Positions 1-64,000 of a stretch of DNA of 64,000 nucleotides are shown one piece after another (positions within the stretch are counted from its first letter, which is position 1; each line of letters opens with the position of its first letter). A program made the position numbers and the translations under genes. Below the pieces are notes generated by a model. The model was not told where the DNA came from. It ran no database searches and was given only the letters and a program-made list of their open reading frames with translations. Source of the DNA: Pedobacter aquae (GTDB lineage Bacteria > Bacteroidota > Bacteroidia > Sphingobacteriales > Sphingobacteriaceae); assembly GCF_008195825.1 (NCBI RefSeq), contig NZ_CP043329.1, positions 2,170,001 to 2,234,000 of the forward strand. Direction: 5' to 3'.

Positions 1-62
1 ATATCTTTTGTTCGCCCAAAACTTATGCTGTTTAAGCTGGCAAAATTAAGGTTTTAAAAAGA

Positions 63-3000
63 TTATTCACCATGAATAAATTTCTTATGTACCTGTTTTG
101 TGCCTACTTCAAGCTTCACTATATAAACGCCTTTTACTAAAGGTACTTTACTTAGGAAAACATGGTTTTCTCCTTTTGCAAAACTTAATAAAGAAGTTTG
201 TACGCATTTACCAGAGATATCGTAAACATAAAGCTTAGCGTTTTCTTCTTTAGCCGTAAATGCTGAGAGCTTAAATTCTGAGGGTAAAACAATAATATCT
301 AGCTCTTGCTGATTGGAGATACCCGTATTTACTGCAATAATTTTTAATTCTGTAGATTTTCCATCAAAATCTACTTGAACCAATTTATAGTAATTTGTTC
401 CGCTTAAAGGCTTTGCATCAGTTAAGCTATAATTTTGAGGAACAGATGAATTACCTACACCAGCTATACTTTTTAATAAATGGAAGTTTTTACCATCATT
501 AGACCTATAAATATGAAACTTCTGGTTATTGGTTTCTGTAGCTGTAGACCAAGCCAGCTTAACCTCATTATTTTGGTTAAACCCATTGAAAGAAAGCAAA
601 CTTACCGGTAAAGTATAAATACCACTAGTAGCCAAAGTTTGGTTAAAATTTAACCATGGACTACCTAAAATAGAACTATCGTTAGATGATATGAATAAAA
701 TTTGCTCATTTGCAGCTATACTGTATGACCTAGCAGTAAGGGTTTGTGGTGATGGTACAAAGTTATCTCCACGGGTAAAATGAATTTCATGCTGATTACC
801 TGCTGGCATTAAAGTATCTAGATTTAGCGTTACATTTGTGTTGTTATCATTTCTAAATGATGCATAAACTGCTCCGTTTAACCTTACCACTAACCCTTTA
901 ACACCGTTTACGGTAAGTCGGCTTACCGAAGCTTCCCCCGTTGCGTTTGCTCTTCTGATTTCTGTGATGAAGAATTTTCTGGTATTTGCCGGATATGTGA
1001 ATGGAGTTGTTCCTGTAGAAAGGTTAAATCTTAATCTAATTTCTGAGGCTAACCTAACGAAATCTCTTAAAGTACCGGCCATAGCAGTATCTACAGAAGT
1101 AAAATCATGCTGATGTATAATAGCTCTTAAGCCACCATAGGTATATCTTTTGCCAGGCTCATCTATGGTAAAAACTTTTGGGTTTAATAAGCCGAACCTT
1201 CCGTAAGTAAATCTGATACGGCCATCAATACTACCTGCTTGCGTAGCTACATTATCTTTAGGATAAACTTCTACCAAACCTACCATTCTATCTGGCAACA
1301 TGATCCATTGCTGAAAAGAAGCCCAGTTGGTATCAAAACCTCTAGGGCCGGATGTTTGGTATTGTAAAATAGAAGGAGTAGAAATTGTAGCAGCAGTTTT
1401 AGCTACATTACTTTTAGCATTCATTTTGGTACTCATATAGCCCCAATCTGTCCATTCTGTTGTTCTGGTACTAGTAGCAAAGTTTCTAACATGAACTTTA
1501 GCATGTACAGCCATTAAAGCAGCATCCATTTCATCTTGTCCGGCAAATCTTCCGGGCTGGGTTGTCATGGCGCCAACAATGGTTTGTGCACCTGGAAAAT
1601 CCTCATTACCAGAGACATTTCTACCAGATGCAGCATAAGAGAAACGGCCATATCTTGCTTTAGGTCCTTGGATATTTCTGTTATAAACAAAAAAATTATC
1701 GGGTACTGGTGAAGATGACAGATTCATCTTATGAAAAGTAACCGAAAGTGGGTCGCCATCAAAACCATAAACCTGATGGTATCTATCATAAACAGATTTC
1801 AGGTATGGATTTTCTGTGATGTATAAAATGGGCGCTAAAGAGGCAGACCTAGAAAACAAATGTGTTGCACCGTTCCACATCGTTTTCCAGGCGCCTGCCG
1901 TGTAATACTCTGGTACCTCTAAGGGTTCTATGTCTAAAATTTCATAATTGGCTGATTTTGAAATGATATCCCAAGCAGGCTGATACTCTATCATAGCCCA
2001 AATTTTAGCTAGAGAAGCCGTTGTACCGCCATGATAATTTGCTACTTCATTTTGCTTTTTGATATAGCTGTAACCTCCATCAGGATATAAACCGTATTGA
2101 TGTAAAGAATCTACCAATACTTTAGCCCTATCAATCCAACCATTATTATTTCTATATAAACCCGCATGGATTAATACTTCTGCATAAGATATATCTCGAT
2201 TGGTATAAATACCTTTTAATAATTCTGTTTGGCTAAAGATGATATTAGACCTGTTGAAGAATTGTCTGCCCATTTCATCGGCTGCACCACGCATTTTTTG
2301 CTTTAAGCTAGTAGGTATATAATCAGGAAAAGAAAATTCAGACATGTACCAACCATAGGTTACTAATGGAGCTGCAAACCAATCATTTAAAGCATTTGCC
2401 GTTGTACCTGGCACACCATTACTATCAGACCCGTTGATTAAATAATCATCAGAAGTAGCATATAAACTCATTAAAAAGCGTCTAAAAAGCTCTGGATGAT
2501 TGCGGTAATTACTTTGCGGAGAAATTAGCAACCAGTACATTTTCTCTATATTATCTCCTAACAGGCGAGAATTATATTCCTGTGGGAAAACAAAATTACC
2601 AGGTGTAGATTTTGCAAAAGCAGGAAAACTACTTGCTAAATAAGATGAAGCCCAAGCATTTAAGCTGGCAATAAATGGATTTGTAGCCTCTGTAGTATGC
2701 AATGGTGGCGGATTAAACCCTATTGCTTTTTGAGGAACTAAAGGAGTGCCTGGTGTTGCATCTCTTAAAGCTTCAATTTCTAAAGCTAGGGTATTGGCCT
2801 CGGCATCATAGCCTGCATTTTGTGCTAGTAATTTACGCTCTTCAGCAACATCTATGGCTATATCTTTTAGCTCGGCCAAAGCCGTAAGCGGTACGATAGA
2901 AATATCATCAAACCAAATGTTTTTTGGATAAGGACCTGTAGGAAGTGCTGTTGATGTATTTGGCCGAATAGAAATACGCATGTTGGTACGTTCTGTAACC

Positions 3001-3566
3001 GTCCAAGTTGAAATATCTACATACATTTTGTACCTACGCCATGTACTGGTAGGTGTAAAAACTTGTAAAGGGGTAGCTACTGTACCAGAGCCATCTCCAT
3101 TAGAGGTAATACTCTCGGTAGATTTAAAAATATTAACCGTTACCGGATATACCTGATCTGATTTCATGTAGAAACTAACTACATAATTTCCGGCAGGTAC
3201 AGGTGTTATATTTCCGAAGGATTGTAACAACCTGATATCATTTCTATTGGTTTGTTTATCTATTTGTAAAAATAAAGACCTCGCCCCAGAATTTACTGTA
3301 TTACTTACAATAGTAGCAGAACCTAAAGCACATGGACTACCAGAACAGTTACTACTAGAAATGATAAGCTGCCATTCATTTGGACGACCTGAAGGGGTGC
3401 CAGCATTTGATGTATTTAAAAACGCTGGTGTACCTGTTGGAGTAATTTCAAAACCTGCATTACTAAGTAAATTGCTTTGTGCCTTGGCAGTTCCAAAATT
3501 TGCTAATGTGAAAGCTACAAGGGTGTATCTCGCAATTTTTTTAAAGTTTATAAAATGAAGTATCAT
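63..3566 (-). CDS. Large secreted polysaccharide-lyase-like protein with T9SS C-terminal sorting domain
   Basis: The product is 1167 aa. Residues 1-29 form a signal peptide ending in AKAQ. Residues about 33-225 look like a carbohydrate-binding beta-sandwich (starts LLSNAGFE, ends NIWFDDISIVPL). About 230-560 is a helical region with a NYHGGTT segment, and about 600-980 is beta-rich. This toroid plus beta-sandwich order is typical of several polysaccharide lyase families (PL8, PL12, PL21-like). The last ~175 residues contain an LPVSLLSF module and a type A T9SS sorting domain (YVYDISGK, GVYIVKLEVG, KKFIHGE), so export through the outer membrane by T9SS is expected. I cannot assign the lyase family or the substrate; the NYH group is only a candidate active site. 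The gene is divergent from the G8/DUF4861 remnants, which also suggests polysaccharide use. Confidence 0.72.
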   Translation of the reverse strand: MILHFINFKKIARYTLVAFTLANFGTAKAQSNLLSNAGFEITPTGTPAFLNTSNAGTPSGRPNEWQLIISSSNCSGSPCALGSATIVSNTVNSGARSLFLQIDKQTNRNDIRLLQSFGNITPVPAGNYVVSFYMKSDQVYPVTVNIFKSTESITSNGDGSGTVATPLQVFTPTSTWRRYKMYVDISTWTVTERTNMRISIRPNTSTALPTGPYPKNIWFDDISIVPLTALAELKDIAIDVAEERKLLAQNAGYDAEANTLALEIEALRDATPGTPLVPQKAIGFNPPPLHTTEATNPFIASLNAWASSYLASSFPAFAKSTPGNFVFPQEYNSRLLGDNIEKMYWLLISPQSNYRNHPELFRRFLMSLYATSDDYLINGSDSNGVPGTTANALNDWFAAPLVTYGWYMSEFSFPDYIPTSLKQKMRGAADEMGRQFFNRSNIIFSQTELLKGIYTNRDISYAEVLIHAGLYRNNNGWIDRAKVLVDSLHQYGLYPDGGYSYIKKQNEVANYHGGTTASLAKIWAMIEYQPAWDIISKSANYEILDIEPLEVPEYYTAGAWKTMWNGATHLFSRSASLAPILYITENPYLKSVYDRYHQVYGFDGDPLSVTFHKMNLSSSPVPDNFFVYNRNIQGPKARYGRFSYAASGRNVSGNEDFPGAQTIVGAMTTQPGRFAGQDEMDAALMAVHAKVHVRNFATSTRTTEWTDWGYMSTKMNAKSNVAKTAATISTPSILQYQTSGPRGFDTNWASFQQWIMLPDRMVGLVEVYPKDNVATQAGSIDGRIRFTYGRFGLLNPKVFTIDEPGKRYTYGGLRAIIHQHDFTSVDTAMAGTLRDFVRLASEIRLRFNLSTGTTPFTYPANTRKFFITEIRRANATGEASVSRLTVNGVKGLVVRLNGAVYASFRNDNNTNVTLNLDTLMPAGNQHEIHFTRGDNFVPSPQTLTARSYSIAANEQILFISSNDSSILGSPWLNFNQTLATSGIYTLPVSLLSFNGFNQNNEVKLAWSTATETNNQKFHIYRSNDGKNFHLLKSIAGVGNSSVPQNYSLTDAKPLSGTNYYKLVQVDFDGKSTELKIIAVNTGISNQQELDIIVLPSEFKLSAFTAKEENAKLYVYDISGKCVQTSLLSFAKGENHVFLSKVPLVKGVYIVKLEVGTKQVHKKFIHGE

Positions 3567-3862
3567 GTGGTTTATTTGGTAAAGCTAAGGTAGGTGAAGC
3601 TGCTATAGACCAAATGCTTACATGTTGCAATTGATTATTTAAAAGTTGCAAGTATGTTAGATTTAAAAGGATGAAACATCTAAAAAGACCTAAACTGCTT
3701 GTTTTGGCGAGTTGAAACAAGAAGATGCAACATCTGGCAAATCTGAAAAATAATTCTAAACCTACCTTTATGATAACCAATTAGAAAAGGCAAAAGCCTT
3801 TATCGAAAATTTTATCAGCAAAAGTATTAACAAGTTTTTTTAATCATTTTAAATAACCAATT
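3567..3862. promoter_or_regulatory. Divergent intergenic region with two GATG-NAA-CATC dyads
   Basis: This 296-base gap separates the lyase-like gene (minus) from the secreted-protein remnant (plus), so it should hold both promoters. Two similar dyads lie in it: GATGAAACATC at 3670-3680 and AGATGCAACATCT at 3723-3735, 54 bases apart. Two TTGCAA direct copies occur near 3624 and 3648. A short minus-strand reading frame (3541-3780) crosses the region but resembles no protein family, and I treat it as chance. The dyads are candidate regulator sites by shape only. Confidence 0.3.
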
Positions 3863-4792
3863 ATGAAAATTTCTACTCGTAAATTTAAATTCATGAAGCT
3901 AAACTTCATGGCAATTTTGCTCATGATGAGCATTAGTTTTACTGCTTTTGGGCAGACTACTATACCTGCAAGACTAACTGGTGATTACGTATCTACTGCA
4001 GTTGGTGGAGCTTGGAATAGCACCAGTACATGGACTAGGGTTGGAGGGGCAGCAGTAAATGCAAATGGACCACAAGCTGGAGATAATGTACATATTATTG
4101 GCGGAAGCACTGTTACAATTACAGCACCTAATACCACAACAGCCTTTACCGTAAGTTGTAGAAATCTTTATATTGAGGCGAACGGTAAATTAGAAAGTGG
4201 AAGCAGTGGCGCTGTTGCTTATGTAACAGCTACAGGTGCTACACAAGGAAATGTTTCTTCTGTAACCTATAATGTGCTTAGAGTAGGAGTAAATTTACAA
4301 ACGGATTCTACAGCATCACGTATTATTAACAATGGTACAATAGGCTCGGGAAATAACATAGATGCTGCTTTAGATATTAGAGATATGATTGATATTCATG
4401 TTTATAATTCAAACAACTCAACTAATACATCTTTCGTTCCTAACTCTACTTTTACTTTTTCTGGAAATGGAAAGACTAAAATAGTTGGTCTGGCTGCATT
4501 TGGAGCGCAAACAGGAACAAGTCCTAACATTATTAATCATACTAGAACCTTAACTATTAATTTAAATAACACAACTAATCCATTACTAATAGCTGGTCAG
4601 TTTTCTAATGGAGCCAGAAGTTTAACACTTAACCGACTGGGTAACAACTCCATCAATGAAAATCATATTATGAATATCAATACTACAGTAACGGTAAGAG
4701 ATAATGGTTCTTCAGTTGCCAAAACTTGCCTAAAGTTAGTGGCTTTCAGCCTTACCAAACAGACGGACCAACTTGGGAGAACGATAAAGTAG
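3863..4792 (+). pseudogene. 5' fragment of a secreted beta-repeat (G8-like) protein, joined out of frame to a DUF4861 gene
   Basis: The frame encodes 309 aa. A signal peptide (hydrophobic FMAILLMMSISFTAFGQ) precedes a segment beginning GGAWNSTSTW and containing AGDNVHI and VTITAPNT, the style of G8-like or parallel-beta secreted proteins of Bacteroidota. The rest is Asn/Thr/Ser-rich beta sequence up to about RDNGSSVAK. The last ~25 residues (from TCLKLVAF) no longer look like this protein. They are the out-of-frame reading of the DUF4861 coding sequence that begins near 4726. Such proteins normally continue and end in a T9SS domain, which is absent. I read this as a truncated gene created by a deletion with a breakpoint near 4705-4735. 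An assembly join is the alternative. Confidence 0.6.
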
Positions 4793-5589
4793 GTTACCGC
4801 CATTATTTAGATGGTAGACATGCTAAGGATTTGTTTGGAAAATTACAAGCGGAAATTTCACCCGAAAATGTGGGTTTAACTGATAAAATGGAAGTGGTAG
4901 ATAATTATCATGTCATGGAAAAATGGGGCAGAGATATACTGCCTGTGGGAAATTCTGTTGGCATTGGTGGTATTGCCATAAGCACTAAAAATGGTTTTAA
5001 AAGAATAGGTAGTATTGCTACCGATACCCTTTATCCTGTCAAAAAAACTAAATGTAGAATTTTAACAGAAGGCCCTATTTACAGCCAATTACAGATTAAG
5101 CATCATCAAGCTCGACTAAACAATAAAAACTTCAAAATAAAAGAAAAACCCGCTATTTGGGCATCAAGCTATGCTTATGAAAATCAGATAAATGTATCAT
5201 CAAAACATAAAACTGATGAAAATTTAATGATTGGTTTACCTAAAGTAGTGACCGATGTTGCTTTAGATGAAATAAGAACTAAAAATTGGATTGCCCTTTA
5301 CACTTACGATAAGCAGAGCTATAATAAAGAAAATGTAATAGGTATTGCTATTGTTGTGCCTACAAAGCATTTTATAAAATCTGGCAAAATACCCGATACC
5401 GAAAAACTTTCTAATTCTTATTTTGCAGAACTCTCTTTAAAAAACACTAAAGAATCCATCTCTTATTTTGCTTTAGGATGCTGGGAGTATTCAAACACTC
5501 AATTTAAAACTAAAAGTGGTTTTGAAACCTATTTAAATAGCTTTTTAAGAGGTTTAAATGCGGATGTTAGGGTAAATATACTAGATTAA
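4726..5589 (+). pseudogene. N-terminally truncated DUF4861 protein
   Basis: The frame encodes 287 aa resembling the C-terminal part of DUF4861 proteins (GPTWENDKVGYRHYLDGR, KDLFGK, DNYHVMEKWGRDILPVG, SVGIGG). These are usually secreted proteins of about 400 aa found in Bacteroidota polysaccharide-utilisation loci; their biochemical role is poorly known. The first available start is TTG at 4726. The in-frame stop TAA lies at 4702-4704, so no signal peptide or N-terminal third is encoded. The 5' end overlaps the preceding secreted-protein fragment in another frame. It is probably non-functional unless translated as a cytoplasmic fragment. The coding sequence is otherwise intact to a strong terminator at 5605-5640. 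Confidence 0.65.
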
Positions 5590-5604
5590 CTTCTTAGAGA
5601 AATA

Positions 5605-5640
5605 AAAAACGGGGCTGATTGATCATCTAGCCCCGTTTTT
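5605..5640. terminator. Bidirectional intrinsic terminator
   Basis: A perfect 12-bp stem, AAAAACGGGGCT (5605-5616) with AGCCCCGTTTTT (5629-5640), closes a 12-base loop. A and T runs lie on either side. It sits between the converging DUF4861 remnant and the fucose-type operon and can serve both. Confidence 0.9.
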
Positions 5641-5641
5641 T

Positions 5642-6430
5642 TTATGCATTAGCCAAAGCCCTATCCAGATGTACGTAGCCGCCATCAACATGAATCAGCT
5701 GCCCGGTGGTATGACTTGATTTATCTGACATTAAGAACGCTACCGTATTCGCAATTTCTAGCGTAGTTGTCATTCTGTTTTCTAATGGAATATTAGCTGT
5801 AATCTCTGCTAACTTTTCTTTCGCATTTGCTAAAGTTTCTATCCATTTAGCATACTGTGGTGTCCAACACTCGGCAACAATAACAGCATTAACCCTAATA
5901 CCGTATTTTAGTAATTCTACTGCCCATTCGCGGGTTAAAGCATTTCTTCCGCCATTTGCTGCTGCATAGCCAGAGGTATTACCTTGTCCGGTTTCTGCTG
6001 TTTTAGAACCAATATTTACTATACTACCTTTAGATGCTTTTAAGTAAGGTAAAGCATAATGAGCGAGTAAATAATAATGTACCAAGCTATGGTGTAAACT
6101 TTTCACAAAACCCTCATAACAACCATTTTCCAAACCTACACCATCATTTAAACCTGCATTATTAACCAAACCGTCTATCCTGCCAAAGGCTTTTACAACT
6201 GCTTTAATGGCATCTTCACAAGCTACTGGGTTTGATAATTCTGCTTGCACACAAAATGCTTGCCCTCCTGCTTTAGCAATATCATCTGCTAATAATTGAT
6301 TATCAGCTTGGTTTCTGCCTAAAATAACAGGAATGGCACCTTCCTGAGCCAAAACTCTACAAACGCCTTCTCCTATACCTTTGGCTCCACCAGATACAAC
6401 AATAACTTTATCCTTTAATCCTAAATCCAT
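5642..6430 (-). CDS. SDR oxidoreductase, L-fucose dehydrogenase-like, with Asn replacing the catalytic Lys
   Basis: The 262-aa protein is a classical short-chain dehydrogenase. It has the nucleotide-binding GGAKGIGEG (14-22), NNAG (90-93), catalytic Ser142 and Tyr155, and a C-terminal HVDGGY. The usual YxxxK is YAAAN here: codon 5954-5956 reads AAT, giving Asn159 where Lys normally lowers the Tyr pKa and binds the ribose of NAD(P). It is the last gene of the six-gene minus-strand operon, 5 bp after the FAH-family gene. Similar SDRs in this context oxidise L-fucose or a related 6-deoxysugar to the lactone. The Asn may mean reduced activity or a recent mutation (one base from AAA). Operon position supports the pathway; exact substrate is inferred. 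Confidence 0.75.
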   Translation of the reverse strand: MDLGLKDKVIVVSGGAKGIGEGVCRVLAQEGAIPVILGRNQADNQLLADDIAKAGGQAFCVQAELSNPVACEDAIKAVVKAFGRIDGLVNNAGLNDGVGLENGCYEGFVKSLHHSLVHYYLLAHYALPYLKASKGSIVNIGSKTAETGQGNTSGYAAANGGRNALTREWAVELLKYGIRVNAVIVAECWTPQYAKWIETLANAKEKLAEITANIPLENRMTTTLEIANTVAFLMSDKSSHTTGQLIHVDGGYVHLDRALANA

Positions 6431-6435
6431 AATGA

Positions 6436-7290
6436 TTAGCCTTGATATGCCTTAACCTGTTGCTTAGAAGTTCCTAAGCCATCTATACCCAACTCTACAA
6501 CATCTCCTGGTTTTAAATATACAGGCGGATTAAAGCCTAAACCTACGCCATGTGGCGTTCCTGTCGAGATGATATCCCCAGGCAATAAAGTCATGAAATG
6601 ACTTAAATAACTTACCAGTTTAGGTATACTAAAAATTAAATCATCGGTATTACCGTCTTGAAATATCTTATCGTTTACTTTTAACCAAAGTCTTAAGTTG
6701 TTTACATCAGCAACTTCATCTTTTGTAGCTAACCATGGGCCAATAGGAGCAAATGTATCACAGCCTTTTCCTTTATCCCAAGTACCACCACGCTCCAGTT
6801 GAAACTCACGCTCACTAACATCATTGTGCAAGCAATAACCAGCAATATAATCCATAGCATCTGCTTCTTCAACATAGCTTGCTTTTTTACCAATTACAAA
6901 AGCCAATTCTACTTCCCAATCTGTTTTAACCGAGTTTTTAGGGATGATGATATCATCATTTGGACCAACTAAAGCTGTGGTAGATTTAAAAAACAAAATA
7001 GGCTCTGCCGGAATAGGTGCATTTGTTTCTTTGGCGTGTTTAGCATAGTTTAAACCAATACAAACTATTTTTGATGGTCTTGCTACAGGCGAACCTAATC
7101 TTTCTGATGCAGAAACCTCTGGCAAATTACCTTCATTTTCTTTCAAAAAGGTTGCTAATCTATTTAAGCCATCGTTTTCAAAAAATGCCTCGTTATAATC
7201 TTCACCAAATGCAGATGTATCATATCTTTTATCGTTAATAATAACACCTGTTTTTTCTTTTCCTGCTTGTCCGTATCTTATTAATTTCAT
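6436..7290 (-). CDS. Fumarylacetoacetate hydrolase (FAH) family protein, likely 2,4-diketo-3-deoxy-L-fuconate hydrolase
   Basis: The 284-aa protein has the FAH fold signature: GLNYAKHAKE (about 77-86), the metal-binding acidic set in DWEVELAFVIG (about 122-132), and STGTPHGVGLG near the C-terminus. In the non-phosphorylative fucose route known from Xanthomonas, a member of this family cleaves the diketo acid to pyruvate and L-lactate. Here it sits between two SDR genes in the same operon, which matches that role. FAH proteins also act in aromatic and rhamnose pathways, so substrate is inferred from neighbours. It starts at ATG 7290, 48 bp after the upstream SDR gene ends. Confidence 0.8.
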   Translation of the reverse strand: MKLIRYGQAGKEKTGVIINDKRYDTSAFGEDYNEAFFENDGLNRLATFLKENEGNLPEVSASERLGSPVARPSKIVCIGLNYAKHAKETNAPIPAEPILFFKSTTALVGPNDDIIIPKNSVKTDWEVELAFVIGKKASYVEEADAMDYIAGYCLHNDVSEREFQLERGGTWDKGKGCDTFAPIGPWLATKDEVADVNNLRLWLKVNDKIFQDGNTDDLIFSIPKLVSYLSHFMTLLPGDIISTGTPHGVGLGFNPPVYLKPGDVVELGIDGLGTSKQQVKAYQG

Positions 7291-7338
7291 TGTTTGTATG
7301 TTTTATCAGAAGCTCTCTTAAGAAAGCATTTTAATTTA

Positions 7339-8103
7339 TTAGTTATTCAATTTTATAAATCCACCATCTATAGGATAATCATTACCAGTAATAAAACCAG
7401 CTTCATCACTACATAAGTATAATGCTAATGTAGCAATTTCATCAACACTACCCATTCTGCCTATAGGCTGAGATTTAGATAATTTCTCGAACATCTCTTG
7501 TTCTTTACCAGGATAATTTTTAGCTATAAAACCATCAACAAAAGGAGTGTGTACCCTTGCCGGGGATATAGAATTACATCTGATATTTTGATGAATAAAG
7601 TCTTTAGCAACACTTAAAGTCATGGCAAAAACAGCTCCTTTACTCATGCTATAAGCAAATCTATCATTTAAACCTACATAAGCCGCAATAGAGGCTACAT
7701 TTAAGATAACACCCTGTTGTGTTTTGGTGAAATAAGGCAAAGCCTCATGTAAACAGTTATATGTTCCTTTTACGTTTACTTGATAAACGCGATCAAAATC
7801 TGCTTCGCTAGTGTTTACCACATTACCAACATGAGCAATACCGGCACAATTAACCAAAATATTAATGTTACCAATTTTTTCAAATACAGATTTTACGATT
7901 TGCTGATTGGTAACATCGCATGCAAATGCAAATGCTTCCCCGCCGTCTTCCTGAATCTTGAAAACAGTTGTACTAGCCTGTTCCTGATTAACATCTAAAA
8001 CATAAACTTTAGCCCCTTGCCTTGCAAAAGTTAGCGCTATAGCTTGCCCAATACCGCTTCCTGCTCCTGTTACAACGGCTGATTTACCTTCTAATGAAAA
8101 CAC
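7339..8103 (-). CDS. SDR oxidoreductase, likely 2-keto-3-deoxy-L-fuconate dehydrogenase
   Basis: The 254-aa protein is a complete classical SDR: TGAGSGIG (12-19), NCAG, NVASIAA with catalytic Ser, YSMSK with intact Tyr and Lys, and DGGF near the end. Unlike the downstream SDR, all catalytic residues are present. Next to a sugar-acid dehydratase and an FAH hydrolase, the expected reaction is NAD-dependent oxidation of the 2-keto-3-deoxy acid to the 2,4-diketo acid. It lies 35 bp after the dehydratase gene and 48 bp before the FAH gene, consistent with one transcript. Confidence 0.78.
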   Translation of the reverse strand: MFSLEGKSAVVTGAGSGIGQAIALTFARQGAKVYVLDVNQEQASTTVFKIQEDGGEAFAFACDVTNQQIVKSVFEKIGNINILVNCAGIAHVGNVVNTSEADFDRVYQVNVKGTYNCLHEALPYFTKTQQGVILNVASIAAYVGLNDRFAYSMSKGAVFAMTLSVAKDFIHQNIRCNSISPARVHTPFVDGFIAKNYPGKEQEMFEKLSKSQPIGRMGSVDEIATLALYLCSDEAGFITGNDYPIDGGFIKLNN

Positions 8104-8138
8104 GTCTTCTTTATTTTAATGATTACAATAATATGAAC

Positions 8139-9779
8139 TTATAAACTTACACCTCTTTTCCAAGGGATAAAATCATCCTGATTTAAACCTACCGCCTTTG
8201 GTATTATTTCGCCGCTAGCAGCTTTGATACAATAGTCTAAAATCTCTTCTCCCATTTCTGCGATGCTTTTCTCTCCTCTAATAATAGCGCCTGTATCAAT
8301 ATCAATAATATCAGACATTCTTAAAGCTAAACCCGAGTTTGTAGCAACTTTAATAACCGGACAAACTGGGTTACCCGTGGGTGTACCCAAACCTGTAGTA
8401 AATAAAATTAAGGTTGCCCCGCTAGCTGCTTTTCCGGTAGTAGCCTCAACATCATTACCTGGTGTACAAACTAAATTTAAACCTGGTTTAACTGCTGGTT
8501 CTGTATAATCTAGAACATCTACCACAGGCGCTGTACCTCCTTTTTTTGCTGCTCCGGTACTTTTGATAGCATCGGTAATTAAACCGTCTTTTATATTACC
8601 CGGCGATGGATTCATGTGAAAACCAGAACCTACGGCATGTGCCTGTGCATCGTAAGTTTGCATCAAGTGGATAAACTTTTCTGCAATTTCTTTCCCTTCA
8701 CAGCGGTCTATCATGTTCTGCTCTGCACCGCACAACTCTGGAAACTCGGCCAATAATACCTTAGCACCTAAGGTTACCAACAAATCTGCGGTATAACCAA
8801 CCGCCGGATTAGCGGAAATTCCGCTAAAACCATCACTACCTCCACATTTAACACCTACAGTTAAAGCTGATAGAGGCGCTGGCTTTCTTCCAATTTTATT
8901 GATTTCTACCAATTGCAAGAAAGTTTGCTGTATGGCATCTTTAATGAGTTGCTCCTCGCTTTTACTTTGTTGCTGCTCAAAAACTAATAAAGGCTTATTG
9001 AAATTTGGATTGTATCGCTTTAAATCATCTAAAAAGTTTTGCGTTTGAAGATGCTGGCATCCTAAACTTAAAACCGTTACACCCGCAACATTTGGATGAT
9101 TAGCGTAAGAGGCTAAAAGCTTACTCAATAACTCGGCATCTTGTCTGGTACCTCCGCAACCACCTTGGTGATTTAAGAATTTTATGCCATCAACATTTTT
9201 AAATAAACGTTCTGTAGGTTGTACGGCATTTAATTCTAAAGATAAGTTTTGGATATCTTTACCTGCTTCTAAAGCCTCTCTTAAAGCTTTTGTATAAAGT
9301 TTATACTTATCAGTTACAGCATAGCCTAAAGTATGGTGTAAAGCTTCTTTAATAACATCTAGGTTTCTGTTTTCACAGAATACTGTGGGTATAAATAACC
9401 AGTAATTTGCGGTACCTACACGCCCGTCTTCACGATGATAGCCTAAAAAAGTCTTATCAATATATTTACTTACATCTGGTTTTTCCCATTGGTAACTTAC
9501 TTCTCTGTAAGCATAATCTTCTGCTGCATGTTTAAGATTGTTTACAGTCATCAAATCTCCTTCATTTACCGGAGTTTGAATTTTACCAACTAAAACACCG
9601 TACATGGTTACCTCATCACCAGGCTGCATCGTATTTAAATAAAATTTATGCTTAGCCGGAATATCCTCTTTAAGGGTTAACACGTTACCGTTAAAATCTA
9701 CGGTTAAACCCTTTTCTAAATCTTGTAGCGCTACCAGCACATTATCATGTGAATGAAGCTGTAAATACTTCTTACTCAT
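8139..9779 (-). CDS. UxaA-family (altronate dehydratase-like) sugar-acid dehydratase
   Basis: The 546-aa protein joins an N-terminal SAF domain (about 1-95) to a UxaA/GarD-type catalytic region with conserved Cys/His motifs (NHQGGCGGTRQD, LGCQ, VGVKCGGSDGFSG, FPELCGAEQ, GSGFHMNPSPGN). UxaA-type enzymes dehydrate altronate or galactarate in an Fe/Mn-dependent way. In this operon, bordered by a mutarotase, SDRs and an FAH hydrolase, the likely substrate is L-fuconate or another 6-deoxyaldonate, replacing the enolase-family fuconate dehydratase of Xanthomonas. That assignment is inferred; altronate remains possible, although no uxaB/uxaC genes are nearby. It starts one base after the mutarotase gene stops. 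Confidence 0.82.
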   Translation of the reverse strand: MSKKYLQLHSHDNVLVALQDLEKGLTVDFNGNVLTLKEDIPAKHKFYLNTMQPGDEVTMYGVLVGKIQTPVNEGDLMTVNNLKHAAEDYAYREVSYQWEKPDVSKYIDKTFLGYHREDGRVGTANYWLFIPTVFCENRNLDVIKEALHHTLGYAVTDKYKLYTKALREALEAGKDIQNLSLELNAVQPTERLFKNVDGIKFLNHQGGCGGTRQDAELLSKLLASYANHPNVAGVTVLSLGCQHLQTQNFLDDLKRYNPNFNKPLLVFEQQQSKSEEQLIKDAIQQTFLQLVEINKIGRKPAPLSALTVGVKCGGSDGFSGISANPAVGYTADLLVTLGAKVLLAEFPELCGAEQNMIDRCEGKEIAEKFIHLMQTYDAQAHAVGSGFHMNPSPGNIKDGLITDAIKSTGAAKKGGTAPVVDVLDYTEPAVKPGLNLVCTPGNDVEATTGKAASGATLILFTTGLGTPTGNPVCPVIKVATNSGLALRMSDIIDIDTGAIIRGEKSIAEMGEEILDYCIKAASGEIIPKAVGLNQDDFIPWKRGVSL

Positions 9780-9780
9780 A

Positions 9781-10113
9781 TTACTTTAAATCAAAAATCT
9801 TATCCATTAAAACCCATTTCTCTCCTTCTTTTGCAAAAGGCAAAGGTTGTTGAAAATCCCACATAAGAGTTTCCCAATCTTGTACTTTGGCATTTTTTTC
9901 ATCAGCTTTTGATTTTTTATCAAAAGAGAAATTGTCATCCACCTCCATAATCATCAATAACCTGTTTCCGGTTCTATAGATTTCCATATCTCTAATACCT
10001 GCTGAAATGATACTGAAAGTAACCGCAGGCGGAACTTTTTTATGCCATGCCTCATACTCGGCAATTAACTTAGGGTCGTCTTTTAAATCGAGAGCTAAAC
10101 AATATCTTTTCAT
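9781..10113 (-). CDS. L-rhamnose/L-fucose mutarotase family protein (RhaM-like)
   Basis: The 110-aa protein resembles the RhaM/DUF718 family: YCLALDLKDDP at the start, IRDMEIYRTGNRLLMIMEV in the middle, WETLMWDFQ towards the end. These enzymes interconvert anomers of 6-deoxyhexoses. The ATG overlaps the stop of the transporter gene (ATGA, 10110-10113), a sign of translational coupling. The uxaA-like gene follows after one base. Fucose versus rhamnose specificity cannot be told from sequence; the FucP-type transporter favours fucose. Confidence 0.82.
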   Translation of the reverse strand: MKRYCLALDLKDDPKLIAEYEAWHKKVPPAVTFSIISAGIRDMEIYRTGNRLLMIMEVDDNFSFDKKSKADEKNAKVQDWETLMWDFQQPLPFAKEGEKWVLMDKIFDLK

Positions 10114-11362
10114 TTTTTTACGGTTGAAACTTTATGACCATGAACAGCAAAGATTAAAATCACAAAAAAGCAAAATGCAGGTACAATATAACCCAGCTGG
10201 ATATTACCATATAAATCACTTACATGACCAAAAATTAGAGGTAAAATAGCTCCTCCTACAATAGACATGATGATGAAACTACTTCCTAGCTTAGTGTCTT
10301 CTCCTAATTCTTTTATCCCTAAAGAGAAAATTGTTGGGAACATGATAGACATAAAAAATGCAATACCAATAACAATATAAATAGATGTTAACCCTGTGAT
10401 ATACATAGCTAAAACACTTAAGCCCATACATAACACGGCATAAATAGCCAGTAAAACCGGAGGCTTAACAAATTTCATAAAGAAAGTTCCTACAAAACGC
10501 CCTATCATAAAGGCCATTCCTACCCCAAAACCTGCATATTCTGCTGCTTTCATTTCAGAAATTCCGGTTGCATGGGTAGCATAAAGAATAAAGAAACTGA
10601 AGATACAAACTTGCGCTCCAACATAGAAAAATTGTGCTGCTATAGCCCAATTAAGGTGTTTGTGCCTAAAAACAGATAAAGAAGAACCAGAAGTACTTTT
10701 CTCCTCTTCTTTAATCTCCGGAAGTTTCATGAAGAAGAAAATAACGGCTAGCACTAAAATAACAGAGCCTAATATAAAGTAAGGCATTTTAACGGTTGCT
10801 GCTTCTGCGGCAAGGGCTAATTCTCTTGCTTGCGGCGTCATTAAAGCTAATTTTTCTTCGGGCAAACCTTCTGTTAAAATAATTTTAGCCCCAATGATAG
10901 GTGCTAAAGTAGCCGCCAATCCATTAAAAGATTGTGCTAAATTTAAACGTTGAGTAGCTTTCTCTGGTGGCCCCAATAAAGATGCGTAAGGGTTTGCTGC
11001 TGTTTCTAAAATGGTTAAGCCACAGGCAATAATAAAAAGTGCTACAAGAAAAAAGTATAAGATTGTAAGTTTGCCGATGGTATAAATAAATAAGAACCTA
11101 CTGCAAACAACATTAAGCCTAAGATGATTCCGGCTTTATAGCCTTTTTTCTTGAGTAAAAATCCGGCTGGTAATGCCACAACAAAATAAGCTATAAACAC
11201 AGCCGAGTCTACCAATGAAGCCTGTAAAGTGGTTAAACTGAAAGCTCTTTTTAAATGTGGTATTAATATAGGATCTAGATTATGAACAAAGCCCCACATG
11301 AAAAACAAAATCGTAATCATGATGAAGGCAAAATTGGTAGAGCCTTTTTTTGATGTTGTCAT
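10110..11362 (-). pseudogene. fucP: FucP-type L-fucose:H+ symporter gene split by a one-base frameshift
   Basis: Two frames together encode a complete MFS transporter of the FHS/FucP family. The first (11362 down to 11042) gives FFMWGFVHNLDPILIPHL and the first membrane helices, ending SYTFFL at a TAG. The second continues without a start codon with the family hallmark ETAANPYA and then GPPEKATQRLNLAQSFN, QFFYVGAQ and TIFSLGIKELG to the end at 10110. Adding one T to the T6 run (A6 on the plus strand, 11049-11054) restores SYTFFLVALFII and a 417-aa product, close to E. coli FucP (438 aa). Either the gene is inactive, the run is phase-variable, or it is a sequencing indel. It is the first gene of the operon, so coupling to downstream genes could be affected. 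Confidence 0.85.
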
Positions 11363-11423
11363 TTAATTTGGTTTAATAATAACTGAGCTTCAAATTAAAT
11401 AAACTTATTTTTATAAAACAAAA

Positions 11424-11445
11424 ATTTTATATTGTGGAATAAAAT
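11424..11445. promoter_or_regulatory. Inverted repeat, candidate IclR operator
   Basis: A perfect 7-bp inverted repeat, ATTTTAT (11424-11430) and ATAAAAT (11439-11445), flanks an 8-base spacer. It lies in the 98-base gap between the divergent fucP-type gene and the IclR gene, where an IclR protein would be expected to bind. The arms are AT-rich, so chance occurrence is not excluded. Confidence 0.35.
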
Positions 11446-11460
11446 AGTAGTTTTGGTTGT

Positions 11461-12189
11461 ATGATACAAGTGATAAACCGAGCGATAGACATCCTAGAAT
11501 ACGTAGCCAATAACCCCAAAGAGCCAAAATTAATGGGGCATATTGCTGATCACCTAAATTTAAATACCGCAACTTGTGCCAATATCATCAAGACTTTAGT
11601 AGACCGCGGCTTTTTAAAAAAAGCCGAAAAAGAAAAAGGCTATTTGCTTGGAGATAATTTTACAGAAATTGCAAGCGGCTCTTTTGGCTACAAACAACTG
11701 TTAGATAGAGCAGAACCAGAATTATTGCTTGCCCAACAAGCGCTTCAAGAAAACTGCTTGATAGCTGTATTAAAAGAAAATAAGCGCATTATCTTAAAGC
11801 ATCATATTGCCAACCAACTGATACAGGCCACAACTGCTGATGAAAAAAATGCTTATGATGCCTCCACCGGCAGGTTATTAGTTGCCATGCTGCCTGATAA
11901 GGAACTAGCCCAATTTATTAAACGCTTTGGTTTACCCGATAAATCTATTTGGCCAGAAGCTTCTTCCAGAACACAATTGCTAGAGCAAATAGCCATCATT
12001 AAAAAACAAGGCTATGTCTTAATTGAAGATAGTGTGCAAGTTATTGGTATAGGAACACCTATTTACCAAAACGGGAAGGTGGTTGCAGGATTTAGTATTT
12101 ATATGCCTGCTTTTAGGTTTAACCATGAAACTAAAGAATTAATGATTAAAACTGCCTTAGAAGCCGCTCGTCATATTTCTATAATTTAG
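11461..12189 (+). CDS. IclR-family transcriptional regulator of the adjacent deoxysugar operon
   Basis: The 242-aa protein has an N-terminal winged helix (about 1-60: INRAIDILEYVANNP, NTATCANIIKTLVDRGFL) followed by the IclR effector-binding domain (about 80-242, with YDASTGRLLVAMLP and VAGFSIYMPAF). IclR proteins usually repress or activate a divergent catabolic operon in response to a pathway metabolite. It is transcribed away from the six-gene operon with a 98-base shared promoter region, so local control is likely. The ATG chosen fits the family N-terminus. A strong terminator follows at 12215-12250. Confidence 0.88.
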   Translation: MIQVINRAIDILEYVANNPKEPKLMGHIADHLNLNTATCANIIKTLVDRGFLKKAEKEKGYLLGDNFTEIASGSFGYKQLLDRAEPELLLAQQALQENCLIAVLKENKRIILKHHIANQLIQATTADEKNAYDASTGRLLVAMLPDKELAQFIKRFGLPDKSIWPEASSRTQLLEQIAIIKKQGYVLIEDSVQVIGIGTPIYQNGKVVAGFSIYMPAFRFNHETKELMIKTALEAARHISII

Positions 12190-12214
12190 TTTCATATTTA
12201 TCCCTCATAGCATC

Positions 12215-12250
12215 AAAAAAGCCTCTAAGAAAAATCTTAGAGGCTTTTTT
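12215..12250. terminator. Bidirectional intrinsic terminator
   Basis: A perfect 16-bp stem (12215-12230 with 12235-12250) with a 4-base AAAA loop ends in T6 and is preceded by A6. It separates the converging IclR and DUF5606 genes. Confidence 0.92.
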
Positions 12251-12266
12251 ATTTAGAAATTAACAA

Positions 12267-12791
12267 TTACGCTTCTTTCTTGGTTGCTTTTTTAGCAGGT
12301 GCTTTAGCAGCTTTCTCTGCTTTAGGCTTAGCTTCTTTAGCTTTGGCTGCTTGAGGTTTTTCTTCCACTACAGCTTCAACCTCTTGCACTTCTGCAACAG
12401 CTTGTTCTTCTTCTGTAAAAACTGGAAGATCTTTTAAAATATGGAACCATGATACTATCTTTTTAATATCAGAAGAGTAAACTCTAGTTTCATCATGGTT
12501 AGGCGCTACTTCAAAAAAGAATTTTCTAAGGTCTTTACCATCAACTTTGGCTTCTGGAACAACACCTTTAAAAGCTTTCATAGCCTCAAAAACGTCTTTT
12601 AATCTTAAATCTTCATCATCACCATAAATGGTAATATCTTCTAAAGATGCCAATTTAGCTGTAGACATATTAACAACTAATTTAGATTTTTGAGCATCTA
12701 AGCTTTCTAATATGAAACCCGATTTGTTTTGCCCTATTAATTTGTATAATCCCGGTTTCCCCGAAACAGCTACTAAGCCTGTTAAATTCAT
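12267..12791 (-). CDS. DUF5606 family protein with Lys/Ala-rich tail
   Basis: The 174-aa protein starts MNLTGLVAVSGKPGLYKLIGQ, which matches the DUF5606 family conserved in Bacteroidota. The first ~130 residues form the conserved domain. Residues about 140-174 are a low-complexity Ala/Lys/Glu tail (KAAKAPAKKATKKEA), similar to nucleic-acid-binding tails. It sits 18 bp downstream of the cyclophilin gene on the same strand and is probably co-transcribed. The function of the family is not known to me. Confidence 0.8.
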   Translation of the reverse strand: MNLTGLVAVSGKPGLYKLIGQNKSGFILESLDAQKSKLVVNMSTAKLASLEDITIYGDDEDLRLKDVFEAMKAFKGVVPEAKVDGKDLRKFFFEVAPNHDETRVYSSDIKKIVSWFHILKDLPVFTEEEQAVAEVQEVEAVVEEKPQAAKAKEAKPKAEKAAKAPAKKATKKEA

Positions 12792-12809
12792 ATCTCTTGC
12801 TGAAGCTAA

Positions 12810-13271
12810 TTAATCTTCTACTATTTCTATGCTTAAAATTTTATCACCTTGTCTAATATCATCAACAACGTCTACATTTTCTACAACTTTACCAAAGCAA
12901 GTATGGTTACGGTCTAAATGAGCAGTATTGTTACGACTGTGGCAGATAAAAAACTGAGAACCACCAGTATTTCTTCCTGCATGCGCCATAGATAACACAC
13001 CACGGTCATGATATTGGTTACCACCAGTTAACTCGCAGTCTATATGATAACCCGGACCACCACTTCCAGCTTTATATGCTGTTGCAGCGTCTTTAGAAAA
13101 AGGACAGCCGCCTTGCACTACAAAATCAGGAATAACACGGTGAAAAGTTACGCCATTGTAAAATCCTTCTTGTGCTAATTTTTTAAAGTTGGCTACTGCA
13201 TTTGGTGCGTCTTCATCATAGAAGGCTACAGTCATATCTCCTTTTTCGGTTTTAATGATTGCTTTACTCAT
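12810..13271 (-). CDS. Cyclophilin-type peptidyl-prolyl cis-trans isomerase
   Basis: The 153-aa protein is a single cyclophilin domain: NFKKLAQEGFYNGVTFHRVI, VVQGG, GSGGPGYH, LSMAHAGRNTGGSQFFI and CFGKVV are the usual motifs, including the catalytic Arg in FHRVI. No signal peptide is seen, so it should be cytoplasmic and assist proline isomerisation in folding. It is followed by the DUF5606 gene. A -7 element candidate lies 20 bases upstream of the ATG (13291-13298). Confidence 0.93.
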   Translation of the reverse strand: MSKAIIKTEKGDMTVAFYDEDAPNAVANFKKLAQEGFYNGVTFHRVIPDFVVQGGCPFSKDAATAYKAGSGGPGYHIDCELTGGNQYHDRGVLSMAHAGRNTGGSQFFICHSRNNTAHLDRNHTCFGKVVENVDVVDDIRQGDKILSIEIVED

Positions 13272-13290
13272 ATTGTTGGTTTTAAGAATG

Positions 13291-13321
13291 CAAAATTAAT
13301 AAAATTTTTAGCCTCCACTAA
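13291..13321 (-). promoter_or_regulatory. Bacteroidota-type promoter candidate for the cyclophilin gene
   Basis: On the minus strand TAATTTTG (13291-13298) matches the -7 consensus TAnnTTTG exactly. About 20 bases further upstream is TTA in place of the -33 TTG. Placement ahead of the ATG at 13271 is reasonable. Confidence 0.45.
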
Positions 13322-13354
13322 TCGTTTTCATTCAATATGCTTAATTTTAGAGAA

Positions 13355-14611
13355 ATGAAAAAAAACTTCCTCCTTTTATTGCTCCTCATTTTCACTTTTA
13401 AAAGCTTTGCAGCTTCTATTCTTATCCCCATGGATGAAGATCAGAAAAACCATTTAAAAGCTTACGGACTTACTTATTGGATTTTAAAAAACCAGCAGGA
13501 AGTAAACTGGCTATTAAATTATAGAGGTGGGAGCTTTTTAACCAATTATCAAACCACAATAGAAAAAGAACTCAAAATAAGAGGAATAAGCTATGAAGTT
13601 ATTGCCGATGCTAAAGTAACAGCCATTTTTACCGAGATATCTAATCCTGAAGTGAATATGGATATCGTAAAACTTGAAAAAACTCCAAAAATTGCTGTTT
13701 ATACGCCTAAAAGTAAGCTTCCTTGGGACGATGCCGTAACCATGGTTTTAACTTATGCAGAAATTCCTTACGATATTATTTATGATGAAGAGGTCTTAAA
13801 CGGAAAACTTCCTGAATATGATTGGCTTCACCTACATCACGAAGATTTTACAGGGCAATACGGCAGGTTTTGGGCCAATTACCGCATGGCTACTTGGTAC
13901 AGAGATGATGTGCAACAGCAAGAAACTACAGCAAAAAAAATGGGCTTTAAAAAAGTATCTCAAATGAAACTAGCTGTAGCTACTAAAATAAGAGATTTTT
14001 GCAGTGGAGGAGGTTTTCTATTTGCCATGTGTTCTGGTACTGATAGCTATGATATAGCTTTGGCTGCCGCCGGAACAGATATCTGCGAAAGCATGTTTGA
14101 TGGCGACCCTGCCGATCCACAGGCTCAGCAAAAACTAAATTTCAATAACACTTTCGCTTTTCAGAATTTCCTATTGGATTTAAATCCATCTAATTACGAG
14201 TTTTCAAATATTGATGCTACCAGCTTCAGGAATATAGAAAGAACAAGAGATTTCTTTACGCTATTTGATTTTTCGGCAAAATGGGATGTTGTTCCTGCCA
14301 TGCTTACTCAAAACCATGAAAAGGTTATCAAAGGTTTTATGGGGCAAACCACTTCTTTTAACAATAAAACCATTAAACCTGATGTATTGGTGATGGGCGA
14401 ATTAAAAGCTGCAAATGAAGCCCGATACATTCACGGACAGTTTGGAAAAGGACAATGGACTTTCTATGGCGGCCATGATCCAGAAGATTATCAACATATC
14501 GTGGGCGATCCGCCAACAGATTTAAATCTTTACCCCAACTCTCCAGGTTACAGGCTTATTCTAAACAATATCCTTTTTCCGGCAGCTAAAAAGAAGAAAC
14601 AAAAAACTTAA
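13355..14611 (+). CDS. Conserved secreted protein of Bacteroidota (often labelled asparagine synthetase B)
   Basis: Starting at the second Met (13355) the product is 418 aa with a clear signal peptide (MKKNFLLLLLLIFTFKSFA). An ATG at 13337 would add six residues and is less likely. The mature part begins SILIPMDEDQKNHLKAYGLTYW and is conserved in related genomes, where it is often called asparagine synthetase B. I see no PP-loop or N-terminal catalytic Cys, so that name is not supported. There are Cys/Gly motifs (DFCSGGGFLFAMCSGTD) and a GQWTFYGGHDPEDYQH segment. The function is unknown; it is probably periplasmic or cell-surface. The gene end overlaps the convergent porin gene by 4 bp. Confidence 0.75.
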   Translation: MKKNFLLLLLLIFTFKSFAASILIPMDEDQKNHLKAYGLTYWILKNQQEVNWLLNYRGGSFLTNYQTTIEKELKIRGISYEVIADAKVTAIFTEISNPEVNMDIVKLEKTPKIAVYTPKSKLPWDDAVTMVLTYAEIPYDIIYDEEVLNGKLPEYDWLHLHHEDFTGQYGRFWANYRMATWYRDDVQQQETTAKKMGFKKVSQMKLAVATKIRDFCSGGGFLFAMCSGTDSYDIALAAAGTDICESMFDGDPADPQAQQKLNFNNTFAFQNFLLDLNPSNYEFSNIDATSFRNIERTRDFFTLFDFSAKWDVVPAMLTQNHEKVIKGFMGQTTSFNNKTIKPDVLVMGELKAANEARYIHGQFGKGQWTFYGGHDPEDYQHIVGDPPTDLNLYPNSPGYRLILNNILFPAAKKKKQKT

Positions 14612-16656
14612 TCGTAGAAATTCCACTTTACACCAAATTGCGCAATAGAATAAGGCATTGGGTACCTGTTAACGGTATAATAGCCATTAGAGAAAAGCCC
14701 TTTATTTACATAGTTATACCTTAAAAATAAGTTTGCTCTTTTCCAATTGGTTCTTATCCAGGCATCGGCAATAGGCCAAGTATTAAACCTTACCGCTTCA
14801 CCATTATAAAACTGCCCAATAGCTGGCGCATAAGAAGGTGCGGTATATTGGCTAAAGTAACGCACATCAAAACCAAATTCGGTTTTTAAAACCTTAAAGA
14901 AATTCTGATGCATGTAAATGCTATGGAAAGTATAAACTTCTGGTGTTCTTAAAATTTGCTCAAAATCTGTTTTCTGGTAAACCAGATAATTCTCAAAAGT
15001 AAACTTGCCAAACTTAAAATCTTTACCAACACTTAATTTCAATAAGTTGATATTACTCCCTAACTGCTTAGGCTCTATGATATTATTTTCTGATGAAAAG
15101 TAAAGATGATTAGACACTAAAAAATACTCGGCTTTAGCCTGAAAATGATACTTAGGATTTAAATAAGCAAAAGATAAATTTTGTGTTTTTTGATTATCGA
15201 AATTCAAATTCCAACGGTGGTGGTTAGAGAACCAACGTTCGTAAATAATAGCAGGACTCTGATTTTGAGAGTAAGCACCTAAGACCAATCTACCGGCAGA
15301 ATTGCTCAACTTTATTTCTGATTGCGCTTGATACAAGAAATCACCAATATTTCTGCCTTGGAAAATCTGTTGTAAGTCTACTTTTAAACTGGCTTTATCG
15401 CTAAAGCTATAATTTAAAGTTCCTTTTAAGCTTAAGTTCTGAAATTGAGATTGATAATTAACCTGCTTATAATCATAAAAATCTTGTACCAAACCTACGT
15501 CCAACTTCAACTCATTCTTTAAAAAAGAGAGCTTCTTCCCTCTTAAATAAAAGCTATAAGCAAATTCGTTTTTAAGATGATTTACCAAGGTAGAATCTGA
15601 AGTAGAATCTCTAAAAATATAATAGTTATTTAATACCCCAGTAGTATCAACTCCTTCATTTCTGAAAAAATATTTCTGCCTGTTATAAGTAAAATTATAG
15701 CTAACCCTTTGTGTTGGCAAAGCCGATGTACTATCTGCCGAAGCAAATCTTTGCTTACCAATATTGTAAAACTGTTTGATGTTGATGGTATTATATCGCC
15801 AGTTGTGTAGCGCTCCATCTAAACGGGTAGCTTCAAACTCGGGCTGTACTACGGTAGGTACAGTAAAAATAGAATCATTTCTGATAGAGCCATTCTCGCC
15901 ACTCTTTATGGTGTTAAAAATAGCGTTTGCTAAAAGTGTATAGCGTTTATTTTTAGACTCGTACCATGTCCATAAAGAAGCATTTAAATTGTTAGCCGTT
16001 TGCCCAAAATAATAACCTTCTGTACGGTTGGTAGCATATTTTGCCCCTACATTCCAATTGGGTTTTATATTCTGACTGTGGATAACATGAAAAGCCTGTT
16101 CAGCATTTACCCCAAAAGTGGTAGATAGCATATACATTTCTGTAAACTGAGACCTGGCTTGATAATAAATAATATCTTCTGGCTTGGTTAAATACCTATC
16201 AAAAAAATGATAGCCTAAATCAAAGCCAATAGTTTTTAAGGGCTCAAACAACATCGGCCTATAAGCCAAACCCATAGCTCCGGTATTCATGGTTGGGCTT
16301 TTTGGGTCGTATAAAGGATTAAACCTATGAAAATTGGTAGTACTGGTATCTAAAGGAAATAACCTAGTGCTATCTCTTAAAAACTCTTCTTTAGTAACTT
16401 TTATAAACTTAGCTGTGTAAATAATAGAATCCTTCTTGGTTTCTAATTGCTTTCTTAAAGAATCAACACTAATTTCTTGTTTGGGTTGCGCTGGTTGCTG
16501 CTGCCCATTTGGTTGATTTTGGTTTGGATTAAGAGAAGAAGGATCATTAAATCTGGTATTACCCGTTCCAATAGTACGCGGTGTACGAATTACCTGTGCC
16601 ATTAAAGGGTAATATCCAACAGCCAATAAAAGTAAAAGGAACAGCTTTTTTAACAT
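14608..16656 (-). CDS. Putative outer-membrane porin (Bacteroidota putative porin family)
   Basis: The 682-aa protein has a signal peptide (MLKKLFLLLLLAVGYYPLMA) and a low-complexity Gln/Asn/Pro linker (about 35-65). The long C-terminal part has alternating aromatic/polar strands and ends in FGVKWNFYD, a beta-barrel-like terminus. This matches the putative porin family common in Bacteroidota. The ATG at 16656 touches the stop of the upstream phosphorylase gene by one base, and lpxK precedes that, so lpxK, the phosphorylase and the porin probably form one operon. The substrate is unknown. Confidence 0.78.
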   Translation of the reverse strand: MLKKLFLLLLLAVGYYPLMAQVIRTPRTIGTGNTRFNDPSSLNPNQNQPNGQQQPAQPKQEISVDSLRKQLETKKDSIIYTAKFIKVTKEEFLRDSTRLFPLDTSTTNFHRFNPLYDPKSPTMNTGAMGLAYRPMLFEPLKTIGFDLGYHFFDRYLTKPEDIIYYQARSQFTEMYMLSTTFGVNAEQAFHVIHSQNIKPNWNVGAKYATNRTEGYYFGQTANNLNASLWTWYESKNKRYTLLANAIFNTIKSGENGSIRNDSIFTVPTVVQPEFEATRLDGALHNWRYNTINIKQFYNIGKQRFASADSTSALPTQRVSYNFTYNRQKYFFRNEGVDTTGVLNNYYIFRDSTSDSTLVNHLKNEFAYSFYLRGKKLSFLKNELKLDVGLVQDFYDYKQVNYQSQFQNLSLKGTLNYSFSDKASLKVDLQQIFQGRNIGDFLYQAQSEIKLSNSAGRLVLGAYSQNQSPAIIYERWFSNHHRWNLNFDNQKTQNLSFAYLNPKYHFQAKAEYFLVSNHLYFSSENNIIEPKQLGSNINLLKLSVGKDFKFGKFTFENYLVYQKTDFEQILRTPEVYTFHSIYMHQNFFKVLKTEFGFDVRYFSQYTAPSYAPAIGQFYNGEAVRFNTWPIADAWIRTNWKRANLFLRYNYVNKGLFSNGYYTVNRYPMPYSIAQFGVKWNFYD

Positions 16657-17471
16657 TACACCAATAAAATTAACTGTTTTAAGATATTGGTCATGTGTGG
16701 CTCTGCCTCTGTAGCAGTTTTGATAATTTCTTCTACCGAAACAGCTTTCAACGTTTCAGGGAAACCTTCATCTGTTAAAACAGAAATGGCAAATACAGGT
16801 AATCCCATGTGGTTAGCAACAATAACTTCAGGTACAGTACTCATCCCAACAGCATCTGCACCAATAATTCTTAAATACTTATATTCTGCTCTGGTTTCTA
16901 AGTTTGGCCCTGTTACAGAAGCGTAAACACCTTTATGGCAAGTAATCTGTTCTTTTGCGGCAATAGCCAAAGCTTTTTCTATCAAATGCTTTTGATAAGG
17001 CTCGCTCATGTCTGGAAACCTCGGACCCAACTCATCAAAATTTGTTCCCGTTAGCGGATTTTCTGGCTGTAAGTTAATATGATCTTCAATAATCATTAAA
17101 TCGCCTTTTTTAAAAGCCGGATTTAAAGCTCCACTTGCATTAGAAACAAACAAAGTTTTAATACCTAATAATTTTAAAACCCTTACCGGAAAAGTAATTT
17201 GTTTCATATTGTAGCCTTCATAATAGTGCAAACGCCCCTGCATAGCTACCACCTTCTTGCCAGATAATGTTCCAAATATCAATTTACCAGAGTGAAATTC
17301 TAAAGTTGAAATAGGGAAATGAGGAATATGCGAATAAGATAATTGATGCGTAACTTCAATATCATTTACCAAACCACCTAAACCTGTGCCCAAAATAATA
17401 CCTATCTCTGGCTCAAAGTCGCCTATTCTTTTCTTTATAAATTCTACAGAATCATTTAACTGCTTTAACAT
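16656..17471 (-). CDS. Purine-nucleoside phosphorylase
   Basis: The 271-aa protein matches the trimeric PNP/MTAP family: GIILGTGLGGL, HSGKLIFG, MQGRLHYYEGY (phosphate site), NASGALNP, the ESGPNLET-type motif as TGPNLETRAEY, and GMSTVPEVIVA. It cleaves purine nucleosides with phosphate to free base and pentose-1-phosphate in the cytoplasm. It overlaps the end of lpxK by 20 bp and is followed by the porin gene with a one-base overlap, so translation is probably coupled. Confidence 0.92.
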   Translation of the reverse strand: MLKQLNDSVEFIKKRIGDFEPEIGIILGTGLGGLVNDIEVTHQLSYSHIPHFPISTLEFHSGKLIFGTLSGKKVVAMQGRLHYYEGYNMKQITFPVRVLKLLGIKTLFVSNASGALNPAFKKGDLMIIEDHINLQPENPLTGTNFDELGPRFPDMSEPYQKHLIEKALAIAAKEQITCHKGVYASVTGPNLETRAEYKYLRIIGADAVGMSTVPEVIVANHMGLPVFAISVLTDEGFPETLKAVSVEEIIKTATEAEPHMTNILKQLILLV

Positions 17472-18501
17472 ATCTTATAATTTCTTCTTTAAAAGTCAAT
17501 TCATCATGTTTAAAAACAACCTCTATAGGCCATTCATAAATAGGAAGTTGGGCCAATAGTTCTTTATCAGCCTGAGATTTTAAACGTACCGCATCCTTTT
17601 CTGTTGTAATAATGAATGCTCCTTTACCACATTTCTTAAAATCTGCTACAAGTTTAAGCATATTTTTTCGGCTGAAATGGTGATGATCTGGATAATTATG
17701 ATGAATAATATGAGTGCTATACTTTTCTACTTCCTTTCGTAATAAAGCTGGCCTAGCTATACCCGTAAGTAATAAAATAGGTGTGCCGGTTGCTATTTCT
17801 TCTAAAGCCAAACCTTCGCCAGTAGCTATTCTTCTCAGTTGCTTACTGTATGCTAAGGATGAGAAAAAGATTTTTTGATAACTAGCTAAAGAAAAAGATT
17901 CCTTGATGTTTCTTTTCTCAATCTCGGATAAATCTATAGGGCATTTGGTAATGATGATGATACGGGCCCTGCTTTTACCCGCAAAAGATTCTCTATAATT
18001 TCCTGCCGGTAATAATAATTTCAAATGCTTTAAGCGATGATAATCAAACAATAAAAGATTCATCTCAGCTTTTAAAGCTCTATGCTGATAAGCATCATCT
18101 AATACTATAAGCTCATGCGTTTCTTTAAGTTTCTCCACTCCTAAAACCCTGTCTTCGCAAACAGCTACCGTTATTTCAGGAAATTTATTTTTCAATTGCT
18201 GAGGCTCATCGCCGTTTAAGGATGCGTCTTGGTTTGCTTCTACCAGCCTAAAACCTTTGGTTTTACGTCCGTAACCCCTACTTAAAGTAGCCATTTTAAA
18301 ATCAGACTTTAATAGTCTGATGATATATTCTGTTAAAGGCGTCTTACCAACACCACCAACTTCTAAATTGCCAATAACTATAAGGGGTAACTTAAAAGAT
18401 GTACTGTTAAACCAGTTCCAATCGTAAAATTTATTACGCAGCCAAACAATGATTCCGTAAATCAGCGAAAAGGGAAAAAGTAATAAACGGAATATGGCCA
18501 T
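17452..18501 (-). CDS. lpxK: Tetraacyldisaccharide 4'-kinase
   Basis: The 349-aa protein has the LpxK layout: an N-terminal membrane-associated helix (MAIFRLLLFPFSLIYGIIVWL), the P-loop-like GNLEVGGVGKTPLTEYI (about 43-59), TLSRGYGRKTKGF, GDEPQQL, EDR and LDDAYQHR with the Asp/His catalytic pair. It phosphorylates the lipid A precursor at the inner membrane in the Raetz pathway. It is the first gene of the lpxK-PNP-porin cluster on the minus strand. No other lpx genes are in the window. Confidence 0.93.
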   Translation of the reverse strand: MAIFRLLLFPFSLIYGIIVWLRNKFYDWNWFNSTSFKLPLIVIGNLEVGGVGKTPLTEYIIRLLKSDFKMATLSRGYGRKTKGFRLVEANQDASLNGDEPQQLKNKFPEITVAVCEDRVLGVEKLKETHELIVLDDAYQHRALKAEMNLLLFDYHRLKHLKLLLPAGNYRESFAGKSRARIIIITKCPIDLSEIEKRNIKESFSLASYQKIFFSSLAYSKQLRRIATGEGLALEEIATGTPILLLTGIARPALLRKEVEKYSTHIIHHNYPDHHHFSRKNMLKLVADFKKCGKGAFIITTEKDAVRLKSQADKELLAQLPIYEWPIEVVFKHDELTFKEEIIRYVKAVK

Positions 18502-18600
18502 GCTATTTCTTAATAAACAAAATTAGAAAACCTAAGCATTATATCTTTTAAAGATTAAAATAAAAATCCACATGCTTACAAAAATAGCTATCAAAGCAAA

Positions 18601-18631
18601 AAACCCTTTCAAGATAAACTCGAAAGGGTTT
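18601..18631 (-). terminator. Terminator of tRNA-Phe
   Basis: A 10-bp perfect stem, AAACCCTTTC (18601-18610) and GAAAGGGTTT (18622-18631), begins one base after the tRNA CCA end on the minus strand. The T tract is short and interrupted. Confidence 0.65.
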
Positions 18632-18632
18632 C

Positions 18633-18708
18633 TGGTGGTATGGGCCGGGATCGAACCGGCGACACATGGATTTTCAGTCCATTGCTCTACCGACTGAGCT
18701 ACCGTACC
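18633..18708 (-). tRNA. tRNA-Phe (GAA)
   Basis: The 76-base minus-strand sequence folds as a tRNA. It has acceptor GGTACGG, a D arm with AGCTCAG, an anticodon loop CTGAAAA giving anticodon GAA (18673-18675), T arm GGTTCGATCCC, discriminator A and an encoded CCA. The acceptor stem has one C-A mismatch at position 5-68 (GGTACGG against CCATACC). A consensus promoter lies 35-65 bases upstream. Confidence 0.95.
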
Positions 18709-18742
18709 ATCTTGGTGGAAACGTTGCTTCGTTTCGGGATTG

Positions 18743-18773
18743 CAAATGTAGCCTCTTTTTGATAAAATACAAA
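18743..18773 (-). promoter_or_regulatory. Consensus Bacteroidota promoter of tRNA-Phe
   Basis: On the minus strand TTTG (18770-18773), 19 bases, then TACATTTG (18743-18750) match the primary sigma consensus TTTG-N19-TAnnTTTG exactly. The -7 element ends 34 bases before the mature 5' end at 18708. Confidence 0.85.
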
Positions 18774-18872
18774 TAATATTTTCAAATAATTACTAAACTT
18801 CTTTAAGTCACCTCTTTAAAGCTCATCAAAAAGAATTTCATCATGCATCCATACCTTAAAACCCTTACGATA

Positions 18873-18983
18873 TTAGGCTAAAACTTTTTGTACAATAGCC
18901 AATACTTCGCCCAATATAGAATCATCCTCCTGCTCTCCGGCAAGCATCAGCTGTAAAGCTTCTTCTAGTAATTGCTCTTCCAT
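18873..18983 (-). CDS. Possible 36-aa acidic small protein
   Basis: An ATG at 18983 opens a 36-aa frame starting MEEQLLEEALQLMLAGEQED and ending VLAIVQKVLA. It would form an acidic amphipathic helix with no membrane segment. It lies in a ~410-base gap between tRNA-Phe and the Fe-S oxidoreductase gene, where nothing else is visible apart from promoters. I do not recognise it, and length alone cannot exclude chance. Codon use is like the neighbours. Confidence 0.35.
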   Translation of the reverse strand: MEEQLLEEALQLMLAGEQEDDSILGEVLAIVQKVLA

Positions 18984-19120
18984 AAATTAACTGTTTTGTA
19001 TCCTAAGACGATGTTCATGAAAGCTTTGTTACAATCACAAGAAAAAAATCTTAAGGGGTATAATTCTTGATATTAAAACATTTAATACATTACACCTATT
19101 CTAGGTGAATAAGAAAATTA

Positions 19121-19134
19121 CTATGCTTGCATAG
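19121..19134. promoter_or_regulatory. Palindrome CTATGC-TT-GCATAG upstream of the Fe-S oxidoreductase operon
   Basis: A perfect 14-base inverted repeat lies 50 bases before the ATG at 19184. Its 12-base core, TATGCTTGCATA, is the reverse complement of the core of the palindrome at 31687-31704 upstream of the TonB receptor gene. This suggests a shared dimeric regulator. Confidence 0.5.
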
Positions 19135-19183
19135 TTTTTATGAATTTAATCTTTATATTAGCTCTATCATCAATTTAAACACT

Positions 19184-20485
19184 ATGCTGGCACAAATTAT
19201 TTTCATTTTAGCACTTATTACAGCTATTATAGCTTTTACCATTAGTATTAAGAAAATCATCAGAAATATTAATCTAGGAAAAGACATAGACCGTACAGAC
19301 CATCAACCGGAGCGCTGGAAAAACATGCTTAAAGTTGCACTTGGCCAAAGTAAAATGACAGCCAGACCTGTAGCTGGTATCATGCACATACTTGTTTATG
19401 TTGGTTTTATCATCATCAATATTGAAGTTTTAGAAATTATCATAGATGGTATTTTTGGTACCCACCGGGTATTTTCTTTTTTAGGAAGCTTCTATAACTT
19501 TTTGATAGCTTCTTTTGAAATCTTAGCTTTATTAGTTCTTTTAGGCGTATTTGTTTTTTTAGCAAGAAGACTGGTCTTACAGCTTAAGCGTTTTAAAGGT
19601 ATAGAGATGACTGCCTGGCCAAAATCAGATGCTATTTATATTTTAGTGATAGAGGTCTTATTAATGTCGGCCTTTTTAACCATGAATGCCGCAGATTACA
19701 AGCTACAACAAGCTGGCGTTCATCATTATACACTTGCTGGTAGTTTTCCTGTATCTCAGTTTATTCTACCTTTACTCCCTACAGATATCAATTCTTTAAT
19801 TCTAATTGAGCGTTTTTGTTGGTGGTTCCACATCTTAGGTATATTGGCATTCTTAAATTACCTGCCATTCTCTAAACATTTCCATATTATTTTGGCATTT
19901 CCTAATACTTGGTATGCTAAACTTGCTCCAAAAGGCGAATTTAATAATATGGAAACCGTATCTCATGAGGTAAAAGCGATGCTAAATCCTTCTTATACAC
20001 CACCTGCTATAGATGCAAATAATAAGTTTGGAGCTAAAGATGTACAAGACTTAAACTGGGTGCAATTGATGAATGCCTATACCTGTACAGAATGCGGTAG
20101 ATGCACCTCTTCTTGTCCGGCTAATATAACAGGCAAACTTTTATCTCCTAGAAAAATTATGATGGATACCCGTGATAGAATGGAAGAAATTGGTAGAAAC
20201 ATAGATAAACACGGTAAAGATTATAACGATGGTAAAAGCTTATTAGATGACTATATCAGCAGAGAAGAAATTTGGGCTTGCACCACTTGTAACGCTTGCG
20301 TAGAAGCCTGCCCAGTAAATATAGACCCGCTTTCTATCATCTTAGATTTAAGACGCTTTGCTGTGATGGAAGAATCTAATGTAACAGGTAGCTTAAACGC
20401 GATGTTCTCTAACATCGAAAATAATGGCGCTCCTTGGAAATATTCGCCTGCAGATAGATTTAATTGGGCAAATAAAGAGGATTAG
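19184..20485 (+). CDS. Membrane-bound (Fe-S) oxidoreductase, heterodisulfide reductase-like
   Basis: From the ATG at 19184 the product is 433 aa. A TTG at 19127 would add 19 residues but overlaps the operator-like palindrome. The N-terminal ~250 residues hold several membrane helices of a NarI-like cytochrome b type (MLAQIIFILALITAIIAF, IMHILVYVGFIIINIEVLEII). The C-terminal part is a dicluster ferredoxin domain with CTECGRCTSSCP and CTTCNACVEACP. Proteins of this layout pass electrons between the quinone pool and soluble Fe-S partners. The next gene encodes a CCG-domain protein, so both probably form one complex. The physiological donor is unknown. Confidence 0.85.
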   Translation: MLAQIIFILALITAIIAFTISIKKIIRNINLGKDIDRTDHQPERWKNMLKVALGQSKMTARPVAGIMHILVYVGFIIINIEVLEIIIDGIFGTHRVFSFLGSFYNFLIASFEILALLVLLGVFVFLARRLVLQLKRFKGIEMTAWPKSDAIYILVIEVLLMSAFLTMNAADYKLQQAGVHHYTLAGSFPVSQFILPLLPTDINSLILIERFCWWFHILGILAFLNYLPFSKHFHIILAFPNTWYAKLAPKGEFNNMETVSHEVKAMLNPSYTPPAIDANNKFGAKDVQDLNWVQLMNAYTCTECGRCTSSCPANITGKLLSPRKIMMDTRDRMEEIGRNIDKHGKDYNDGKSLLDDYISREEIWACTTCNACVEACPVNIDPLSIILDLRRFAVMEESNVTGSLNAMFSNIENNGAPWKYSPADRFNWANKED

Positions 20486-20565
20486 ATTTTAAGATAAAAG
20501 AGTTAAGGACACTTGACGATGTTAAAGATTCTACCAAAGAAACCGATAACTAACAAAGATAACCA

Positions 20566-21354
20566 ATGATACAAGTACCAACCATGGCAGATATGATAGC
20601 TGCGGGCGAAGAACCAGAAGTTTTATTTTGGGTAGGCTGCGCCGGTAGTTATGACGAAAGAGCACAAAGAGTTACGCAGGCTTTTGCTAAAATTTTAACC
20701 CATTGCAATATTAAATTTGCGGTATTAGGCACAGAAGAGAACTGTACCGGAGACCCTGCTAAAAGAGCAGGTAATGAATTTTTATTTCAAATGCAGGCCA
20801 TGATGAATATCGAAGTTTTGAATGGTTATAACATCAAAAAAATTGTAACCGCTTGCCCACATTGCTTTAATACCATTAAAAATGAATACCCAAATTTAGG
20901 TGGTCATTATGATGTTATCCATCACACGCAATTGATACAAGAACTTATTGATGCTGGTAAGCTAAAAGCAGAAAACGGAGAATCTTTTAAAGGCAAAAAA
21001 ATAACTTACCACGACCCATGTTACTTGGGCAGGGCTAATGGCGTATATGAAGCCCCTAGAAAAGTATTGGAAGTTTTAGATGCTGATTTGGTAGAAATGA
21101 AACGTTGCAAGCAAAACGGACTTTGCTGTGGAGCCGGTGGAGCGCAAATGTTTAAAGAGCCAGAGAAAGGCAAAAAAGATGTGAATATTGAAAGAATGGA
21201 CGATGTTTTAGAAACTAAAGCAGAAGTTGTGGCTGTAGGTTGCCCTTTTTGTATGACGATGATGAAAGATGGCGTTAAACATTTTGAAAAAGAACAAGAA
21301 ATAGAAGTCTTGGATATCGCAGAAATTACAGCCAGAAATAATAATTTGATTTAA
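20566..21354 (+). CDS. CCG-domain (heterodisulfide reductase B-like) Fe-S protein
   Basis: The 262-aa protein contains two Cys-rich CCG domains: VGCAGSYDER with CTGDP and CPHCFN in the first, and DPCYLGR, GLCCGAGGA and VGCPFCMTM in the second. These motifs bind a non-cubane 4Fe-4S cluster or a related cofactor in HdrB, GlpC and LutA-like proteins. It is soluble and follows the membrane Fe-S oxidoreductase by 80 bp, the usual pairing in Bacteroidota. The substrate is not known from sequence. A hairpin terminator follows at 21363-21387. Confidence 0.87.
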   Translation: MIQVPTMADMIAAGEEPEVLFWVGCAGSYDERAQRVTQAFAKILTHCNIKFAVLGTEENCTGDPAKRAGNEFLFQMQAMMNIEVLNGYNIKKIVTACPHCFNTIKNEYPNLGGHYDVIHHTQLIQELIDAGKLKAENGESFKGKKITYHDPCYLGRANGVYEAPRKVLEVLDADLVEMKRCKQNGLCCGAGGAQMFKEPEKGKKDVNIERMDDVLETKAEVVAVGCPFCMTMMKDGVKHFEKEQEIEVLDIAEITARNNNLI

Positions 21355-21362
21355 TCATTCTT

Positions 21363-21387
21363 CCAGCATCTTCCAAGAAGGTGCTGG
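21363..21387 (+). terminator. Terminator after the Fe-S operon
   Basis: An 11-bp stem (CCAGCATCTTC with GAAGGTGCTGG, one G-T pair) with a 3-base loop lies nine bases after the stop codon. The T tract is weak (ATATTTTAT). Confidence 0.7.
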
Positions 21388-21392
21388 ATATT

Positions 21393-21614
21393 TTATCTAC
21401 TTACGGAAATAGATTCTGCCTTTTGAGAAGGCATAGCTTTATAGTTAATCAACTTCCCCTCTTGTTTTAAACTATCTTTAGTGTTCTGATACTTCTTGAA
21501 GCTTACTTTAGTAGTTTGGATAGCATCTTTACTTAACCAAATATTCAGAATCAGGGTATGGGTAATAAGAACCATACATATTAAAACAATATAACTTATT
21601 TTACCAAACTTCAT
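21393..21614 (-). CDS. Small single-pass membrane protein, unknown
   Basis: The 73-aa product begins MKFGKISYIVLICMVLITHT, a membrane segment or uncleaved signal (about 6-27). A basic, Lys-rich tail follows (KYQNTKDSLKQEGKL). I do not recognise a family. It is transcribed towards the Fe-S operon and may share the hairpin at 21363-21387 as its terminator. Confidence is moderate because of its size. Confidence 0.5.
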   Translation of the reverse strand: MKFGKISYIVLICMVLITHTLILNIWLSKDAIQTTKVSFKKYQNTKDSLKQEGKLINYKAMPSQKAESISVSR

Positions 21615-21670
21615 TTAATTCATAAAAACAATGTTACCAAAATAAGAAAAACTATCCATAATCCCTAATT

Positions 21671-22132
21671 TTAGGGATTATTTTTGGTGTTTTCTCTCAA
21701 AACATCAAAACTTTTATGGAGAGAGTTAAGTTCATCTTCAGAAATTCCCTTTAATGGAAAATTTATTTCATTCGCCATAGAGTCAACATCCCCGGAAGGG
21801 TCTTTATAACTCTGAAAGATAACAGAAGACGGCTCGCATACGACACTTAACCAACCCGACTTTTCATTTCCATAATAGTTCAATTTTTGAACTTTTTCTA
21901 TTTTTACGGAATAGTATTCTGTTTTGTTACTGGCTAGTATCCTCTTGTAACGCAAAAAGCCATTGTTATTCACTTCTAAGGTAAATGACTTTGTCCCCAA
22001 TAATTGGTCAGCATCATACTTTTTCAGCAGCTCTTCTATTTGCTTTCTATAAAAATTTTTATGCTCATCGGTATAATTTAGAATACCTAAGAAACTCCAG
22101 AAAATAAAACTTAAGGCATATAGTAAATTCAC
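21671..22132 (-). CDS. Hypothetical protein with N-terminal signal/anchor
   Basis: The 153-aa product starts MNLLYALSFIFWSFLGILNY, a signal peptide or anchor. Mixed alpha/beta sequence follows without Cys pairs or known motifs (TKSFTLEVNNNGFLRYKRI, EKSGWLSVVCEPSSVIF). No family is recognised. Same strand as the preceding 73-aa gene, 56 bases apart, so the two may be co-transcribed. Confidence 0.55.
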   Translation of the reverse strand: MNLLYALSFIFWSFLGILNYTDEHKNFYRKQIEELLKKYDADQLLGTKSFTLEVNNNGFLRYKRILASNKTEYYSVKIEKVQKLNYYGNEKSGWLSVVCEPSSVIFQSYKDPSGDVDSMANEINFPLKGISEDELNSLHKSFDVLRENTKNNP

Positions 22133-22254
22133 GCTCTAATTTAACGTAACATTTAAAAAGGATGAAATATATTTTTCCACTTATTAACTCCATATTAATG
22201 TAAACTCTTTTAATCATCCTGTACAAGACATTTAATATTATTAATTTTACGGTT

Positions 22255-22740
22255 ATGGAATTTCACCCACTTTCTAGAGTTTGGATTTATCAATCAGACA
22301 GCGTTTTCAACAAGGCTCAAGTACAAGAGCTTGAGCAATTACTTGCAGATTTCACTGCAGATTGGCAAGCACATCAGCAACAGTTAAAAGCTGGATATGA
22401 AATAAGATACAATCGTTTCCTTGTTTTAATTGTGGATGAAAGTCAAGCTGGAGCCAGCGGTTGTTCTATTGATAAATCTGTTCATTTGATGAAAGAAATT
22501 CAGGAAAAATATCAGGTGAATCTTTTTGACAGATTTAACATCGCTTATAAAGAGCAAGAAGAAGTAAAAGCTTTAAGTCGTGAAGGTTTTGAATCTTTAA
22601 TAGCAGAGGGACAGATTAACCAAAATACTATTGTTTTTAATAATCTGGTACAAAGCTATCAAGAATATCAAGAAAAGTGGGAATGTAAGTTTCTAGATAG
22701 TTGGCATAATAGGGTATTTTCTTTACCTCAGGGTATCTAA
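22255..22740 (+). CDS. Conserved Bacteroidota hypothetical (often mislabelled ABC transporter ATPase)
   Basis: The 161-aa protein matches a conserved family of this phylum: SRVWIYQSD at the N-terminus, FTADWQAHQQQLKAGYEIRY, GCSIDKSVHLMKEI, NTIVFNNLVQSY and SWHNRVF at the end. Database entries often call it an ABC transporter ATPase, but no Walker A, Walker B or signature motif is present, so I do not use that name. It is cytoplasmic. Its stop overlaps the convergent mtgA stop. The function is unknown. Confidence 0.75.
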   Translation: MEFHPLSRVWIYQSDSVFNKAQVQELEQLLADFTADWQAHQQQLKAGYEIRYNRFLVLIVDESQAGASGCSIDKSVHLMKEIQEKYQVNLFDRFNIAYKEQEEVKALSREGFESLIAEGQINQNTIVFNNLVQSYQEYQEKWECKFLDSWHNRVFSLPQGI

Positions 22741-23435
22741 AATTTCAATTTTCCTAGGTTTCTCATATTCCTTAAAATAACACCTTGTTTGTAGTAGATA
22801 TAGGCAGTTGGTTTTAGGGGTGTCCACCTTCTTGGGTTAGGTAAAACTGCCGCTAATAAAGCAGCTTCTCCTTTTAATAGGCTTTCGCAAGATTTACCAT
22901 AATAAGTTTGCGTAGCGGCTTCCATACCGTAAATACCATCTCCGGTTTCTATAACATTGAGATAAACCTCTAAAATTCTTTCTTTAGACCAGAAGAGTTC
23001 AATCAGCAAGGTAAAATAAGCTTCAAAACCTTTTCTTACGTAAGACCTACCTGGCCATAGAAATACATTTTTTGCAGTTTGCTGAGATATAGTGCTACCC
23101 CCACGTATTTTTTTGCCTTTCTTATTTTTTTGATAGGCTTTTTCTATAGCTTCAAAATCAAAACCATGATGAACCAAAAACCTAGCATCTTCGGCAGCTA
23201 AAACTGCTTTTTTGAGGTTCATGGAGATCTCTTCAAAATCTTTCCATTCTTTTTTGAGCTTCCATGTTTTACCTTCTGCTTTTCTTTCAAAACCTCTTTG
23301 CAGCATCAAATAGGTAAGAGGAGGGTTTATAAATCTCAACAGGATAACCCATACGATACTGATACCTAAAAACCATAACAAGAGTCTGAGTATGATTTTA
23401 GATAACTTTTGCAGGATAGAAGATGATTTTGCCAT
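22737..23435 (-). CDS. mtgA: Monofunctional peptidoglycan glycosyltransferase
   Basis: From the ATG at 23435 the product is 232 aa: an N-terminal membrane anchor (about 15-40, LRLLLWFLGISIVWVILL) and a GT51 domain with AEDARFLVHHGFDFEAIEKA, GGSTISQQTAKNVFLWPGRS and RILEVYLNVIETGDGIYGME. The catalytic Glu is in AAEDARF. It polymerises lipid II into glycan strands without a transpeptidase domain. A longer frame begins at 23480 but runs through the rplI-operon terminator hairpin (23451-23482), so the internal ATG is preferred. Confidence 0.9.
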   Translation of the reverse strand: MAKSSSILQKLSKIILRLLLWFLGISIVWVILLRFINPPLTYLMLQRGFERKAEGKTWKLKKEWKDFEEISMNLKKAVLAAEDARFLVHHGFDFEAIEKAYQKNKKGKKIRGGSTISQQTAKNVFLWPGRSYVRKGFEAYFTLLIELFWSKERILEVYLNVIETGDGIYGMEAATQTYYGKSCESLLKGEAALLAAVLPNPRRWTPLKPTAYIYYKQGVILRNMRNLGKLKF

Positions 23436-23450
23436 ATATGATTTCAAAAA

Positions 23451-23482
23451 AAATGCTTCCTGAACATGATCAGGAAGCATTT
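23451..23482 (-). terminator. Terminator of the rpsF-rpsR-rplI operon
   Basis: A perfect 12-bp stem, AAATGCTTCCTG (23451-23462) with CAGGAAGCATTT (23471-23482), is followed on the minus strand by T6. It lies 23 bases after the rplI stop. Confidence 0.92.
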
Positions 23483-23504
23483 AAATTATTCATGTACCGA
23501 TAAA

Positions 23505-23948
23505 TTACTCAGCAACTACGTCAAAAGGAACTTGTACTTTAACTTCTTTGTGTAAGTTTAAATTAGCAATGTACTCACCAACAAACTTAACATCAGAATC
23601 AAAAGTAATTCTTCTTCTGTCTACATCAAAGCCTAATTTCTTTAATGCATCAGCAACCTGAATTGTGTTAACAGCACCAAAGATTTTACCGCTTTCTCCA
23701 GCTTTAGCACCAATGCTTAATCTTACATCAGTTAATCTAGCTGCAACAGCATCTGCGTCTTTCTTAATTTTTTCTTGTTTGAACTGAGCTTGTTTGATGT
23801 TCTCAGCTAAAACTTTCTTTGCCGACTCAGTAGCTAAAATAGCTTGACCTTGAGGAATTAAATAATTACGGCCGTAACCTGGCTTTACTGAAACGATATC
23901 GTCTTTCTCGCCTAGGTTTTTTACATCTTGTGTTAATATAACTTCCAT
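23505..23948 (-). CDS. rplI: Ribosomal protein bL9
   Basis: The 147-aa protein has the bL9 signature: MEVILTQDVKNLGEKDDIVSVKPGYGRNYLIPQG in the N-terminal rRNA-binding domain, a central helix, and a C-terminal domain with GKIFGAVNTIQVADALKK. It binds 23S rRNA in the large subunit. It is the third gene of rpsF-rpsR-rplI, 13 bp after rpsR, and is followed by a strong terminator. Confidence 0.97.
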   Translation of the reverse strand: MEVILTQDVKNLGEKDDIVSVKPGYGRNYLIPQGQAILATESAKKVLAENIKQAQFKQEKIKKDADAVAARLTDVRLSIGAKAGESGKIFGAVNTIQVADALKKLGFDVDRRRITFDSDVKFVGEYIANLNLHKEVKVQVPFDVVAE

Positions 23949-23961
23949 CTGCTTAGCCTCC

Positions 23962-24225
23962 TTATTTTAAACCGTCTGTAACAAAAGGTAATATACCAAT
24001 TAAACGAGCTCTTTTAACTGCTTGAGCTACTTTACGCTGGTATTTTAAAGAAGTACCCGTTAAACGACGAGGTAAAATTTTACCTTGATCATTGATGAAC
24101 TTCAATAAAAAGTTGGCGTCTTTGTAATCGATATACTTGATACCATTTTTCTTAAAACGGCAGTATTTCTTTCTGTTATCCTCCACCTTGGGAGCAGTAA
24201 CATATTGGATTTGATCTTGTGCCAT
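23962..24225 (-). CDS. rpsR: Ribosomal protein bS18
   Basis: The 87-aa protein carries the bS18 core: [57 protein letters not shown]. It binds 16S rRNA next to bS6, whose gene is directly upstream and overlaps by one base. This order is conserved in Bacteroidota. Confidence 0.97.
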
Positions 24226-24581
24226 TAGTTTGCTGCCTCCGCTTTTTTCTTGTTAAATGCGCCGTTACGTTTTTTCTCGTTATAAGCTACAGCATGTTTA
24301 TCTAAACGTACTGTTAAAAATCTCATAACACGCTCGTCACGTTTTAACGCTAATTCAAATTTGCCGATAACCTCTCCTGATACCTTGTATTCAGTTAGAT
24401 GATAATATCCAGTTGATTTTTTCTCAATTGGATACGCTAGTTTTTTCAAACCCCAATTATCCTCTTGGACAATTTCGGCGCCGCTATCAGTTAAAATCTG
24501 AGTGAATTTTGCAATCACTTCTTTTGCGATTTCTTCTGATAACAATGGGGTAAGAATGATAGTGGTTTCGTATTGATTCAT
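24225..24581 (-). CDS. rpsF: Ribosomal protein bS6
   Basis: The 118-aa protein is bS6: [43 protein letters not shown] and [19 protein letters not shown], with a Lys/Asn/Ala tail. It dimerises with bS18 on the small subunit. It leads the rpsF-rpsR-rplI operon, driven by the consensus promoter at 24617-24647. Confidence 0.97.
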
Positions 24582-24616
24582 TTCTTACTATTGTTTTACC
24601 CGATTTTACGGGACTG

Positions 24617-24647
24617 CAAAGGTAGAAAACATTTAGTTGATAAACAA
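24617..24647 (-). promoter_or_regulatory. Consensus promoter of rpsF-rpsR-rplI
   Basis: On the minus strand TTG (24645-24647), 20 bases, then TACCTTTG (24617-24624) match the Bacteroidota -33/-7 consensus. The -7 element ends 35 bases before the rpsF ATG. Confidence 0.85.
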
Positions 24648-24867
24648 GAGATTAAAAGGATTTTATATTAAAGAACTCCATCTGAAGATTTGGTAATACC
24701 TTCATTTTATTACTTTTCTGAATAAAAAAGTTATAAAACCAGGTAATAGTTTTACAAAAAATAAGAACTTATGCATTGGTTTAAAATTGGTCTATTAAAA
24801 ATGAAAAAATTAATTTAATAAAACAAAATATAATTCAAACAAAGCTGTATGTTTAATCATTTTTAAA

Positions 24868-24898
24868 TTGCACAATCAAATACATCTTTCTATTTTAG
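24868..24898 (+). promoter_or_regulatory. Promoter candidate for dnaX; rest of the 324-base gap is empty
   Basis: TTG (24868-24870), 20 bases, then TATTTTAG (24891-24898, one mismatch to TAnnTTTG) lie just before the dnaX ATG at 24906, so the leader would be very short or absent. Between this and the rpsF promoter (about 24650-24865) I see only AT-rich sequence without a reading frame or hairpin. Confidence 0.45.
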
Positions 24899-24905
24899 CA
24901 CCCTG

Positions 24906-26705
24906 ATGGAGAACTTTATAGTATCGGCTAGAAAATACAGACCTGTAACATTTGAAAGTGTTGTGGGGCAGCTGCATATCACCAATACTTTAAAGAACGC
25001 TATCAAAAACAACCAGCTTGCGCAAGCATTTTTGTTTTGCGGACCAAGAGGTGTAGGTAAAACAACTTGCGCCAGAATTTTAGCTAAAACCATCAACTGC
25101 TTGGATTTAACTCCAACAGGTGAAGCTTGTGGCACTTGTGCGTCTTGTATTTCTTTCCAAAATGGTAACTCTTTTAATTTTCATGAGCTAGATGCAGCAT
25201 CAAACAATTCTGTTGATGATATCAGAAATTTAATAGACCAAGTAAGAATACCTCCACAAGCCGGAAAATATAAAGTTTATATCATAGATGAGGTTCACAT
25301 GCTTTCTCAAAGTGCTTTTAATGCCTTTTTGAAAACTTTAGAAGAACCACCTTCTTACGCTATTTTCATCTTAGCAACAACAGAAAAGCACAAAATATTA
25401 CCAACCATATTATCGCGTTGTCAGATATTCGACTTTAACAGGATAAAGGTTGAAGATATGGCTAAGCATTTGGCTAAAATTGCTACCAGAGAAGAGATTG
25501 CTTATGACCAAGATGGCTTACACCTGATTGCCCAAAAAGCAGATGGTGGTTTAAGAGACGCCTTATCTATGTTTGACCAAATTGTTAGTTTTTCTAACAG
25601 ACAGGTTAATTATCAAGCTGTTATTGATAACCTTAATATTCTTGATTACGATTATTATTTTAAGGTGACCGAGTTTTTAATGGCACAAAACACGCCAGCC
25701 GCTTTACTTTTGTTTGATGAGATTTTAAACAATGGTTTTGATGGAAATAACTTTATCACTGGCTTAGCATCGCACTTTAGAAATATACTGGTTTGTAAAG
25801 ACGCCGCTACCGTTCAATTATTAGAGGTTAGTGAGAATATTAAACAAAAATATTTGGAGCAAGCTAAATTAGCTTCAGCTTCTTTTTTAATAAGCGCTTT
25901 AAATATTGCTAACCAATGCGATTTAAATTATAAAATCAGTAAAAACCAACGCTTACAAGTTGAACTTACGCTGATTAAGATAAGCCATATTAGCCAAGCG
26001 GTAAGCTTAAGTCAAAATCCTAATGTTCAGCAAATGGCTGAGCAACTAAAAAAAAAACCTGAAAATTTAGCAATCCCTCAAGCTAGCATAAGCCCTGCTT
26101 TACCCAAACAGGAAGTTGTGGAAAAGGCAGTTCCTACTCTTCAGGAAGTAGAAAAAGTTATAGCTCCTGCTGCTGCACCACAGCCAGAAGCACCGGTTGC
26201 AGAAATTAATATCAACCCAAAAAATCTTATTCCTAAACTAGGCAATACTCTAATTCCTAATTTAAAGAATCCTACAGCTATCAAAACCAAAGAGCAGCTG
26301 GAAGACACGATAGATTACCTTACCGGTGATGCTAAGGATGATTTTACCACAGAGCAATTTATTGAGGCTTGGGGAACCTTCTCGTTTAAAGCTAAAGCTG
26401 ATGGAAAAATGGGCTTAGCTACTTTAATGATGAATTATACGCCCAAATTGAAAGATGGCTATCAAATAGAATTAGAGGTTGAGAATAAATTGCAAGCCAA
26501 CGAGTTGGTTAATGAGCGTATAGATGTTTTAAATTATCTGCGTAAGCAATTGAATAATTTCTCTATTACTTTAGAACCTGTGATTAACGAGAAACAGGAA
26601 GAACGTAAATTATATACCAGTAGAGATAAATACCAACATCTGGTTGAAAAAAACCCTAAACTAGAAGACTTTAGAAAAACTTTCAACCTAGATATTGATT
26701 TCTAG
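24906..26705 (+). CDS. dnaX: DNA polymerase III subunit gamma/tau
   Basis: The 599-aa protein has the clamp-loader AAA+ core: Walker A GPRGVGKTT (46-54), a Cys4 zinc module (about 69-81, with CGTCASC), Walker B IIDEVHMLS, sensor 1 LATTE and the SRC arginine-finger motif. Core domains I-III end near residue 365. Then comes a Pro/Ala/Glu linker (about 385-440) and a tau-type C-terminal domain. The linker starts with QLKKKP, encoded across an A10 run (26048-26057). Slippage there would end translation at once and give a gamma-like product. It loads the beta clamp at the replication fork. The start is fixed by the family N-terminus (MENFIVSARKYRPVTFESVVGQ). Confidence 0.96.
   Translation: MENFIVSARKYRPVTFESVVGQLHITNTLKNAIKNNQLAQAFLFCGPRGVGKTTCARILAKTINCLDLTPTGEACGTCASCISFQNGNSFNFHELDAASNNSVDDIRNLIDQVRIPPQAGKYKVYIIDEVHMLSQSAFNAFLKTLEEPPSYAIFILATTEKHKILPTILSRCQIFDFNRIKVEDMAKHLAKIATREEIAYDQDGLHLIAQKADGGLRDALSMFDQIVSFSNRQVNYQAVIDNLNILDYDYYFKVTEFLMAQNTPAALLLFDEILNNGFDGNNFITGLASHFRNILVCKDAATVQLLEVSENIKQKYLEQAKLASASFLISALNIANQCDLNYKISKNQRLQVELTLIKISHISQAVSLSQNPNVQQMAEQLKKKPENLAIPQASISPALPKQEVVEKAVPTLQEVEKVIAPAAAPQPEAPVAEININPKNLIPKLGNTLIPNLKNPTAIKTKEQLEDTIDYLTGDAKDDFTTEQFIEAWGTFSFKAKADGKMGLATLMMNYTPKLKDGYQIELEVENKLQANELVNERIDVLNYLRKQLNNFSITLEPVINEKQEERKLYTSRDKYQHLVEKNPKLEDFRKTFNLDIDF
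26048..26057 (+). promoter_or_regulatory. A10 slippery run in dnaX, candidate recoding or transcriptional slippage site
   Basis: In frame, CTA AAA AAA AAA CCT encodes L381-K-K-K-P. With one extra A, or a -1 ribosomal shift, the frame reads K-T and then TGA. With one A less it reads K-N-L-K-I and then TAG. Both alternatives stop within 15 bases of the run, giving a protein of about 385 residues ending just after the AAA+ core, as gamma does in E. coli and Thermus. Confidence 0.6.
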
Positions 26706-27110
26706 TTATTTCAAGAATTTAGGATAACCCTCTTCATCTAAATCATCACGATCATCTTCCGGAGTACGAGCAATTTCTTCATCTTTTTTACTAATTTTAA
26801 GATTCTCCTCCCCTGTAATGTGCATCCCTAATTTATCTGCATCATGTTCTAAAGAAGCATTTTTATCATACTCATCTCCTACATAAGGGTTAGATTCATC
26901 ATAATCAGAATCAAAATCATCTGCAGCTGTATCATAAGGGTCTGGATGATCATACCCTAATTCTTTGGCTTCTTCGGGGTCAACATCTAACTCAAAACTA
27001 TCTTCTTTAGGGTTGTATTTTAGATTTTGAGCCTCATTATCAACTAAATTAGACTCTTGGTTACGGTTAAATTGTTCATCGTTAGGATGACTTTCTTTTT
27101 TATTTTCCAT
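26706..27110 (-). CDS. Acidic, low-complexity hypothetical protein
   Basis: The 134-aa product is highly acidic and Asp/Glu/Asn/Tyr-rich (DPEEAKELGYDHPDPYDTA, DDFDSDYDESNPYVGDEYD). It has no membrane segment or signal and looks largely disordered. Similar acidic proteins occur in Sphingobacteria, but I cannot name a family. It is convergent with dnaX, with the two stops adjacent. Confidence 0.65.
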   Translation of the reverse strand: MENKKESHPNDEQFNRNQESNLVDNEAQNLKYNPKEDSFELDVDPEEAKELGYDHPDPYDTAADDFDSDYDESNPYVGDEYDKNASLEHDADKLGMHITGEENLKISKKDEEIARTPEDDRDDLDEEGYPKFLK

Positions 27111-27278
27111 GGCTTATTTTATTTAAGATTTATACTTAATGATGTACTATAAATATGCCAAAACATAAAAATTAAGACCTTAACATTACAAAAAACACCT
27201 TATTCAAAAGCCTGCATTAAAAATCAATTCTTATATTTACCCCTCATTTTAAGTGGGATAAACAAAAACAAATAAATA

Positions 27279-28505
27279 ATGAGCAAAATCAAAGTTGCAA
27301 ACCCTGTAGTAGAACTAGATGGTGATGAAATGACCAGAATTATCTGGAAATTCATTAAAGACAAATTGATTATTCCTTACCTAGATTTAGATATCAAATA
27401 CTATGATTTAGGAATGGAATATCGTGACGAAACAAATGACCAAGTAACCATTGATGCAGCTAATGCAATTAAAGAATATGGCGTTGGTATTAAATGCGCT
27501 ACCATTACTCCGGATGAAGCCAGAGTAGAAGAATTTGGTTTAAAACAAATGTGGAAGTCTCCAAACGGAACCATCAGAAATATTTTAGATGGTACGGTAT
27601 TTAGAGAGCCGATTGTTTGTAAAAATGTTCCTCGTTTAGTTCCTAACTGGACTGCTCCTATTTGCATTGGTCGTCATGCTTTTGGAGACCAATACAGAGC
27701 AACTGATTTTGTTACCAAAGGAAAAGGTAAATTAACCGTTAAATTTGAAGGCGAAGACGGTAGCGTTCAAGAATTTGAAGTATTTAACTTTAAAGGAGAT
27801 GGTGTTGCTTTAGCCATGTACAATACAGACGAAAGTATTAAAGGATTTGCTAGATCATGCTTTAACCAAGCTTTAAGCAAAAAATGGCCTTTATACTTAT
27901 CTACTAAAAACACCATCTTAAAGAAATACGATGGTCGTTTCAAAGATATTTTCGAAGAGATTTATCAACAAGAATTTAAAGCTCAATTTGAGGCTGCTGG
28001 TATTACTTACGAGCACCGCTTAATTGATGACATGGTTGCTTCTGCCTTAAAATGGAATGGTAATTTTGTTTGGGCTTGTAAAAACTACGATGGTGACGTA
28101 CAGTCTGACACCGTAGCACAAGGTTTTGGTTCTTTAGGTTTAATGACTTCTACTTTAGTTACGCCTGATGGTAAAGTTATGGAAGCGGAAGCTGCACATG
28201 GTACAGTTACCCGTCATTACCGTGATCATCAAAAAGGAAAACCTACTTCTACTAACCCTATTGCATCTATTTTTGCTTGGACTAGAGGTTTAGAATTCCG
28301 CGGTAAGTTAGATAACAACCAAGAGCTTATTAATTTCTGCCAAACTTTAGAGCAAGTTTGTGTTGAAACTGTAGAAAGTGGTAAAATGACTAAAGATTTA
28401 GCGGTATGTATCCATGGCAATAAAGTAGAACATGGTAAGCACTACTTATACACAGAAGAATTCTTAGCAGCTATTGATGAGAATTTGAAAGCTAAATTAG
28501 GCTAA
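27279..28505 (+). CDS. icd: NADP-dependent isocitrate dehydrogenase
   Basis: The 408-aa protein belongs to the eukaryote-like homodimeric NADP-IDH group: [18 protein letters not shown] at the start, [12 protein letters not shown], the substrate-binding [29 protein letters not shown] with the metal-binding Asp, and [15 protein letters not shown]. It converts isocitrate to 2-oxoglutarate in the TCA cycle and supplies NADPH. It appears to be monocistronic, with a terminator at 28559-28601. Confidence 0.96.
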
Positions 28506-28558
28506 TCATCTAAAATGACAAGCATTGAAGTGAATTGATAGCTTGTCTCAAAATTTAT

Positions 28559-28601
28559 AAATCCTCAACATAAAAGTTTTTTAGCTTTAGGTTGAGGATT
28601 T
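28559..28601 (+). terminator. Terminator after icd
   Basis: An 11-bp perfect stem, AAATCCTCAAC (28559-28569) with GTTGAGGATTT (28591-28601), ends in a T run. It lies between icd and the ywbE-like gene. Confidence 0.85.
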
Positions 28602-28622
28602 TTTAATGCATTTTATTTTTTA

Positions 28623-28826
28623 ATGATGGACGGAACAGTAAGAAGTAATATTAAAATAGGCGCTTTGGTGAATATTGTTTTAAAGAAAGACCAAAGAACA
28701 GGTATCCTTACAGAAGGTATTGTGAAAAGAATCTTGACAAGCGCCCCAAAGCATCATCGTGGAATTAAAGTTATGCTGGATGATGGACAAGTTGGCCGCG
28801 TTCAGGAAATATTGGAAGAAGATTAA
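28623..28826 (+). CDS. ywbE: YwbE family protein
   Basis: The 67-aa protein is the short YwbE family: GTVRSNIKIGALVNIVLKKDQRTG, LTEGIVKRILTSAPKHHRGI, VGRVQEIL. The KOW-like beta pattern suggests nucleic-acid or ribosome association, but the role of the family is not established. Two adjacent ATGs (28623 and 28626) are possible starts. It is isolated between two terminators. Confidence 0.85.
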   Translation: MMDGTVRSNIKIGALVNIVLKKDQRTGILTEGIVKRILTSAPKHHRGIKVMLDDGQVGRVQEILEED

Positions 28827-28844
28827 AAATTCATCCCCATAAAA

Positions 28845-28874
28845 AAAGGCTACCGATTAAAATCAGTAGCCTTT
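28845..28874. terminator. Bidirectional terminator between ywbE and the TonB receptor
   Basis: The stem AAAGGCTAC (28845-28853) with GTAGCCTTT (28866-28874) continues as GATT/AATC after one mismatch, with a 2-base loop and flanking A/T runs. Confidence 0.82.
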
Positions 28875-28896
28875 GCTATTTAGTGTGTTAGTTGTG

Positions 28897-31656
28897 TTAT
28901 TTAATATCAACTAAAATTCCTGCAAAAATCATTCTTCCCAATTGCGGTCCACCCCAAATTTGAGTGTTGTAAGCATTGGTTAAGTTAGAACCACCAATCT
29001 GGATGGTTGATTTAGCTTTAGGAACTTTGTAAGACAAAGAAGCATCTAAAGTTCCGATGTTGTCTATTGGACCAACATCAAAAGGGAATTCATATACAAA
29101 ACCTTGTTGCCATCTGTAATTAACGTTATAGCCTAATCTTTTCTTAAACTCGCCATCAATACCTAAGTTAAACTTGTTTTCTGGTGTGTTAAAGAAAGCC
29201 AAGAAACCTGTTGGTAAATCGCCAATTTTGTTATAGCTATAATTAGCATTGAAGTTTAACTCTTTTTTGTAAGCGTATCCTAAACCAACACTAACACCTT
29301 GCGTTGTTACCTCTTGTTGGCTATTAAACCAAACTTGAATGATACGGGTAGGACTTGAAGCATCATTTAAACGGTTTCTTGCTCTAACAACATTATTATC
29401 ATTTGGGTCTGGAGCAGGTACCGCACCTACTGCAACAGCTATTTGTCCTGCTGTTGGTCTAGAACCATCTGTATTACCAATAAATGGTTGTGCACCAATG
29501 AAGTTATTATAATTACTTCTAAAATAAGTAATATCAAAAGTTAATTTATCTTGTATGATAGTTTTATAACCCACTTCAAAAGTAGCAACTTGCTCTAAAT
29601 CTAAGCGTGGCGCAGCATAGTTAAATGCTGTAGAACCACCGGCTACTGCCGCAATGTTTGCAGCTGGACTGCCTTGAGTTAGCAAAGTAGTATTATAACC
29701 ATTAAAACCGTTTCTAACATTACCTAATAATAAGGCACTACCAATATCTAAACGGATGTATTGGTCTATTTGGGTAGGACTTCTAAACGCTACACCGTAA
29801 CTAGAACGGAAATTATGTTGTCTTTTTTCGCCAAAGGTATAAACCGCTGAAGCTCTTGGTGAGAATTTAGACTCGAAATTTTTAAAATCATCTAAACGAG
29901 CAGCAACTTGTAGTTTTAATGCATCGTTGAAGAAGGTTTTAGCCACCTGGCTGTAAACGCCATATTCATAGTTTTCAATTCTATCACCACCTGGGCTATC
30001 TTCAAAAACTGCCCCTTGTGATGCTAAACCAAATGCTCTGTAAGCACCACCCACAATAACATCGGCAAATTTAAATCCGAATTGGTATTGCCCACTCACA
30101 TCTGTCATAACAGAATTTACTGGTAATCTTGAACCTGCTGGCTGGTTTAGCTCGGCATTGTATTTACGTAAGGCATTAAAAGAAGGAGATCCTGCTTGTG
30201 GCCAAGTTGCGCTTGCTGCTGCATAAGCTTGTGCAGGCGTTGCGCCTTGTTGTATAGCACCTCCGTAGGTAGTAAAAAACTGTTGAGTATGACTAGTATA
30301 AGGCTGGCCTGTAGTAGGATTTATAGGCAACGCTGGTAAACCTGCTGCTGTAGGATTTAAAGTAGCCATTCTAGCTCCTAAAAAGCTTAAATCATAAGTA
30401 TCACCACCATTATCTTCAGTTCTGAAAGCTCTTAAAAACCATTTATCAGATTTTAACTCGGCTCTAAATTGGTCTACACTTAAGTTTTTAAAACGATACC
30501 TACTGGTAGATTGGTAAGTGGTAGTACCACCTGCTCTTTTATAATCTAAAGTCGCTTTTATCTTATCGGTAATTAAATAAGAAATGCTTGGATTAATTCT
30601 ATAGCTTAAAGTTCTGTTATCGTTTGCAATTAAAGCAGTTTCAGACCATCCTGGTGTGTAAATTACCTCTCCCGGAACAATAGGAGTTGTTACACCAGCT
30701 TGTACTGTACTGATTTCCCCATAGGTATTTAAGGCATCATAACCAAAGGCAGAACCTGGCCCGTAGTTTTTAGCAGACGTAATACGCTTTGCAGATTGGT
30801 CATTGGCCATCCAGTCATCGGCAGAGAAATAAGAAGCATTAATTTTAAAAGCTAACTTATCAGTTAATTTTTTAGCATATCTGATTTGACCATCAAATAA
30901 AGACCTATTACCGCCTCTTAATTTTAATGATAAACCTTCTGTATAAAATGGATCTTTTGAGTTGGTTAACAAAACACCATTAAACGCATTTGCGCCATAC
31001 AAGGCAGATGCAGGGCCATGTATAATTTCTACTGAGCTAACATCTAACTCTGCAACGCCTAGCATATTACCAGCGTTAAGGTTTAAACTTGGCACTTGCG
31101 TATCTACATAGTCGGCTAGTTGAATCATACGCTCTGATTTAGGGCTGTTAAAGCCTCTGGTAGAGATGGTAGTAAGCAACATAGAAGAGCTATTTACGTC
31201 AATACCTTGGTATCTGGCAAGGTTACTAAACATCTCTGGCCCTCCACCAGCTAAAAGTTGGTTAGAACTTACTTTAGTTACCGTTACCGGAGCCTCCAAA
31301 ATACGTTCTTCAACCCTTGAGGCAGAAACCACCAATTCATCAAAATTGATACTTGCCTCTTTTAAAGTGACTTTTAAATCAGCATTGGGTTTACTTAAAG
31401 AAATCTTTTGTGTTTGGAAACCCAACATAGAAAACTCTAAAACTATTGGCCCCTTTTCAAAATTTACATTTAAGGCAAAAGCCCCGTCTCCATTGGTAGA
31501 TGTTCCAACAAATGAGCCCTGTACAGTAACACTTACCCCGGGTAAAGTACTATTATCAGACGCTATAACTTTACCTTTTACGTTTTGTGCTAAAACAGGA
31601 AAGGCAAAAAATGAACAGCAAAGCATAACTATGCTTAATAGTATTCGTCTTTTCAT
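28897..31656 (-). CDS. TonB-dependent outer-membrane receptor
   Basis: The 919-aa protein has a signal peptide (1-23, ending VLAQ), a carboxypeptidase-regulatory-like domain (about 24-110, GKVIASDNSTLPGVSVTVQG), a plug domain (about 120-230, with the TonB-box-like ELVVSASR, and VEIIHGPASALYGANAFNGV) and a 22-strand barrel ending GRMIFAGILVDIK. No STN domain or SusD partner is present, so it is not a Sus-type locus. It should import a siderophore, cobalamin or other ligand; the sequence does not say which. It stands alone, with an 18-base palindrome 31 bases upstream of its ATG. Confidence 0.9.
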   Translation of the reverse strand: MKRRILLSIVMLCCSFFAFPVLAQNVKGKVIASDNSTLPGVSVTVQGSFVGTSTNGDGAFALNVNFEKGPIVLEFSMLGFQTQKISLSKPNADLKVTLKEASINFDELVVSASRVEERILEAPVTVTKVSSNQLLAGGGPEMFSNLARYQGIDVNSSSMLLTTISTRGFNSPKSERMIQLADYVDTQVPSLNLNAGNMLGVAELDVSSVEIIHGPASALYGANAFNGVLLTNSKDPFYTEGLSLKLRGGNRSLFDGQIRYAKKLTDKLAFKINASYFSADDWMANDQSAKRITSAKNYGPGSAFGYDALNTYGEISTVQAGVTTPIVPGEVIYTPGWSETALIANDNRTLSYRINPSISYLITDKIKATLDYKRAGGTTTYQSTSRYRFKNLSVDQFRAELKSDKWFLRAFRTEDNGGDTYDLSFLGARMATLNPTAAGLPALPINPTTGQPYTSHTQQFFTTYGGAIQQGATPAQAYAAASATWPQAGSPSFNALRKYNAELNQPAGSRLPVNSVMTDVSGQYQFGFKFADVIVGGAYRAFGLASQGAVFEDSPGGDRIENYEYGVYSQVAKTFFNDALKLQVAARLDDFKNFESKFSPRASAVYTFGEKRQHNFRSSYGVAFRSPTQIDQYIRLDIGSALLLGNVRNGFNGYNTTLLTQGSPAANIAAVAGGSTAFNYAAPRLDLEQVATFEVGYKTIIQDKLTFDITYFRSNYNNFIGAQPFIGNTDGSRPTAGQIAVAVGAVPAPDPNDNNVVRARNRLNDASSPTRIIQVWFNSQQEVTTQGVSVGLGYAYKKELNFNANYSYNKIGDLPTGFLAFFNTPENKFNLGIDGEFKKRLGYNVNYRWQQGFVYEFPFDVGPIDNIGTLDASLSYKVPKAKSTIQIGGSNLTNAYNTQIWGGPQLGRMIFAGILVDIK

Positions 31657-31686
31657 CTTAAATTATTTTTCGTTTATATATGGTTA

Positions 31687-31704
31687 TATTATGCAAGCAT
31701 AATA
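31687..31704. promoter_or_regulatory. 18-base palindrome TATTATGC-AA-GCATAATA upstream of the TonB receptor
   Basis: The arms (31687-31694 and 31697-31704) are perfect inverse complements with a 2-base centre, 31 bases upstream of the receptor ATG. The core TATGCAAGCATA is identical to that at 19121-19134 read on the other strand. It is probably an operator. The rest of the gap to manA is AT-rich. Confidence 0.5.
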
Positions 31705-31933
31705 AATAAAATTATAACAATTATTTGTAATATCAAATAAATTAAATCTTACTTAGGTAAATAATTATCTTACGAGCCAAAACAAAGCCAGAAATATAAT
31801 TATGGTCATGATCATTTTTATATAGAATCTCCTATATGTATATCGTAAACCATACAAAATTGTATTTTAGCGGCACAATTATTTAAGGAACAACAAAGTT
31901 GAGTTTAGACTTAAAACATCAAATAACGAAAGC

Positions 31934-32914
31934 ATGAATAGGTTATATCCATTAAAATTTAAAACCATTTTTAAAGACAAAATTTGGGGCGGACAAAAAA
32001 TTAAAACAGTTTTAGGGAAAGATTTTGGTACACTGCCTAATTGCGGCGAAACTTGGGAGCTATCTGGCGTAAAAAGTGATGTTTCTGTTATAGCAAACGG
32101 ACCTTTAGCAGGTACTTCATTGGCCGCTTTATTGGCTTCTGAAAAAGAAAACCTGATAGGTAAAAGTGTTTATAATAGGTTTGGAGATGAGTTTCCTTTG
32201 TTGGTGAAATTTATAGACGCTAATGAAGATTTATCTATACAGGTTCACCCTGATGATGAATTAGCAAAAAAACGCCATAACTCTTTTGGTAAAACAGAAA
32301 TGTGGTATGTGCTCCAGGCTGATGAAGGTTCTTCTTTAATAGCCGGCTTTAACCAAAAAGTTGACAAAGCGCTTTACCTAGAAAAGTTTAATGAAGGTAA
32401 GCTTCAAGATATTTTAAACGAAGAAGCTGTAAAAGCTGATGATGTTTTTTTCTTACCAGCCGGAAGGGTGCATACCATAGGAAAAGGGCTATTAATTGCC
32501 GAGATACAGCAAACATCTGACATTACTTACCGCATATATGATTTTGATCGTGTAGATGATCAAGGCATTAAAAGAGAATTACATGTTGAAGAGGCTTTAG
32601 ATGCTATTGATTACAACTTCTACGATGCTTATAAAACATCCTACAAAAAAGAAAAAAACACGCCTACTCAGCTTGTTTCTTGCCCGTATTTTACTACCCA
32701 AGTTTTAGATTTTGATACTTCTGTAGGTAGAGATTATAGTGCTCTAGATAGTTTTGTGATACATGTTTGTATATCAGGTTCATATATACTAAAATATGGT
32801 ATGGAAGAGCTACCAGTTAACATGGGAGATTGTATTCTAATTCCTGCCGGCACACAAAAAGTAGAACTAAGCACTAGCCACGGCTTTAAGATTCTGGAGA
32901 GTTTTGTTGGGTAA
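31934..32914 (+). CDS. manA: Class I mannose-6-phosphate isomerase
   Basis: The 326-aa protein matches the short type I phosphomannose isomerases: KIWGGQKIKTVLGKD, the zinc site in IQVHPDDELAKK, TEMWYVLQAD, and the catalytic region AGRVHTIGKGLLIAEIQQTSDITYRIYDFDR. It interconverts mannose-6-phosphate and fructose-6-phosphate. It is monocistronic; a repeat array and a terminator lie between it and the convergent pgk. Confidence 0.93.
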   Translation: MNRLYPLKFKTIFKDKIWGGQKIKTVLGKDFGTLPNCGETWELSGVKSDVSVIANGPLAGTSLAALLASEKENLIGKSVYNRFGDEFPLLVKFIDANEDLSIQVHPDDELAKKRHNSFGKTEMWYVLQADEGSSLIAGFNQKVDKALYLEKFNEGKLQDILNEEAVKADDVFFLPAGRVHTIGKGLLIAEIQQTSDITYRIYDFDRVDDQGIKRELHVEEALDAIDYNFYDAYKTSYKKEKNTPTQLVSCPYFTTQVLDFDTSVGRDYSALDSFVIHVCISGSYILKYGMEELPVNMGDCILIPAGTQKVELSTSHGFKILESFVG

Positions 32915-32919
32915 GTAGG

Positions 32920-33063
32920 CATTAGTCATTGGTGGATAGTCAATAGTTTATTGGTGAATAGTTATTGGTCAAGAGTTCATTAGTCAATAGGGAATACTTT
33001 ATAGAAACTGATAACCAAAAACCGGCAACTGACAACCGGCAACTAAAAACTGACAACTGATAA
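32920..33063 (+). repeat. Two adjoining arrays of degenerate short tandem repeats
   Basis: Array one (about 32920-32991) repeats variants of ATTAGTCATTGGT and GAATAGTTATTGGT. Array two (about 33007-33063) repeats variants of AACTGACAACCGGC and AACTGACAACTG. Period is about 7-14 bases and copies are imperfect. Similar TTAGTCATTGG and CAACTGA-type arrays are a familiar intergenic feature in Bacteroidota. The second array is partly complementary to the first, so a long imperfect hairpin is possible. Confidence 0.7.
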
Positions 33064-33064
33064 T

Positions 33065-33113
33065 AAAAAAAGCTGCCTAATAGCTATTATTGCTAAATCA
33101 GACAGCTTTTTTT
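33065..33113. terminator. Bidirectional terminator between manA and pgk
   Basis: An 11-bp stem, AAAAAAAGCTG (33065-33075) with CAGCTTTTTTT (33103-33113), encloses an inner TAGC/GCTA stem. It serves manA on the plus strand and pgk on the minus strand. Confidence 0.88.
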
Positions 33114-33128
33114 TGTGGCTATAGATTT

Positions 33129-34319
33129 CTAGCCTTGTATAGCTTTTACGCCTGGAAGTTCTTTACCTTCCATATATTCTAGCAAAGCACCACCGCCTGT
33201 AGAAACATAGCTTACTTCGTTTTCTAAACCAAATTTAGCAATAGCTGCTGCAGAATCGCCACCACCAATTAAAGAGAAAGCGCCGGTTTTAGTTGCTGCT
33301 ACTATAGCATCAGCTACGGCTCTGGTACCTTCTTCAAATTTCTTCATTTCAAAAACACCCATTGGACCATTCCAAAGTATGGTTTTAGAATTCATCACGA
33401 TGTCTGCATATAGTTTACGGGTTTCAATACCGATGTCTAAACCTTCCCAATCTGAAGGGATATTTTTTGTTTCTACATATTGTGTGTTGGCTGTTTCTGC
33501 AAAATCATCAGCAATTAAAGAATCTGAAGGGATATATATTTTCACCCCTTTTGCTTCTGCTTTCTTTAAAATCTCTAGCGCTAGTTCTTGCTTATCTAAC
33601 TCTACAATAGATTTACCAATTTCACCACCTAAAGCTTTCACGAAAGTATAAGTCATGCCACCACCAATGACCAAATTATCTACTTTATCTAATAATCTTT
33701 CAATCAGTTGGATTTTATCTGAAACTTTAGAACCACCCATAATTGCTGTAAATGGTCTTTCCGCTTTATTTAATACTTTCTCTGCATTTTCTAACTCAGA
33801 AGCCATTAAATAACCAAAGTATTTTGCTGTTGGGAAAAATTTAGCAATGACAGCGGTAGAAGCATGTGCCCTATGTGCTGCACCAAAAGCATCGTTTACA
33901 TAAACATCACCTAGTTGCGCTAATTTTTCTGCAAATGCTTCATCACCTTTTTCTTCTTCTTTGTAGAAACGTAAATTTTCTATCAATAACACCTCTCCTG
34001 CTTGTAAAGCATCAGCTTTAGCTTTTGCCTCTGCACCTATACAATCATCGGCGAAAGCCACTTCTTTACCTAATAAAGTAGACAAATGCTTCACTATATG
34101 TTGTAAAGAATATTTATTTGTAGGACCATCTTTTGGCCTGCCTAAGTGCGACATTAAGATAACTGCACCACCATCATTCAAAATCTTTTGGATAGTTGGC
34201 AAAGCAGCGGTGATACGTTTATCATCGGTTATATTGAAATCAGCATCCAGAGGGACATTAAAATCTACCCTTACTAAAGCTTTCTTGTTTGCGAAATTTA
34301 ATTTGTCTACAGTATTCAT
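33129..34319 (-). CDS. pgk: Phosphoglycerate kinase
   Basis: The 396-aa protein is a complete [40 protein letters not shown], the nucleotide site [17 protein letters not shown] and GGGDSAAA. It transfers phosphate from 1,3-bisphosphoglycerate to ADP. It is the last gene of the gap-GNAT-pgk cluster, 18 bp after the GNAT gene. Confidence 0.97.
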
Positions 34320-34337
34320 ATTTATTGTGTTGGATTG

Positions 34338-34772
34338 TTATTGAATTTTTAAATACATGCATTTATGAGGACCTATACCTGTAATTTCAAACTCGTCTGA
34401 AATAAACTCGAAACCCAAGCCTTCATAAAATTTATAAGCTACTTTTCTGGCATTACACCACAAATAGTTGGCCTTTTTGCCTCGCAAATATACGATTGCA
34501 AAATTAATCAACATATTACCATATCCTTTACCTCTAAAAGTAGCGTGGGTAGCCATACCTCTTAATTGATAGCCCAAACCCGTAAAACCTTCTTTTGAAA
34601 CGATATGAAATGTGGCAATGGAAACCAATTCATCTGCCACGAAATAGCCTAAATGGAAACTTTCTTGTTCTTCATCTAAAGGCAAAGCGCATTCATGGTC
34701 TTGAAGTTTGCCTTCTCTTAAAACCTGATTGCGTAAAGGCAAAACATCTTTTGCGGAAATAAACTTAATCAT
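34338..34772 (-). CDS. GNAT-family N-acetyltransferase
   Basis: The 144-aa protein has the GNAT core with the acetyl-CoA loop in GMATHATFRGKGYGNMLINFA (about residues 71-91), and ends FEITGIGPHKCMYLKIQ. It resembles the ElaA/YitI-like group of short acetyltransferases. It sits between gap and pgk, 5 bp after gap, so it is co-transcribed with glycolytic genes, but a link to glycolysis is not implied. Substrate unknown. Confidence 0.85.
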   Translation of the reverse strand: MIKFISAKDVLPLRNQVLREGKLQDHECALPLDEEQESFHLGYFVADELVSIATFHIVSKEGFTGLGYQLRGMATHATFRGKGYGNMLINFAIVYLRGKKANYLWCNARKVAYKFYEGLGFEFISDEFEITGIGPHKCMYLKIQ

Positions 34773-34777
34773 AAGCT

Positions 34778-35773
34778 TTATTTTATGGCCATTTTTTGGG
34801 CTACATCTACCAACCTGCTAGCGTAACCAAACTCGTTATCATACCAACCCACCACTTTTACCATGCCACCTACAATAGAGGTTAGTAGCGCATCAAATAC
34901 GCAAGAGTGTGGGTTATCAATAATATCAACAGAAACAATAGGGTCTTCGGTATAATATAAAATACCTTTAAGTGAGCCCTCTGCCGCGGCTTTAAAAGCC
35001 TCGTTTATTTGCGCTACCGATGACGGCTGCTGCTCTAAAATGCATGTAAAATCTGTTAAAGAACCATTTAAAACAGGTACACGGATGCCTGCACCTCCCA
35101 ACTTACCTTCTAATTGAGGAAAAATACTGGTGATGGCTTTTGCCGCTCCTGTTGTGGTTGGGATGATAGAAGACGAAGCTGCTCTTGCCCTTCTTAAATC
35201 TCGATGTGGGGCATCATGTAGGTTTTGATCACCTGTCATAGAGTGTACCGTGGTGATGTAACCTTCTTTGATTTTCCAGTTATCATCTAAAACTTTTACC
35301 ATAGCCGCCACATTGTTGGTGGTGCAAGATGCGTTAGAGATGATTTTTGAAGACCAATCTACCTGCCCATCATTTACGCCTAGTACTACGGTTGGAATAT
35401 CTTTATCTATAGCTGGGGCTGATAATAAAACCTTTTTAGCGCCAGCTTCCAGATGCTTGTTAGCGGATGCTTTAGTTAAAAATTTACCGGTAGACTCTAT
35501 CACTAAATCTATGTTTAAGGCGCTCCAAGGTAAATTTTCCGGATTTTTCTCTGCAAAGGTTTGGATGTTTTGCCCGTTAACAACAAGTATTTGCTGATGA
35601 TGTGTTACGGTTCCTTTATAATTACCATGTACAGAATCGTATTTGAACAGGTGCGCTAATGTTGCGGTATCTGTTAAATCGTTAATGGCTACAACCTCTA
35701 TATCTTGCTTTTGTAATAATAGTTTTAAAACGGTACGCCCGATGCGCCCAAAACCATTAATGGCTACCCTCAT
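34778..35773 (-). CDS. gap: Glyceraldehyde-3-phosphate dehydrogenase, type I
   Basis: The 331-aa protein has the NAD-binding INGFGRIGR (4-12), the catalytic Cys in SNASCTTNN, the His in TVHSMTGDQ, and WYDNEFGYASR at the C-terminus. The second Cys of the usual CTTNC motif is Asn here, which occurs in other GAPDHs and is not catalytic. It oxidises glyceraldehyde-3-phosphate with phosphate and NAD. It leads the gap-GNAT-pgk cluster. Confidence 0.96.
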   Translation of the reverse strand: MRVAINGFGRIGRTVLKLLLQKQDIEVVAINDLTDTATLAHLFKYDSVHGNYKGTVTHHQQILVVNGQNIQTFAEKNPENLPWSALNIDLVIESTGKFLTKASANKHLEAGAKKVLLSAPAIDKDIPTVVLGVNDGQVDWSSKIISNASCTTNNVAAMVKVLDDNWKIKEGYITTVHSMTGDQNLHDAPHRDLRRARAASSSIIPTTTGAAKAITSIFPQLEGKLGGAGIRVPVLNGSLTDFTCILEQQPSSVAQINEAFKAAAEGSLKGILYYTEDPIVSVDIIDNPHSCVFDALLTSIVGGMVKVVGWYDNEFGYASRLVDVAQKMAIK

Positions 35774-35836
35774 ATATGCTCTCAGAAATTTTAGCGAATT
35801 TACCTAATGTGTACGATTAAAAAATATTTAATTTTT

Positions 35837-35867
35837 TTTGTGAGTTTTAGTCAGTTTTCTATATTTG
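35837..35867 (+). promoter_or_regulatory. Consensus promoter of tRNA-Glu
   Basis: TTTG (35837-35840), 19 bases, then TATATTTG (35860-35867) match the Bacteroidota consensus exactly. The -7 element ends 17 bases before the tRNA. Confidence 0.85.
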
Positions 35868-35884
35868 CACACCCAAAGAAATTT

Positions 35885-35956
35885 GGCCCGTTCGTCTAGG
35901 GGTTAGGACGCCAGATTTTCATTCTGGAAACAGGGGTTCGATTCCCCTACGGGCTA
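35885..35956 (+). tRNA. tRNA-Glu (TTC)
   Basis: A 72-base cloverleaf: acceptor GGCCCGT with ACGGGCT (G-T first pair), anticodon stem CCAGA/TCTGG, anticodon TTC at 35918-35920, T arm GGGGTTCGATTCCCC, discriminator A. CCA is not encoded (ACA follows). The last ten bases belong to a direct repeat that recurs at 36889. Confidence 0.95.
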
Positions 35957-36008
35957 CAAAATAAAATCCTGCAAATGAAAATTTTGTGGGATTTTTTGTT
36001 TTAAAGCC
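35947..36008 (+). repeat. Direct repeat copy 1: tRNA-Glu 3' end plus terminator (attachment-site-like)
   Basis: This 62-base block holds the end of the tRNA T arm and acceptor (CTACGGGCTACA) and the following hairpin (AAAATCC with GGATTTT, then a T run), which is the tRNA terminator. A copy with one substitution and one inserted base lies at 36889-36951. The two bracket a HigBA pair. Confidence 0.85.
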
Positions 36009-36030
36009 CAAATAAGCATCTACGATTAAA

Positions 36031-36387
36031 TTATCCGATTTTTAAAAATAATTCTGCTGGCAGGTTAAAAAAATCCCTTAATTTTTGAGCCGTTCTCAGT
36101 GTAATTTCCTTTCTACCTGAAAGCACAGAAGAAACATGACCTTTACTGCCAATAAGCGGTTCAAGGTCTTTGTTTTTTAAGCCTTGTTCATTCATTTTAT
36201 CTCTGATAACTTCCAAGACATCTATTTCGGGCATTGTTACAGTTTTATCCTCATAATCTTTGATTAAAAGCAGTAATACACCTAATTCATCATCTTCTGG
36301 CGTACCTTGTTCCGCATGGAATATTTCCATAGCCCTATCAACCGCCTTTTGATGTTCTTCTTCTGTTTTTATTAATTTCCAGTTCAT
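36031..36387 (-). CDS. higA: HigA-type antitoxin, XRE family
   Basis: The 118-aa protein fits the HigA antitoxin group (COG5499): an N-terminal acidic dimerisation part (MEIFHAEQGTPEDDELGVLL) and a C-terminal helix-turn-helix (about 62-115: NEQGLKNKDLEPLIGSKGHV, LSGRKEITLRTAQKLRDFF). It should bind and neutralise HigB and repress the operon. It follows the toxin gene by 4 bp, the toxin-first order normal for HigBA. It lies between two copies of the tRNA-Glu end. Confidence 0.88.
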   Translation of the reverse strand: MNWKLIKTEEEHQKAVDRAMEIFHAEQGTPEDDELGVLLLLIKDYEDKTVTMPEIDVLEVIRDKMNEQGLKNKDLEPLIGSKGHVSSVLSGRKEITLRTAQKLRDFFNLPAELFLKIG

Positions 36388-36391
36388 TGCT

Positions 36392-36703
36392 TTATAAATT
36401 AAGATTGTAAGAAACCGTTGTTACATCTATTTTATCGTACTCTTTATGTGTACCAAACCAAATAGTATAACAAGCATTCTGCCTAAAATTAATAGAGACC
36501 ACCAACCTATAATCATTGCCCTTGATATTAAAAACTACCCCTTGGTTATTTACCAAACTGGCATTACCGTATACAGCTTTTAATTCGTTGAAATTCCCAA
36601 AACTTTGTTTCAGAATCTCATTGTACCAAACTAACAATTGCGTTTTAGCCTGCGGATATTTTTCTGTATAATAAATAATTGTCTTACGGTTGATGACATT
36701 CAT
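36392..36703 (-). CDS. higB: HigB-type mRNA interferase toxin
   Basis: From the ATG at 36703 the product is 103 aa and matches the HigB_toxin family: MNVINRKTIIYYTEKYPQAK, WYNEILKQSFGNFNELKAVYG, VVFNIKGNDYRLVVSINFRQ, YTIWFGTHKEYDKID. Upstream in-frame residues (to 36790) do not belong to the family. HigB toxins cleave mRNA on the ribosome and are held inactive by HigA, encoded 4 bp downstream. The pair is the only cargo of the repeat-bounded unit. Confidence 0.88.
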   Translation of the reverse strand: MNVINRKTIIYYTEKYPQAKTQLLVWYNEILKQSFGNFNELKAVYGNASLVNNQGVVFNIKGNDYRLVVSINFRQNACYTIWFGTHKEYDKIDVTTVSYNLNL

Positions 36704-36888
36704 GAAAAACAAATATGAATAAAAGTTTTCAAAAAGAAAACCAATTTTTATTAAAGGAAGAGGTAGACAAAGTTGGTCATTACATATCATCAGATTTTAA
36801 TACAATTTCTCCTATTGTTTCCCCTTTGGATTTAATTCTTACAAGGCTGTACGGGAAAATTGATAAAGATTCGAGATTTTACAAGCCA

Positions 36889-36951
36889 CTACGGGCTACA
36901 AAATTAAAATCCTTCAAATGAAAATTTTGTGGGATTTTTTGTTTTAAAGCC
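36889..36951 (+). repeat. Direct repeat copy 2 of the tRNA-Glu 3' end and terminator
   Basis: This 63-base block repeats 35947-36008 with one inserted T and one G-to-T change. It starts at the same tRNA position (CTACGGGCTACA) without the rest of a tRNA, as at the far end of an element integrated into a tRNA 3' end. Confidence 0.85.
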
Positions 36952-37391
36952 TCTCCTAACATTAAAGAATACTCAAAAAAGCCTCAACATATAAGGCTAC
37001 AGAAACCACGATAAGCCTAAGAGATTTAATACCTACCAGCTATATCATTCAGCTTAGGGTTATAAAAAAATAGAGAACAAGATTATAATGAAGGAGTAAA
37101 TTTTAAATATCCAACGCATGATATATATTTGTATCATCTCATTAACCAAGTTGTTAAAGGAGAAACAAAGCCGTTAAGTCTACTTAGCGGTTTTAGCTTT
37201 TTTATAAAGCTTACTGGCTTGTTAAAAACTAAAACTACCTAAACATTTATCTATATGAATATATCATCTGCTTTAATATTAAATCTTAATTTACGATGTT
37301 ATCATTATTAAAAAAGCAGCCTTAAACGTATGAACACAAAATCAAAATACATGTAACTTCTTTGAGAAAAATAAACCTATAGGTTGATAAT
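36952..37391 (+). other. 440-base gap with one terminator-like hairpin
   Basis: No convincing gene. A hairpin CCGTTAAG/CTTAGCGG (about 37173-37192) followed by a T-rich tract looks like a terminator of something no longer recognisable. A startless frame just before it (about 37065-37230, with KYPTHDIYLYHLINQVVKGE) could be a gene remnant; I cannot identify it. Confidence 0.35.
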
Positions 37392-37910
37392 ATGAAAATC
37401 GTTTCTATATTTGAGGACAGTTTATTTGCTATATGTTATGGAGATGGTTCTCTTAATGAATTTGATAAATTAATGGATTTATGGACAAATGTAGCATACT
37501 TAAAAGAATTTGCTGTTAACAATAAAGTTGTAGACGTGGCACAATTTGTGGAAGATAGATTAGCAGAAGCAGACAAACTACAGGATAAGCTAGACGAAAT
37601 CATGAGCAATCATGATCCATTAGAAAAATATTTTATGCCTTTATATAACAGTGAAACTGGTTTTAAAATATTGTCTTTACAAAAAGGAAAGCTCTCTAAA
37701 AGTAAATTACGTATTTATGCTATCAAGATTGATGAAAACATGTTTTTAATTACAGGCGGTGCAATTAAAATGAGCCAAGAGATGAAAGATCATGATGATA
37801 CCAAAAATGAGTTAGACAAATTAAATACTGCACAACAATACCTAAAATCTCAAGGTATATTTGATTACGATTCATTTTTTGAACTTTTAAACGAAGAAAA
37901 TGACCACTAG
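37392..37910 (+). CDS. Putative toxin of a RelE-like toxin-antitoxin pair
   Basis: The 172-aa protein starts MKIVSIFEDSLFAICYGDGS and has a helical middle (about 55-80). A C-terminal strand pattern, LRIYAIKIDENMFLITGGAIKMSQEM, resembles the last strands of RelE/HigB-type toxins. Similar proteins next to XRE genes are frequent in Bacteroidota and remain uncharacterised as far as I know. Its 3' end overlaps the helix-turn-helix gene by 11 bp. Toxin function is inferred from this pairing; the catalytic residues of RelE are not clearly visible. Confidence 0.6.
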   Translation: MKIVSIFEDSLFAICYGDGSLNEFDKLMDLWTNVAYLKEFAVNNKVVDVAQFVEDRLAEADKLQDKLDEIMSNHDPLEKYFMPLYNSETGFKILSLQKGKLSKSKLRIYAIKIDENMFLITGGAIKMSQEMKDHDDTKNELDKLNTAQQYLKSQGIFDYDSFFELLNEENDH

Positions 37911-38238
37911 AGAAAAATTTAACCAATTGGTATCTAAAGAAAAAACAGATACCATAGAAAGAAACAAGGCCCGAATAAAAAACAGGCAAATGTTAAAAGA
38001 ATCTCAGAGGATTGCTTTAAAAGTATTATTAAAGTTAGATGAATTAGGCTGGACACAAAAGGATTTGGCAGCAAAAATGGAGGTTAGCCCTCAGTATATC
38101 AATAAGGTTGTAAAGGGGCAGGAAAACATTACGCTAGAAACCCAAATTAAGTTACAAAGTTTATTAGACATCCCTATTCTGGCAAGTTATTTTGATGATA
38201 AAATAAAAATTAGTCCCGAAGAAGTTTTCCTCAAATAG
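37900..38238 (+). CDS. XRE-family helix-turn-helix protein, putative antitoxin
   Basis: The 112-aa protein has a charged N-terminal helix region (1-45) and an XRE domain (about 46-98: LDELGWTQKDLAAKMEVSPQYINKVVKGQENITLETQIKLQ), ending SPEEVFLK. It overlaps the preceding putative toxin gene by 11 bp, so the two are translationally coupled. By analogy with HigA-type systems it should neutralise the toxin and autorepress. Confidence 0.75.
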   Translation: MTTREKFNQLVSKEKTDTIERNKARIKNRQMLKESQRIALKVLLKLDELGWTQKDLAAKMEVSPQYINKVVKGQENITLETQIKLQSLLDIPILASYFDDKIKISPEEVFLK

Positions 38239-38310
38239 AATCTAGCTGCCATTTCGAGTTGAAGAAACAATCTTGGGATAAATTAAAAAAAGAGGAAAAT
38301 AATAAATTAG

Positions 38311-38487
38311 AAGTCCCTAAAAATTTTTTTAGCCCATTTACTTATTATTACCGTAGGCACTACACGTGGTGTTTTGTTTGCTAAAACAGAAAACACACCA
38401 TACAACCAATTCATTATCCCTTCCTTAAATATTGCAGAGTTGGTAAATAAAGATGCCATATTTGATTTAGGAGATTATGCTAACTAG
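38311..38487 (+). pseudogene. C-terminal remnant of an unidentified gene in a 378-base gap
   Basis: A 58-codon frame without a start codon reads protein-like sequence (IITVGTTRGVLFAKTENTPY, FIIPSLNIAELVNKDAIFDL) to a TAG at 38485. A second frame just upstream (about 38259-38346, KKQSWDKLKKEENNKLEVPK) may be the same gene in another phase, separated near the T7 run around 38330. I cannot name the parent family. The rest of 38239-38616 is AT-rich and empty. Confidence 0.45.
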
Positions 38488-38616
38488 ACTCTTAAGTAAA
38501 GAGTTGTAGATATTTATAGCACTTTAGGCTTTTGCTCAAAACAAGCTTCCTTAAGAGTTGAGCTAGTGATGAGGTAGAATATTTTAAACCAAAATCAGAT
38601 TTTTATAAGCTGAAGC

Positions 38617-39267
38617 TTATTGATTAATATTTTTGAATGAACAAATTATGTCCTTGTTAATGAATAATAGAGAACCATCTAAACGTTTAATAGTAACTTC
38701 TCTCGGTAACTTATGATGACCTTTTTTCGTTTTTAAATTTATAGTATAAATATCCTTGTCAAAAAAAGTCAACAATTTATTCTCAACTTTAGTTGACATG
38801 TCAATAAAGTCTTGTTTTATAATCTTACCTATTTCTGGATAATGCTTTTCATCAATTTCTCTTAAACATCCGGTTAAATTAGCTAGATAATCTTGTATAT
38901 AGTATAGCTCATGAACAACATCTAAATCAAGCCAGTGAGAATTAGTATTTGAGTTTGAGTAAAATTTAGAATGAAACTCTTCAAGCATATATTTATTATC
39001 TAATATTAAAGGGTAAGTAATCAAATTGCCATCAATATCAATGGAATATGAGGAAACAGTTACTCTTAATGATTTTATCATCTCTAAAACACTCTCATAA
39101 GCCTTTAATCTTGTATCAAAAACTTTTTCTAAAATCCTAAGCTGACTTTCTCTTTTTTTAAGTTTATCATTCGCAAAAACACCAATTAGACTACCAATTA
39201 AAACACCGATTATACCAGATAATGAGGGAATTAAAATTTGCCATAATTTTATTTCATTTTCTAACAT
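38617..39267 (-). CDS. Membrane-anchored protein coupled to the restriction-modification gene
   Basis: The 216-aa product has one N-terminal transmembrane helix (about 10-33, LIPSLSGIIGVLIGSLIGVFA). A coiled-coil-like stretch follows (NDKLKKRESQLRILEKVFDT) and then a cytoplasmic helical domain. I do not recognise a family. It starts 5 bp after the type IIG/IIL enzyme gene on the same strand and is therefore likely co-transcribed. Short anchored proteins beside R-M genes may be accessory or abortive-infection effectors, but no catalytic motif is visible here. Confidence 0.7.
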   Translation of the reverse strand: MLENEIKLWQILIPSLSGIIGVLIGSLIGVFANDKLKKRESQLRILEKVFDTRLKAYESVLEMIKSLRVTVSSYSIDIDGNLITYPLILDNKYMLEEFHSKFYSNSNTNSHWLDLDVVHELYYIQDYLANLTGCLREIDEKHYPEIGKIIKQDFIDMSTKVENKLLTFFDKDIYTINLKTKKGHHKLPREVTIKRLDGSLLFINKDIICSFKNINQ

Positions 39268-39272
39268 TATAA

Positions 39273-42200
39273 CTATCCCTCCACAATTCTAATCTCCTCT
39301 TCTGTTAATTCATAAAGTTCATAAACCATTTTATCTATTGCTTTATCTGTTTCTTCTATTTGGGCCTTAATAGCTAATGCTTTTGCTTTTTGCTCTTCGA
39401 AAATATCCATAAATTCAAATTCATCTTTTTTTGAGAGTTGATTTCCACCCTCAATTTTAATAGATTTATTTAGCTCTTTAATAAAATCATTAAATGAAAT
39501 ATTTATCCAGTTTTCTATTTTGGCGGATACTTTATTAAATTTATATACTCCTTTTACATATTCAATAAGCTTTTTGCATTTTATTCTTAAATCTTTATTC
39601 AGACAAATCATTTCTTCTACAATTTCTGTGAAATTGTCTTGAATACATTCTTGAACGTTTTTTATAGGAAACTCTTTACACTCTTTTATAAGGATTTTTT
39701 GAAATCTATCTTTAAATTCTTCTAGAAATTTTTTCTTGTGGTAAAATGTCATTAAGGAGCTATTTATTAGAGCAACTATATACTCAATCTTAAAATTTTC
39801 CTTAGGAATTAAATTAAAAGCATTCTGTGTATTATATAACTCATCTTCTGTAATAGCAGCCCAAATTCGTTTATCTGACCAATCTATAATTTGCTTAACT
39901 AGTATTCTTTTCTTTTGAAAAAATTTAATTTCTCTTGATGCACCTAGCCAGTTTCCATAACTAATCCATTCTTTACCGCCCCACTCCACATTGTATCTAA
40001 TAATATCATTACCTGCTAGCAATTTTTTAAAAGTCTCATCTTTTTTATATTCTGAATGAAAAACTCTATTTGCTATTTGCTCTTCTGTATGTCCTGTATA
40101 TTTATCATAAGGAGTAAGACCTAAACAAAACTCAACACAATCATTTAATCTGTTTGTATTCTTTTCGATTTTCGTTAATAAAGAGTCAATATTATTATTA
40201 CTATTTATCCTAAACACATGCTTATCGTCATTTTCCCAAGTTGATTGATTTATATAGATATTCTCGTTGCTAGTTAATCGGTTAATCTCATCTATTCTAT
40301 CAAAACCTTTATAAATTATTATCTCAATAACTGATTCAATATTTTTTAAATTTTCAAAACTTAATATTATTGTATCAACCTTAACTTCACCTGCACTGCC
40401 TCCAAAGGATTCATTAGGCAGCCTAATTATATTCTTTATCTGCGTTCTCTTAAGTAATAACTCTCTAATTTTTATATAAGAGTCTTGAGTTAATAATGAA
40501 GATGGTATTATAAAAGAAAAATTTCCCTCTTGATTTAAAATTAAACATGACTTTTCTATAAATAAGGAAAATAAGTTTATTCTATTATTCGCCGTAATAT
40601 AATTATCGAAGTAATATCTAACCTCAACTTTATTTAATGCTTTTATATCAACATAAGGCGGATTCCCAATCACCACATCAAAACCACCTTTATCAAAAAC
40701 TTCTTTAAACTCGGTTTGCCAGTTAAATGCTTTCTCCCCTGCTACTGCTGCATCATCTATTAAAGAGTTGCCGCATTTTAAATTCTGGTTTAGAGAATTA
40801 AGCTTTCTGCCTTTGCGGGCGGTACGTAACCATAAAGAAAGTTTAGCTATTTCTACAGCTTCATCATTAATATCAACACCGTAAAGGTTGTTCTCCAGAA
40901 TGCTGGTTTCCACATCAGATAATACCATACTGCCACCCAATAACTTTGCTTTTAATTCATCAAGCTTGGTGTGTTCTTGTATCAGAAATTCTAATGCTTG
41001 GTTTAAAAATGCTCCTGAACCACAAGCTGGGTCAACAATTTTTAATGCTAAAAGCCACTGGCGGTAATCTGTTATTTTTTGATTAAGGGCTTCTCTTTTT
41101 GTTTTGTCTTTCCCCTTTGCTTTAGCATCAATGTATTCAAAATCTTCATCTTTTATCTCTAGCTTTTCTTTTTGCTCTTTACAAAGTGTACCAATGGTAT
41201 TTTCTACAATGTATTTGGTAATGTATTTAGGGGTATAAAAAACGCCATCCTTTTTTCGCTTACTTACTTTCTCAACTTTTTCTTCTTGTAAGCTGGCCTG
41301 TATTTCGTCAATTTCATTTAAAGAATGTTCAAAAATATGTCCGAGGATATTTACATCAACTTCGCTCTCAAAATCATAATTGCTTAATTTTAACGAGCCT
41401 TTAAATAGTAAATCATCATCAATAGTTAAACTATCTAAAATTTCATCAGGAGCAAACAAACCTCCGTTATAAGCGAATATTTCACCATCTTTTCCACTAT
41501 ATCCGGTATTTAAATAATCGAAGTTTTTACGAAAACGGTTATAGAGCGGAATATAATTGTCGTATTTATCTTTTAAATCGGTCCAATCTTGTAAAATCTT
41601 TCTGGTCCAGTTAGGAGAAACCAAACCTCTATCTTCGGCAAAAAACAAGAACAAGAATCTATCTAAAAGCTTTTGAGTTTTCTTGAAGAGAATGAGTTTA
41701 TCAAAATCAGGATTTTTTTGAAGGATATTTTGAAACAAATCTGTTCTAAATCTGGCATAATCAGCATAAAGCTTTTTAGTAACGTTTTCTTCTTCGTGGT
41801 TTGATGCCTCTTTTATTTGCGAAGGAATATTCTTTAACAAGTAGCTTGAGCTCAAACAAATCCAAAGTAATTTAAACTGCTCTACTGTTAAATTGAATAA
41901 ATCAAACTCTTCAAAATCAACAGCGTTATCTATATAAAATCTAAGCTTCCTGAAATTGGAGGTAATAACATATTTACAAGCTTGCTGATTGTTTTTATAG
42001 CCAAAAGCTTGACTTTCTATGGTAGAAAGATCTATGGTTTTTGTTGATTTTAACTCTATTACAGCTAATACCCTTAAACCATCTAAAATTGCCCCATCAG
42101 ACTTTTTACTATCCTTCTCATTTTTTTGCTCGGTTATAAGGTTGTAATCCACATCAGGATTTAATACATAGCCTAAAACTTGTACAAATAATTCTCTGAG

Positions 42201-42359
42201 AAAACCTTCCTGATATTGCTCTTCTTTAGAATTAAGGATATTCTGCTGCTTAGCCGGATGATTAAAAATATTTTGAAATACTTGATAAGAGCTTAAGATT
42301 TGCGCTTGAGGTAGCTCTGCTAAATATCTTTTTAATACTGATTTTTGAAATAAAGGCAT
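39273..42359 (-). CDS. Single-chain type IIG/IIL restriction endonuclease-methyltransferase
   Basis: From the ATG at 42359 (MPLFQKSVLKRYL) the product is 1028 aa; a start at 42398 would add 13 residues. The N-terminal part has a PD-(D/E)XK-type nuclease signature around residue 90-105 (SDGAIL followed by AVIELKST). The central methyltransferase has motif I DPACGSGAFL and motif IV NPPY, plus the Eco57I-type GVDINDEAVEIAKLSLWLRT, so it should methylate adenine N6. The C-terminal ~350 residues form the target-recognition and specificity region, ending in a helical coiled coil. One polypeptide cuts and methylates. It is followed by a coupled membrane protein gene and flanked by toxin-antitoxin genes, as in defence islands. 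The recognition sequence cannot be read from the protein. Confidence 0.88.
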   Translation of the reverse strand: MPLFQKSVLKRYLAELPQAQILSSYQVFQNIFNHPAKQQNILNSKEEQYQEGFLRELFVQVLGYVLNPDVDYNLITEQKNEKDSKKSDGAILDGLRVLAVIELKSTKTIDLSTIESQAFGYKNNQQACKYVITSNFRKLRFYIDNAVDFEEFDLFNLTVEQFKLLWICLSSSYLLKNIPSQIKEASNHEEENVTKKLYADYARFRTDLFQNILQKNPDFDKLILFKKTQKLLDRFLFLFFAEDRGLVSPNWTRKILQDWTDLKDKYDNYIPLYNRFRKNFDYLNTGYSGKDGEIFAYNGGLFAPDEILDSLTIDDDLLFKGSLKLSNYDFESEVDVNILGHIFEHSLNEIDEIQASLQEEKVEKVSKRKKDGVFYTPKYITKYIVENTIGTLCKEQKEKLEIKDEDFEYIDAKAKGKDKTKREALNQKITDYRQWLLALKIVDPACGSGAFLNQALEFLIQEHTKLDELKAKLLGGSMVLSDVETSILENNLYGVDINDEAVEIAKLSLWLRTARKGRKLNSLNQNLKCGNSLIDDAAVAGEKAFNWQTEFKEVFDKGGFDVVIGNPPYVDIKALNKVEVRYYFDNYITANNRINLFSLFIEKSCLILNQEGNFSFIIPSSLLTQDSYIKIRELLLKRTQIKNIIRLPNESFGGSAGEVKVDTIILSFENLKNIESVIEIIIYKGFDRIDEINRLTSNENIYINQSTWENDDKHVFRINSNNNIDSLLTKIEKNTNRLNDCVEFCLGLTPYDKYTGHTEEQIANRVFHSEYKKDETFKKLLAGNDIIRYNVEWGGKEWISYGNWLGASREIKFFQKKRILVKQIIDWSDKRIWAAITEDELYNTQNAFNLIPKENFKIEYIVALINSSLMTFYHKKKFLEEFKDRFQKILIKECKEFPIKNVQECIQDNFTEIVEEMICLNKDLRIKCKKLIEYVKGVYKFNKVSAKIENWINISFNDFIKELNKSIKIEGGNQLSKKDEFEFMDIFEEQKAKALAIKAQIEETDKAIDKMVYELYELTEEEIRIVEG

Positions 42360-42759
42360 GTTAAAAATAAAAGATGCTCTAATATGAGAAAAAAACAATT
42401 AAATTTAGATAGGGCACATTATTTTAACTTTTGTTTAATGTTGCACTACCTTATAAGTAGCCTCTAGTACTTCATATAAAACATCACTACTTCCCATACA
42501 TTAAATAGAGCGAATAAGTATTTTCTGAAATCTCTTGAGATACTCTAGAACGACTTCTAATTTGGTGTTTACACAAAAATTATGATTCAATAATCCTTCA
42601 AAACCTTAAATAGACCTTACTTAACAGGGTACTAACAGGGTGCTAACAGGGTTATTACTCGTTTTTAACATATTAGTCTACCCTATTAATACCTTTTTAT
42701 CTTCTTGTTAAAACCTTATAAATATTATCGTTATATTTAATAAAATTAAAATCATCACT
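42360..42759 (+). promoter_or_regulatory. 400-base intergenic region with three TAACAGGGT repeats at 11-base period
   Basis: Three exact copies of TAACAGGGT lie at 42622-42630, 42633-42641 and 42644-42652, one DNA turn apart and 108 bases upstream of the DUF6266 start. The remainder, including the upstream region of the R-M gene, shows no reading frame or hairpin that I trust. Confidence 0.5.
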
Positions 42760-43398
42760 ATGGGAAAATTAGACAATGGTATTTTAGGAGGTTTTAGTGG
42801 CAAGGTAGGCCCGGTTGTAGGTGTGTACAACAAAAGCACTTATTATATGCGCTCTTTACCTGCCAAGAGAACAACATTTACAGATGCAGAGCTTTTGAAC
42901 CAAGCTAAATTTAAATTGGTACAAGATTATTTAAGGCCAATAAAAGAATTATTGGTTTTGGGCTTTAAAAATTACTTTACCAAAACCGGAGGATATAGAG
43001 CTGCGATAGCTTATACCCGTAAACATGCACTGGTAAATGATGAACATGGTTTTCATATAGACCCTGCTTTATTTAAAATCAGCGGAGGAGATTTGGCCCT
43101 AGCGGTTAATCCGAGGGTAAGTTTAGAAAATCAAAGCACACTTTTATTGCAATGGGAACAAGCAGCAGCAGATAGCAATGCGCATAGTGCCGACCAATTA
43201 CTGGTTTTACTTTATCATCAAGAATCATTTTTGGCCTACTATCAAATTTATGGAACTGCCTTTCGTCATCAAGGAACTTACAGCTTAGAGGTTCCTCCAG
43301 AGCTTAAAGAAAAAGATATAGCTATTTATATAGGCTTTGTAGCTGCTAATGGTTCACGACAATCAGACAGCCAGTATTTGGGAAGAATAACTTTATAA
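42760..43398 (+). CDS. DUF6266 family protein
   Basis: The 212-aa protein starts MGKLDNGILGGFSGKVGPVVG and contains YYMRSLPAKRTTFT, which define the DUF6266 family, abundant and often multicopy in Pedobacter and relatives. There is no signal peptide. The Gly-rich start is followed by a beta-rich C-terminal domain (about 100-212). The function is unknown; the family has been noted near variable or mobile regions. It stands alone downstream of the 11-base-period repeats. Confidence 0.82.
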   Translation: MGKLDNGILGGFSGKVGPVVGVYNKSTYYMRSLPAKRTTFTDAELLNQAKFKLVQDYLRPIKELLVLGFKNYFTKTGGYRAAIAYTRKHALVNDEHGFHIDPALFKISGGDLALAVNPRVSLENQSTLLLQWEQAAADSNAHSADQLLVLLYHQESFLAYYQIYGTAFRHQGTYSLEVPPELKEKDIAIYIGFVAANGSRQSDSQYLGRITL

Positions 43399-43502
43399 AC
43401 TCTAAAAGATCCATTTATCTCAATCAGAGCAAAATTAAAATATCATCTAATTGAAGTCTAAGAATCATAACACCTCGACTTCAATTATTTCTGGTAAAAG
43501 AA

Positions 43503-43619
43503 CATCAAAAAACTTACTCCTTATTTACCTTCACATCCCTAAACATAAAAGTATTATCACTTATTCTTAAAGGTTTTCCGCTTAAAATAATAAGGTTTTT
43601 GATGTTTAATCTTTGGTTT
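43503..43619 (-). pseudogene. Duplicated 3' end of the beta-helix gene
   Basis: This ~117-base stretch is about 90 percent identical to 45098-45217, the 3' end of the intact beta-helix gene. On the minus strand it reads NLIILSGKPLRISDNT with the same FRDVKVNKE ending and stop. Nothing upstream of it is coding. Together with the intact copy it brackets the Fic gene as a direct repeat. The rest of the gap (43399-43502 and 43620-43696) is empty. Confidence 0.8.
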
Positions 43620-43696
43620 ATAGGTGAAAATTAAATGATAGATTTACAGGAAGTAAAATTGAAATGATGTTGAATTCATCACCGATAAAATTTGAT

Positions 43697-43730
43697 TATC
43701 TGAAAATATGAATTATTATACTTTCAGATA
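43697..43730. promoter_or_regulatory. Inverted repeat upstream of fic, probable operator
   Basis: TATCTGAAA (43697-43705) and TTTCAGATA (43722-43730) are perfect inverse complements 16 bases apart. The match extends inward to TAT/ATA after one mismatch. A -7-like TATATTTA follows at 43757-43764 and the fic ATG at 43791. The Fic protein has its own winged helix, so autoregulation is plausible. Confidence 0.6.
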
Positions 43731-43790
43731 CACTGCTAAATGAAAATATAAAATTCTATATTTACAATTGAAACCAGAATTTAAGCTTCA

Positions 43791-44921
43791 ATGAATATTA
43801 GTAGTTTCAAGTCGGGCAAATTAGTACAAAGGCTTCAATACAAAAGCTTTGAACCAACATTAATTAATACCCAATGGCATTTAGATAATGATGATGTAGC
43901 ATTATTATTAAGCCAAGCTGATCAAAAACTGGGAGAACTGAATGCTTTTAGCCAATTAATACCTGATGTTGATTTTTTTATAAAAATGCATGTCTTTAAA
44001 GAAGGTACAAAAAGCAGTCGTATAGAAGGTACTCAAACCAATATAGACGAAGCGTTGCAAAAAGAAGAATACATTAATCCCGAAAAAAAAGATGATTGGC
44101 AAGAAGTCCAAAACTATGTACAAGCTATGAATACTGCCATTAATAACTTGAATAGTTTACCTTTAAGCAATCGATTATTAAAAAATACTCATAAAATAAT
44201 ACTACAAGGAGCTAGAGGAAAACATAAGCAACCTGGAGAGTTTCGTATAAGTCAAGACTGGATAGGAGGAAATAGCCTAGCCGACGCTAAATTTATTCCA
44301 CCTCATCAAGATGGTGTATTAGAATATATGTCAGATTTAGAGCAATTTATTCATAGCGAAAACAGTAATCTCCCTCATTTAATAAAAATAGCCATCTTGC
44401 ATTATCAGTTTGAAACCATTCATCCATTTTTGGATGGTAATGGTAGAATAGGCAGACTTTTAATAACTCTCTATCTAGTAAATTCAGGTTTATTGGTAAA
44501 ACCAACTCTCTACTTATCCGACTTCTTAGAAAAAAACAAGGAACATTACTACGACAATTTAACCGCAGTAAGAACTAAAAATGATTTAGTGCAATGGCTT
44601 AAATTTTTTCTAGAAGGCATACGTGTAACTGCTGAAAACTCAATTCAAACTTTTAAAGAAATTATTGCTTTAAGAGCTTCAGTAGAAACTAAAATTATTT
44701 CACTTGGTAAAAAGCAAATGCTTGCTAAAAATGTGTTACAATATTTGTATAGTCAGCCTATCACAGATATGCAAAGTATTGCTAAGGAGGTGAATGTAAG
44801 CATAGCTACCGTTTCAAGATTATTAAATGACTTTGTAAAACTTGGAATATTATTAGAACTAACAGGCTTTAAACGCAATAGAATATTTGCATTTGAGCAA
44901 TATTTAAAACTATTCCGCTAA
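43791..44921 (+). CDS. Fic-family AMP-transferase with N-terminal inhibitory motif and C-terminal winged helix
   Basis: The 376-aa protein has the canonical Fic motif HPFLDGNGRIGR (211-222), so it should transfer AMP (or another NMP) to a hydroxyl residue. The inhibitory motif S75-xxx-E79-G80 (SSRIEG) precedes the Fic core, placing it in the class II autoinhibited group. Residues about 310-376 form a winged helix (MQSIAKEVNVSIATVSRLLN, FAFEQYLKLF), suggesting DNA binding. It stands alone between two copies of the beta-helix gene end, with an inverted repeat ahead of its promoter. The target protein is unknown. Confidence 0.9.
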   Translation: MNISSFKSGKLVQRLQYKSFEPTLINTQWHLDNDDVALLLSQADQKLGELNAFSQLIPDVDFFIKMHVFKEGTKSSRIEGTQTNIDEALQKEEYINPEKKDDWQEVQNYVQAMNTAINNLNSLPLSNRLLKNTHKIILQGARGKHKQPGEFRISQDWIGGNSLADAKFIPPHQDGVLEYMSDLEQFIHSENSNLPHLIKIAILHYQFETIHPFLDGNGRIGRLLITLYLVNSGLLVKPTLYLSDFLEKNKEHYYDNLTAVRTKNDLVQWLKFFLEGIRVTAENSIQTFKEIIALRASVETKIISLGKKQMLAKNVLQYLYSQPITDMQSIAKEVNVSIATVSRLLNDFVKLGILLELTGFKRNRIFAFEQYLKLFR

Positions 44922-45109
44922 TGTGTAAAGATTAAATGGATTTTAGAAAGCATTTAAAGATGCTTCAGCAGGGCAATATCAATAAGACAACACAATCCAG
45001 AAAGCCCCAGCGGAGAGAAATCAACTAATAATTATATTTTAAAAATATTCTTTTGTTATGATTTTATTAGTAAAGTTTTGCTCCTCTGGAACTGAATTAT
45101 CAAAAAAGC

Positions 45110-46747
45110 TTACTCCTTATTTACTTTAACATCCCTAAACATATAAGTATTATCACTTATTCTTAAAGGTTTTCCGCTTAAAATAATAAGATTTTTGATG
45201 TTAACTTCTTTGGTTTTCACGTAAGGAAATTTTTCCTGATAAGTTTCATTCATCATTTTAGGATTGAAATTTGCAAAAATTGCAGGTCCGTTATAATCCG
45301 ACGGAGACTTCTTATCATCAATACGGAGGTTCTCTATGGTGATTTTTTCTGGCATGTAACAGGTATAACCAAAATCATGCTGACCAGAATAAGACCCGCC
45401 AATAAGGCTAGCCATTTGAACATTGGAGGGTACAAAAGTACAATTACGAATCATGATCTCACCCTGCCAGGTACTACCATAATCGGGACGTAAGTTGATT
45501 AAATGCCTTGAATAGATGGTAGAGTTTTCTAATAAAAATTTTCCTCCGCCAATAGCATTGATACCTTGATGCCCTAAAGTTGAATTTCTGATGGTTGCAT
45601 TGGCTACACCCATGTGGGCATCAAATCTGGAGAAAGAACATCCATCATACAACAGGTTTTTAGAATAGTTAGAGCCTAGTATGCCCCAATAAGTACTATC
45701 GTTAATATTATTGGTTTGACTGCAATTGATAAAAGAAACGTTGAGTGCTTTATTAACAGAAAGATCATAAGTACCCATAGATACCGGAACTCCAGCAGCA
45801 CCAATGGTTCTATAAACTTTATGGCCCGTGAGAAGCGTATTTTTAACAGTTACATTGGCACAATCGCCTATATTGATGAATCCGCCATAAGGCGCTCCGT
45901 TTTCGCCTTCACCAATAATACGATGCTCTAAGCCTTCTACCACAACGTTAGAACGTCTTATCGAAATTCCTCTGCTATAATAGTTATATTTCGCATTTTC
46001 TTTATTAGCAATAGTAGTAAAACGCCCTCCTTTTAGGGTTAATATAGTGCTATCCATTGGCAAAGCTGTCATATCTGTAATGGTATTAAAATCCCAAATG
46101 ATTGGCGCTTTAGCATCTACATAACCATGCTTATCTACTATAAAAATGTCTGTTTGTGCTTTTCCGCTATTTTGGTTTGCACCAAAACGAATGTATTGCT
46201 TTACCGTAGCATTGCTTACCGTAACCAGATGAGGACCGCTTAAACTAACATCTATTTTCTCTTGATTTTTTTGAAGAGTGCTTATCCCTTTTAATTTAAA
46301 AGATTTAAGGGTAGAGCTTACCATAAAAACTGGCAGATTACGGTTTTCTACTTGGGTATCATCAATCATGAAAGATGCATCGCCAAAATCGGTATTTGTT
46401 TGGACAACTACTGTACGCCCTTTACCTCCAATATAATACTTGGCTTTACTATTGGCTTTTACAGGAATTTGGTATTGATTAGCAAAGGCATGAGTTGCAG
46501 CTATGGCATCTATATCATCGGTTTTGCCATCTCCTACTGCACCAAAATCGCTATAGCTTACTTGTTTATTTTTTTGAAATTTTTGTAAATCTTGTGGAGA
46601 AACATTGATCAATAATTCTCCCTTATCACCAGTGCTTACTTCGGTTTTACTGTTGTTTGAGGTAATGGTTGCACTTGTACTATTGGATTGCCCGTAGGCT
46701 AAACTAAAGGAAAAAAATACTAAAATTAGTAGCCTGTGCTTCATCAT
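45110..46747 (-). CDS. Secreted right-handed beta-helix protein (pectate-lyase-like fold)
   Basis: The 545-aa protein has a signal peptide (MMKHRLLILVFFSFSLAYGQ) and a YSDFGAVGDGKTDDIDAI segment (about 65-82) typical of the start of pectate_lyase_3/GH28-type beta-helices. A long run of helix coils with repeated N, S and G turns follows (NVTVKNTLL, ATIRNSTLGHQG, IMIRNCTF). No T9SS domain is present. It may be a polysaccharide lyase, hydrolase or binding protein; the active site cannot be assigned. A degraded copy of its 3' end lies 1.6 kb away across the Fic gene. Confidence 0.75.
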   Translation of the reverse strand: MMKHRLLILVFFSFSLAYGQSNSTSATITSNNSKTEVSTGDKGELLINVSPQDLQKFQKNKQVSYSDFGAVGDGKTDDIDAIAATHAFANQYQIPVKANSKAKYYIGGKGRTVVVQTNTDFGDASFMIDDTQVENRNLPVFMVSSTLKSFKLKGISTLQKNQEKIDVSLSGPHLVTVSNATVKQYIRFGANQNSGKAQTDIFIVDKHGYVDAKAPIIWDFNTITDMTALPMDSTILTLKGGRFTTIANKENAKYNYYSRGISIRRSNVVVEGLEHRIIGEGENGAPYGGFINIGDCANVTVKNTLLTGHKVYRTIGAAGVPVSMGTYDLSVNKALNVSFINCSQTNNINDSTYWGILGSNYSKNLLYDGCSFSRFDAHMGVANATIRNSTLGHQGINAIGGGKFLLENSTIYSRHLINLRPDYGSTWQGEIMIRNCTFVPSNVQMASLIGGSYSGQHDFGYTCYMPEKITIENLRIDDKKSPSDYNGPAIFANFNPKMMNETYQEKFPYVKTKEVNIKNLIILSGKPLRISDNTYMFRDVKVNKE

Positions 46748-47120
46748 GATTTTGTTATGTATAGAGGTTTAATAAGTGATTTAAAGCCTTTTGACTTTAA
46801 TATTTGAAGATAGTTTAAATTTTAGTATTTGTGAGGTGAGAATTTATTTTTCTATTTCCTCTTCTAACAGATTTTCTTCCGCTATTAAAATAAGTAAGGA
46901 GTTACAAGTTTTTAAGTCTATTTCTCATAAAAAAATCTTTAAAAGATAAACTCAATTAACAGCTTTTGCCAAAGGTTAAAAGAGTAGAAAAAGTATCATT
47001 TACAAAACCTTTTTGTTTAGAATTTTAATTAAGTTTAAGCACAATCCCGAAGGGATGAAAATATTATAATCACCTTTGAAAATTAAAATCAACCCCGAAG
47101 GGGTGAAATAAATACAACCT
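46748..47120 (+). repeat. 373-base gap ending in two REP-like hairpins
   Basis: The left 290 bases hold only AT-rich sequence, presumably including the beta-helix gene promoter. At the right end are two small palindromes of the same type, TCCCGAAGGGA (47045-47055) and CCCCGAAGGGG (47093-47103), each followed by TGAAA, 17 bases or more before the transposase ATG. They resemble REP sequences recognised by adjacent REP-associated Y1 transposases. Confidence 0.65.
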
Positions 47121-47582
47121 ATGGCAGGTACCTACGCTCAAATTTACATCCAATATGTTTTTGCTGTAAAAGGCAGACAAAATATTTTACAACTACCTTG
47201 GCGAATCGAGGTTTTCAAATACATAAGTGGGATTATAGAAGCAAAAGGGCAAAAATCTATTATAGTAAATGGAGTTACATACCATGTTCATGTATTTGTA
47301 GGCTTAAAACCTTCTATGAATATTTCTGATTTAATTAGAGATATAAAAAACAATTCATCAAAATTTATTAATCAACAAGGCTGGGTAAAAGGTAAATTTT
47401 CTTGGCAAGAGGGCTACGGAGCTTTTTCTTATGCTCATTCTCAAGTAGATAATGTATATCAATATATTTCAAATCAAGAGGAACACCACCAAAAGAAAAC
47501 TTTTAAAGAGGAGTATCTAGATTTTCTTTAAAAATTTGAAGTAAAGTATGATGATAGATATATCTTTGATGATTTAGAATAA
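47121..47582 (+). pseudogene. REP-associated IS200-like Y1 transposase with premature in-frame stop
   Basis: The open frame of 136 aa (MAGTYAQIYIQYVFAVKGRQ to EEYLDFL) is a TnpA_REP-type protein. It has the HUH pair in YHVHVFVG (about 54-61) and the helix with the catalytic Tyr in VYQYISNQEEHH. The usual family members continue after DFL with KFE-type sequence. Here a TAA (47529-47531) interrupts, and the same frame continues with KFEVKYDDRYIFDDLE to a second TAA at 47580-47582. Catalytic residues precede the stop, so a shortened protein might retain some activity, but decay is more likely. REP-like hairpins lie on both sides. Confidence 0.75.
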
Positions 47583-47591
47583 TCATATCAC

Positions 47592-47654
47592 CCCCTTCGG
47601 GGTTTCTTAAACAAGTATAGTCCTGTTTTTATAATGATATCAGCCTTTCAGGCT
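47592..47654 (+). repeat. REP-like hairpins downstream of the transposase
   Basis: CCCCTTCGGGG (47592-47602) is an inverse-oriented partner of the upstream CCCCGAAGGGG. AGCCTTTCAGGCT (47642-47654) is a second small hairpin of similar form. The stretch 47655-47876 is otherwise empty; the short plus-strand frame at 47681-47905 overlaps osmC and has no recognisable features. Confidence 0.6.
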
Positions 47655-47876
47655 TTTACTTTATATGGTTACTTATTCTTATGTTTTATAAGTGGATTGT
47701 GTTGCTTTGTTGTATGATGATATTAAGCTTTTACATCAAACAACGAAATTGCTTAACAAATATCACCTTTGCTTTTTTAATACTCAAATCATTCCATCCA
47801 TCAAAAAAAATCTCTCTCTTGGCTAAATATTTGATAGTTATACCGCACAATCCATTCATATTAAAAAAATACAGTT

Positions 47877-48302
47877 ATGAAATTTACAAGAAAAGCATCT
47901 GCTAATTGGAAAGGTACAGGTAAAGAGGGAAGTGGAAATATTAGTACAGAGAGTACGGTCTTAAATAACGCTCAATTATCTTACAAAACTCGTTTTGAAG
48001 ATGGTATTGGCACCAACCCAGAAGAATTAATTGCAGCAGCCCATGCGGGTTGTTTTACCATGCAGTTGAGCTTCTTAATATCAGAAGCAGGCTTTACACC
48101 AGAAAATTTAGATACAGTTGCTAAAGTACAATTGGAAGATGGCAGCGTTAACCTCATTACCCTAGAGTTGAGTGGCGCCGTACCAGGAATTTCTGCTGAA
48201 GAATTTGAGCAATTAGCACAGAAGGCAAAAGAAATATGCCCTATTTCTAAGCTTCTTGATACAGAAATCACTTTAACTGTTACTTTACAAGAATTGTCTT
48301 AA
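47877..48302 (+). CDS. OsmC-family peroxiredoxin
   Basis: The 141-aa protein matches the OsmC subfamily: ANWKGTGKEGSGNISTES at the start, TNPEELIAAAHAGCFTMQLS with the first catalytic Cys, and EICPISKLL with the second. It reduces organic hydroperoxides in the cytoplasm. It appears monocistronic, with a terminator at 48306-48336. Confidence 0.92.
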   Translation: MKFTRKASANWKGTGKEGSGNISTESTVLNNAQLSYKTRFEDGIGTNPEELIAAAHAGCFTMQLSFLISEAGFTPENLDTVAKVQLEDGSVNLITLELSGAVPGISAEEFEQLAQKAKEICPISKLLDTEITLTVTLQELS

Positions 48303-48305
48303 AAC

Positions 48306-48336
48306 AGAAAACGCAGCTATTAAAACTGCGTTTTCT
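48306..48336 (+). terminator. Terminator after osmC
   Basis: A perfect 11-bp stem, AGAAAACGCAG (48306-48316) with CTGCGTTTTCT (48326-48336), begins four bases after the stop. Confidence 0.82.
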
Positions 48337-48381
48337 TACCCAATTTTAGGAATTGGGCTTAACTAACACTTTATTGTTTAA

Positions 48382-48858
48382 TCAATTTGAGGTAGCAATA
48401 ACGGTCCCGCAGCCTAACATATTTTTAGGGTAGTATGGGTTTTTGATTTCTTTTGAAAGGCTTAACCATTTAACACCTGTCATTGGGCATCTTTGTAAGT
48501 AAAGCGTTGAGCCTTTGGTTTTATTTACCAATGGCCATATTTCTGCCGAAATACCTTCAAAATACTGTCTTTGTAAGTTGATATTTCCTGTTTTAGATAA
48601 GGATGCAGCATACTTAACTATTTTGGCTTTCGCCGAGTTTAGCTTGGCTAAAGTATCAGGATGATTAGCTTTAACAGGCATGTCTTTAAGCAATTTACTT
48701 AGTTGCGCACTTGATACTTTGGCTGCTAAAGAGTCTGAAACTACCAACTGATCTTTTAATTGTAGATAAGCATTTAAAGCTCCAGATTTTACACTTTTAT
48801 CTTGTGCCGATACCATTTGTGTAGCAAATAAAAAGGCTACGAATAAGATTTTCTTCAT
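48382..48858 (-). CDS. DUF3347 domain secreted protein
   Basis: The 158-aa protein has a signal peptide (MKKILFVAFLFATQMVSAQ) and the DUF3347 domain. The C-terminal motif LYLQRCPMTGVKWLSLSKEI followed by NPYYPKNMLGCGT carries the two conserved Cys. In related proteins this domain accompanies copper and other metal efflux or metal binding. Here it is the last gene of the Sus-type operon, 8 bp after the metalloprotease gene, so it may assist a metal-dependent step; this is inference. Confidence 0.82.
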   Translation of the reverse strand: MKKILFVAFLFATQMVSAQDKSVKSGALNAYLQLKDQLVVSDSLAAKVSSAQLSKLLKDMPVKANHPDTLAKLNSAKAKIVKYAASLSKTGNINLQRQYFEGISAEIWPLVNKTKGSTLYLQRCPMTGVKWLSLSKEIKNPYYPKNMLGCGTVIATSN

Positions 48859-48866
48859 GTTGATAC

Positions 48867-51302
48867 TTATTTATCTTCTTTAGGATTTAAAATTTTATCG
48901 ATTTCTTTTATACAAGCTTGAAAATGCAATTGATCTAATTTACTGCTTGAAACAAGCGTTTGGATATGACTTTTCAGCTTCATAGCATGTTCTTTGGCAT
49001 AAAGCGGCACATCACTTTTAAAAGTAAAACCAGATTCTTTCATGTCTTTTACTTCTGGGTTTACCAAAGCTTTTAACCTCTCTAGGTATAACCTCTGGAA
49101 AGCTCTTCTATAAACAGCAGCCTCTGCAACGTTTTCTTTCTTCCAAATGACAGGAATTAAATCATTCAAATATTCATCTGCCGGATATTTAGCTTCATGA
49201 GCTGTAGGCTTACTGATGTTGATGACTAAACCTGAACTTAAAAGCATATTTACTATTTGACCCTGCATTTCAGGTATTCTTTTTAATGGATCTGCCTCAA
49301 TTTTAGAGCTTATAGTCTCTGGAAACAACCATAAAGGCGAGCTAAATAACTGCATATCTAAATAAGTTAGCCCCTCTTTCACCATACTTTTAGGGATAGG
49401 TGTAAAAACTGGCCCTTCTTGCTCATAAGTTTTTAAATTGATATAATAATTGCCAAAATTCTTCATCACATGATATAGGTATCTTGAATACTGGGTAACC
49501 ACTTGCTTGTGCATGCGCTCTAGGTTGGTATATAAATTACCATCCTCATAAGTCCACTGTGGTAGGTTTTCAACTACTCTTTTCAAGTTTTTAATACCAT
49601 AATTGCTTGCTTTAATGGCATTATCTCCTAAATCCTCACGTTGCGATCGTGGGTCGGCATCTTTACCTTCGCCACCAAACCATAATTTGGGATTTTTCTT
49701 TAAGCTCTCTATCGTAAGCTTATTCAAAATTTTAGTTTCCTCTTCTAATGGCTTATAAAACCTGCGGTAACCCCATTCTATAGCCCATTTATCATAAGCA
49801 CCTATTCTTGGAAAAATACCTTTAGGACCTATTTGGTCTTCTGGTTGCGCTACATAATTAAAACGAGCATAATCCATAATAGAATTGGTATGTCCATTCG
49901 CTTCTACCCATTTCTTATCTCTTAATAACTCTACCGGCGTTTGGCTGCTAGCCCCCATATTATGCCTTAAACCAATGGTATGACCAATTTCATGGGATGA
50001 TACGAAACGAATTAACTCGCCCATTAATTTATCATCAAAAACCATTCTCCTGGCTCTTGGGTCTAGCGGACCAGCCTGTATCATATACCAATCGTGTAAT
50101 AGGCTCATTACATTATGAAACCAGCCCACATGACTTTCAATAATTTCTCCACTTCTAGGGTCGCTGATGCGAGGGCCATAAGCATTTGGTGTTTCTGAAG
50201 CATAGTATCTGATGACAGAGAAACGAGCATCTTCTAAACTCATGCTAGGGTCGTTCTCAGGCCATTCTTTAGCAAGAATAGCTTTCTTAAAACCAGCAGC
50301 TTCAAAAGCTTCTTGCCAGTCTTCAACCCCAGCCATTAAATAGGGTCTCCATTTCTTAGGTGTGGCAGGGTCTATATAAAATACAATTGGATTTTTAGGC
50401 TCTACCAATTCGCCTCTTAAATACTTTTGTATGTCTTGCTCACGAGGTTCTAACCTATAACGTTGAATAAACTCGGCACTTTTGCTGCCTTGGTCATCAT
50501 CATTAAAAGTGAGAATTTTATTAGCGAAATAACCTACACGCTCATCAAACATACGCTTCATCATAGGTACTTTAGGCAACAATACCATAGAAGTATTAAG
50601 CTCTAAAGTAATATTACCGGTTAAAGCACCAGCCCCTACCGTTGATGAACTTGCGTTATACGTTTTGGTTGTTCTTACCTCTAGGTTAATAGGGTAAGCA
50701 TGAATGCTATTGATGAAAGATCTATCATCAGCCAAGCCAGATAATTTTTTATCCGTTTTGATACTCGCGGCAAGCGAAACAACAGCATTATCCTTTTTGA
50801 AAAAATCAGTTACCTCTATAACATGTCTGTTATTTTTAGGATTAACAGTTTTAATATCAAAAGCTGCTACAATAGGGTTTAACCTTGATGCCGAAACTGC
50901 CCTGTAAATAGCTTGAGTAGAATCTTTACTTTCTTGCTTATAAACTTCTGATCTGATAAAAATCCTGTTGTCTGGAGCTTTTTCAAAATAGATGGTTTGC
51001 TCGTTCACTTTCTCTCCGCCAAATAAACCAAAACCTTGTGGGGTAGCGGTTAACCTGGTAATGGTTAAGATAAGTCGGTTAAACAAACTGTCTGGTATCT
51101 CGAAGAAGTATTTACCGTCGAAATTTTTAACGGTAAATAATCCTTCTGTGGTAATGGCTTTGTCCGGAATAATGTCTTCATACTTCTTTTTTCCTTTTGT
51201 GCTGGTACTTGTTTTTGTACTATCACTTTTTGTTTCTACACTTTGTGCAAAACCAATTTGAATTAAAAAAGAGAAGAAAACGATGCTGATGATGAATCTC
51301 AT
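48867..51302 (-). CDS. Secreted zinc-dependent metalloprotease (DUF5117/DUF5118 type)
   Basis: The 811-aa protein has a signal peptide (MRFIISIVFFSFLIQIGFAQ), a DUF5118-like N-terminal segment (about 40-90) and a DUF5117 domain (about 100-300). The metzincin-like zinc site SHEIGHTIGLRHNMGAS lies near residue 440. The extended HExxHxxGxxH provides three His ligands. It should be periplasmic or surface-exposed and cut peptides. It sits 14 bp downstream of the SusD gene in the same operon, which points to protein or peptide as the substrate class for the SusC/D pair. Confidence 0.9.
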   Translation of the reverse strand: MRFIISIVFFSFLIQIGFAQSVETKSDSTKTSTSTKGKKKYEDIIPDKAITTEGLFTVKNFDGKYFFEIPDSLFNRLILTITRLTATPQGFGLFGGEKVNEQTIYFEKAPDNRIFIRSEVYKQESKDSTQAIYRAVSASRLNPIVAAFDIKTVNPKNNRHVIEVTDFFKKDNAVVSLAASIKTDKKLSGLADDRSFINSIHAYPINLEVRTTKTYNASSSTVGAGALTGNITLELNTSMVLLPKVPMMKRMFDERVGYFANKILTFNDDDQGSKSAEFIQRYRLEPREQDIQKYLRGELVEPKNPIVFYIDPATPKKWRPYLMAGVEDWQEAFEAAGFKKAILAKEWPENDPSMSLEDARFSVIRYYASETPNAYGPRISDPRSGEIIESHVGWFHNVMSLLHDWYMIQAGPLDPRARRMVFDDKLMGELIRFVSSHEIGHTIGLRHNMGASSQTPVELLRDKKWVEANGHTNSIMDYARFNYVAQPEDQIGPKGIFPRIGAYDKWAIEWGYRRFYKPLEEETKILNKLTIESLKKNPKLWFGGEGKDADPRSQREDLGDNAIKASNYGIKNLKRVVENLPQWTYEDGNLYTNLERMHKQVVTQYSRYLYHVMKNFGNYYINLKTYEQEGPVFTPIPKSMVKEGLTYLDMQLFSSPLWLFPETISSKIEADPLKRIPEMQGQIVNMLLSSGLVINISKPTAHEAKYPADEYLNDLIPVIWKKENVAEAAVYRRAFQRLYLERLKALVNPEVKDMKESGFTFKSDVPLYAKEHAMKLKSHIQTLVSSSKLDQLHFQACIKEIDKILNPKEDK

Positions 51303-51316
51303 GTATTTTTTATGGG

Positions 51317-52741
51317 TTAAAATGGTAATTTCTCGTCGGTGTTAAGTCTTAAATTTGGATTAAGTTTCATCGCATTTAACGGAAATGGAATGATATATAA
51401 TCTTGAATTTGGCGCTAAAGTATAGGTTTGCCTAGGCACTGCTGTGCTTACAAGCGGATATGTTCTGGTTAAAGTTTTAGCATAGTCTGGCTCATTGTTT
51501 AAGCGCTTTAAATCAAAGAAACGATGAAAACCAAAAAGTAGTTCTTTACGTCTTTCGTTTACAATTAATTCCATAGTTGCTTGCCTGGTTGCCGGAACAT
51601 CTAAATTAACAGTTCCTGAAAGTATTCTTTTAGCTCTTAATTTATTAAGGATAGCAATAGCATCAGTGAAATTATTTTCACGAGCATAACATTCTGCTAA
51701 CATCAAATGTACCTCGGTTGTTTTTAAGCCTACCGTACCGTAGAAAAATTGGTTAAACCTGATGTTATAATAAGCCGCCCCTGTACCTAAATCTACAAAA
51801 CTAGCGGTGTTGTTAACAAAGAAAAGGTTAAACCTAGCATCATTGTTTCCAAAAAGGTTTCTTAACTCAGGACTGATTACATAATTAAATCCAAAATTCA
51901 TTTCGTTATAACCTGTCATGTACATATAACTTAAAATTTCTGGATTATTTGGTGCTATTACAGGTACAGAAGTTGGCCCGCCTCTTCTTGAATAATCAAC
52001 CAAATCAAAAATCTCATCTTTATAAGATAAAGATTTTAAAGCAGCTTCTTTAGCTTGTGCAATTTCTCTTTTGAATAAGTGTACTTTAGCTTTTAAAGCA
52101 TATCCGAAAGCAACATTTGGATGATATGGCCCAGCTGGATTTTCTTGTAAGAAAGGAAGCGCTTCATCAATATCTTTCTGGATAAACCTATAAACCTCTT
52201 CTACTGTAGATTTTTTAGGCTTTGCTTCCAAATCGTACTTATCCATAATACAAATACCACCATCTGTAGCAGCTGTTGCAGGGTCATAAGCTTTGGCATA
52301 TACGTTTACCAAGATGAAATGATCAAAGGCTCTTAAAATTTTAGCCTCAGCTTTAGCTAAATCTTTAATACGCTGTTCGCCATCGGTAAATTCAATACCA
52401 GAAATTATGGTATTCCATCTATTGATGTAGAAGTAAGCTCTATCGTATAAGTTAGACGAACTTAATAAAGAAACTCTATCTGTCTGTTCGTCAAAAGTAA
52501 AGTTGATGATATTGATATTTTTGTTTAGTCCAATAACATTAGACTCTTTCATCCATTGGTCATCTACCAAGTATTGGAAGTTTAAAGTTACATATGCTCT
52601 ATTTGGAAAAGACACCAACCTGTAATAATCTTGAGTTGAATTTAAGATGACAGCACCTGTTGGGGTAATATCTGTATATTTTTCGCATGATGGAAGTAAA
52701 GCCATTACAACCAATGCAAACGCTAATATTTTATTCTTCAT
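51317..52741 (-). CDS. SusD/RagB-family outer-membrane lipoprotein
   Basis: From the ATG at 52741 the product is 474 aa, starting MKNKILAFALVVMALLPSCEKY with a lipobox (LLPSC). The frame extends to 52780, but that would bury the signal peptide. Typical SusD parts are visible: helical TPR-like regions (IKDLAKAEAKILRAFDHFIL, GYALKAKVHLFKREIAQAKE) and the C-terminal MELIVNERRKELLFGFHRFFDLKR. It forms the lid of the SusC transporter on the cell surface. It lies between SusC (frameshifted) and the metalloprotease. Confidence 0.92.
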   Translation of the reverse strand: MKNKILAFALVVMALLPSCEKYTDITPTGAVILNSTQDYYRLVSFPNRAYVTLNFQYLVDDQWMKESNVIGLNKNINIINFTFDEQTDRVSLLSSSNLYDRAYFYINRWNTIISGIEFTDGEQRIKDLAKAEAKILRAFDHFILVNVYAKAYDPATAATDGGICIMDKYDLEAKPKKSTVEEVYRFIQKDIDEALPFLQENPAGPYHPNVAFGYALKAKVHLFKREIAQAKEAALKSLSYKDEIFDLVDYSRRGGPTSVPVIAPNNPEILSYMYMTGYNEMNFGFNYVISPELRNLFGNNDARFNLFFVNNTASFVDLGTGAAYYNIRFNQFFYGTVGLKTTEVHLMLAECYARENNFTDAIAILNKLRAKRILSGTVNLDVPATRQATMELIVNERRKELLFGFHRFFDLKRLNNEPDYAKTLTRTYPLVSTAVPRQTYTLAPNSRLYIIPFPLNAMKLNPNLRLNTDEKLPF

Positions 52742-52793
52742 TTGTTTAATTTTATTTTCTAATGATGATAAAGCAATCATAATTGTTTTATGC

Positions 52794-55700
52794 TTAGAAA
52801 GTTACGTTTACACCTATTAAAAATGATTTTGGAAGCGGAACGCTATAATTACCAGAGTTTAACGAGTAAGTTTCTGGGTCTATATCATCACCAGCTGCAC
52901 TAGCATACCATAAATTATTAATCTGACCAGTTAAACGAGCAGATGCTAAACCTACTTTTGTAACCATTGCTCTTGGTAAACTATAAGCCAATGATATATT
53001 TCTTAGCTTGATATAATCAGCAGAGAAAACATTTACATCCGCAGCTCTAAACTGAGAGTTGATGGTACTCATGTTACTAAAAATATGGGTAGTAATAGGA
53101 TAATCTGCCGGTAGTCTTGGTGTAGAACCATCGCTTACGGCTATATTAGCTGCTCTAATATTATTAACATTATCTTGAACTGGGTTTTTACGTAATTTAT
53201 TACCTCCAGAGTATATAAATAACATTCCTAACTCAAATTGTTTATAAGCAACTCTTTGAGAGAAAGAGCCATTAAACTTAGGAATTAATGTCCCTAAATT
53301 CACCAAAGCTCTGTTATCATTTATGGATTTAATTGTACCTGCAATAGGCTGCCCATTAGCATCAAATTGTATACTAGGATTACCATTTTCATCTAATACG
53401 TAAGGGTAACCATTAACAATACCACCGTAACGGAAACCATAGAGACTACTAAAAGCATCATTCTCAAAGAAATTAGAATTAGGAGATTGGATATAAGAGA
53501 ATGGAGTAGGTATTGCTTTATTCACATCCTCTATGATATTCTTATTATACGCATATACCAAAGTAGAGCTTAATTTCCAATCTTTAGTTCTTAACCACTC
53601 GCCACCTAAAGTAATCTCTATCCCTTTATTTCTTAAAGCGCCATTATTTAAAACAATGCTAGTAGTACCAACAGTTGGCTCCAGTTCTGTACTTACAATT
53701 AAGTCTGAGCTATATCTGTTATACAAATCAATATTTCCGAATAAACGATTGTTAAACAAGGCGAAATCAATACCTAAGTTTGTAGTAGCCGTTTTTTCCC
53801 ATCTTAACATAGGGTTTGCTAAATTGGTTAGATCCAGAAACTGTAATGATGGGAATAATTGATCGTTCCTTAATCTAAAAGTTGCGTATCTGCTGGTACT
53901 TCTATCAGTTCTACCATTTATACCGTAACTACCTCTTACTTTAAGCATTTCTAACCAACTGATGTTGCTTAAGAAATCTTCATTGCTGGCATTCCAACCT
54001 AAACCAACCGACCATAAAGGTCTGCTTCTATCGTTAAACTCTACACCAAAAAGGTTGGTTTGGTCTACACGGAAACTACCTGTAACATTATACTTGTTTT
54101 TGAAAGTATAGCCAGCATTGGTATAAAAAGAAACATATCTATTTTTAGATTCTTCTTGAAGTCTTGGTGCAACACTTAAAGTTTTTCTACCTCCGTAAAT
54201 ATAACTTGGTAAACCTGTTATGCTTAACTCATTTTCATTGATGATGGTTGATGATAAAGTAACAGGATCGTAACCATAACGAATATCCTGAACAGATCTT
54301 GGTGTAAAAGTTTGTCGCATCTCGAAACCTGCTATAGCATAAATAGCATGGGTACCTTCATCAAAACTTTTATCTAAATTTAATTGATTCCTAAAAGTAT
54401 AAGCATTAGATGCTCTATTTAACTGCTCAAATCTTCCGCCAATAGGTAAACCATAAGTATAGGTATTACTGGCAAAATTGGTTAAAGCATTTGCAGCACT
54501 ACGTACTTTATAAGAGTTAACATCTAAATAACTTTCTCTTCTAGTCTCATTCAGCTCGTACTGAAACTGAGTGCTATAACTTATAGCTTTAGTAATATTA
54601 AATTGCAAATTGGTAAAAGCTCTTAATCCAATTCTTTTGCTGCTTGTTACACCTTCATCTAAAGCATCTAAAACATTAAAACGCGTAGACTTAAAAGCAG
54701 GCGTAGCATTTAAAATTCTGGCAACAGCACCATTTATAGGGGTAGCTCCCGCAAAGCTATCGCCAATGTTCACAAAATCTGCCTGCTCTCTGTTTCCATT
54801 TTCAGCTATAATACGCTCGTAACGGTTTTGAAGAAATATATTATTGTAAATACCTTCCGTATCATCAGCTAATTGATACTGACCATTTAAACCAACCGTT
54901 ACATCTAACCATTTTTTAGGCTTGAAACTATTTTTAACATATAGGTTATAGTTTTCGTTGTTATTACCTATAATACGTTCTTTACCTTTATCGTAATTTA
55001 AAGACACAAAAGTGTTGCTTTTGGCATTTCCGGTACTTAAAGAAACGTTATAACGTTGTCTAAACTCGTTTTGCCAAACTTGGTCTCTGTACTCTTGCAT
55101 ATAGTCATTTTTGGCCCAGTTACTTAAGGTTTGGTCTACCGCAGCCTGACTAAACAAACCAGCATCTCTGTCTCTATATAATTGATATAAAGGAGAGTAA
55201 TACCTAATATTTCCGTTAGCTACTGTACCATAAGATTGAAACATAGCATCTGTAGTAGCAACCCTTGATCTTTCTTGGTTATAAAGACGTGTTTCATAAT
55301 CTATCACCTGTGCTGTAGATGCTAATCCTAACAAGTCTAAATCTGGCTTGGTATTGATAAAAAAGTCTGAGTTTACAGAAATTTTTGTAGCTCCTTGAGC
55401 TTTTTTAGTAGTTACCACGATAACCCCATTAGCAGAACGAGCACCATAAATAGAAGCTCCCGCCCCATCCTTTAGCACCGTTACAGATTCTACATCGTAA
55501 GGGTTAATTTGGTCAAGTGTTAATTCTGTAGGTAAACCATCAACCACAATAAGCGGAGCATAATCACCAGACAGCGTAGAGTAAGTAGCTCTACCTCTTA
55601 TTTCTGGTTGGTCTGCACCTAACCCATTTGGGTTTTTATTATAAACTAAACCTGCTACCCTACCCTCTATGGCGCTTAGTAAATCTACGTTGATGTTTTC

Positions 55701-56379
55701 ATTTAACTTTTTCTCGGTTAAAATGGTCGCAGCAGCTGTAGAGCGCTCTCTGCTAATGGTTTGATAACCATTTACTACAACAGCGCTCAACTCTTCTGCA
55801 TTAACCTGCATTTGTAAAGAAACATAAGCTGGATTTTTAGATACAGAACGCTCTTCCGTAGCATAGCCTAAATAACTAAACACCAAATACAGATGGGTTG
55901 TCTGATAGATTGATAGAGAAATTTCCATTCGCATCAGTAAGAACAAAATTATTGCTGCTCTTATTTTTAACTACTACACCCGGTATAGCTTGTTTATTTT
56001 CATCTATCACCAATCCTTTAGCCGTAAAGCTTTCTTTAGCTGATGCTTTTTTAGGCACTATCACAATGGTGTTTTCTGATAGCGTGTAACTAAAAGTCTG
56101 GTTCTGAAAAACAGCATCTAATATTTGTTTCATCCCAGCACTGTTTACCTTTAAACTAACAGGTTTAGCTTGCTGCAAATAGCTTGCATCAAAAACAAAT
56201 TGATAATTGGTTTTTGATGTAATCTCTGTTATAACTGTGTTAAAGGGAGTGTTTTTAAACTCGAAACTATAAGTTTGAGCATTTGATTTTAATGTTACTA
56301 AAACTAAGAATAGCGGTACTAATAAGAACTGCAAACATAGTTTAGCGGTAAGTGAATAGGTTTTGTGGGGTTGTTTCAT
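52794..56379 (-). pseudogene. SusC/RagA-type TonB receptor with STN domain, split by a one-base frameshift
   Basis: Two frames together encode one receptor. The first (56379 to 55876) has a signal peptide, an STN domain (about 40-105, SFEFKNTPFNTVITEITSKT) and a carboxypeptidase-like domain (GLVIDENKQAIPGVVVKN), and stops at PSVFGV. The second continues VFSYLGYATEERSVS, then the plug (RGRATYSTLSG, VTVLKDGAGASIYGARSANGV) and the barrel to FLIGVNVTF. Removing one T of the run at 55885-55887 joins SV to LVFSYLGY and gives about 1194 aa. The STN domain signals to the FecR anti-sigma protein encoded just upstream. Inactivation or a sequence error are the alternatives. Confidence 0.88.
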
Positions 56380-56408
56380 ATCATACGTTTTGGTTAAATT
56401 TTAATTTT

Positions 56409-57551
56409 TCATTGTTCTATGCTAAGTTTCCTCCCTTCAAGCTTGAATTTCACATCGGTAGTAAGTGATATCATTTCTAAAACTTTCTGCATGTCTACAT
56501 TTCTATTAATTTTCACGTATAGATTTCTTTCTGGTAAACTATCATAGTCTACTTCTATGTTATACCATCTGGCTAGTTTTTGCATCACTACATCAAACGG
56601 AACATTATTAAATAAGAATAAATTATTGGTCCAGGCGGCAGATTCTTCTGTATCTACATCAGCAATGGTTAAACCGCCCTTGTTAAATAAAGCTTGTTGA
56701 TTGGGTTTTAAAAGATTGGTTTTGTTATTACCCGGATAATCTATAGCAACACTTCCCTCTAGTAGCGTAGTTTTTATTCCTTTATCTTCCGGATAATTAC
56801 TCACATTAAACTTGGTACCCAAAACTTTCACCTGCATACCATTAATATCTACTATAAATGGTCTTTTGGCTTGATGCGCAACTTCAAAATATGCTTCGCC
56901 ATCTAACTTAATACTTCTGGTATTACCCCTAAAGCCTGCTGGAAAATATAGTCTTGATTCTGAGTTCAACATCACCTTTGTTCCATCGCTCAGCGTAATT
57001 TTATATTGGCCACCTCTTGGGGTTTTAATGGTTTGTAAAGCAACAATTTCTGTACTGTCTGCACCTTCATTGATATGATAAGTGATGGAACCATTTTTAT
57101 GATGGATGATAGAAATACCTGTCTGTCTGTAAATTTCACTTTCACGCTTATCATCCAAAAAGATCTTTTTACCATTAATCTCTAATAAGGCTATATTTTT
57201 TCCTGGCTTAATGGGGTTTATTGGCAGATTTTTAGGATAAAATAAATAAGCAACTACACTTATCAGTACTAAAACTGCGGCAACTCTTAAATAAGTAGGA
57301 ATAATAAAGCGTTGATTTTTTTGCGCAACAACTTGCTCTTCTTTTATTTTATTGATGATTTGCAAACGTAAACGTTCTAAATGTTGCTCATCTGTAAACT
57401 CAGTTTGATTTTGATTGGATACAAAAGCCTCCTTGATCTCATGTTTAAGAGATGCTTCACTTTCATTTTTAAAGTGATCCATCAATTTTTCAAGCTCAAG
57501 CTTGGTGATGGTATTAGATAAGAATTTACGGTAAAGTGCTTTAAATTTCAT
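56409..57551 (-). CDS. FecR-family anti-sigma factor
   Basis: The 380-aa protein has a cytoplasmic N-terminal part (about 1-85), one membrane helix (about 88-106, RVAAVLVLISVVAYLFYP), the periplasmic FecR domain (about 170-275, KTPRGGQYKITLSDGTKV, LNSESRLYFPAGFRG) and a C-terminal DUF4974-type domain (NVPFDVVMQKLARWYNIEVD). It should hold the ECF sigma factor inactive until the SusC STN domain signals substrate. It is 29 bp upstream of susC and 196 bp downstream of the sigma gene. Confidence 0.93.
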   Translation of the reverse strand: MKFKALYRKFLSNTITKLELEKLMDHFKNESEASLKHEIKEAFVSNQNQTEFTDEQHLERLRLQIINKIKEEQVVAQKNQRFIIPTYLRVAAVLVLISVVAYLFYPKNLPINPIKPGKNIALLEINGKKIFLDDKRESEIYRQTGISIIHHKNGSITYHINEGADSTEIVALQTIKTPRGGQYKITLSDGTKVMLNSESRLYFPAGFRGNTRSIKLDGEAYFEVAHQAKRPFIVDINGMQVKVLGTKFNVSNYPEDKGIKTTLLEGSVAIDYPGNNKTNLLKPNQQALFNKGGLTIADVDTEESAAWTNNLFLFNNVPFDVVMQKLARWYNIEVDYDSLPERNLYVKINRNVDMQKVLEMISLTTDVKFKLEGRKLSIEQ

Positions 57552-57747
57552 ACTATCTTAACATGATATATCCTAAATACGCTCGAAAAGAAAAAACACA
57601 CTATTGCTGTTGCATATTTTTTTTAAAAAAATTGATTTCAGGAAAGAATTAGCTTTGTAAAAGACAAAATCACGCATACAAAAGCTACAATTACGCAGTT
57701 TTAGCAACTAAAATTTTATTTCTGACGAGAGAAAATAGAAAGCTAGA

Positions 57748-58353
57748 TTATTTTCTTAGGTATAAACCAATGCAAATCATTAAAAACTCTTGAGAATGCA
57801 AAAAAACATACTCTTTTATGCTTTTTGTTGCCGCTACCAATTGGTTACTTACAGTAGATGGACTTATCTGTAAGATATCTGCAACTTCTTTATAACTCTT
57901 ATCTTCAAATTTACAGAGTTTAAAAATCTCTCTCCTTTTAGGGCTAAGTGTTTCTAAAGCGGCACTCAAGATAGCGTTACGTTCTTTGTTGAGCAGGTAA
58001 TCTTCTGTTTCTGAGTAAAGATTGTTAAAGCTCTCTATAAAGTAATCTTGCATTTTTTTATCATGCGCAAGCTTACGATAATAATCATATACCACATTTT
58101 GGGCAATGGTGTATAGCCAAGCTTTAAAAGATTTATCGGGGTTGATGTTAGCCCTGTTAGACCAAATTTTGAGAAATATGTCTTGAAGTAATTCATCAGC
58201 AATATGCTCATACTTAGTCATCAAAAATATTTTCCGATAAATAAGACTGCTATACTTCTGGTAAAGCAAATTAAAAGCATTTTGGTCTCCTTTAACCAAA
58301 TCTTTAACTAGCTCACGCTCATCATCACCAGAAGCTTCAACAATATGAGACAT
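57748..58353 (-). CDS. ECF RNA polymerase sigma-70 factor
   Basis: The 201-aa protein has sigma region 2 (about 20-90: FNLLYQKYSSLIYRKIFLMT, ADELLQDIFLKIW, FKAWLYTIAQNVVYDYYRK) and region 4 (about 130-190: LSPKRREIFKLCKFEDKSYK, EVADILQISPSTVSNQLV). It belongs to the Bacteroidota group that pairs with FecR and an STN-domain SusC, all encoded next to it. It should switch on the downstream uptake operon. Confidence 0.93.
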   Translation of the reverse strand: MSHIVEASGDDERELVKDLVKGDQNAFNLLYQKYSSLIYRKIFLMTKYEHIADELLQDIFLKIWSNRANINPDKSFKAWLYTIAQNVVYDYYRKLAHDKKMQDYFIESFNNLYSETEDYLLNKERNAILSAALETLSPKRREIFKLCKFEDKSYKEVADILQISPSTVSNQLVAATKSIKEYVFLHSQEFLMICIGLYLRK

Positions 58354-58489
58354 ATAAATTAATTGATTAATCTCGCTAATTAAGGAATAAATAAGCTAAT
58401 AAAGACTATCCTCAACAATAAATCCTCAACAATTAAATAAAGGACTTAAATTTAATGAAATTTAAAATTGTAAAGAAGAAGGATGTAAT

Positions 58490-59020
58490 TTATAATCCTT
58501 GTTTTATATCATACCAAAGTTGTACTAAGCCTGTTGGGTAAGTTTCGCTTTTTTTAAATTTCAACTTCTGCTCTAGTCTGCCATTCTTAAACAGGCTTTT
58601 TCCACTTCCTAATAAATGCGGAATGATAGAAATAATCATTCTATCTATCAATTGGTGTTTCAATAATTCATCCACAATCTCTGCTCCTCCATCACAATAA
58701 ATATCTTTCCCTTCTTGCTGCTTTAATTCATGCACCAAAGCCACAACATCATCCCGGTAGGTGATGTGCTGTATGTCTCCTTTTCTTTGTCTAGACATCA
58801 CGTATATCTTCTTGTCGGGATAGAGAAGTTCATCTCCGAAGGTTAAAATCTTATCAAATGTTTTTCTACCCCAAATTACGGTATCAATGCTATCCATAAA
58901 AGCTTGGTGACCATAGTCTTCCCCGGCAGACTCAACCATAGATAAAAAACCAATATCATCAGATTCTGTAGCTATGTATCCATCTAAGCTCATCGCTATA
59001 TAAAGATTAACTTTTCTCAT
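58490..59020 (-). CDS. Dihydrofolate reductase family (RibD C-terminal-like) protein
   Basis: The 176-aa protein has the RibD-C/DHFR-like fold: VNLYIAMSLDGYIA at the start, DTVIWGRKTFDKIL, KIYVMSR, and IYCDGGAEIVDELL with a nucleotide-binding loop. Members of this stand-alone group (YwjB/YyaP-like) bind NADPH, but substrates are mostly unknown. No riboflavin or folate genes are nearby. It is monocistronic. Confidence 0.85.
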   Translation of the reverse strand: MRKVNLYIAMSLDGYIATESDDIGFLSMVESAGEDYGHQAFMDSIDTVIWGRKTFDKILTFGDELLYPDKKIYVMSRQRKGDIQHITYRDDVVALVHELKQQEGKDIYCDGGAEIVDELLKHQLIDRMIISIIPHLLGSGKSLFKNGRLEQKLKFKKSETYPTGLVQLWYDIKQGL

Positions 59021-59077
59021 AAGACTTCCTGTATAAAGGGTAAATGAATATTATTCTTGAGATACTTCTAAAATAAA

Positions 59078-59107
59078 AAAACCCAAAAACATAAGTCTTT
59101 GGGTTTT
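59078..59107 (-). terminator. Terminator of the histone H1-like gene
   Basis: AAAACCCAAA (59078-59087) pairs with TTTGGGTTTT (59098-59107), followed on the minus strand by a T run. Confidence 0.82.
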
Positions 59108-59128
59108 ATGAATAAAGTACTTGGTTAA

Positions 59129-59314
59129 TTATTTACCAGTAGCTTTATTTTTAGTTTCTTGAACTTCTAAACGAATAGCTTGAGCTAAGTTTTTTAAGTC
59201 TTGCATTCCTTTTCTTACTCTTGTACCAGCAGCGCTGTTACCTTTGTTGTAAAATTTGTCAGCATCACCTTCTAGTTCTGCTACTAATCTTTTTACTTCT
59301 TCGAATTGTTTCAT
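59129..59314 (-). CDS. Histone H1-like (Hc1-type) small protein
   Basis: The 61-aa protein reads MKQFEEVKRLVAELEGDADK, then FYNKGNSAAGTRVRKGMQDL, and is the compact Hc1-like form common in Bacteroidota. It is a helical, Lys-rich protein thought to bind DNA and influence nucleoid structure. It is monocistronic with its own terminator. Residue spacing and length fit the family well. Confidence 0.88.
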   Translation of the reverse strand: MKQFEEVKRLVAELEGDADKFYNKGNSAAGTRVRKGMQDLKNLAQAIRLEVQETKNKATGK

Positions 59315-59531
59315 TTTAAAATACTCCTTTTTTTATTTATGATGGTTAGTAATATTGTTTACTTATAGCTAATGTATAATGTTTTTTTGTAAAAAAAAAT
59401 ATTATACGAGGTAATTAATGCCCCTTAAAACGCTTTTTTTTCCACAAACATCAAGGTTTTAACAATCTGCTTTAAATCATCCCTCATTAACCGACTCATA
59501 ATCAACATTATAACAAAACATAATTAAACAA

Positions 59532-59562
59532 AAATGCCCCTGCGTTTATTACAGGGGCATTT
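59532..59562 (-). terminator. Terminator of the alpha-oxoamine synthase gene
   Basis: A perfect 11-bp stem, AAATGCCCCTG (59532-59542) with CAGGGGCATTT (59552-59562), is followed by T residues on the minus strand. Confidence 0.88.
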
Positions 59563-59579
59563 ATATTTTTTTCTAATTT

Positions 59580-60866
59580 TTAAGCTTCAACAGCCTTATT
59601 TTCTTTGTATAAGCCTTTATTAAGCTTGTCTCCTACCTCGCTAAATGCGCTTAAAGTACGCTCTACGTCTTCTAAAGTATGCATAGCTGTTGGGATTAAA
59701 CGTAGCATAATTAATCCTTTAGGGATAACCGGATATACCACAATAGAGCAGAAGATACCATAGTTTTCTCTTAAATCCATGGTGATAGCTGTAGCGTCTG
59801 ATAATTCTCCTTTTAAGAATACAGGTGTTACCACAGAATCAGTATTACCAATATCAAAGCCTCTTTCTCTTAAACCTTTTTGTAAAGCCGTAGCAATAGT
59901 CCAAAGTTTATCTTTTAATTCTGGCTTGCTTTTTAAGAGCTCTAAACGCTTTAATAAACCCATTACCATTGGCATTGGCAAAGATTTGGCAAAGGTCTGA
60001 GAACGCATATTATAGCGTAAATAATTGGTGATTTCTTCCGTAGACGCTACAAAAGCACCAATGCCTGCCATAGATTTTGCAAATGTTCCAAAATAAACAT
60101 CTACTCCTGCTATAGAATTTTGGTGTTCATGTGTACCAGCACCCGTTTTACCCATCGTACCAAAACCATGAGCATCATCAATTAACAAGCGGAATTTAAA
60201 TTCTGACTTAAGAGCAACTACTTCACTTATTTTACCTTGTGCACCAGACATTCCAAATACACCTTCGGTAATAACTAAAATACCACCTCCAGATTGCTCT
60301 GTAAGTTTTGTAGCTCTTTCTAATTGCTTGCGTAAGCTATCCATATCATTATGTTGATATACGAAGCGCTTACCCATGTGTAAACGAACACCATCTATAA
60401 TACAAGCATGAGATTCTGCATCATAAACAATAACATCATTTCTGTCTACAAGCGTATCAATAATAGATACCATACCTTGATAGCCATAGTTTAACAAGAA
60501 TGCATCTTGAAAACCTGTAAACTCCGCTAATTGCTTTTCTAATTCCTCATGGTTGTTAGAGTTACCAGACATCATTCTGGCACCCATAGGATAGGCCATA
60601 CCATAATCGGCAGCAGCTTTTGCATCAGCCTCTCTTACTTCAGGATGGTTAGCTAAACCTAAATAGTTGTTTAAGCTCCAAACTAAATGTTCCTTGCCTC
60701 TAAATTTCATATGAGGTGCAATCTCTCCCTCCAATTTCGGAAAAGAAAAGTAACCATGAGACCATTTTTGGTGTTGACCAAGAGGCCCCATATTTTTAGC
60801 TATCTTATCAAAAATATCCAATGTGATGTATTTTTTGTGTGTTATTAAAATATTAATTTGCTGCAA
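59580..60866 (-). CDS. Alpha-oxoamine synthase family PLP enzyme (serine palmitoyltransferase/KBL-like)
   Basis: The 428-aa protein is a fold-type I PLP enzyme: WSLNNYLGLANHPEVREAD, MGARMMSGNSNNHEELE, DAFLLNYGYQGM, YDAESHACIIDGVRLH, LLIDDAHGFGTMG and the PLP lysine in GTFAKSMAGIGAF. The family condenses an amino acid with an acyl-CoA or acyl-ACP. Candidates in Bacteroidota are serine palmitoyltransferase, a cysteate acyltransferase for sulfonolipids, or 2-amino-3-ketobutyrate ligase. The sequence does not decide. The true start may be downstream of 60866, as the first ~15 residues look non-conserved. Confidence 0.85.
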   Translation of the reverse strand: MQQINILITHKKYITLDIFDKIAKNMGPLGQHQKWSHGYFSFPKLEGEIAPHMKFRGKEHLVWSLNNYLGLANHPEVREADAKAAADYGMAYPMGARMMSGNSNNHEELEKQLAEFTGFQDAFLLNYGYQGMVSIIDTLVDRNDVIVYDAESHACIIDGVRLHMGKRFVYQHNDMDSLRKQLERATKLTEQSGGGILVITEGVFGMSGAQGKISEVVALKSEFKFRLLIDDAHGFGTMGKTGAGTHEHQNSIAGVDVYFGTFAKSMAGIGAFVASTEEITNYLRYNMRSQTFAKSLPMPMVMGLLKRLELLKSKPELKDKLWTIATALQKGLRERGFDIGNTDSVVTPVFLKGELSDATAITMDLRENYGIFCSIVVYPVIPKGLIMLRLIPTAMHTLEDVERTLSAFSEVGDKLNKGLYKENKAVEA

Positions 60867-60933
60867 ATTTACTTTAATTCATTGATAAACAAAACCTATT
60901 AGCACAATGAAGAAAATATGGCATTAAAATTAA

Positions 60934-60961
60934 AAAGCCATTCGTTTAACAGAATGGCTTT
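60934..60961 (-). terminator. Terminator of ftsZ
   Basis: AAAGCCATTC (60934-60943) pairs perfectly with GAATGGCTTT (60952-60961), 19 bases after the ftsZ stop on the minus strand. The T tract is moderate. Confidence 0.8.
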
Positions 60962-60980
60962 AAATTGGTTAATGCAAAGG

Positions 60981-62627
60981 TTAATCTACATTATCATGAA
61001 GAAATGAATTATTTGGTCTTATTTCTGTTTGACCATCTTCATTGCTTAAAGTAAATCTTGATACCTGAGATTCAGAAGAATGTGGCACATCTTTCAACTG
61101 CATTTGTTTTCTTTTGTAAGCTGGCTCGTTTTCCAACTCTTGTAAACCGCTTGTTGATCTCAGTTTCATACTTAAGTCTTTTAATCTTAAGATACGTTCT
61201 TTAGACTTCCTCAATTGTTCTTCAATAGAGTCATCTGTTTTATACTCATCTACCTGCTGTACAGGTTCTGGTGTAACTTGGATAGGTTCCTCTTCTTTAA
61301 AAGTATCTTCTACTTGATTAGCCTGAGGAATAGAAAAATTATAAGCTGGCTCTTCTATTTTAAGATTAAACTCAAAAGCGTGTTCTTGTTCCTGAGTTTC
61401 TTCTTGTGCTGGCTCCTCTTCTATCAATTGATGTCTAATGGTATCAGTATCCTTATTTACAGGCGTTTGCTCTGGTTGTGCAAACATGCCACCAAATAAA
61501 TCTGCCTGAGGCAAAATACTTTCTTTTGGTTTAGCAATTTCTTGAGTTATTTGAGGTTCTTCTACCTGAGGTTTAGCTTGTACAAACTCATTAACCGGTC
61601 TGATTAAAGGCGTATCAGAAGTTAAAAACTGTTTTTTAGGTGCACTTTGCTGTGTCTGTACCCTTTCTTCTCTGGTTTGGAAACCTGTAGCTATAATGGT
61701 TACAGATATTTTATCTCCTAGAGAAGCATCATTACAATTACCCCAAATTAAATCTGCCGATAAACCAGCTTGGTCTTGAATAAAATCAGTAATAATACTT
61801 ACTTCATCCATGGTAACCTCTTTGTCTCCAGAGCTGATATTTAATAGGATGTATCTTGCACCTTCTATTTCATTATCTTTTAATAATGGAGATAATAAAG
61901 CGCCCTCCACAGCTTTTAAAGCTCTGTTTTCGCCTTCTGCTGCATAACTTCCCATGATGGCTACACCGCTTTCTTTCATAACGGTACGCACATCTTTAAA
62001 GTCGACGTTTATATAACCCGGTACGGTAATAATTTCTGCTATACCTTTTGCTGCGGTAGTTAAAATATCATCAGCCTGGCCAAATGCAGAGCCTAATGTT
62101 AGGTTACCAAATATCTCACGCAATCTATCATTAGAAATTACTAGGTAAGAATCAACATATTTTTTTAATTCTTCTAGTCCTTCTTCTGCTTGCATTCTTC
62201 TACGTTTACCTTCAAAGGAGAAAGGTGTAGTAACTATAGCAACGGTTAATATATCTAGCTCTTTAGCCGCTTTCGCGATGATAGGACTAGCCCCGGTACC
62301 TGTACCACCGCCCATTCCGGCAGTAATAAAAAGCATACGGGTATTAGCGCCAAGCATTTCTTTAACATCGTCTATATTTTCTATAGCCGAGTTTTTTCCA
62401 ACTTCTGGAATAGAGCCTGCACCCATTCCTTCTGTTAAACTTGCCCCTAATTGTACTTTGTTAGGAATAGGACTGAGTTCTAAAGCCTGAGCATCGGTAT
62501 TACATATGATGAAGTCTACACCAGTAATTCCTTGCCTGTACATATGGTTAACAGCGTTACCACCGCCACCACCAACACCAATAACTTTGATTATTGATGA
62601 TTTTTCTTTTAACATTTCAAACTGCAT
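60981..62627 (-). CDS. ftsZ: Cell-division protein FtsZ
   Basis: The 548-aa protein has the tubulin-like core: IKVIGVGGGGGNAVNHMY, the GTP signature GGGTGTGASP, TTPFSFEGKRR, and the T7-loop region VDFKDVRTVM. Residues about 330-500 form a long Gln/Glu/Pro linker typical of Bacteroidota, followed by a conserved tail (AYKRKQMQLKDVPHSSES). It polymerises into the Z ring. It follows ftsA with a 126-base gap that holds DnaA-box-like sites. Confidence 0.96.
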   Translation of the reverse strand: MQFEMLKEKSSIIKVIGVGGGGGNAVNHMYRQGITGVDFIICNTDAQALELSPIPNKVQLGASLTEGMGAGSIPEVGKNSAIENIDDVKEMLGANTRMLFITAGMGGGTGTGASPIIAKAAKELDILTVAIVTTPFSFEGKRRRMQAEEGLEELKKYVDSYLVISNDRLREIFGNLTLGSAFGQADDILTTAAKGIAEIITVPGYINVDFKDVRTVMKESGVAIMGSYAAEGENRALKAVEGALLSPLLKDNEIEGARYILLNISSGDKEVTMDEVSIITDFIQDQAGLSADLIWGNCNDASLGDKISVTIIATGFQTREERVQTQQSAPKKQFLTSDTPLIRPVNEFVQAKPQVEEPQITQEIAKPKESILPQADLFGGMFAQPEQTPVNKDTDTIRHQLIEEEPAQEETQEQEHAFEFNLKIEEPAYNFSIPQANQVEDTFKEEEPIQVTPEPVQQVDEYKTDDSIEEQLRKSKERILRLKDLSMKLRSTSGLQELENEPAYKRKQMQLKDVPHSSESQVSRFTLSNEDGQTEIRPNNSFLHDNVD

Positions 62628-62693
62628 ATCCTTTATTATCAGCTTTTAAGCGTTTTGTAAAATTGAATTATTCCTACATGTAATATTAAAAAA

Positions 62694-62735
62694 TATTCCA
62701 CAACAGTTATCCACAAATGTTAATAGTGTGGAAAA
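62694..62735. promoter_or_regulatory. Cluster of DnaA-box-like 9-mers between ftsA and ftsZ
   Basis: TTATCCACA (62707-62715) is a perfect DnaA consensus box. TATTCCACA (62694-62702, two mismatches) is in the same orientation and TGTGGAAAA (62727-62735, one mismatch) is inverted. All fall in 42 bases upstream of the ftsZ start. Confidence 0.5.
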
Positions 62736-62753
62736 CTTCCTGATTGTTGAAAA

Positions 62754-64000
62754 TTATTTAAGAAAATCCTGATCGCTAATATCATCCTTAATAAATTTCT
62801 TAGTCCCTTCAAGTAAAGAAGCAAATAAACCTCTGTTTTTCTTCGAGCTGCTTTCTGCAACAGAAGAAACAGGTGCAGAAGATGAAACTTTATAATCTTT
62901 CTGCAATTCGCTTTCTACTTTCTCAATACCTTTTATCAACAAACCGATACCTGTTGCATACATTGGGCTTTTTAAATCCTCATAAATATTCTTAGGCAAT
63001 TCTTCATTCTTTGCCAAGTGCTCATTAGGGTAACCAATTCTGCAATCTAAACCTGTTACATATTCTACCAATTGCGATAAATGCTTTAACTGCGCACCAC
63101 CACCAGTTATTACAATTCCGCCTATTAATTTTTTCTCGTAACCTGATGATTTAATCTCATAATAAACATGGTCTATGATTTCTTCCATCCTAGCTTGTAT
63201 CACATAAGCTAAGTTTTTAACCGATATTTCTTTAGGCTCTCTTCCTCTCAATCCTGGAACACAAATAATCTCATTTTCTTTATTTTCTTCTGCTAATGCA
63301 GAACCAAATCTGGTTTTTAACAATTCGGCCTGATTGCGCATAACAGAGCACCCTTCTCTGATATCTTCAGTTACGCTATTTCCTCCGAAAGGAATAACTG
63401 CAGTATGTCTGATCAAGCCTTCATGGAAAATAGCCACATCAGTTGTACCACCACCAATATCAACCAAAACAACACCAGCTTCTTTTTCTTCTTCGCTCAA
63501 TACAGATTCTGCGGAAGCTAAAGGCTCTAATATTAAATCCTGAGTTTCTAAACCACCTTGCACCACACATTTCATGATATTTTTAATAGCCGTTACTTGC
63601 CCAGTAATGATATGAAAGTTTGCTTCTAAACGCACTCCAGCCATACCAACAGGGTCTTTTATACCCGGCTCATTATCTACCGTAAATTCTTGCGGTAATA
63701 CATGTATAATTTCCTCTCCTGGGTTCATCGCTAGTTTAAACATATCGTCTATTAACCTATCGATATCTTTTTTAGAGATTTCATTACTGAGGTCTTTTCT
63801 TGTTAAAATACCACGGTGCTGCAAGCTTTTGATGTGCTGCCCAGCAATACCAACATTAACAATTTTAATGTCAACATTAGATTGTGAACTGCCCTCTTCT
63901 ACTGCTTGGGTGATACCCTTAACGGTTTTTGCAATATTAGAAACCACGCCACGGGTAACTCCGGCAGATTCTGCCTTACCCAAGCCTAAAACTTCTATTT
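62754..64000 (-). CDS. ftsA: Cell-division protein FtsA (5' end outside the window)
   Basis: The frame is open to the right edge, so the gene is incomplete. A start at 63983 (TTG) is only an artefact of the cut, since the family has about 25 further N-terminal residues. Actin-like motifs are present: VLVDIGGGTTDVAIF (phosphate 2), VITGGGAQL (adenosine), and an SHS2-like domain near the visible start. The C-terminus (GLFASLLEGTKKFI) is the amphipathic membrane-targeting helix. FtsA tethers FtsZ to the membrane. Visible part about 415 aa. Confidence 0.94.
   Translation of the reverse strand, partial: IEVLGLGKAESAGVTRGVVSNIAKTVKGITQAVEEGSSQSNVDIKIVNVGIAGQHIKSLQHRGILTRKDLSNEISKKDIDRLIDDMFKLAMNPGEEIIHVLPQEFTVDNEPGIKDPVGMAGVRLEANFHIITGQVTAIKNIMKCVVQGGLETQDLILEPLASAESVLSEEEKEAGVVLVDIGGGTTDVAIFHEGLIRHTAVIPFGGNSVTEDIREGCSVMRNQAELLKTRFGSALAEENKENEIICVPGLRGREPKEISVKNLAYVIQARMEEIIDHVYYEIKSSGYEKKLIGGIVITGGGAQLKHLSQLVEYVTGLDCRIGYPNEHLAKNEELPKNIYEDLKSPMYATGIGLLIKGIEKVESELQKDYKVSSSAPVSSVAESSSKKNRGLFASLLEGTKKFIKDDISDQDFLK

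Follow-up and report, generated by a model that had tools for sequence, protein, structure and literature searches.

The window, a 64,000-nt stretch of the Pedobacter aquae genome, contained a dnaX gene on the forward strand (24906-26705; 599 codons plus stop), and its product was identified as DnaX by the NCBIfam profile PRK14971 (843 bits, cut-off 685). A run of ten adenines (A10) extended from the third base of codon 381 to the end of codon 384 (26048-26057, + strand; codon context CTA AAA AAA AAA CCT GAA), a candidate slip site that was kept in relatives. A preliminary description of this DNA had placed the run at codons 381-384 and had stated that both shifted frames stop early, and direct reading of the + strand confirmed both statements. 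With one extra A, or with a -1 ribosomal shift, the sequence read K-K-K-T and then the -1 frame stop TGA (26060-26062, +), which corresponds to a product ending in QLKKKT (385 aa, 43.1 kDa). With one A fewer, it read K-K-N-L-K-I and then the +1 frame stop TAG (26068-26070, +), which corresponds to a product ending in QLKKNLKI (387 aa, 43.4 kDa). Full-length tau from the same gene was 599 aa (67.4 kDa). The mass of approximately 42 kDa estimated earlier for the short DnaX was close to the two computed values.

The match of the window DnaX to the core profile TIGR02397 ended at residue 359. In the predicted structure (mean pLDDT 81), the core of which resembled E. coli clamp-loader chains in a structure match, the last core helix comprised residues 372-381, and pLDDT was less than 50 nearly throughout residues 383-468. 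The latter segment was a predicted disordered linker (26052-26309, +), and residues 470-599 formed a predicted folded C-terminal part that is missing in the short form (26313-26702, +). According to these models, the A-run lies at the end of the clamp-loader core and the start of the disordered linker, which agrees with the border proposed in the preliminary description, and a slip by one A in either direction is predicted to retain the core and to lose both the linker and the C-terminal part.

The run was the sole A10 of the window (dinucleotide shuffles averaged 7.5), and the whole genome contained 15 such runs. Four of them were on the sense strand inside open frames longer than 300 codons, namely, the run in dnaX and three others in genes that, by eye, we take to be mfd, a restriction-methylase-like gene, and a glycosyltransferase-like gene (A10 in the first codons). 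In the presumed mfd gene (G000:C1:2828349-2828358, L045, outside the window), A10 was within a KKK motif and a -1 frame stop followed directly. An A10 in a long frame (G000:C1:1014546-1014555, L036, also outside the window) was in what appeared, by eye, to be a type I restriction methylase joined to its specificity part.

Within the genus, the dnaX site was held by 17 of the 18 genomes searched (15 with A10 and two with A11), and one genome (G012) gave a weak match only, of a paralogue-like kind. Of the two A11 genes, that of G009 was in frame and that of G006 was out of frame. A lack of the run or of the downstream stops in close relatives had been named as a possible disproof of slippage; when it was looked for, these 17 genomes were found to keep the site. 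The mfd run was equally kept in the genus (A10 in 14 of 17, A9 in three); therefore, genus-level conservation alone proves little, and we dropped it as sufficient proof.

The comparison beyond the genus comprised 60 more genes of the family, hand-chosen with no more than six per genus plus oddities; a class sample of 80 fetched out of 146 genomes with a match, with every family represented by at least one gene except f13 (a fragment) and f22 (contig-cut); a phylum sample of 30 best matches plus 40 chosen ones; and, among named genomes, the best 80 of 592 relatives, of which the closest was Pedobacter puniceum (98% over the core). An order-level search returned solely genomes from the window's own family. 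Among 190 distinct dnaX genes representing 57 coded families of the class, 180 had a run of A9 to A13 in the 200 nt after a conserved core motif (14 A9, 152 A10, 12 A11, 1 A12, and 1 A13), and the remaining 10 genes had A7 at most. The run was present in all 110 genes of the window's family and in 70 of 80 genes of the other families; seven sampled families of the class were without it. Elsewhere in the same dnaX genes, 2 of 1322 other 200-nt segments reached A9. The longest run found, A13 in frame, was in a genome approximately 76% complete (L085, G025). In another genome (G017, L020/L024), dnaX was broken near codon 464, off the A-run, which may be an assembly error.

The wider set contained 327 rows, with identical core proteins, rows with a stop in the core, and rows with less than 300 aa of core excluded; L328 and five phylum loci (L265, L281, L283, L284, and L288) were without a usable anchor. 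The run and a readable frame were present in 272 rows, five rows were unclassified, and 50 rows had no run, including L213, which was scored as run-less though its contig ends early. Runs were found in 59 of 77 coded families, and outside the class there was no run in 24 of 53 coded rows. Exactly ten adenines were present in 214 of the 272 run-bearing rows. Named genomes with the run were Pedobacter, Mucilaginibacter, Sphingobacterium, Rufibacter, Hymenobacter, Dyadobacter, Chitinophaga, and Dysgonomonas; those without it were Draconibacterium and Aquirufa, together with three of four Bacteroides-titled records; A11 was present in dnaX of the fourth record, which is a metagenome assembly. The earlier suggestion that this lineage may use slippage at dnaX is thus supported by conservation at the levels of genus and family, across most of the class, and in part of the phylum. 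The site nevertheless appears to be dispensable in some lineages (50 of 322 classified rows without the run). Natural losses, with no A9 or longer run after the core, were observed in Bacteroidaceae (L340, L345, L348, and L357) and in Draconibacterium (L336 and L351).

The run started in all three codon phases among the 272 rows, and encoded 25 different tetrapeptides; its distance from the core motif took 62 different values. Because the amino acids, the distance, and the codon phase all vary, the run itself appears to be under selection; what selection keeps in dnaX would be the A-run and not the peptide. The opposite explanation is that lysines are selected as a basic protein patch and that the A-run is a by-product of a preference for AAA codons. 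At least two lysines were encoded at the run in each of the 272 rows, and AAA represented 70% of core lysine codons (3881 of 5506), as this explanation expects, but a fixed patch is difficult to reconcile with a variable phase and with peptides such as LKKK, EKKN, and KKKT, or with the frequency of stops in the two other frames, which was above the same-protein null described below. The class-level mfd control (the 30 top matches among 95 matching genomes) also argues against it: the KKK of mfd is a protein motif that many class genes retain, yet 27 of the 30 genes were without A9, in many cases through AAG, and the three genes with A9 or longer were all from the window's own family. We consider selection for a basic patch very improbable.

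Among genes that encode tau in a single frame (n = 214), closure within five codons was found for the -1 frame in 208 and for the +1 frame in 180. Both non-tau frames closed within five codons in 174 (81%). The corresponding share was 23.5% for synonymous versions encoding an unchanged protein and 8-13% at five control positions within these genes. Neither the codon-permutation null nor the synonymous null accounts for kinship, which was partly corrected by a repeat with one locus per coded family (n = 38; -1 closed in 37, +1 closed in 28, and both closed in 27). For a -1 ribosomal shift, one closed frame is enough; two are required if the polymerase inserts or omits bases. Closure of two frames was counted in favor of polymerase slippage.

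A reversed arrangement, in which the DNA frame has a stop shortly past the run and the rest of tau is encoded in another frame, was found in 58 of the 272 run-bearing rows, a share inflated in the class sample because second picks leaned to short frames. By hand count, approximately 38 of 146 class genomes had a frame shorter than 450 aa that was not evidently cut. Tau was in the -1 frame in 54 of the reversed rows and in the +1 frame in four (L021, L201, L225, and L292). When tau was in -1 (n = 54), 94% of the rows had a stop within five codons in the zero frame, and 85% had one in the +1 frame. Whichever frame yields tau, it seems that the other two usually end at once. The minimum number of switches between arrangements on a FastTree core-protein tree was 37 (25 for A10-only rows), and 20 label shuffles gave 37-42; the recurrence of both arrangements is compatible with a site at which a large fraction of the mRNAs may be shifted in any case. 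In one genus of the window's family (g11), six of six fetched dnaX genes had a stop directly at the run. Genomes of 1.3-2.3 Mb in the same family (L086-L091 of g11 and L122 of g23) had a dnaX reading VKKK-stop at the run, with tau in the -1 frame wherever the contig was long enough to show it.

Homopolymers mutate and mis-assemble, and some reversed genes were one A off their relatives (L021, L102, and L106) and could be homopolymer assembly errors. A more general explanation of this type, in which the site is a contingency locus for replication slippage (phase variation) or an assembly artefact, is scarcely credible. Separate assemblies supplied the 272 rows, of which 214 had A10, and the reversed genes with tau in -1 closed the zero and +1 frames at the high rates given above. 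In addition, on/off switching is implausible for a replication gene that is taken to be essential.

An RNA hairpin was predicted 3 nt before the run of the window (26024-26044, +), with 26024-26031 pairing with 26037-26044. Of 1000 synonymous versions, 2.2% equalled this hairpin; within the genus, 12 of 16 rows were at or under 5% of their synonymous versions. In an alignment of 13 chosen genus sequences, with L015 (run one longer) and look-alikes left out, 95% of pair cells formed, versus at most 49% when the pairing was slid. Changes on both sides of a pair were found in the genus at one pair only and were equalled by 193 of 500 shuffles; covariation support for the hairpin is modest. For the full set of 272 rows, the 38-nt segment preceding the run had a mean z of -0.63 (se 0.08) relative to synonymous recodings, and 22% of rows were in their own most stable 5%. 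In four control segments 90-450 nt further upstream, mean z was -0.16 to +0.06 and approximately 9% of rows were in the best 5%; a control segment 45 nt upstream likewise showed a raised signal (z = -0.41, 17%). When each family was represented by one locus, 10 of 59 were in the best 5% (three expected; three to five in control segments). A first, coarser upstream test of 90 rows, which covered the 55 nt up to a point 5 nt before the run, gave a weak signal (z = -0.25). The hairpin appears clear in the window's genus, and beyond the genus the signal is modest. In Rufibacter latericius (L317), a ten-pair hairpin abutted A10. A search for a known RNA family at the dnaX site gave three weak matches, all far under the gathering score and none covering the run.

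The available text of two papers (PMC5009743, PMC3711429) describes two products of E. coli dnaX made by -1 ribosomal frameshifting. As in E. coli, two products, predicted in our case, would end near the same protein boundary in the window gene, and there is one tRNA-Lys anticodon; unlike in E. coli, there is no A_AAA_AAG, Shine-Dalgarno-like motif, or 3' stem-loop, and both other frames are closed. The E. coli heptamer A_AAA_AAG was not found in the window, which reads A_AAA_AAA at the site, and it was present in 50 of 272 run-bearing rows (A_AAA_AAT or A_AAA_AAC in 42). No Shine-Dalgarno-like motif (AGGA, GGAG, or GAGG) was found in the 20 nt before the window's run, and such motifs preceded the run in 13% of the 272 rows (1-10% in other sequence windows). 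No stem-loop was detected just downstream of the window's run (z = 0.59 and 0.23); among the 272 rows, mean z was 0.06 for the first 36 nt downstream and -0.36 for the next 36 nt. These comparisons suggest that ribosomal signals of the E. coli type are mostly absent. The genome had two tRNA-Lys genes with anticodon UUU and none with CUU, although ARAGORN made no call on one weak match of 46. Because UUU was the sole tRNA-Lys anticodon found, the reasoning from tRNAs that favors polymerase slippage in Thermus cannot be extended to this genome, and ribosomal slipping on A_AAA_AAA would be possible.

We therefore weighed whether gamma could be made as in E. coli, by -1 programmed frameshifting or by ribosomes sliding on the A-run. 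The presence of A_AAA_AAA together with the single UUU anticodon is compatible with this explanation, and so are the 54 of 58 reversed genes in which tau requires exactly the -1 frame and the -1 stop of the other genes, which is nearer and more constant (208 of 214). The bias of the reversed genes toward -1 and the nearer -1 stop could, however, be due to an added A just as well as to a -1 ribosomal shift. E. coli ribosomes have been found to slide on iterated AAA and to end at out-of-frame stops (available part of PMC4363877). Against a ribosomal slip, A_AAA_AAG was found in 50 of 272 rows and A_AAA_AAT or A_AAA_AAC in 42, the downstream stem-loop was absent, and the window had no Shine-Dalgarno-like motif before the run. 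Seven adenines would be enough for a ribosome, yet run lengths peaked at ten (214 of 272). Closure of the +1 frame (180 of 214) is unneeded for a -1 shift, though sliding could populate +1, and the structure is upstream, where it is known to aid polymerase slippage. We regard a ribosomal origin of the short form as rather unlikely.

We infer that slippage occurs at the site, that the polymerase and not the ribosome is responsible, and that the cell uses the short form. With a probability of approximately 80%, the A10 of dnaX is a selected, programmed slip site at which RNA polymerase slippage yields mRNAs for tau and for a gamma-like form of approximately 43 kDa. The RNA-DNA hybrid of the polymerase is 9-10 bp according to the accessible part of PMC5009743, and the peak of run lengths at ten, about the length of this hybrid, was counted toward polymerase slippage. 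RNA polymerase would slip on an A-run that fills the hybrid, helped in the window's genus by an RNA hairpin able to form just upstream, and the mRNA pool would carry ten adenines plus or minus a few. Messages in the original frame would be translated into tau (599 aa), and shifted messages would reach a stop within five codons, giving a gamma-like subunit of approximately 43 kDa without the linker and the C-terminal part.

Transcriptional slippage in Thermus thermophilus dnaX was reportedly described by Larsen in 2000. It is also described in PMC1088944, and the Thermus gene has been described with nearby stops in both nonzero frames (PMC5009743). The window gene and Thermus dnaX are alike in having a single tau frame, a run of at least nine adenines, stops in both other frames, and an expected shorter clamp-loader form. 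They differ in the position of the run, which is approximately 64% through the gene in the window and has been described as seven-eighths in Thermus, and the window has A10, a hairpin before the run, and one tRNA-Lys anticodon, whereas Thermus has two anticodons. Of the features of the Thermus type, an A-run of at least nine on the coding strand and a stop in both nonzero frames were found in the window; mixed-length mRNA at the run and two protein forms at about 1:1 are further features of that type. Antonov 2013, in the part available (PMC3711429), lists 17 two-ORF dnaX genes in which tau needs recoding, nine of them with A10, proposes polymerase realignment, and names three Chlorobi species with shorter runs. 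The window gene differs from these in having tau in one frame of 599 codons, and 58 of its relatives have the two-ORF form; Bacteroidota may already be among the nine A10 genes. Slippage in dnaX is thus already known from Thermus and has been proposed for those nine genes, and the window gene fits the Thermus type as far as sequence features can indicate.

A hairpin 5' of the slip motif is a known stimulator of slippage in the Roseiflexus IS630 element (PMC5009743, available part), and IS1447 (A9) slips both ways, at approximately 16% each, with a hairpin predicted beside the run (PMC6211511, available part). The window shares with these elements a hairpin directly 5' of the slip motif; unlike them, it concerns a chromosomal replication gene, and its hairpin would be a putative stimulator. 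According to the accessible part of a 2012 review (PMC3290774), most bacteria beyond enterobacteria and Thermus have no dnaX frameshift signature and may make no gamma. The literature searched, with few subscription papers and no supplements, contained no account of the site in Pedobacter or across Bacteroidota and none of the two-frame closure rule in Bacteroidota or of a dnaX hairpin.

It is fairly likely that both clamp-loader subunits are made by polymerase stutter at a poly-A run of approximately ten in most Bacteroidia and partly also in other classes of the phylum, with assistance from a hairpin in some lineages. The polymerase would then spread the messages over the frames, so that the arrangement could flip frequently between tau first and gamma first, the sole rule being that one frame leads to tau and two are stopped. 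If this is true, then dnaX in genomes with the reversed arrangement may be misread as truncated or frameshifted though intact, and the site could be used to report on polymerase slippage that a hairpin assists in a chromosomal gene. Gamma would be made in much of a large phylum, and this would offer many natural replicates for the debate over whether gamma matters, together with natural losses (e.g., some Bacteroides) that would be useful for asking whether gamma is dispensable.
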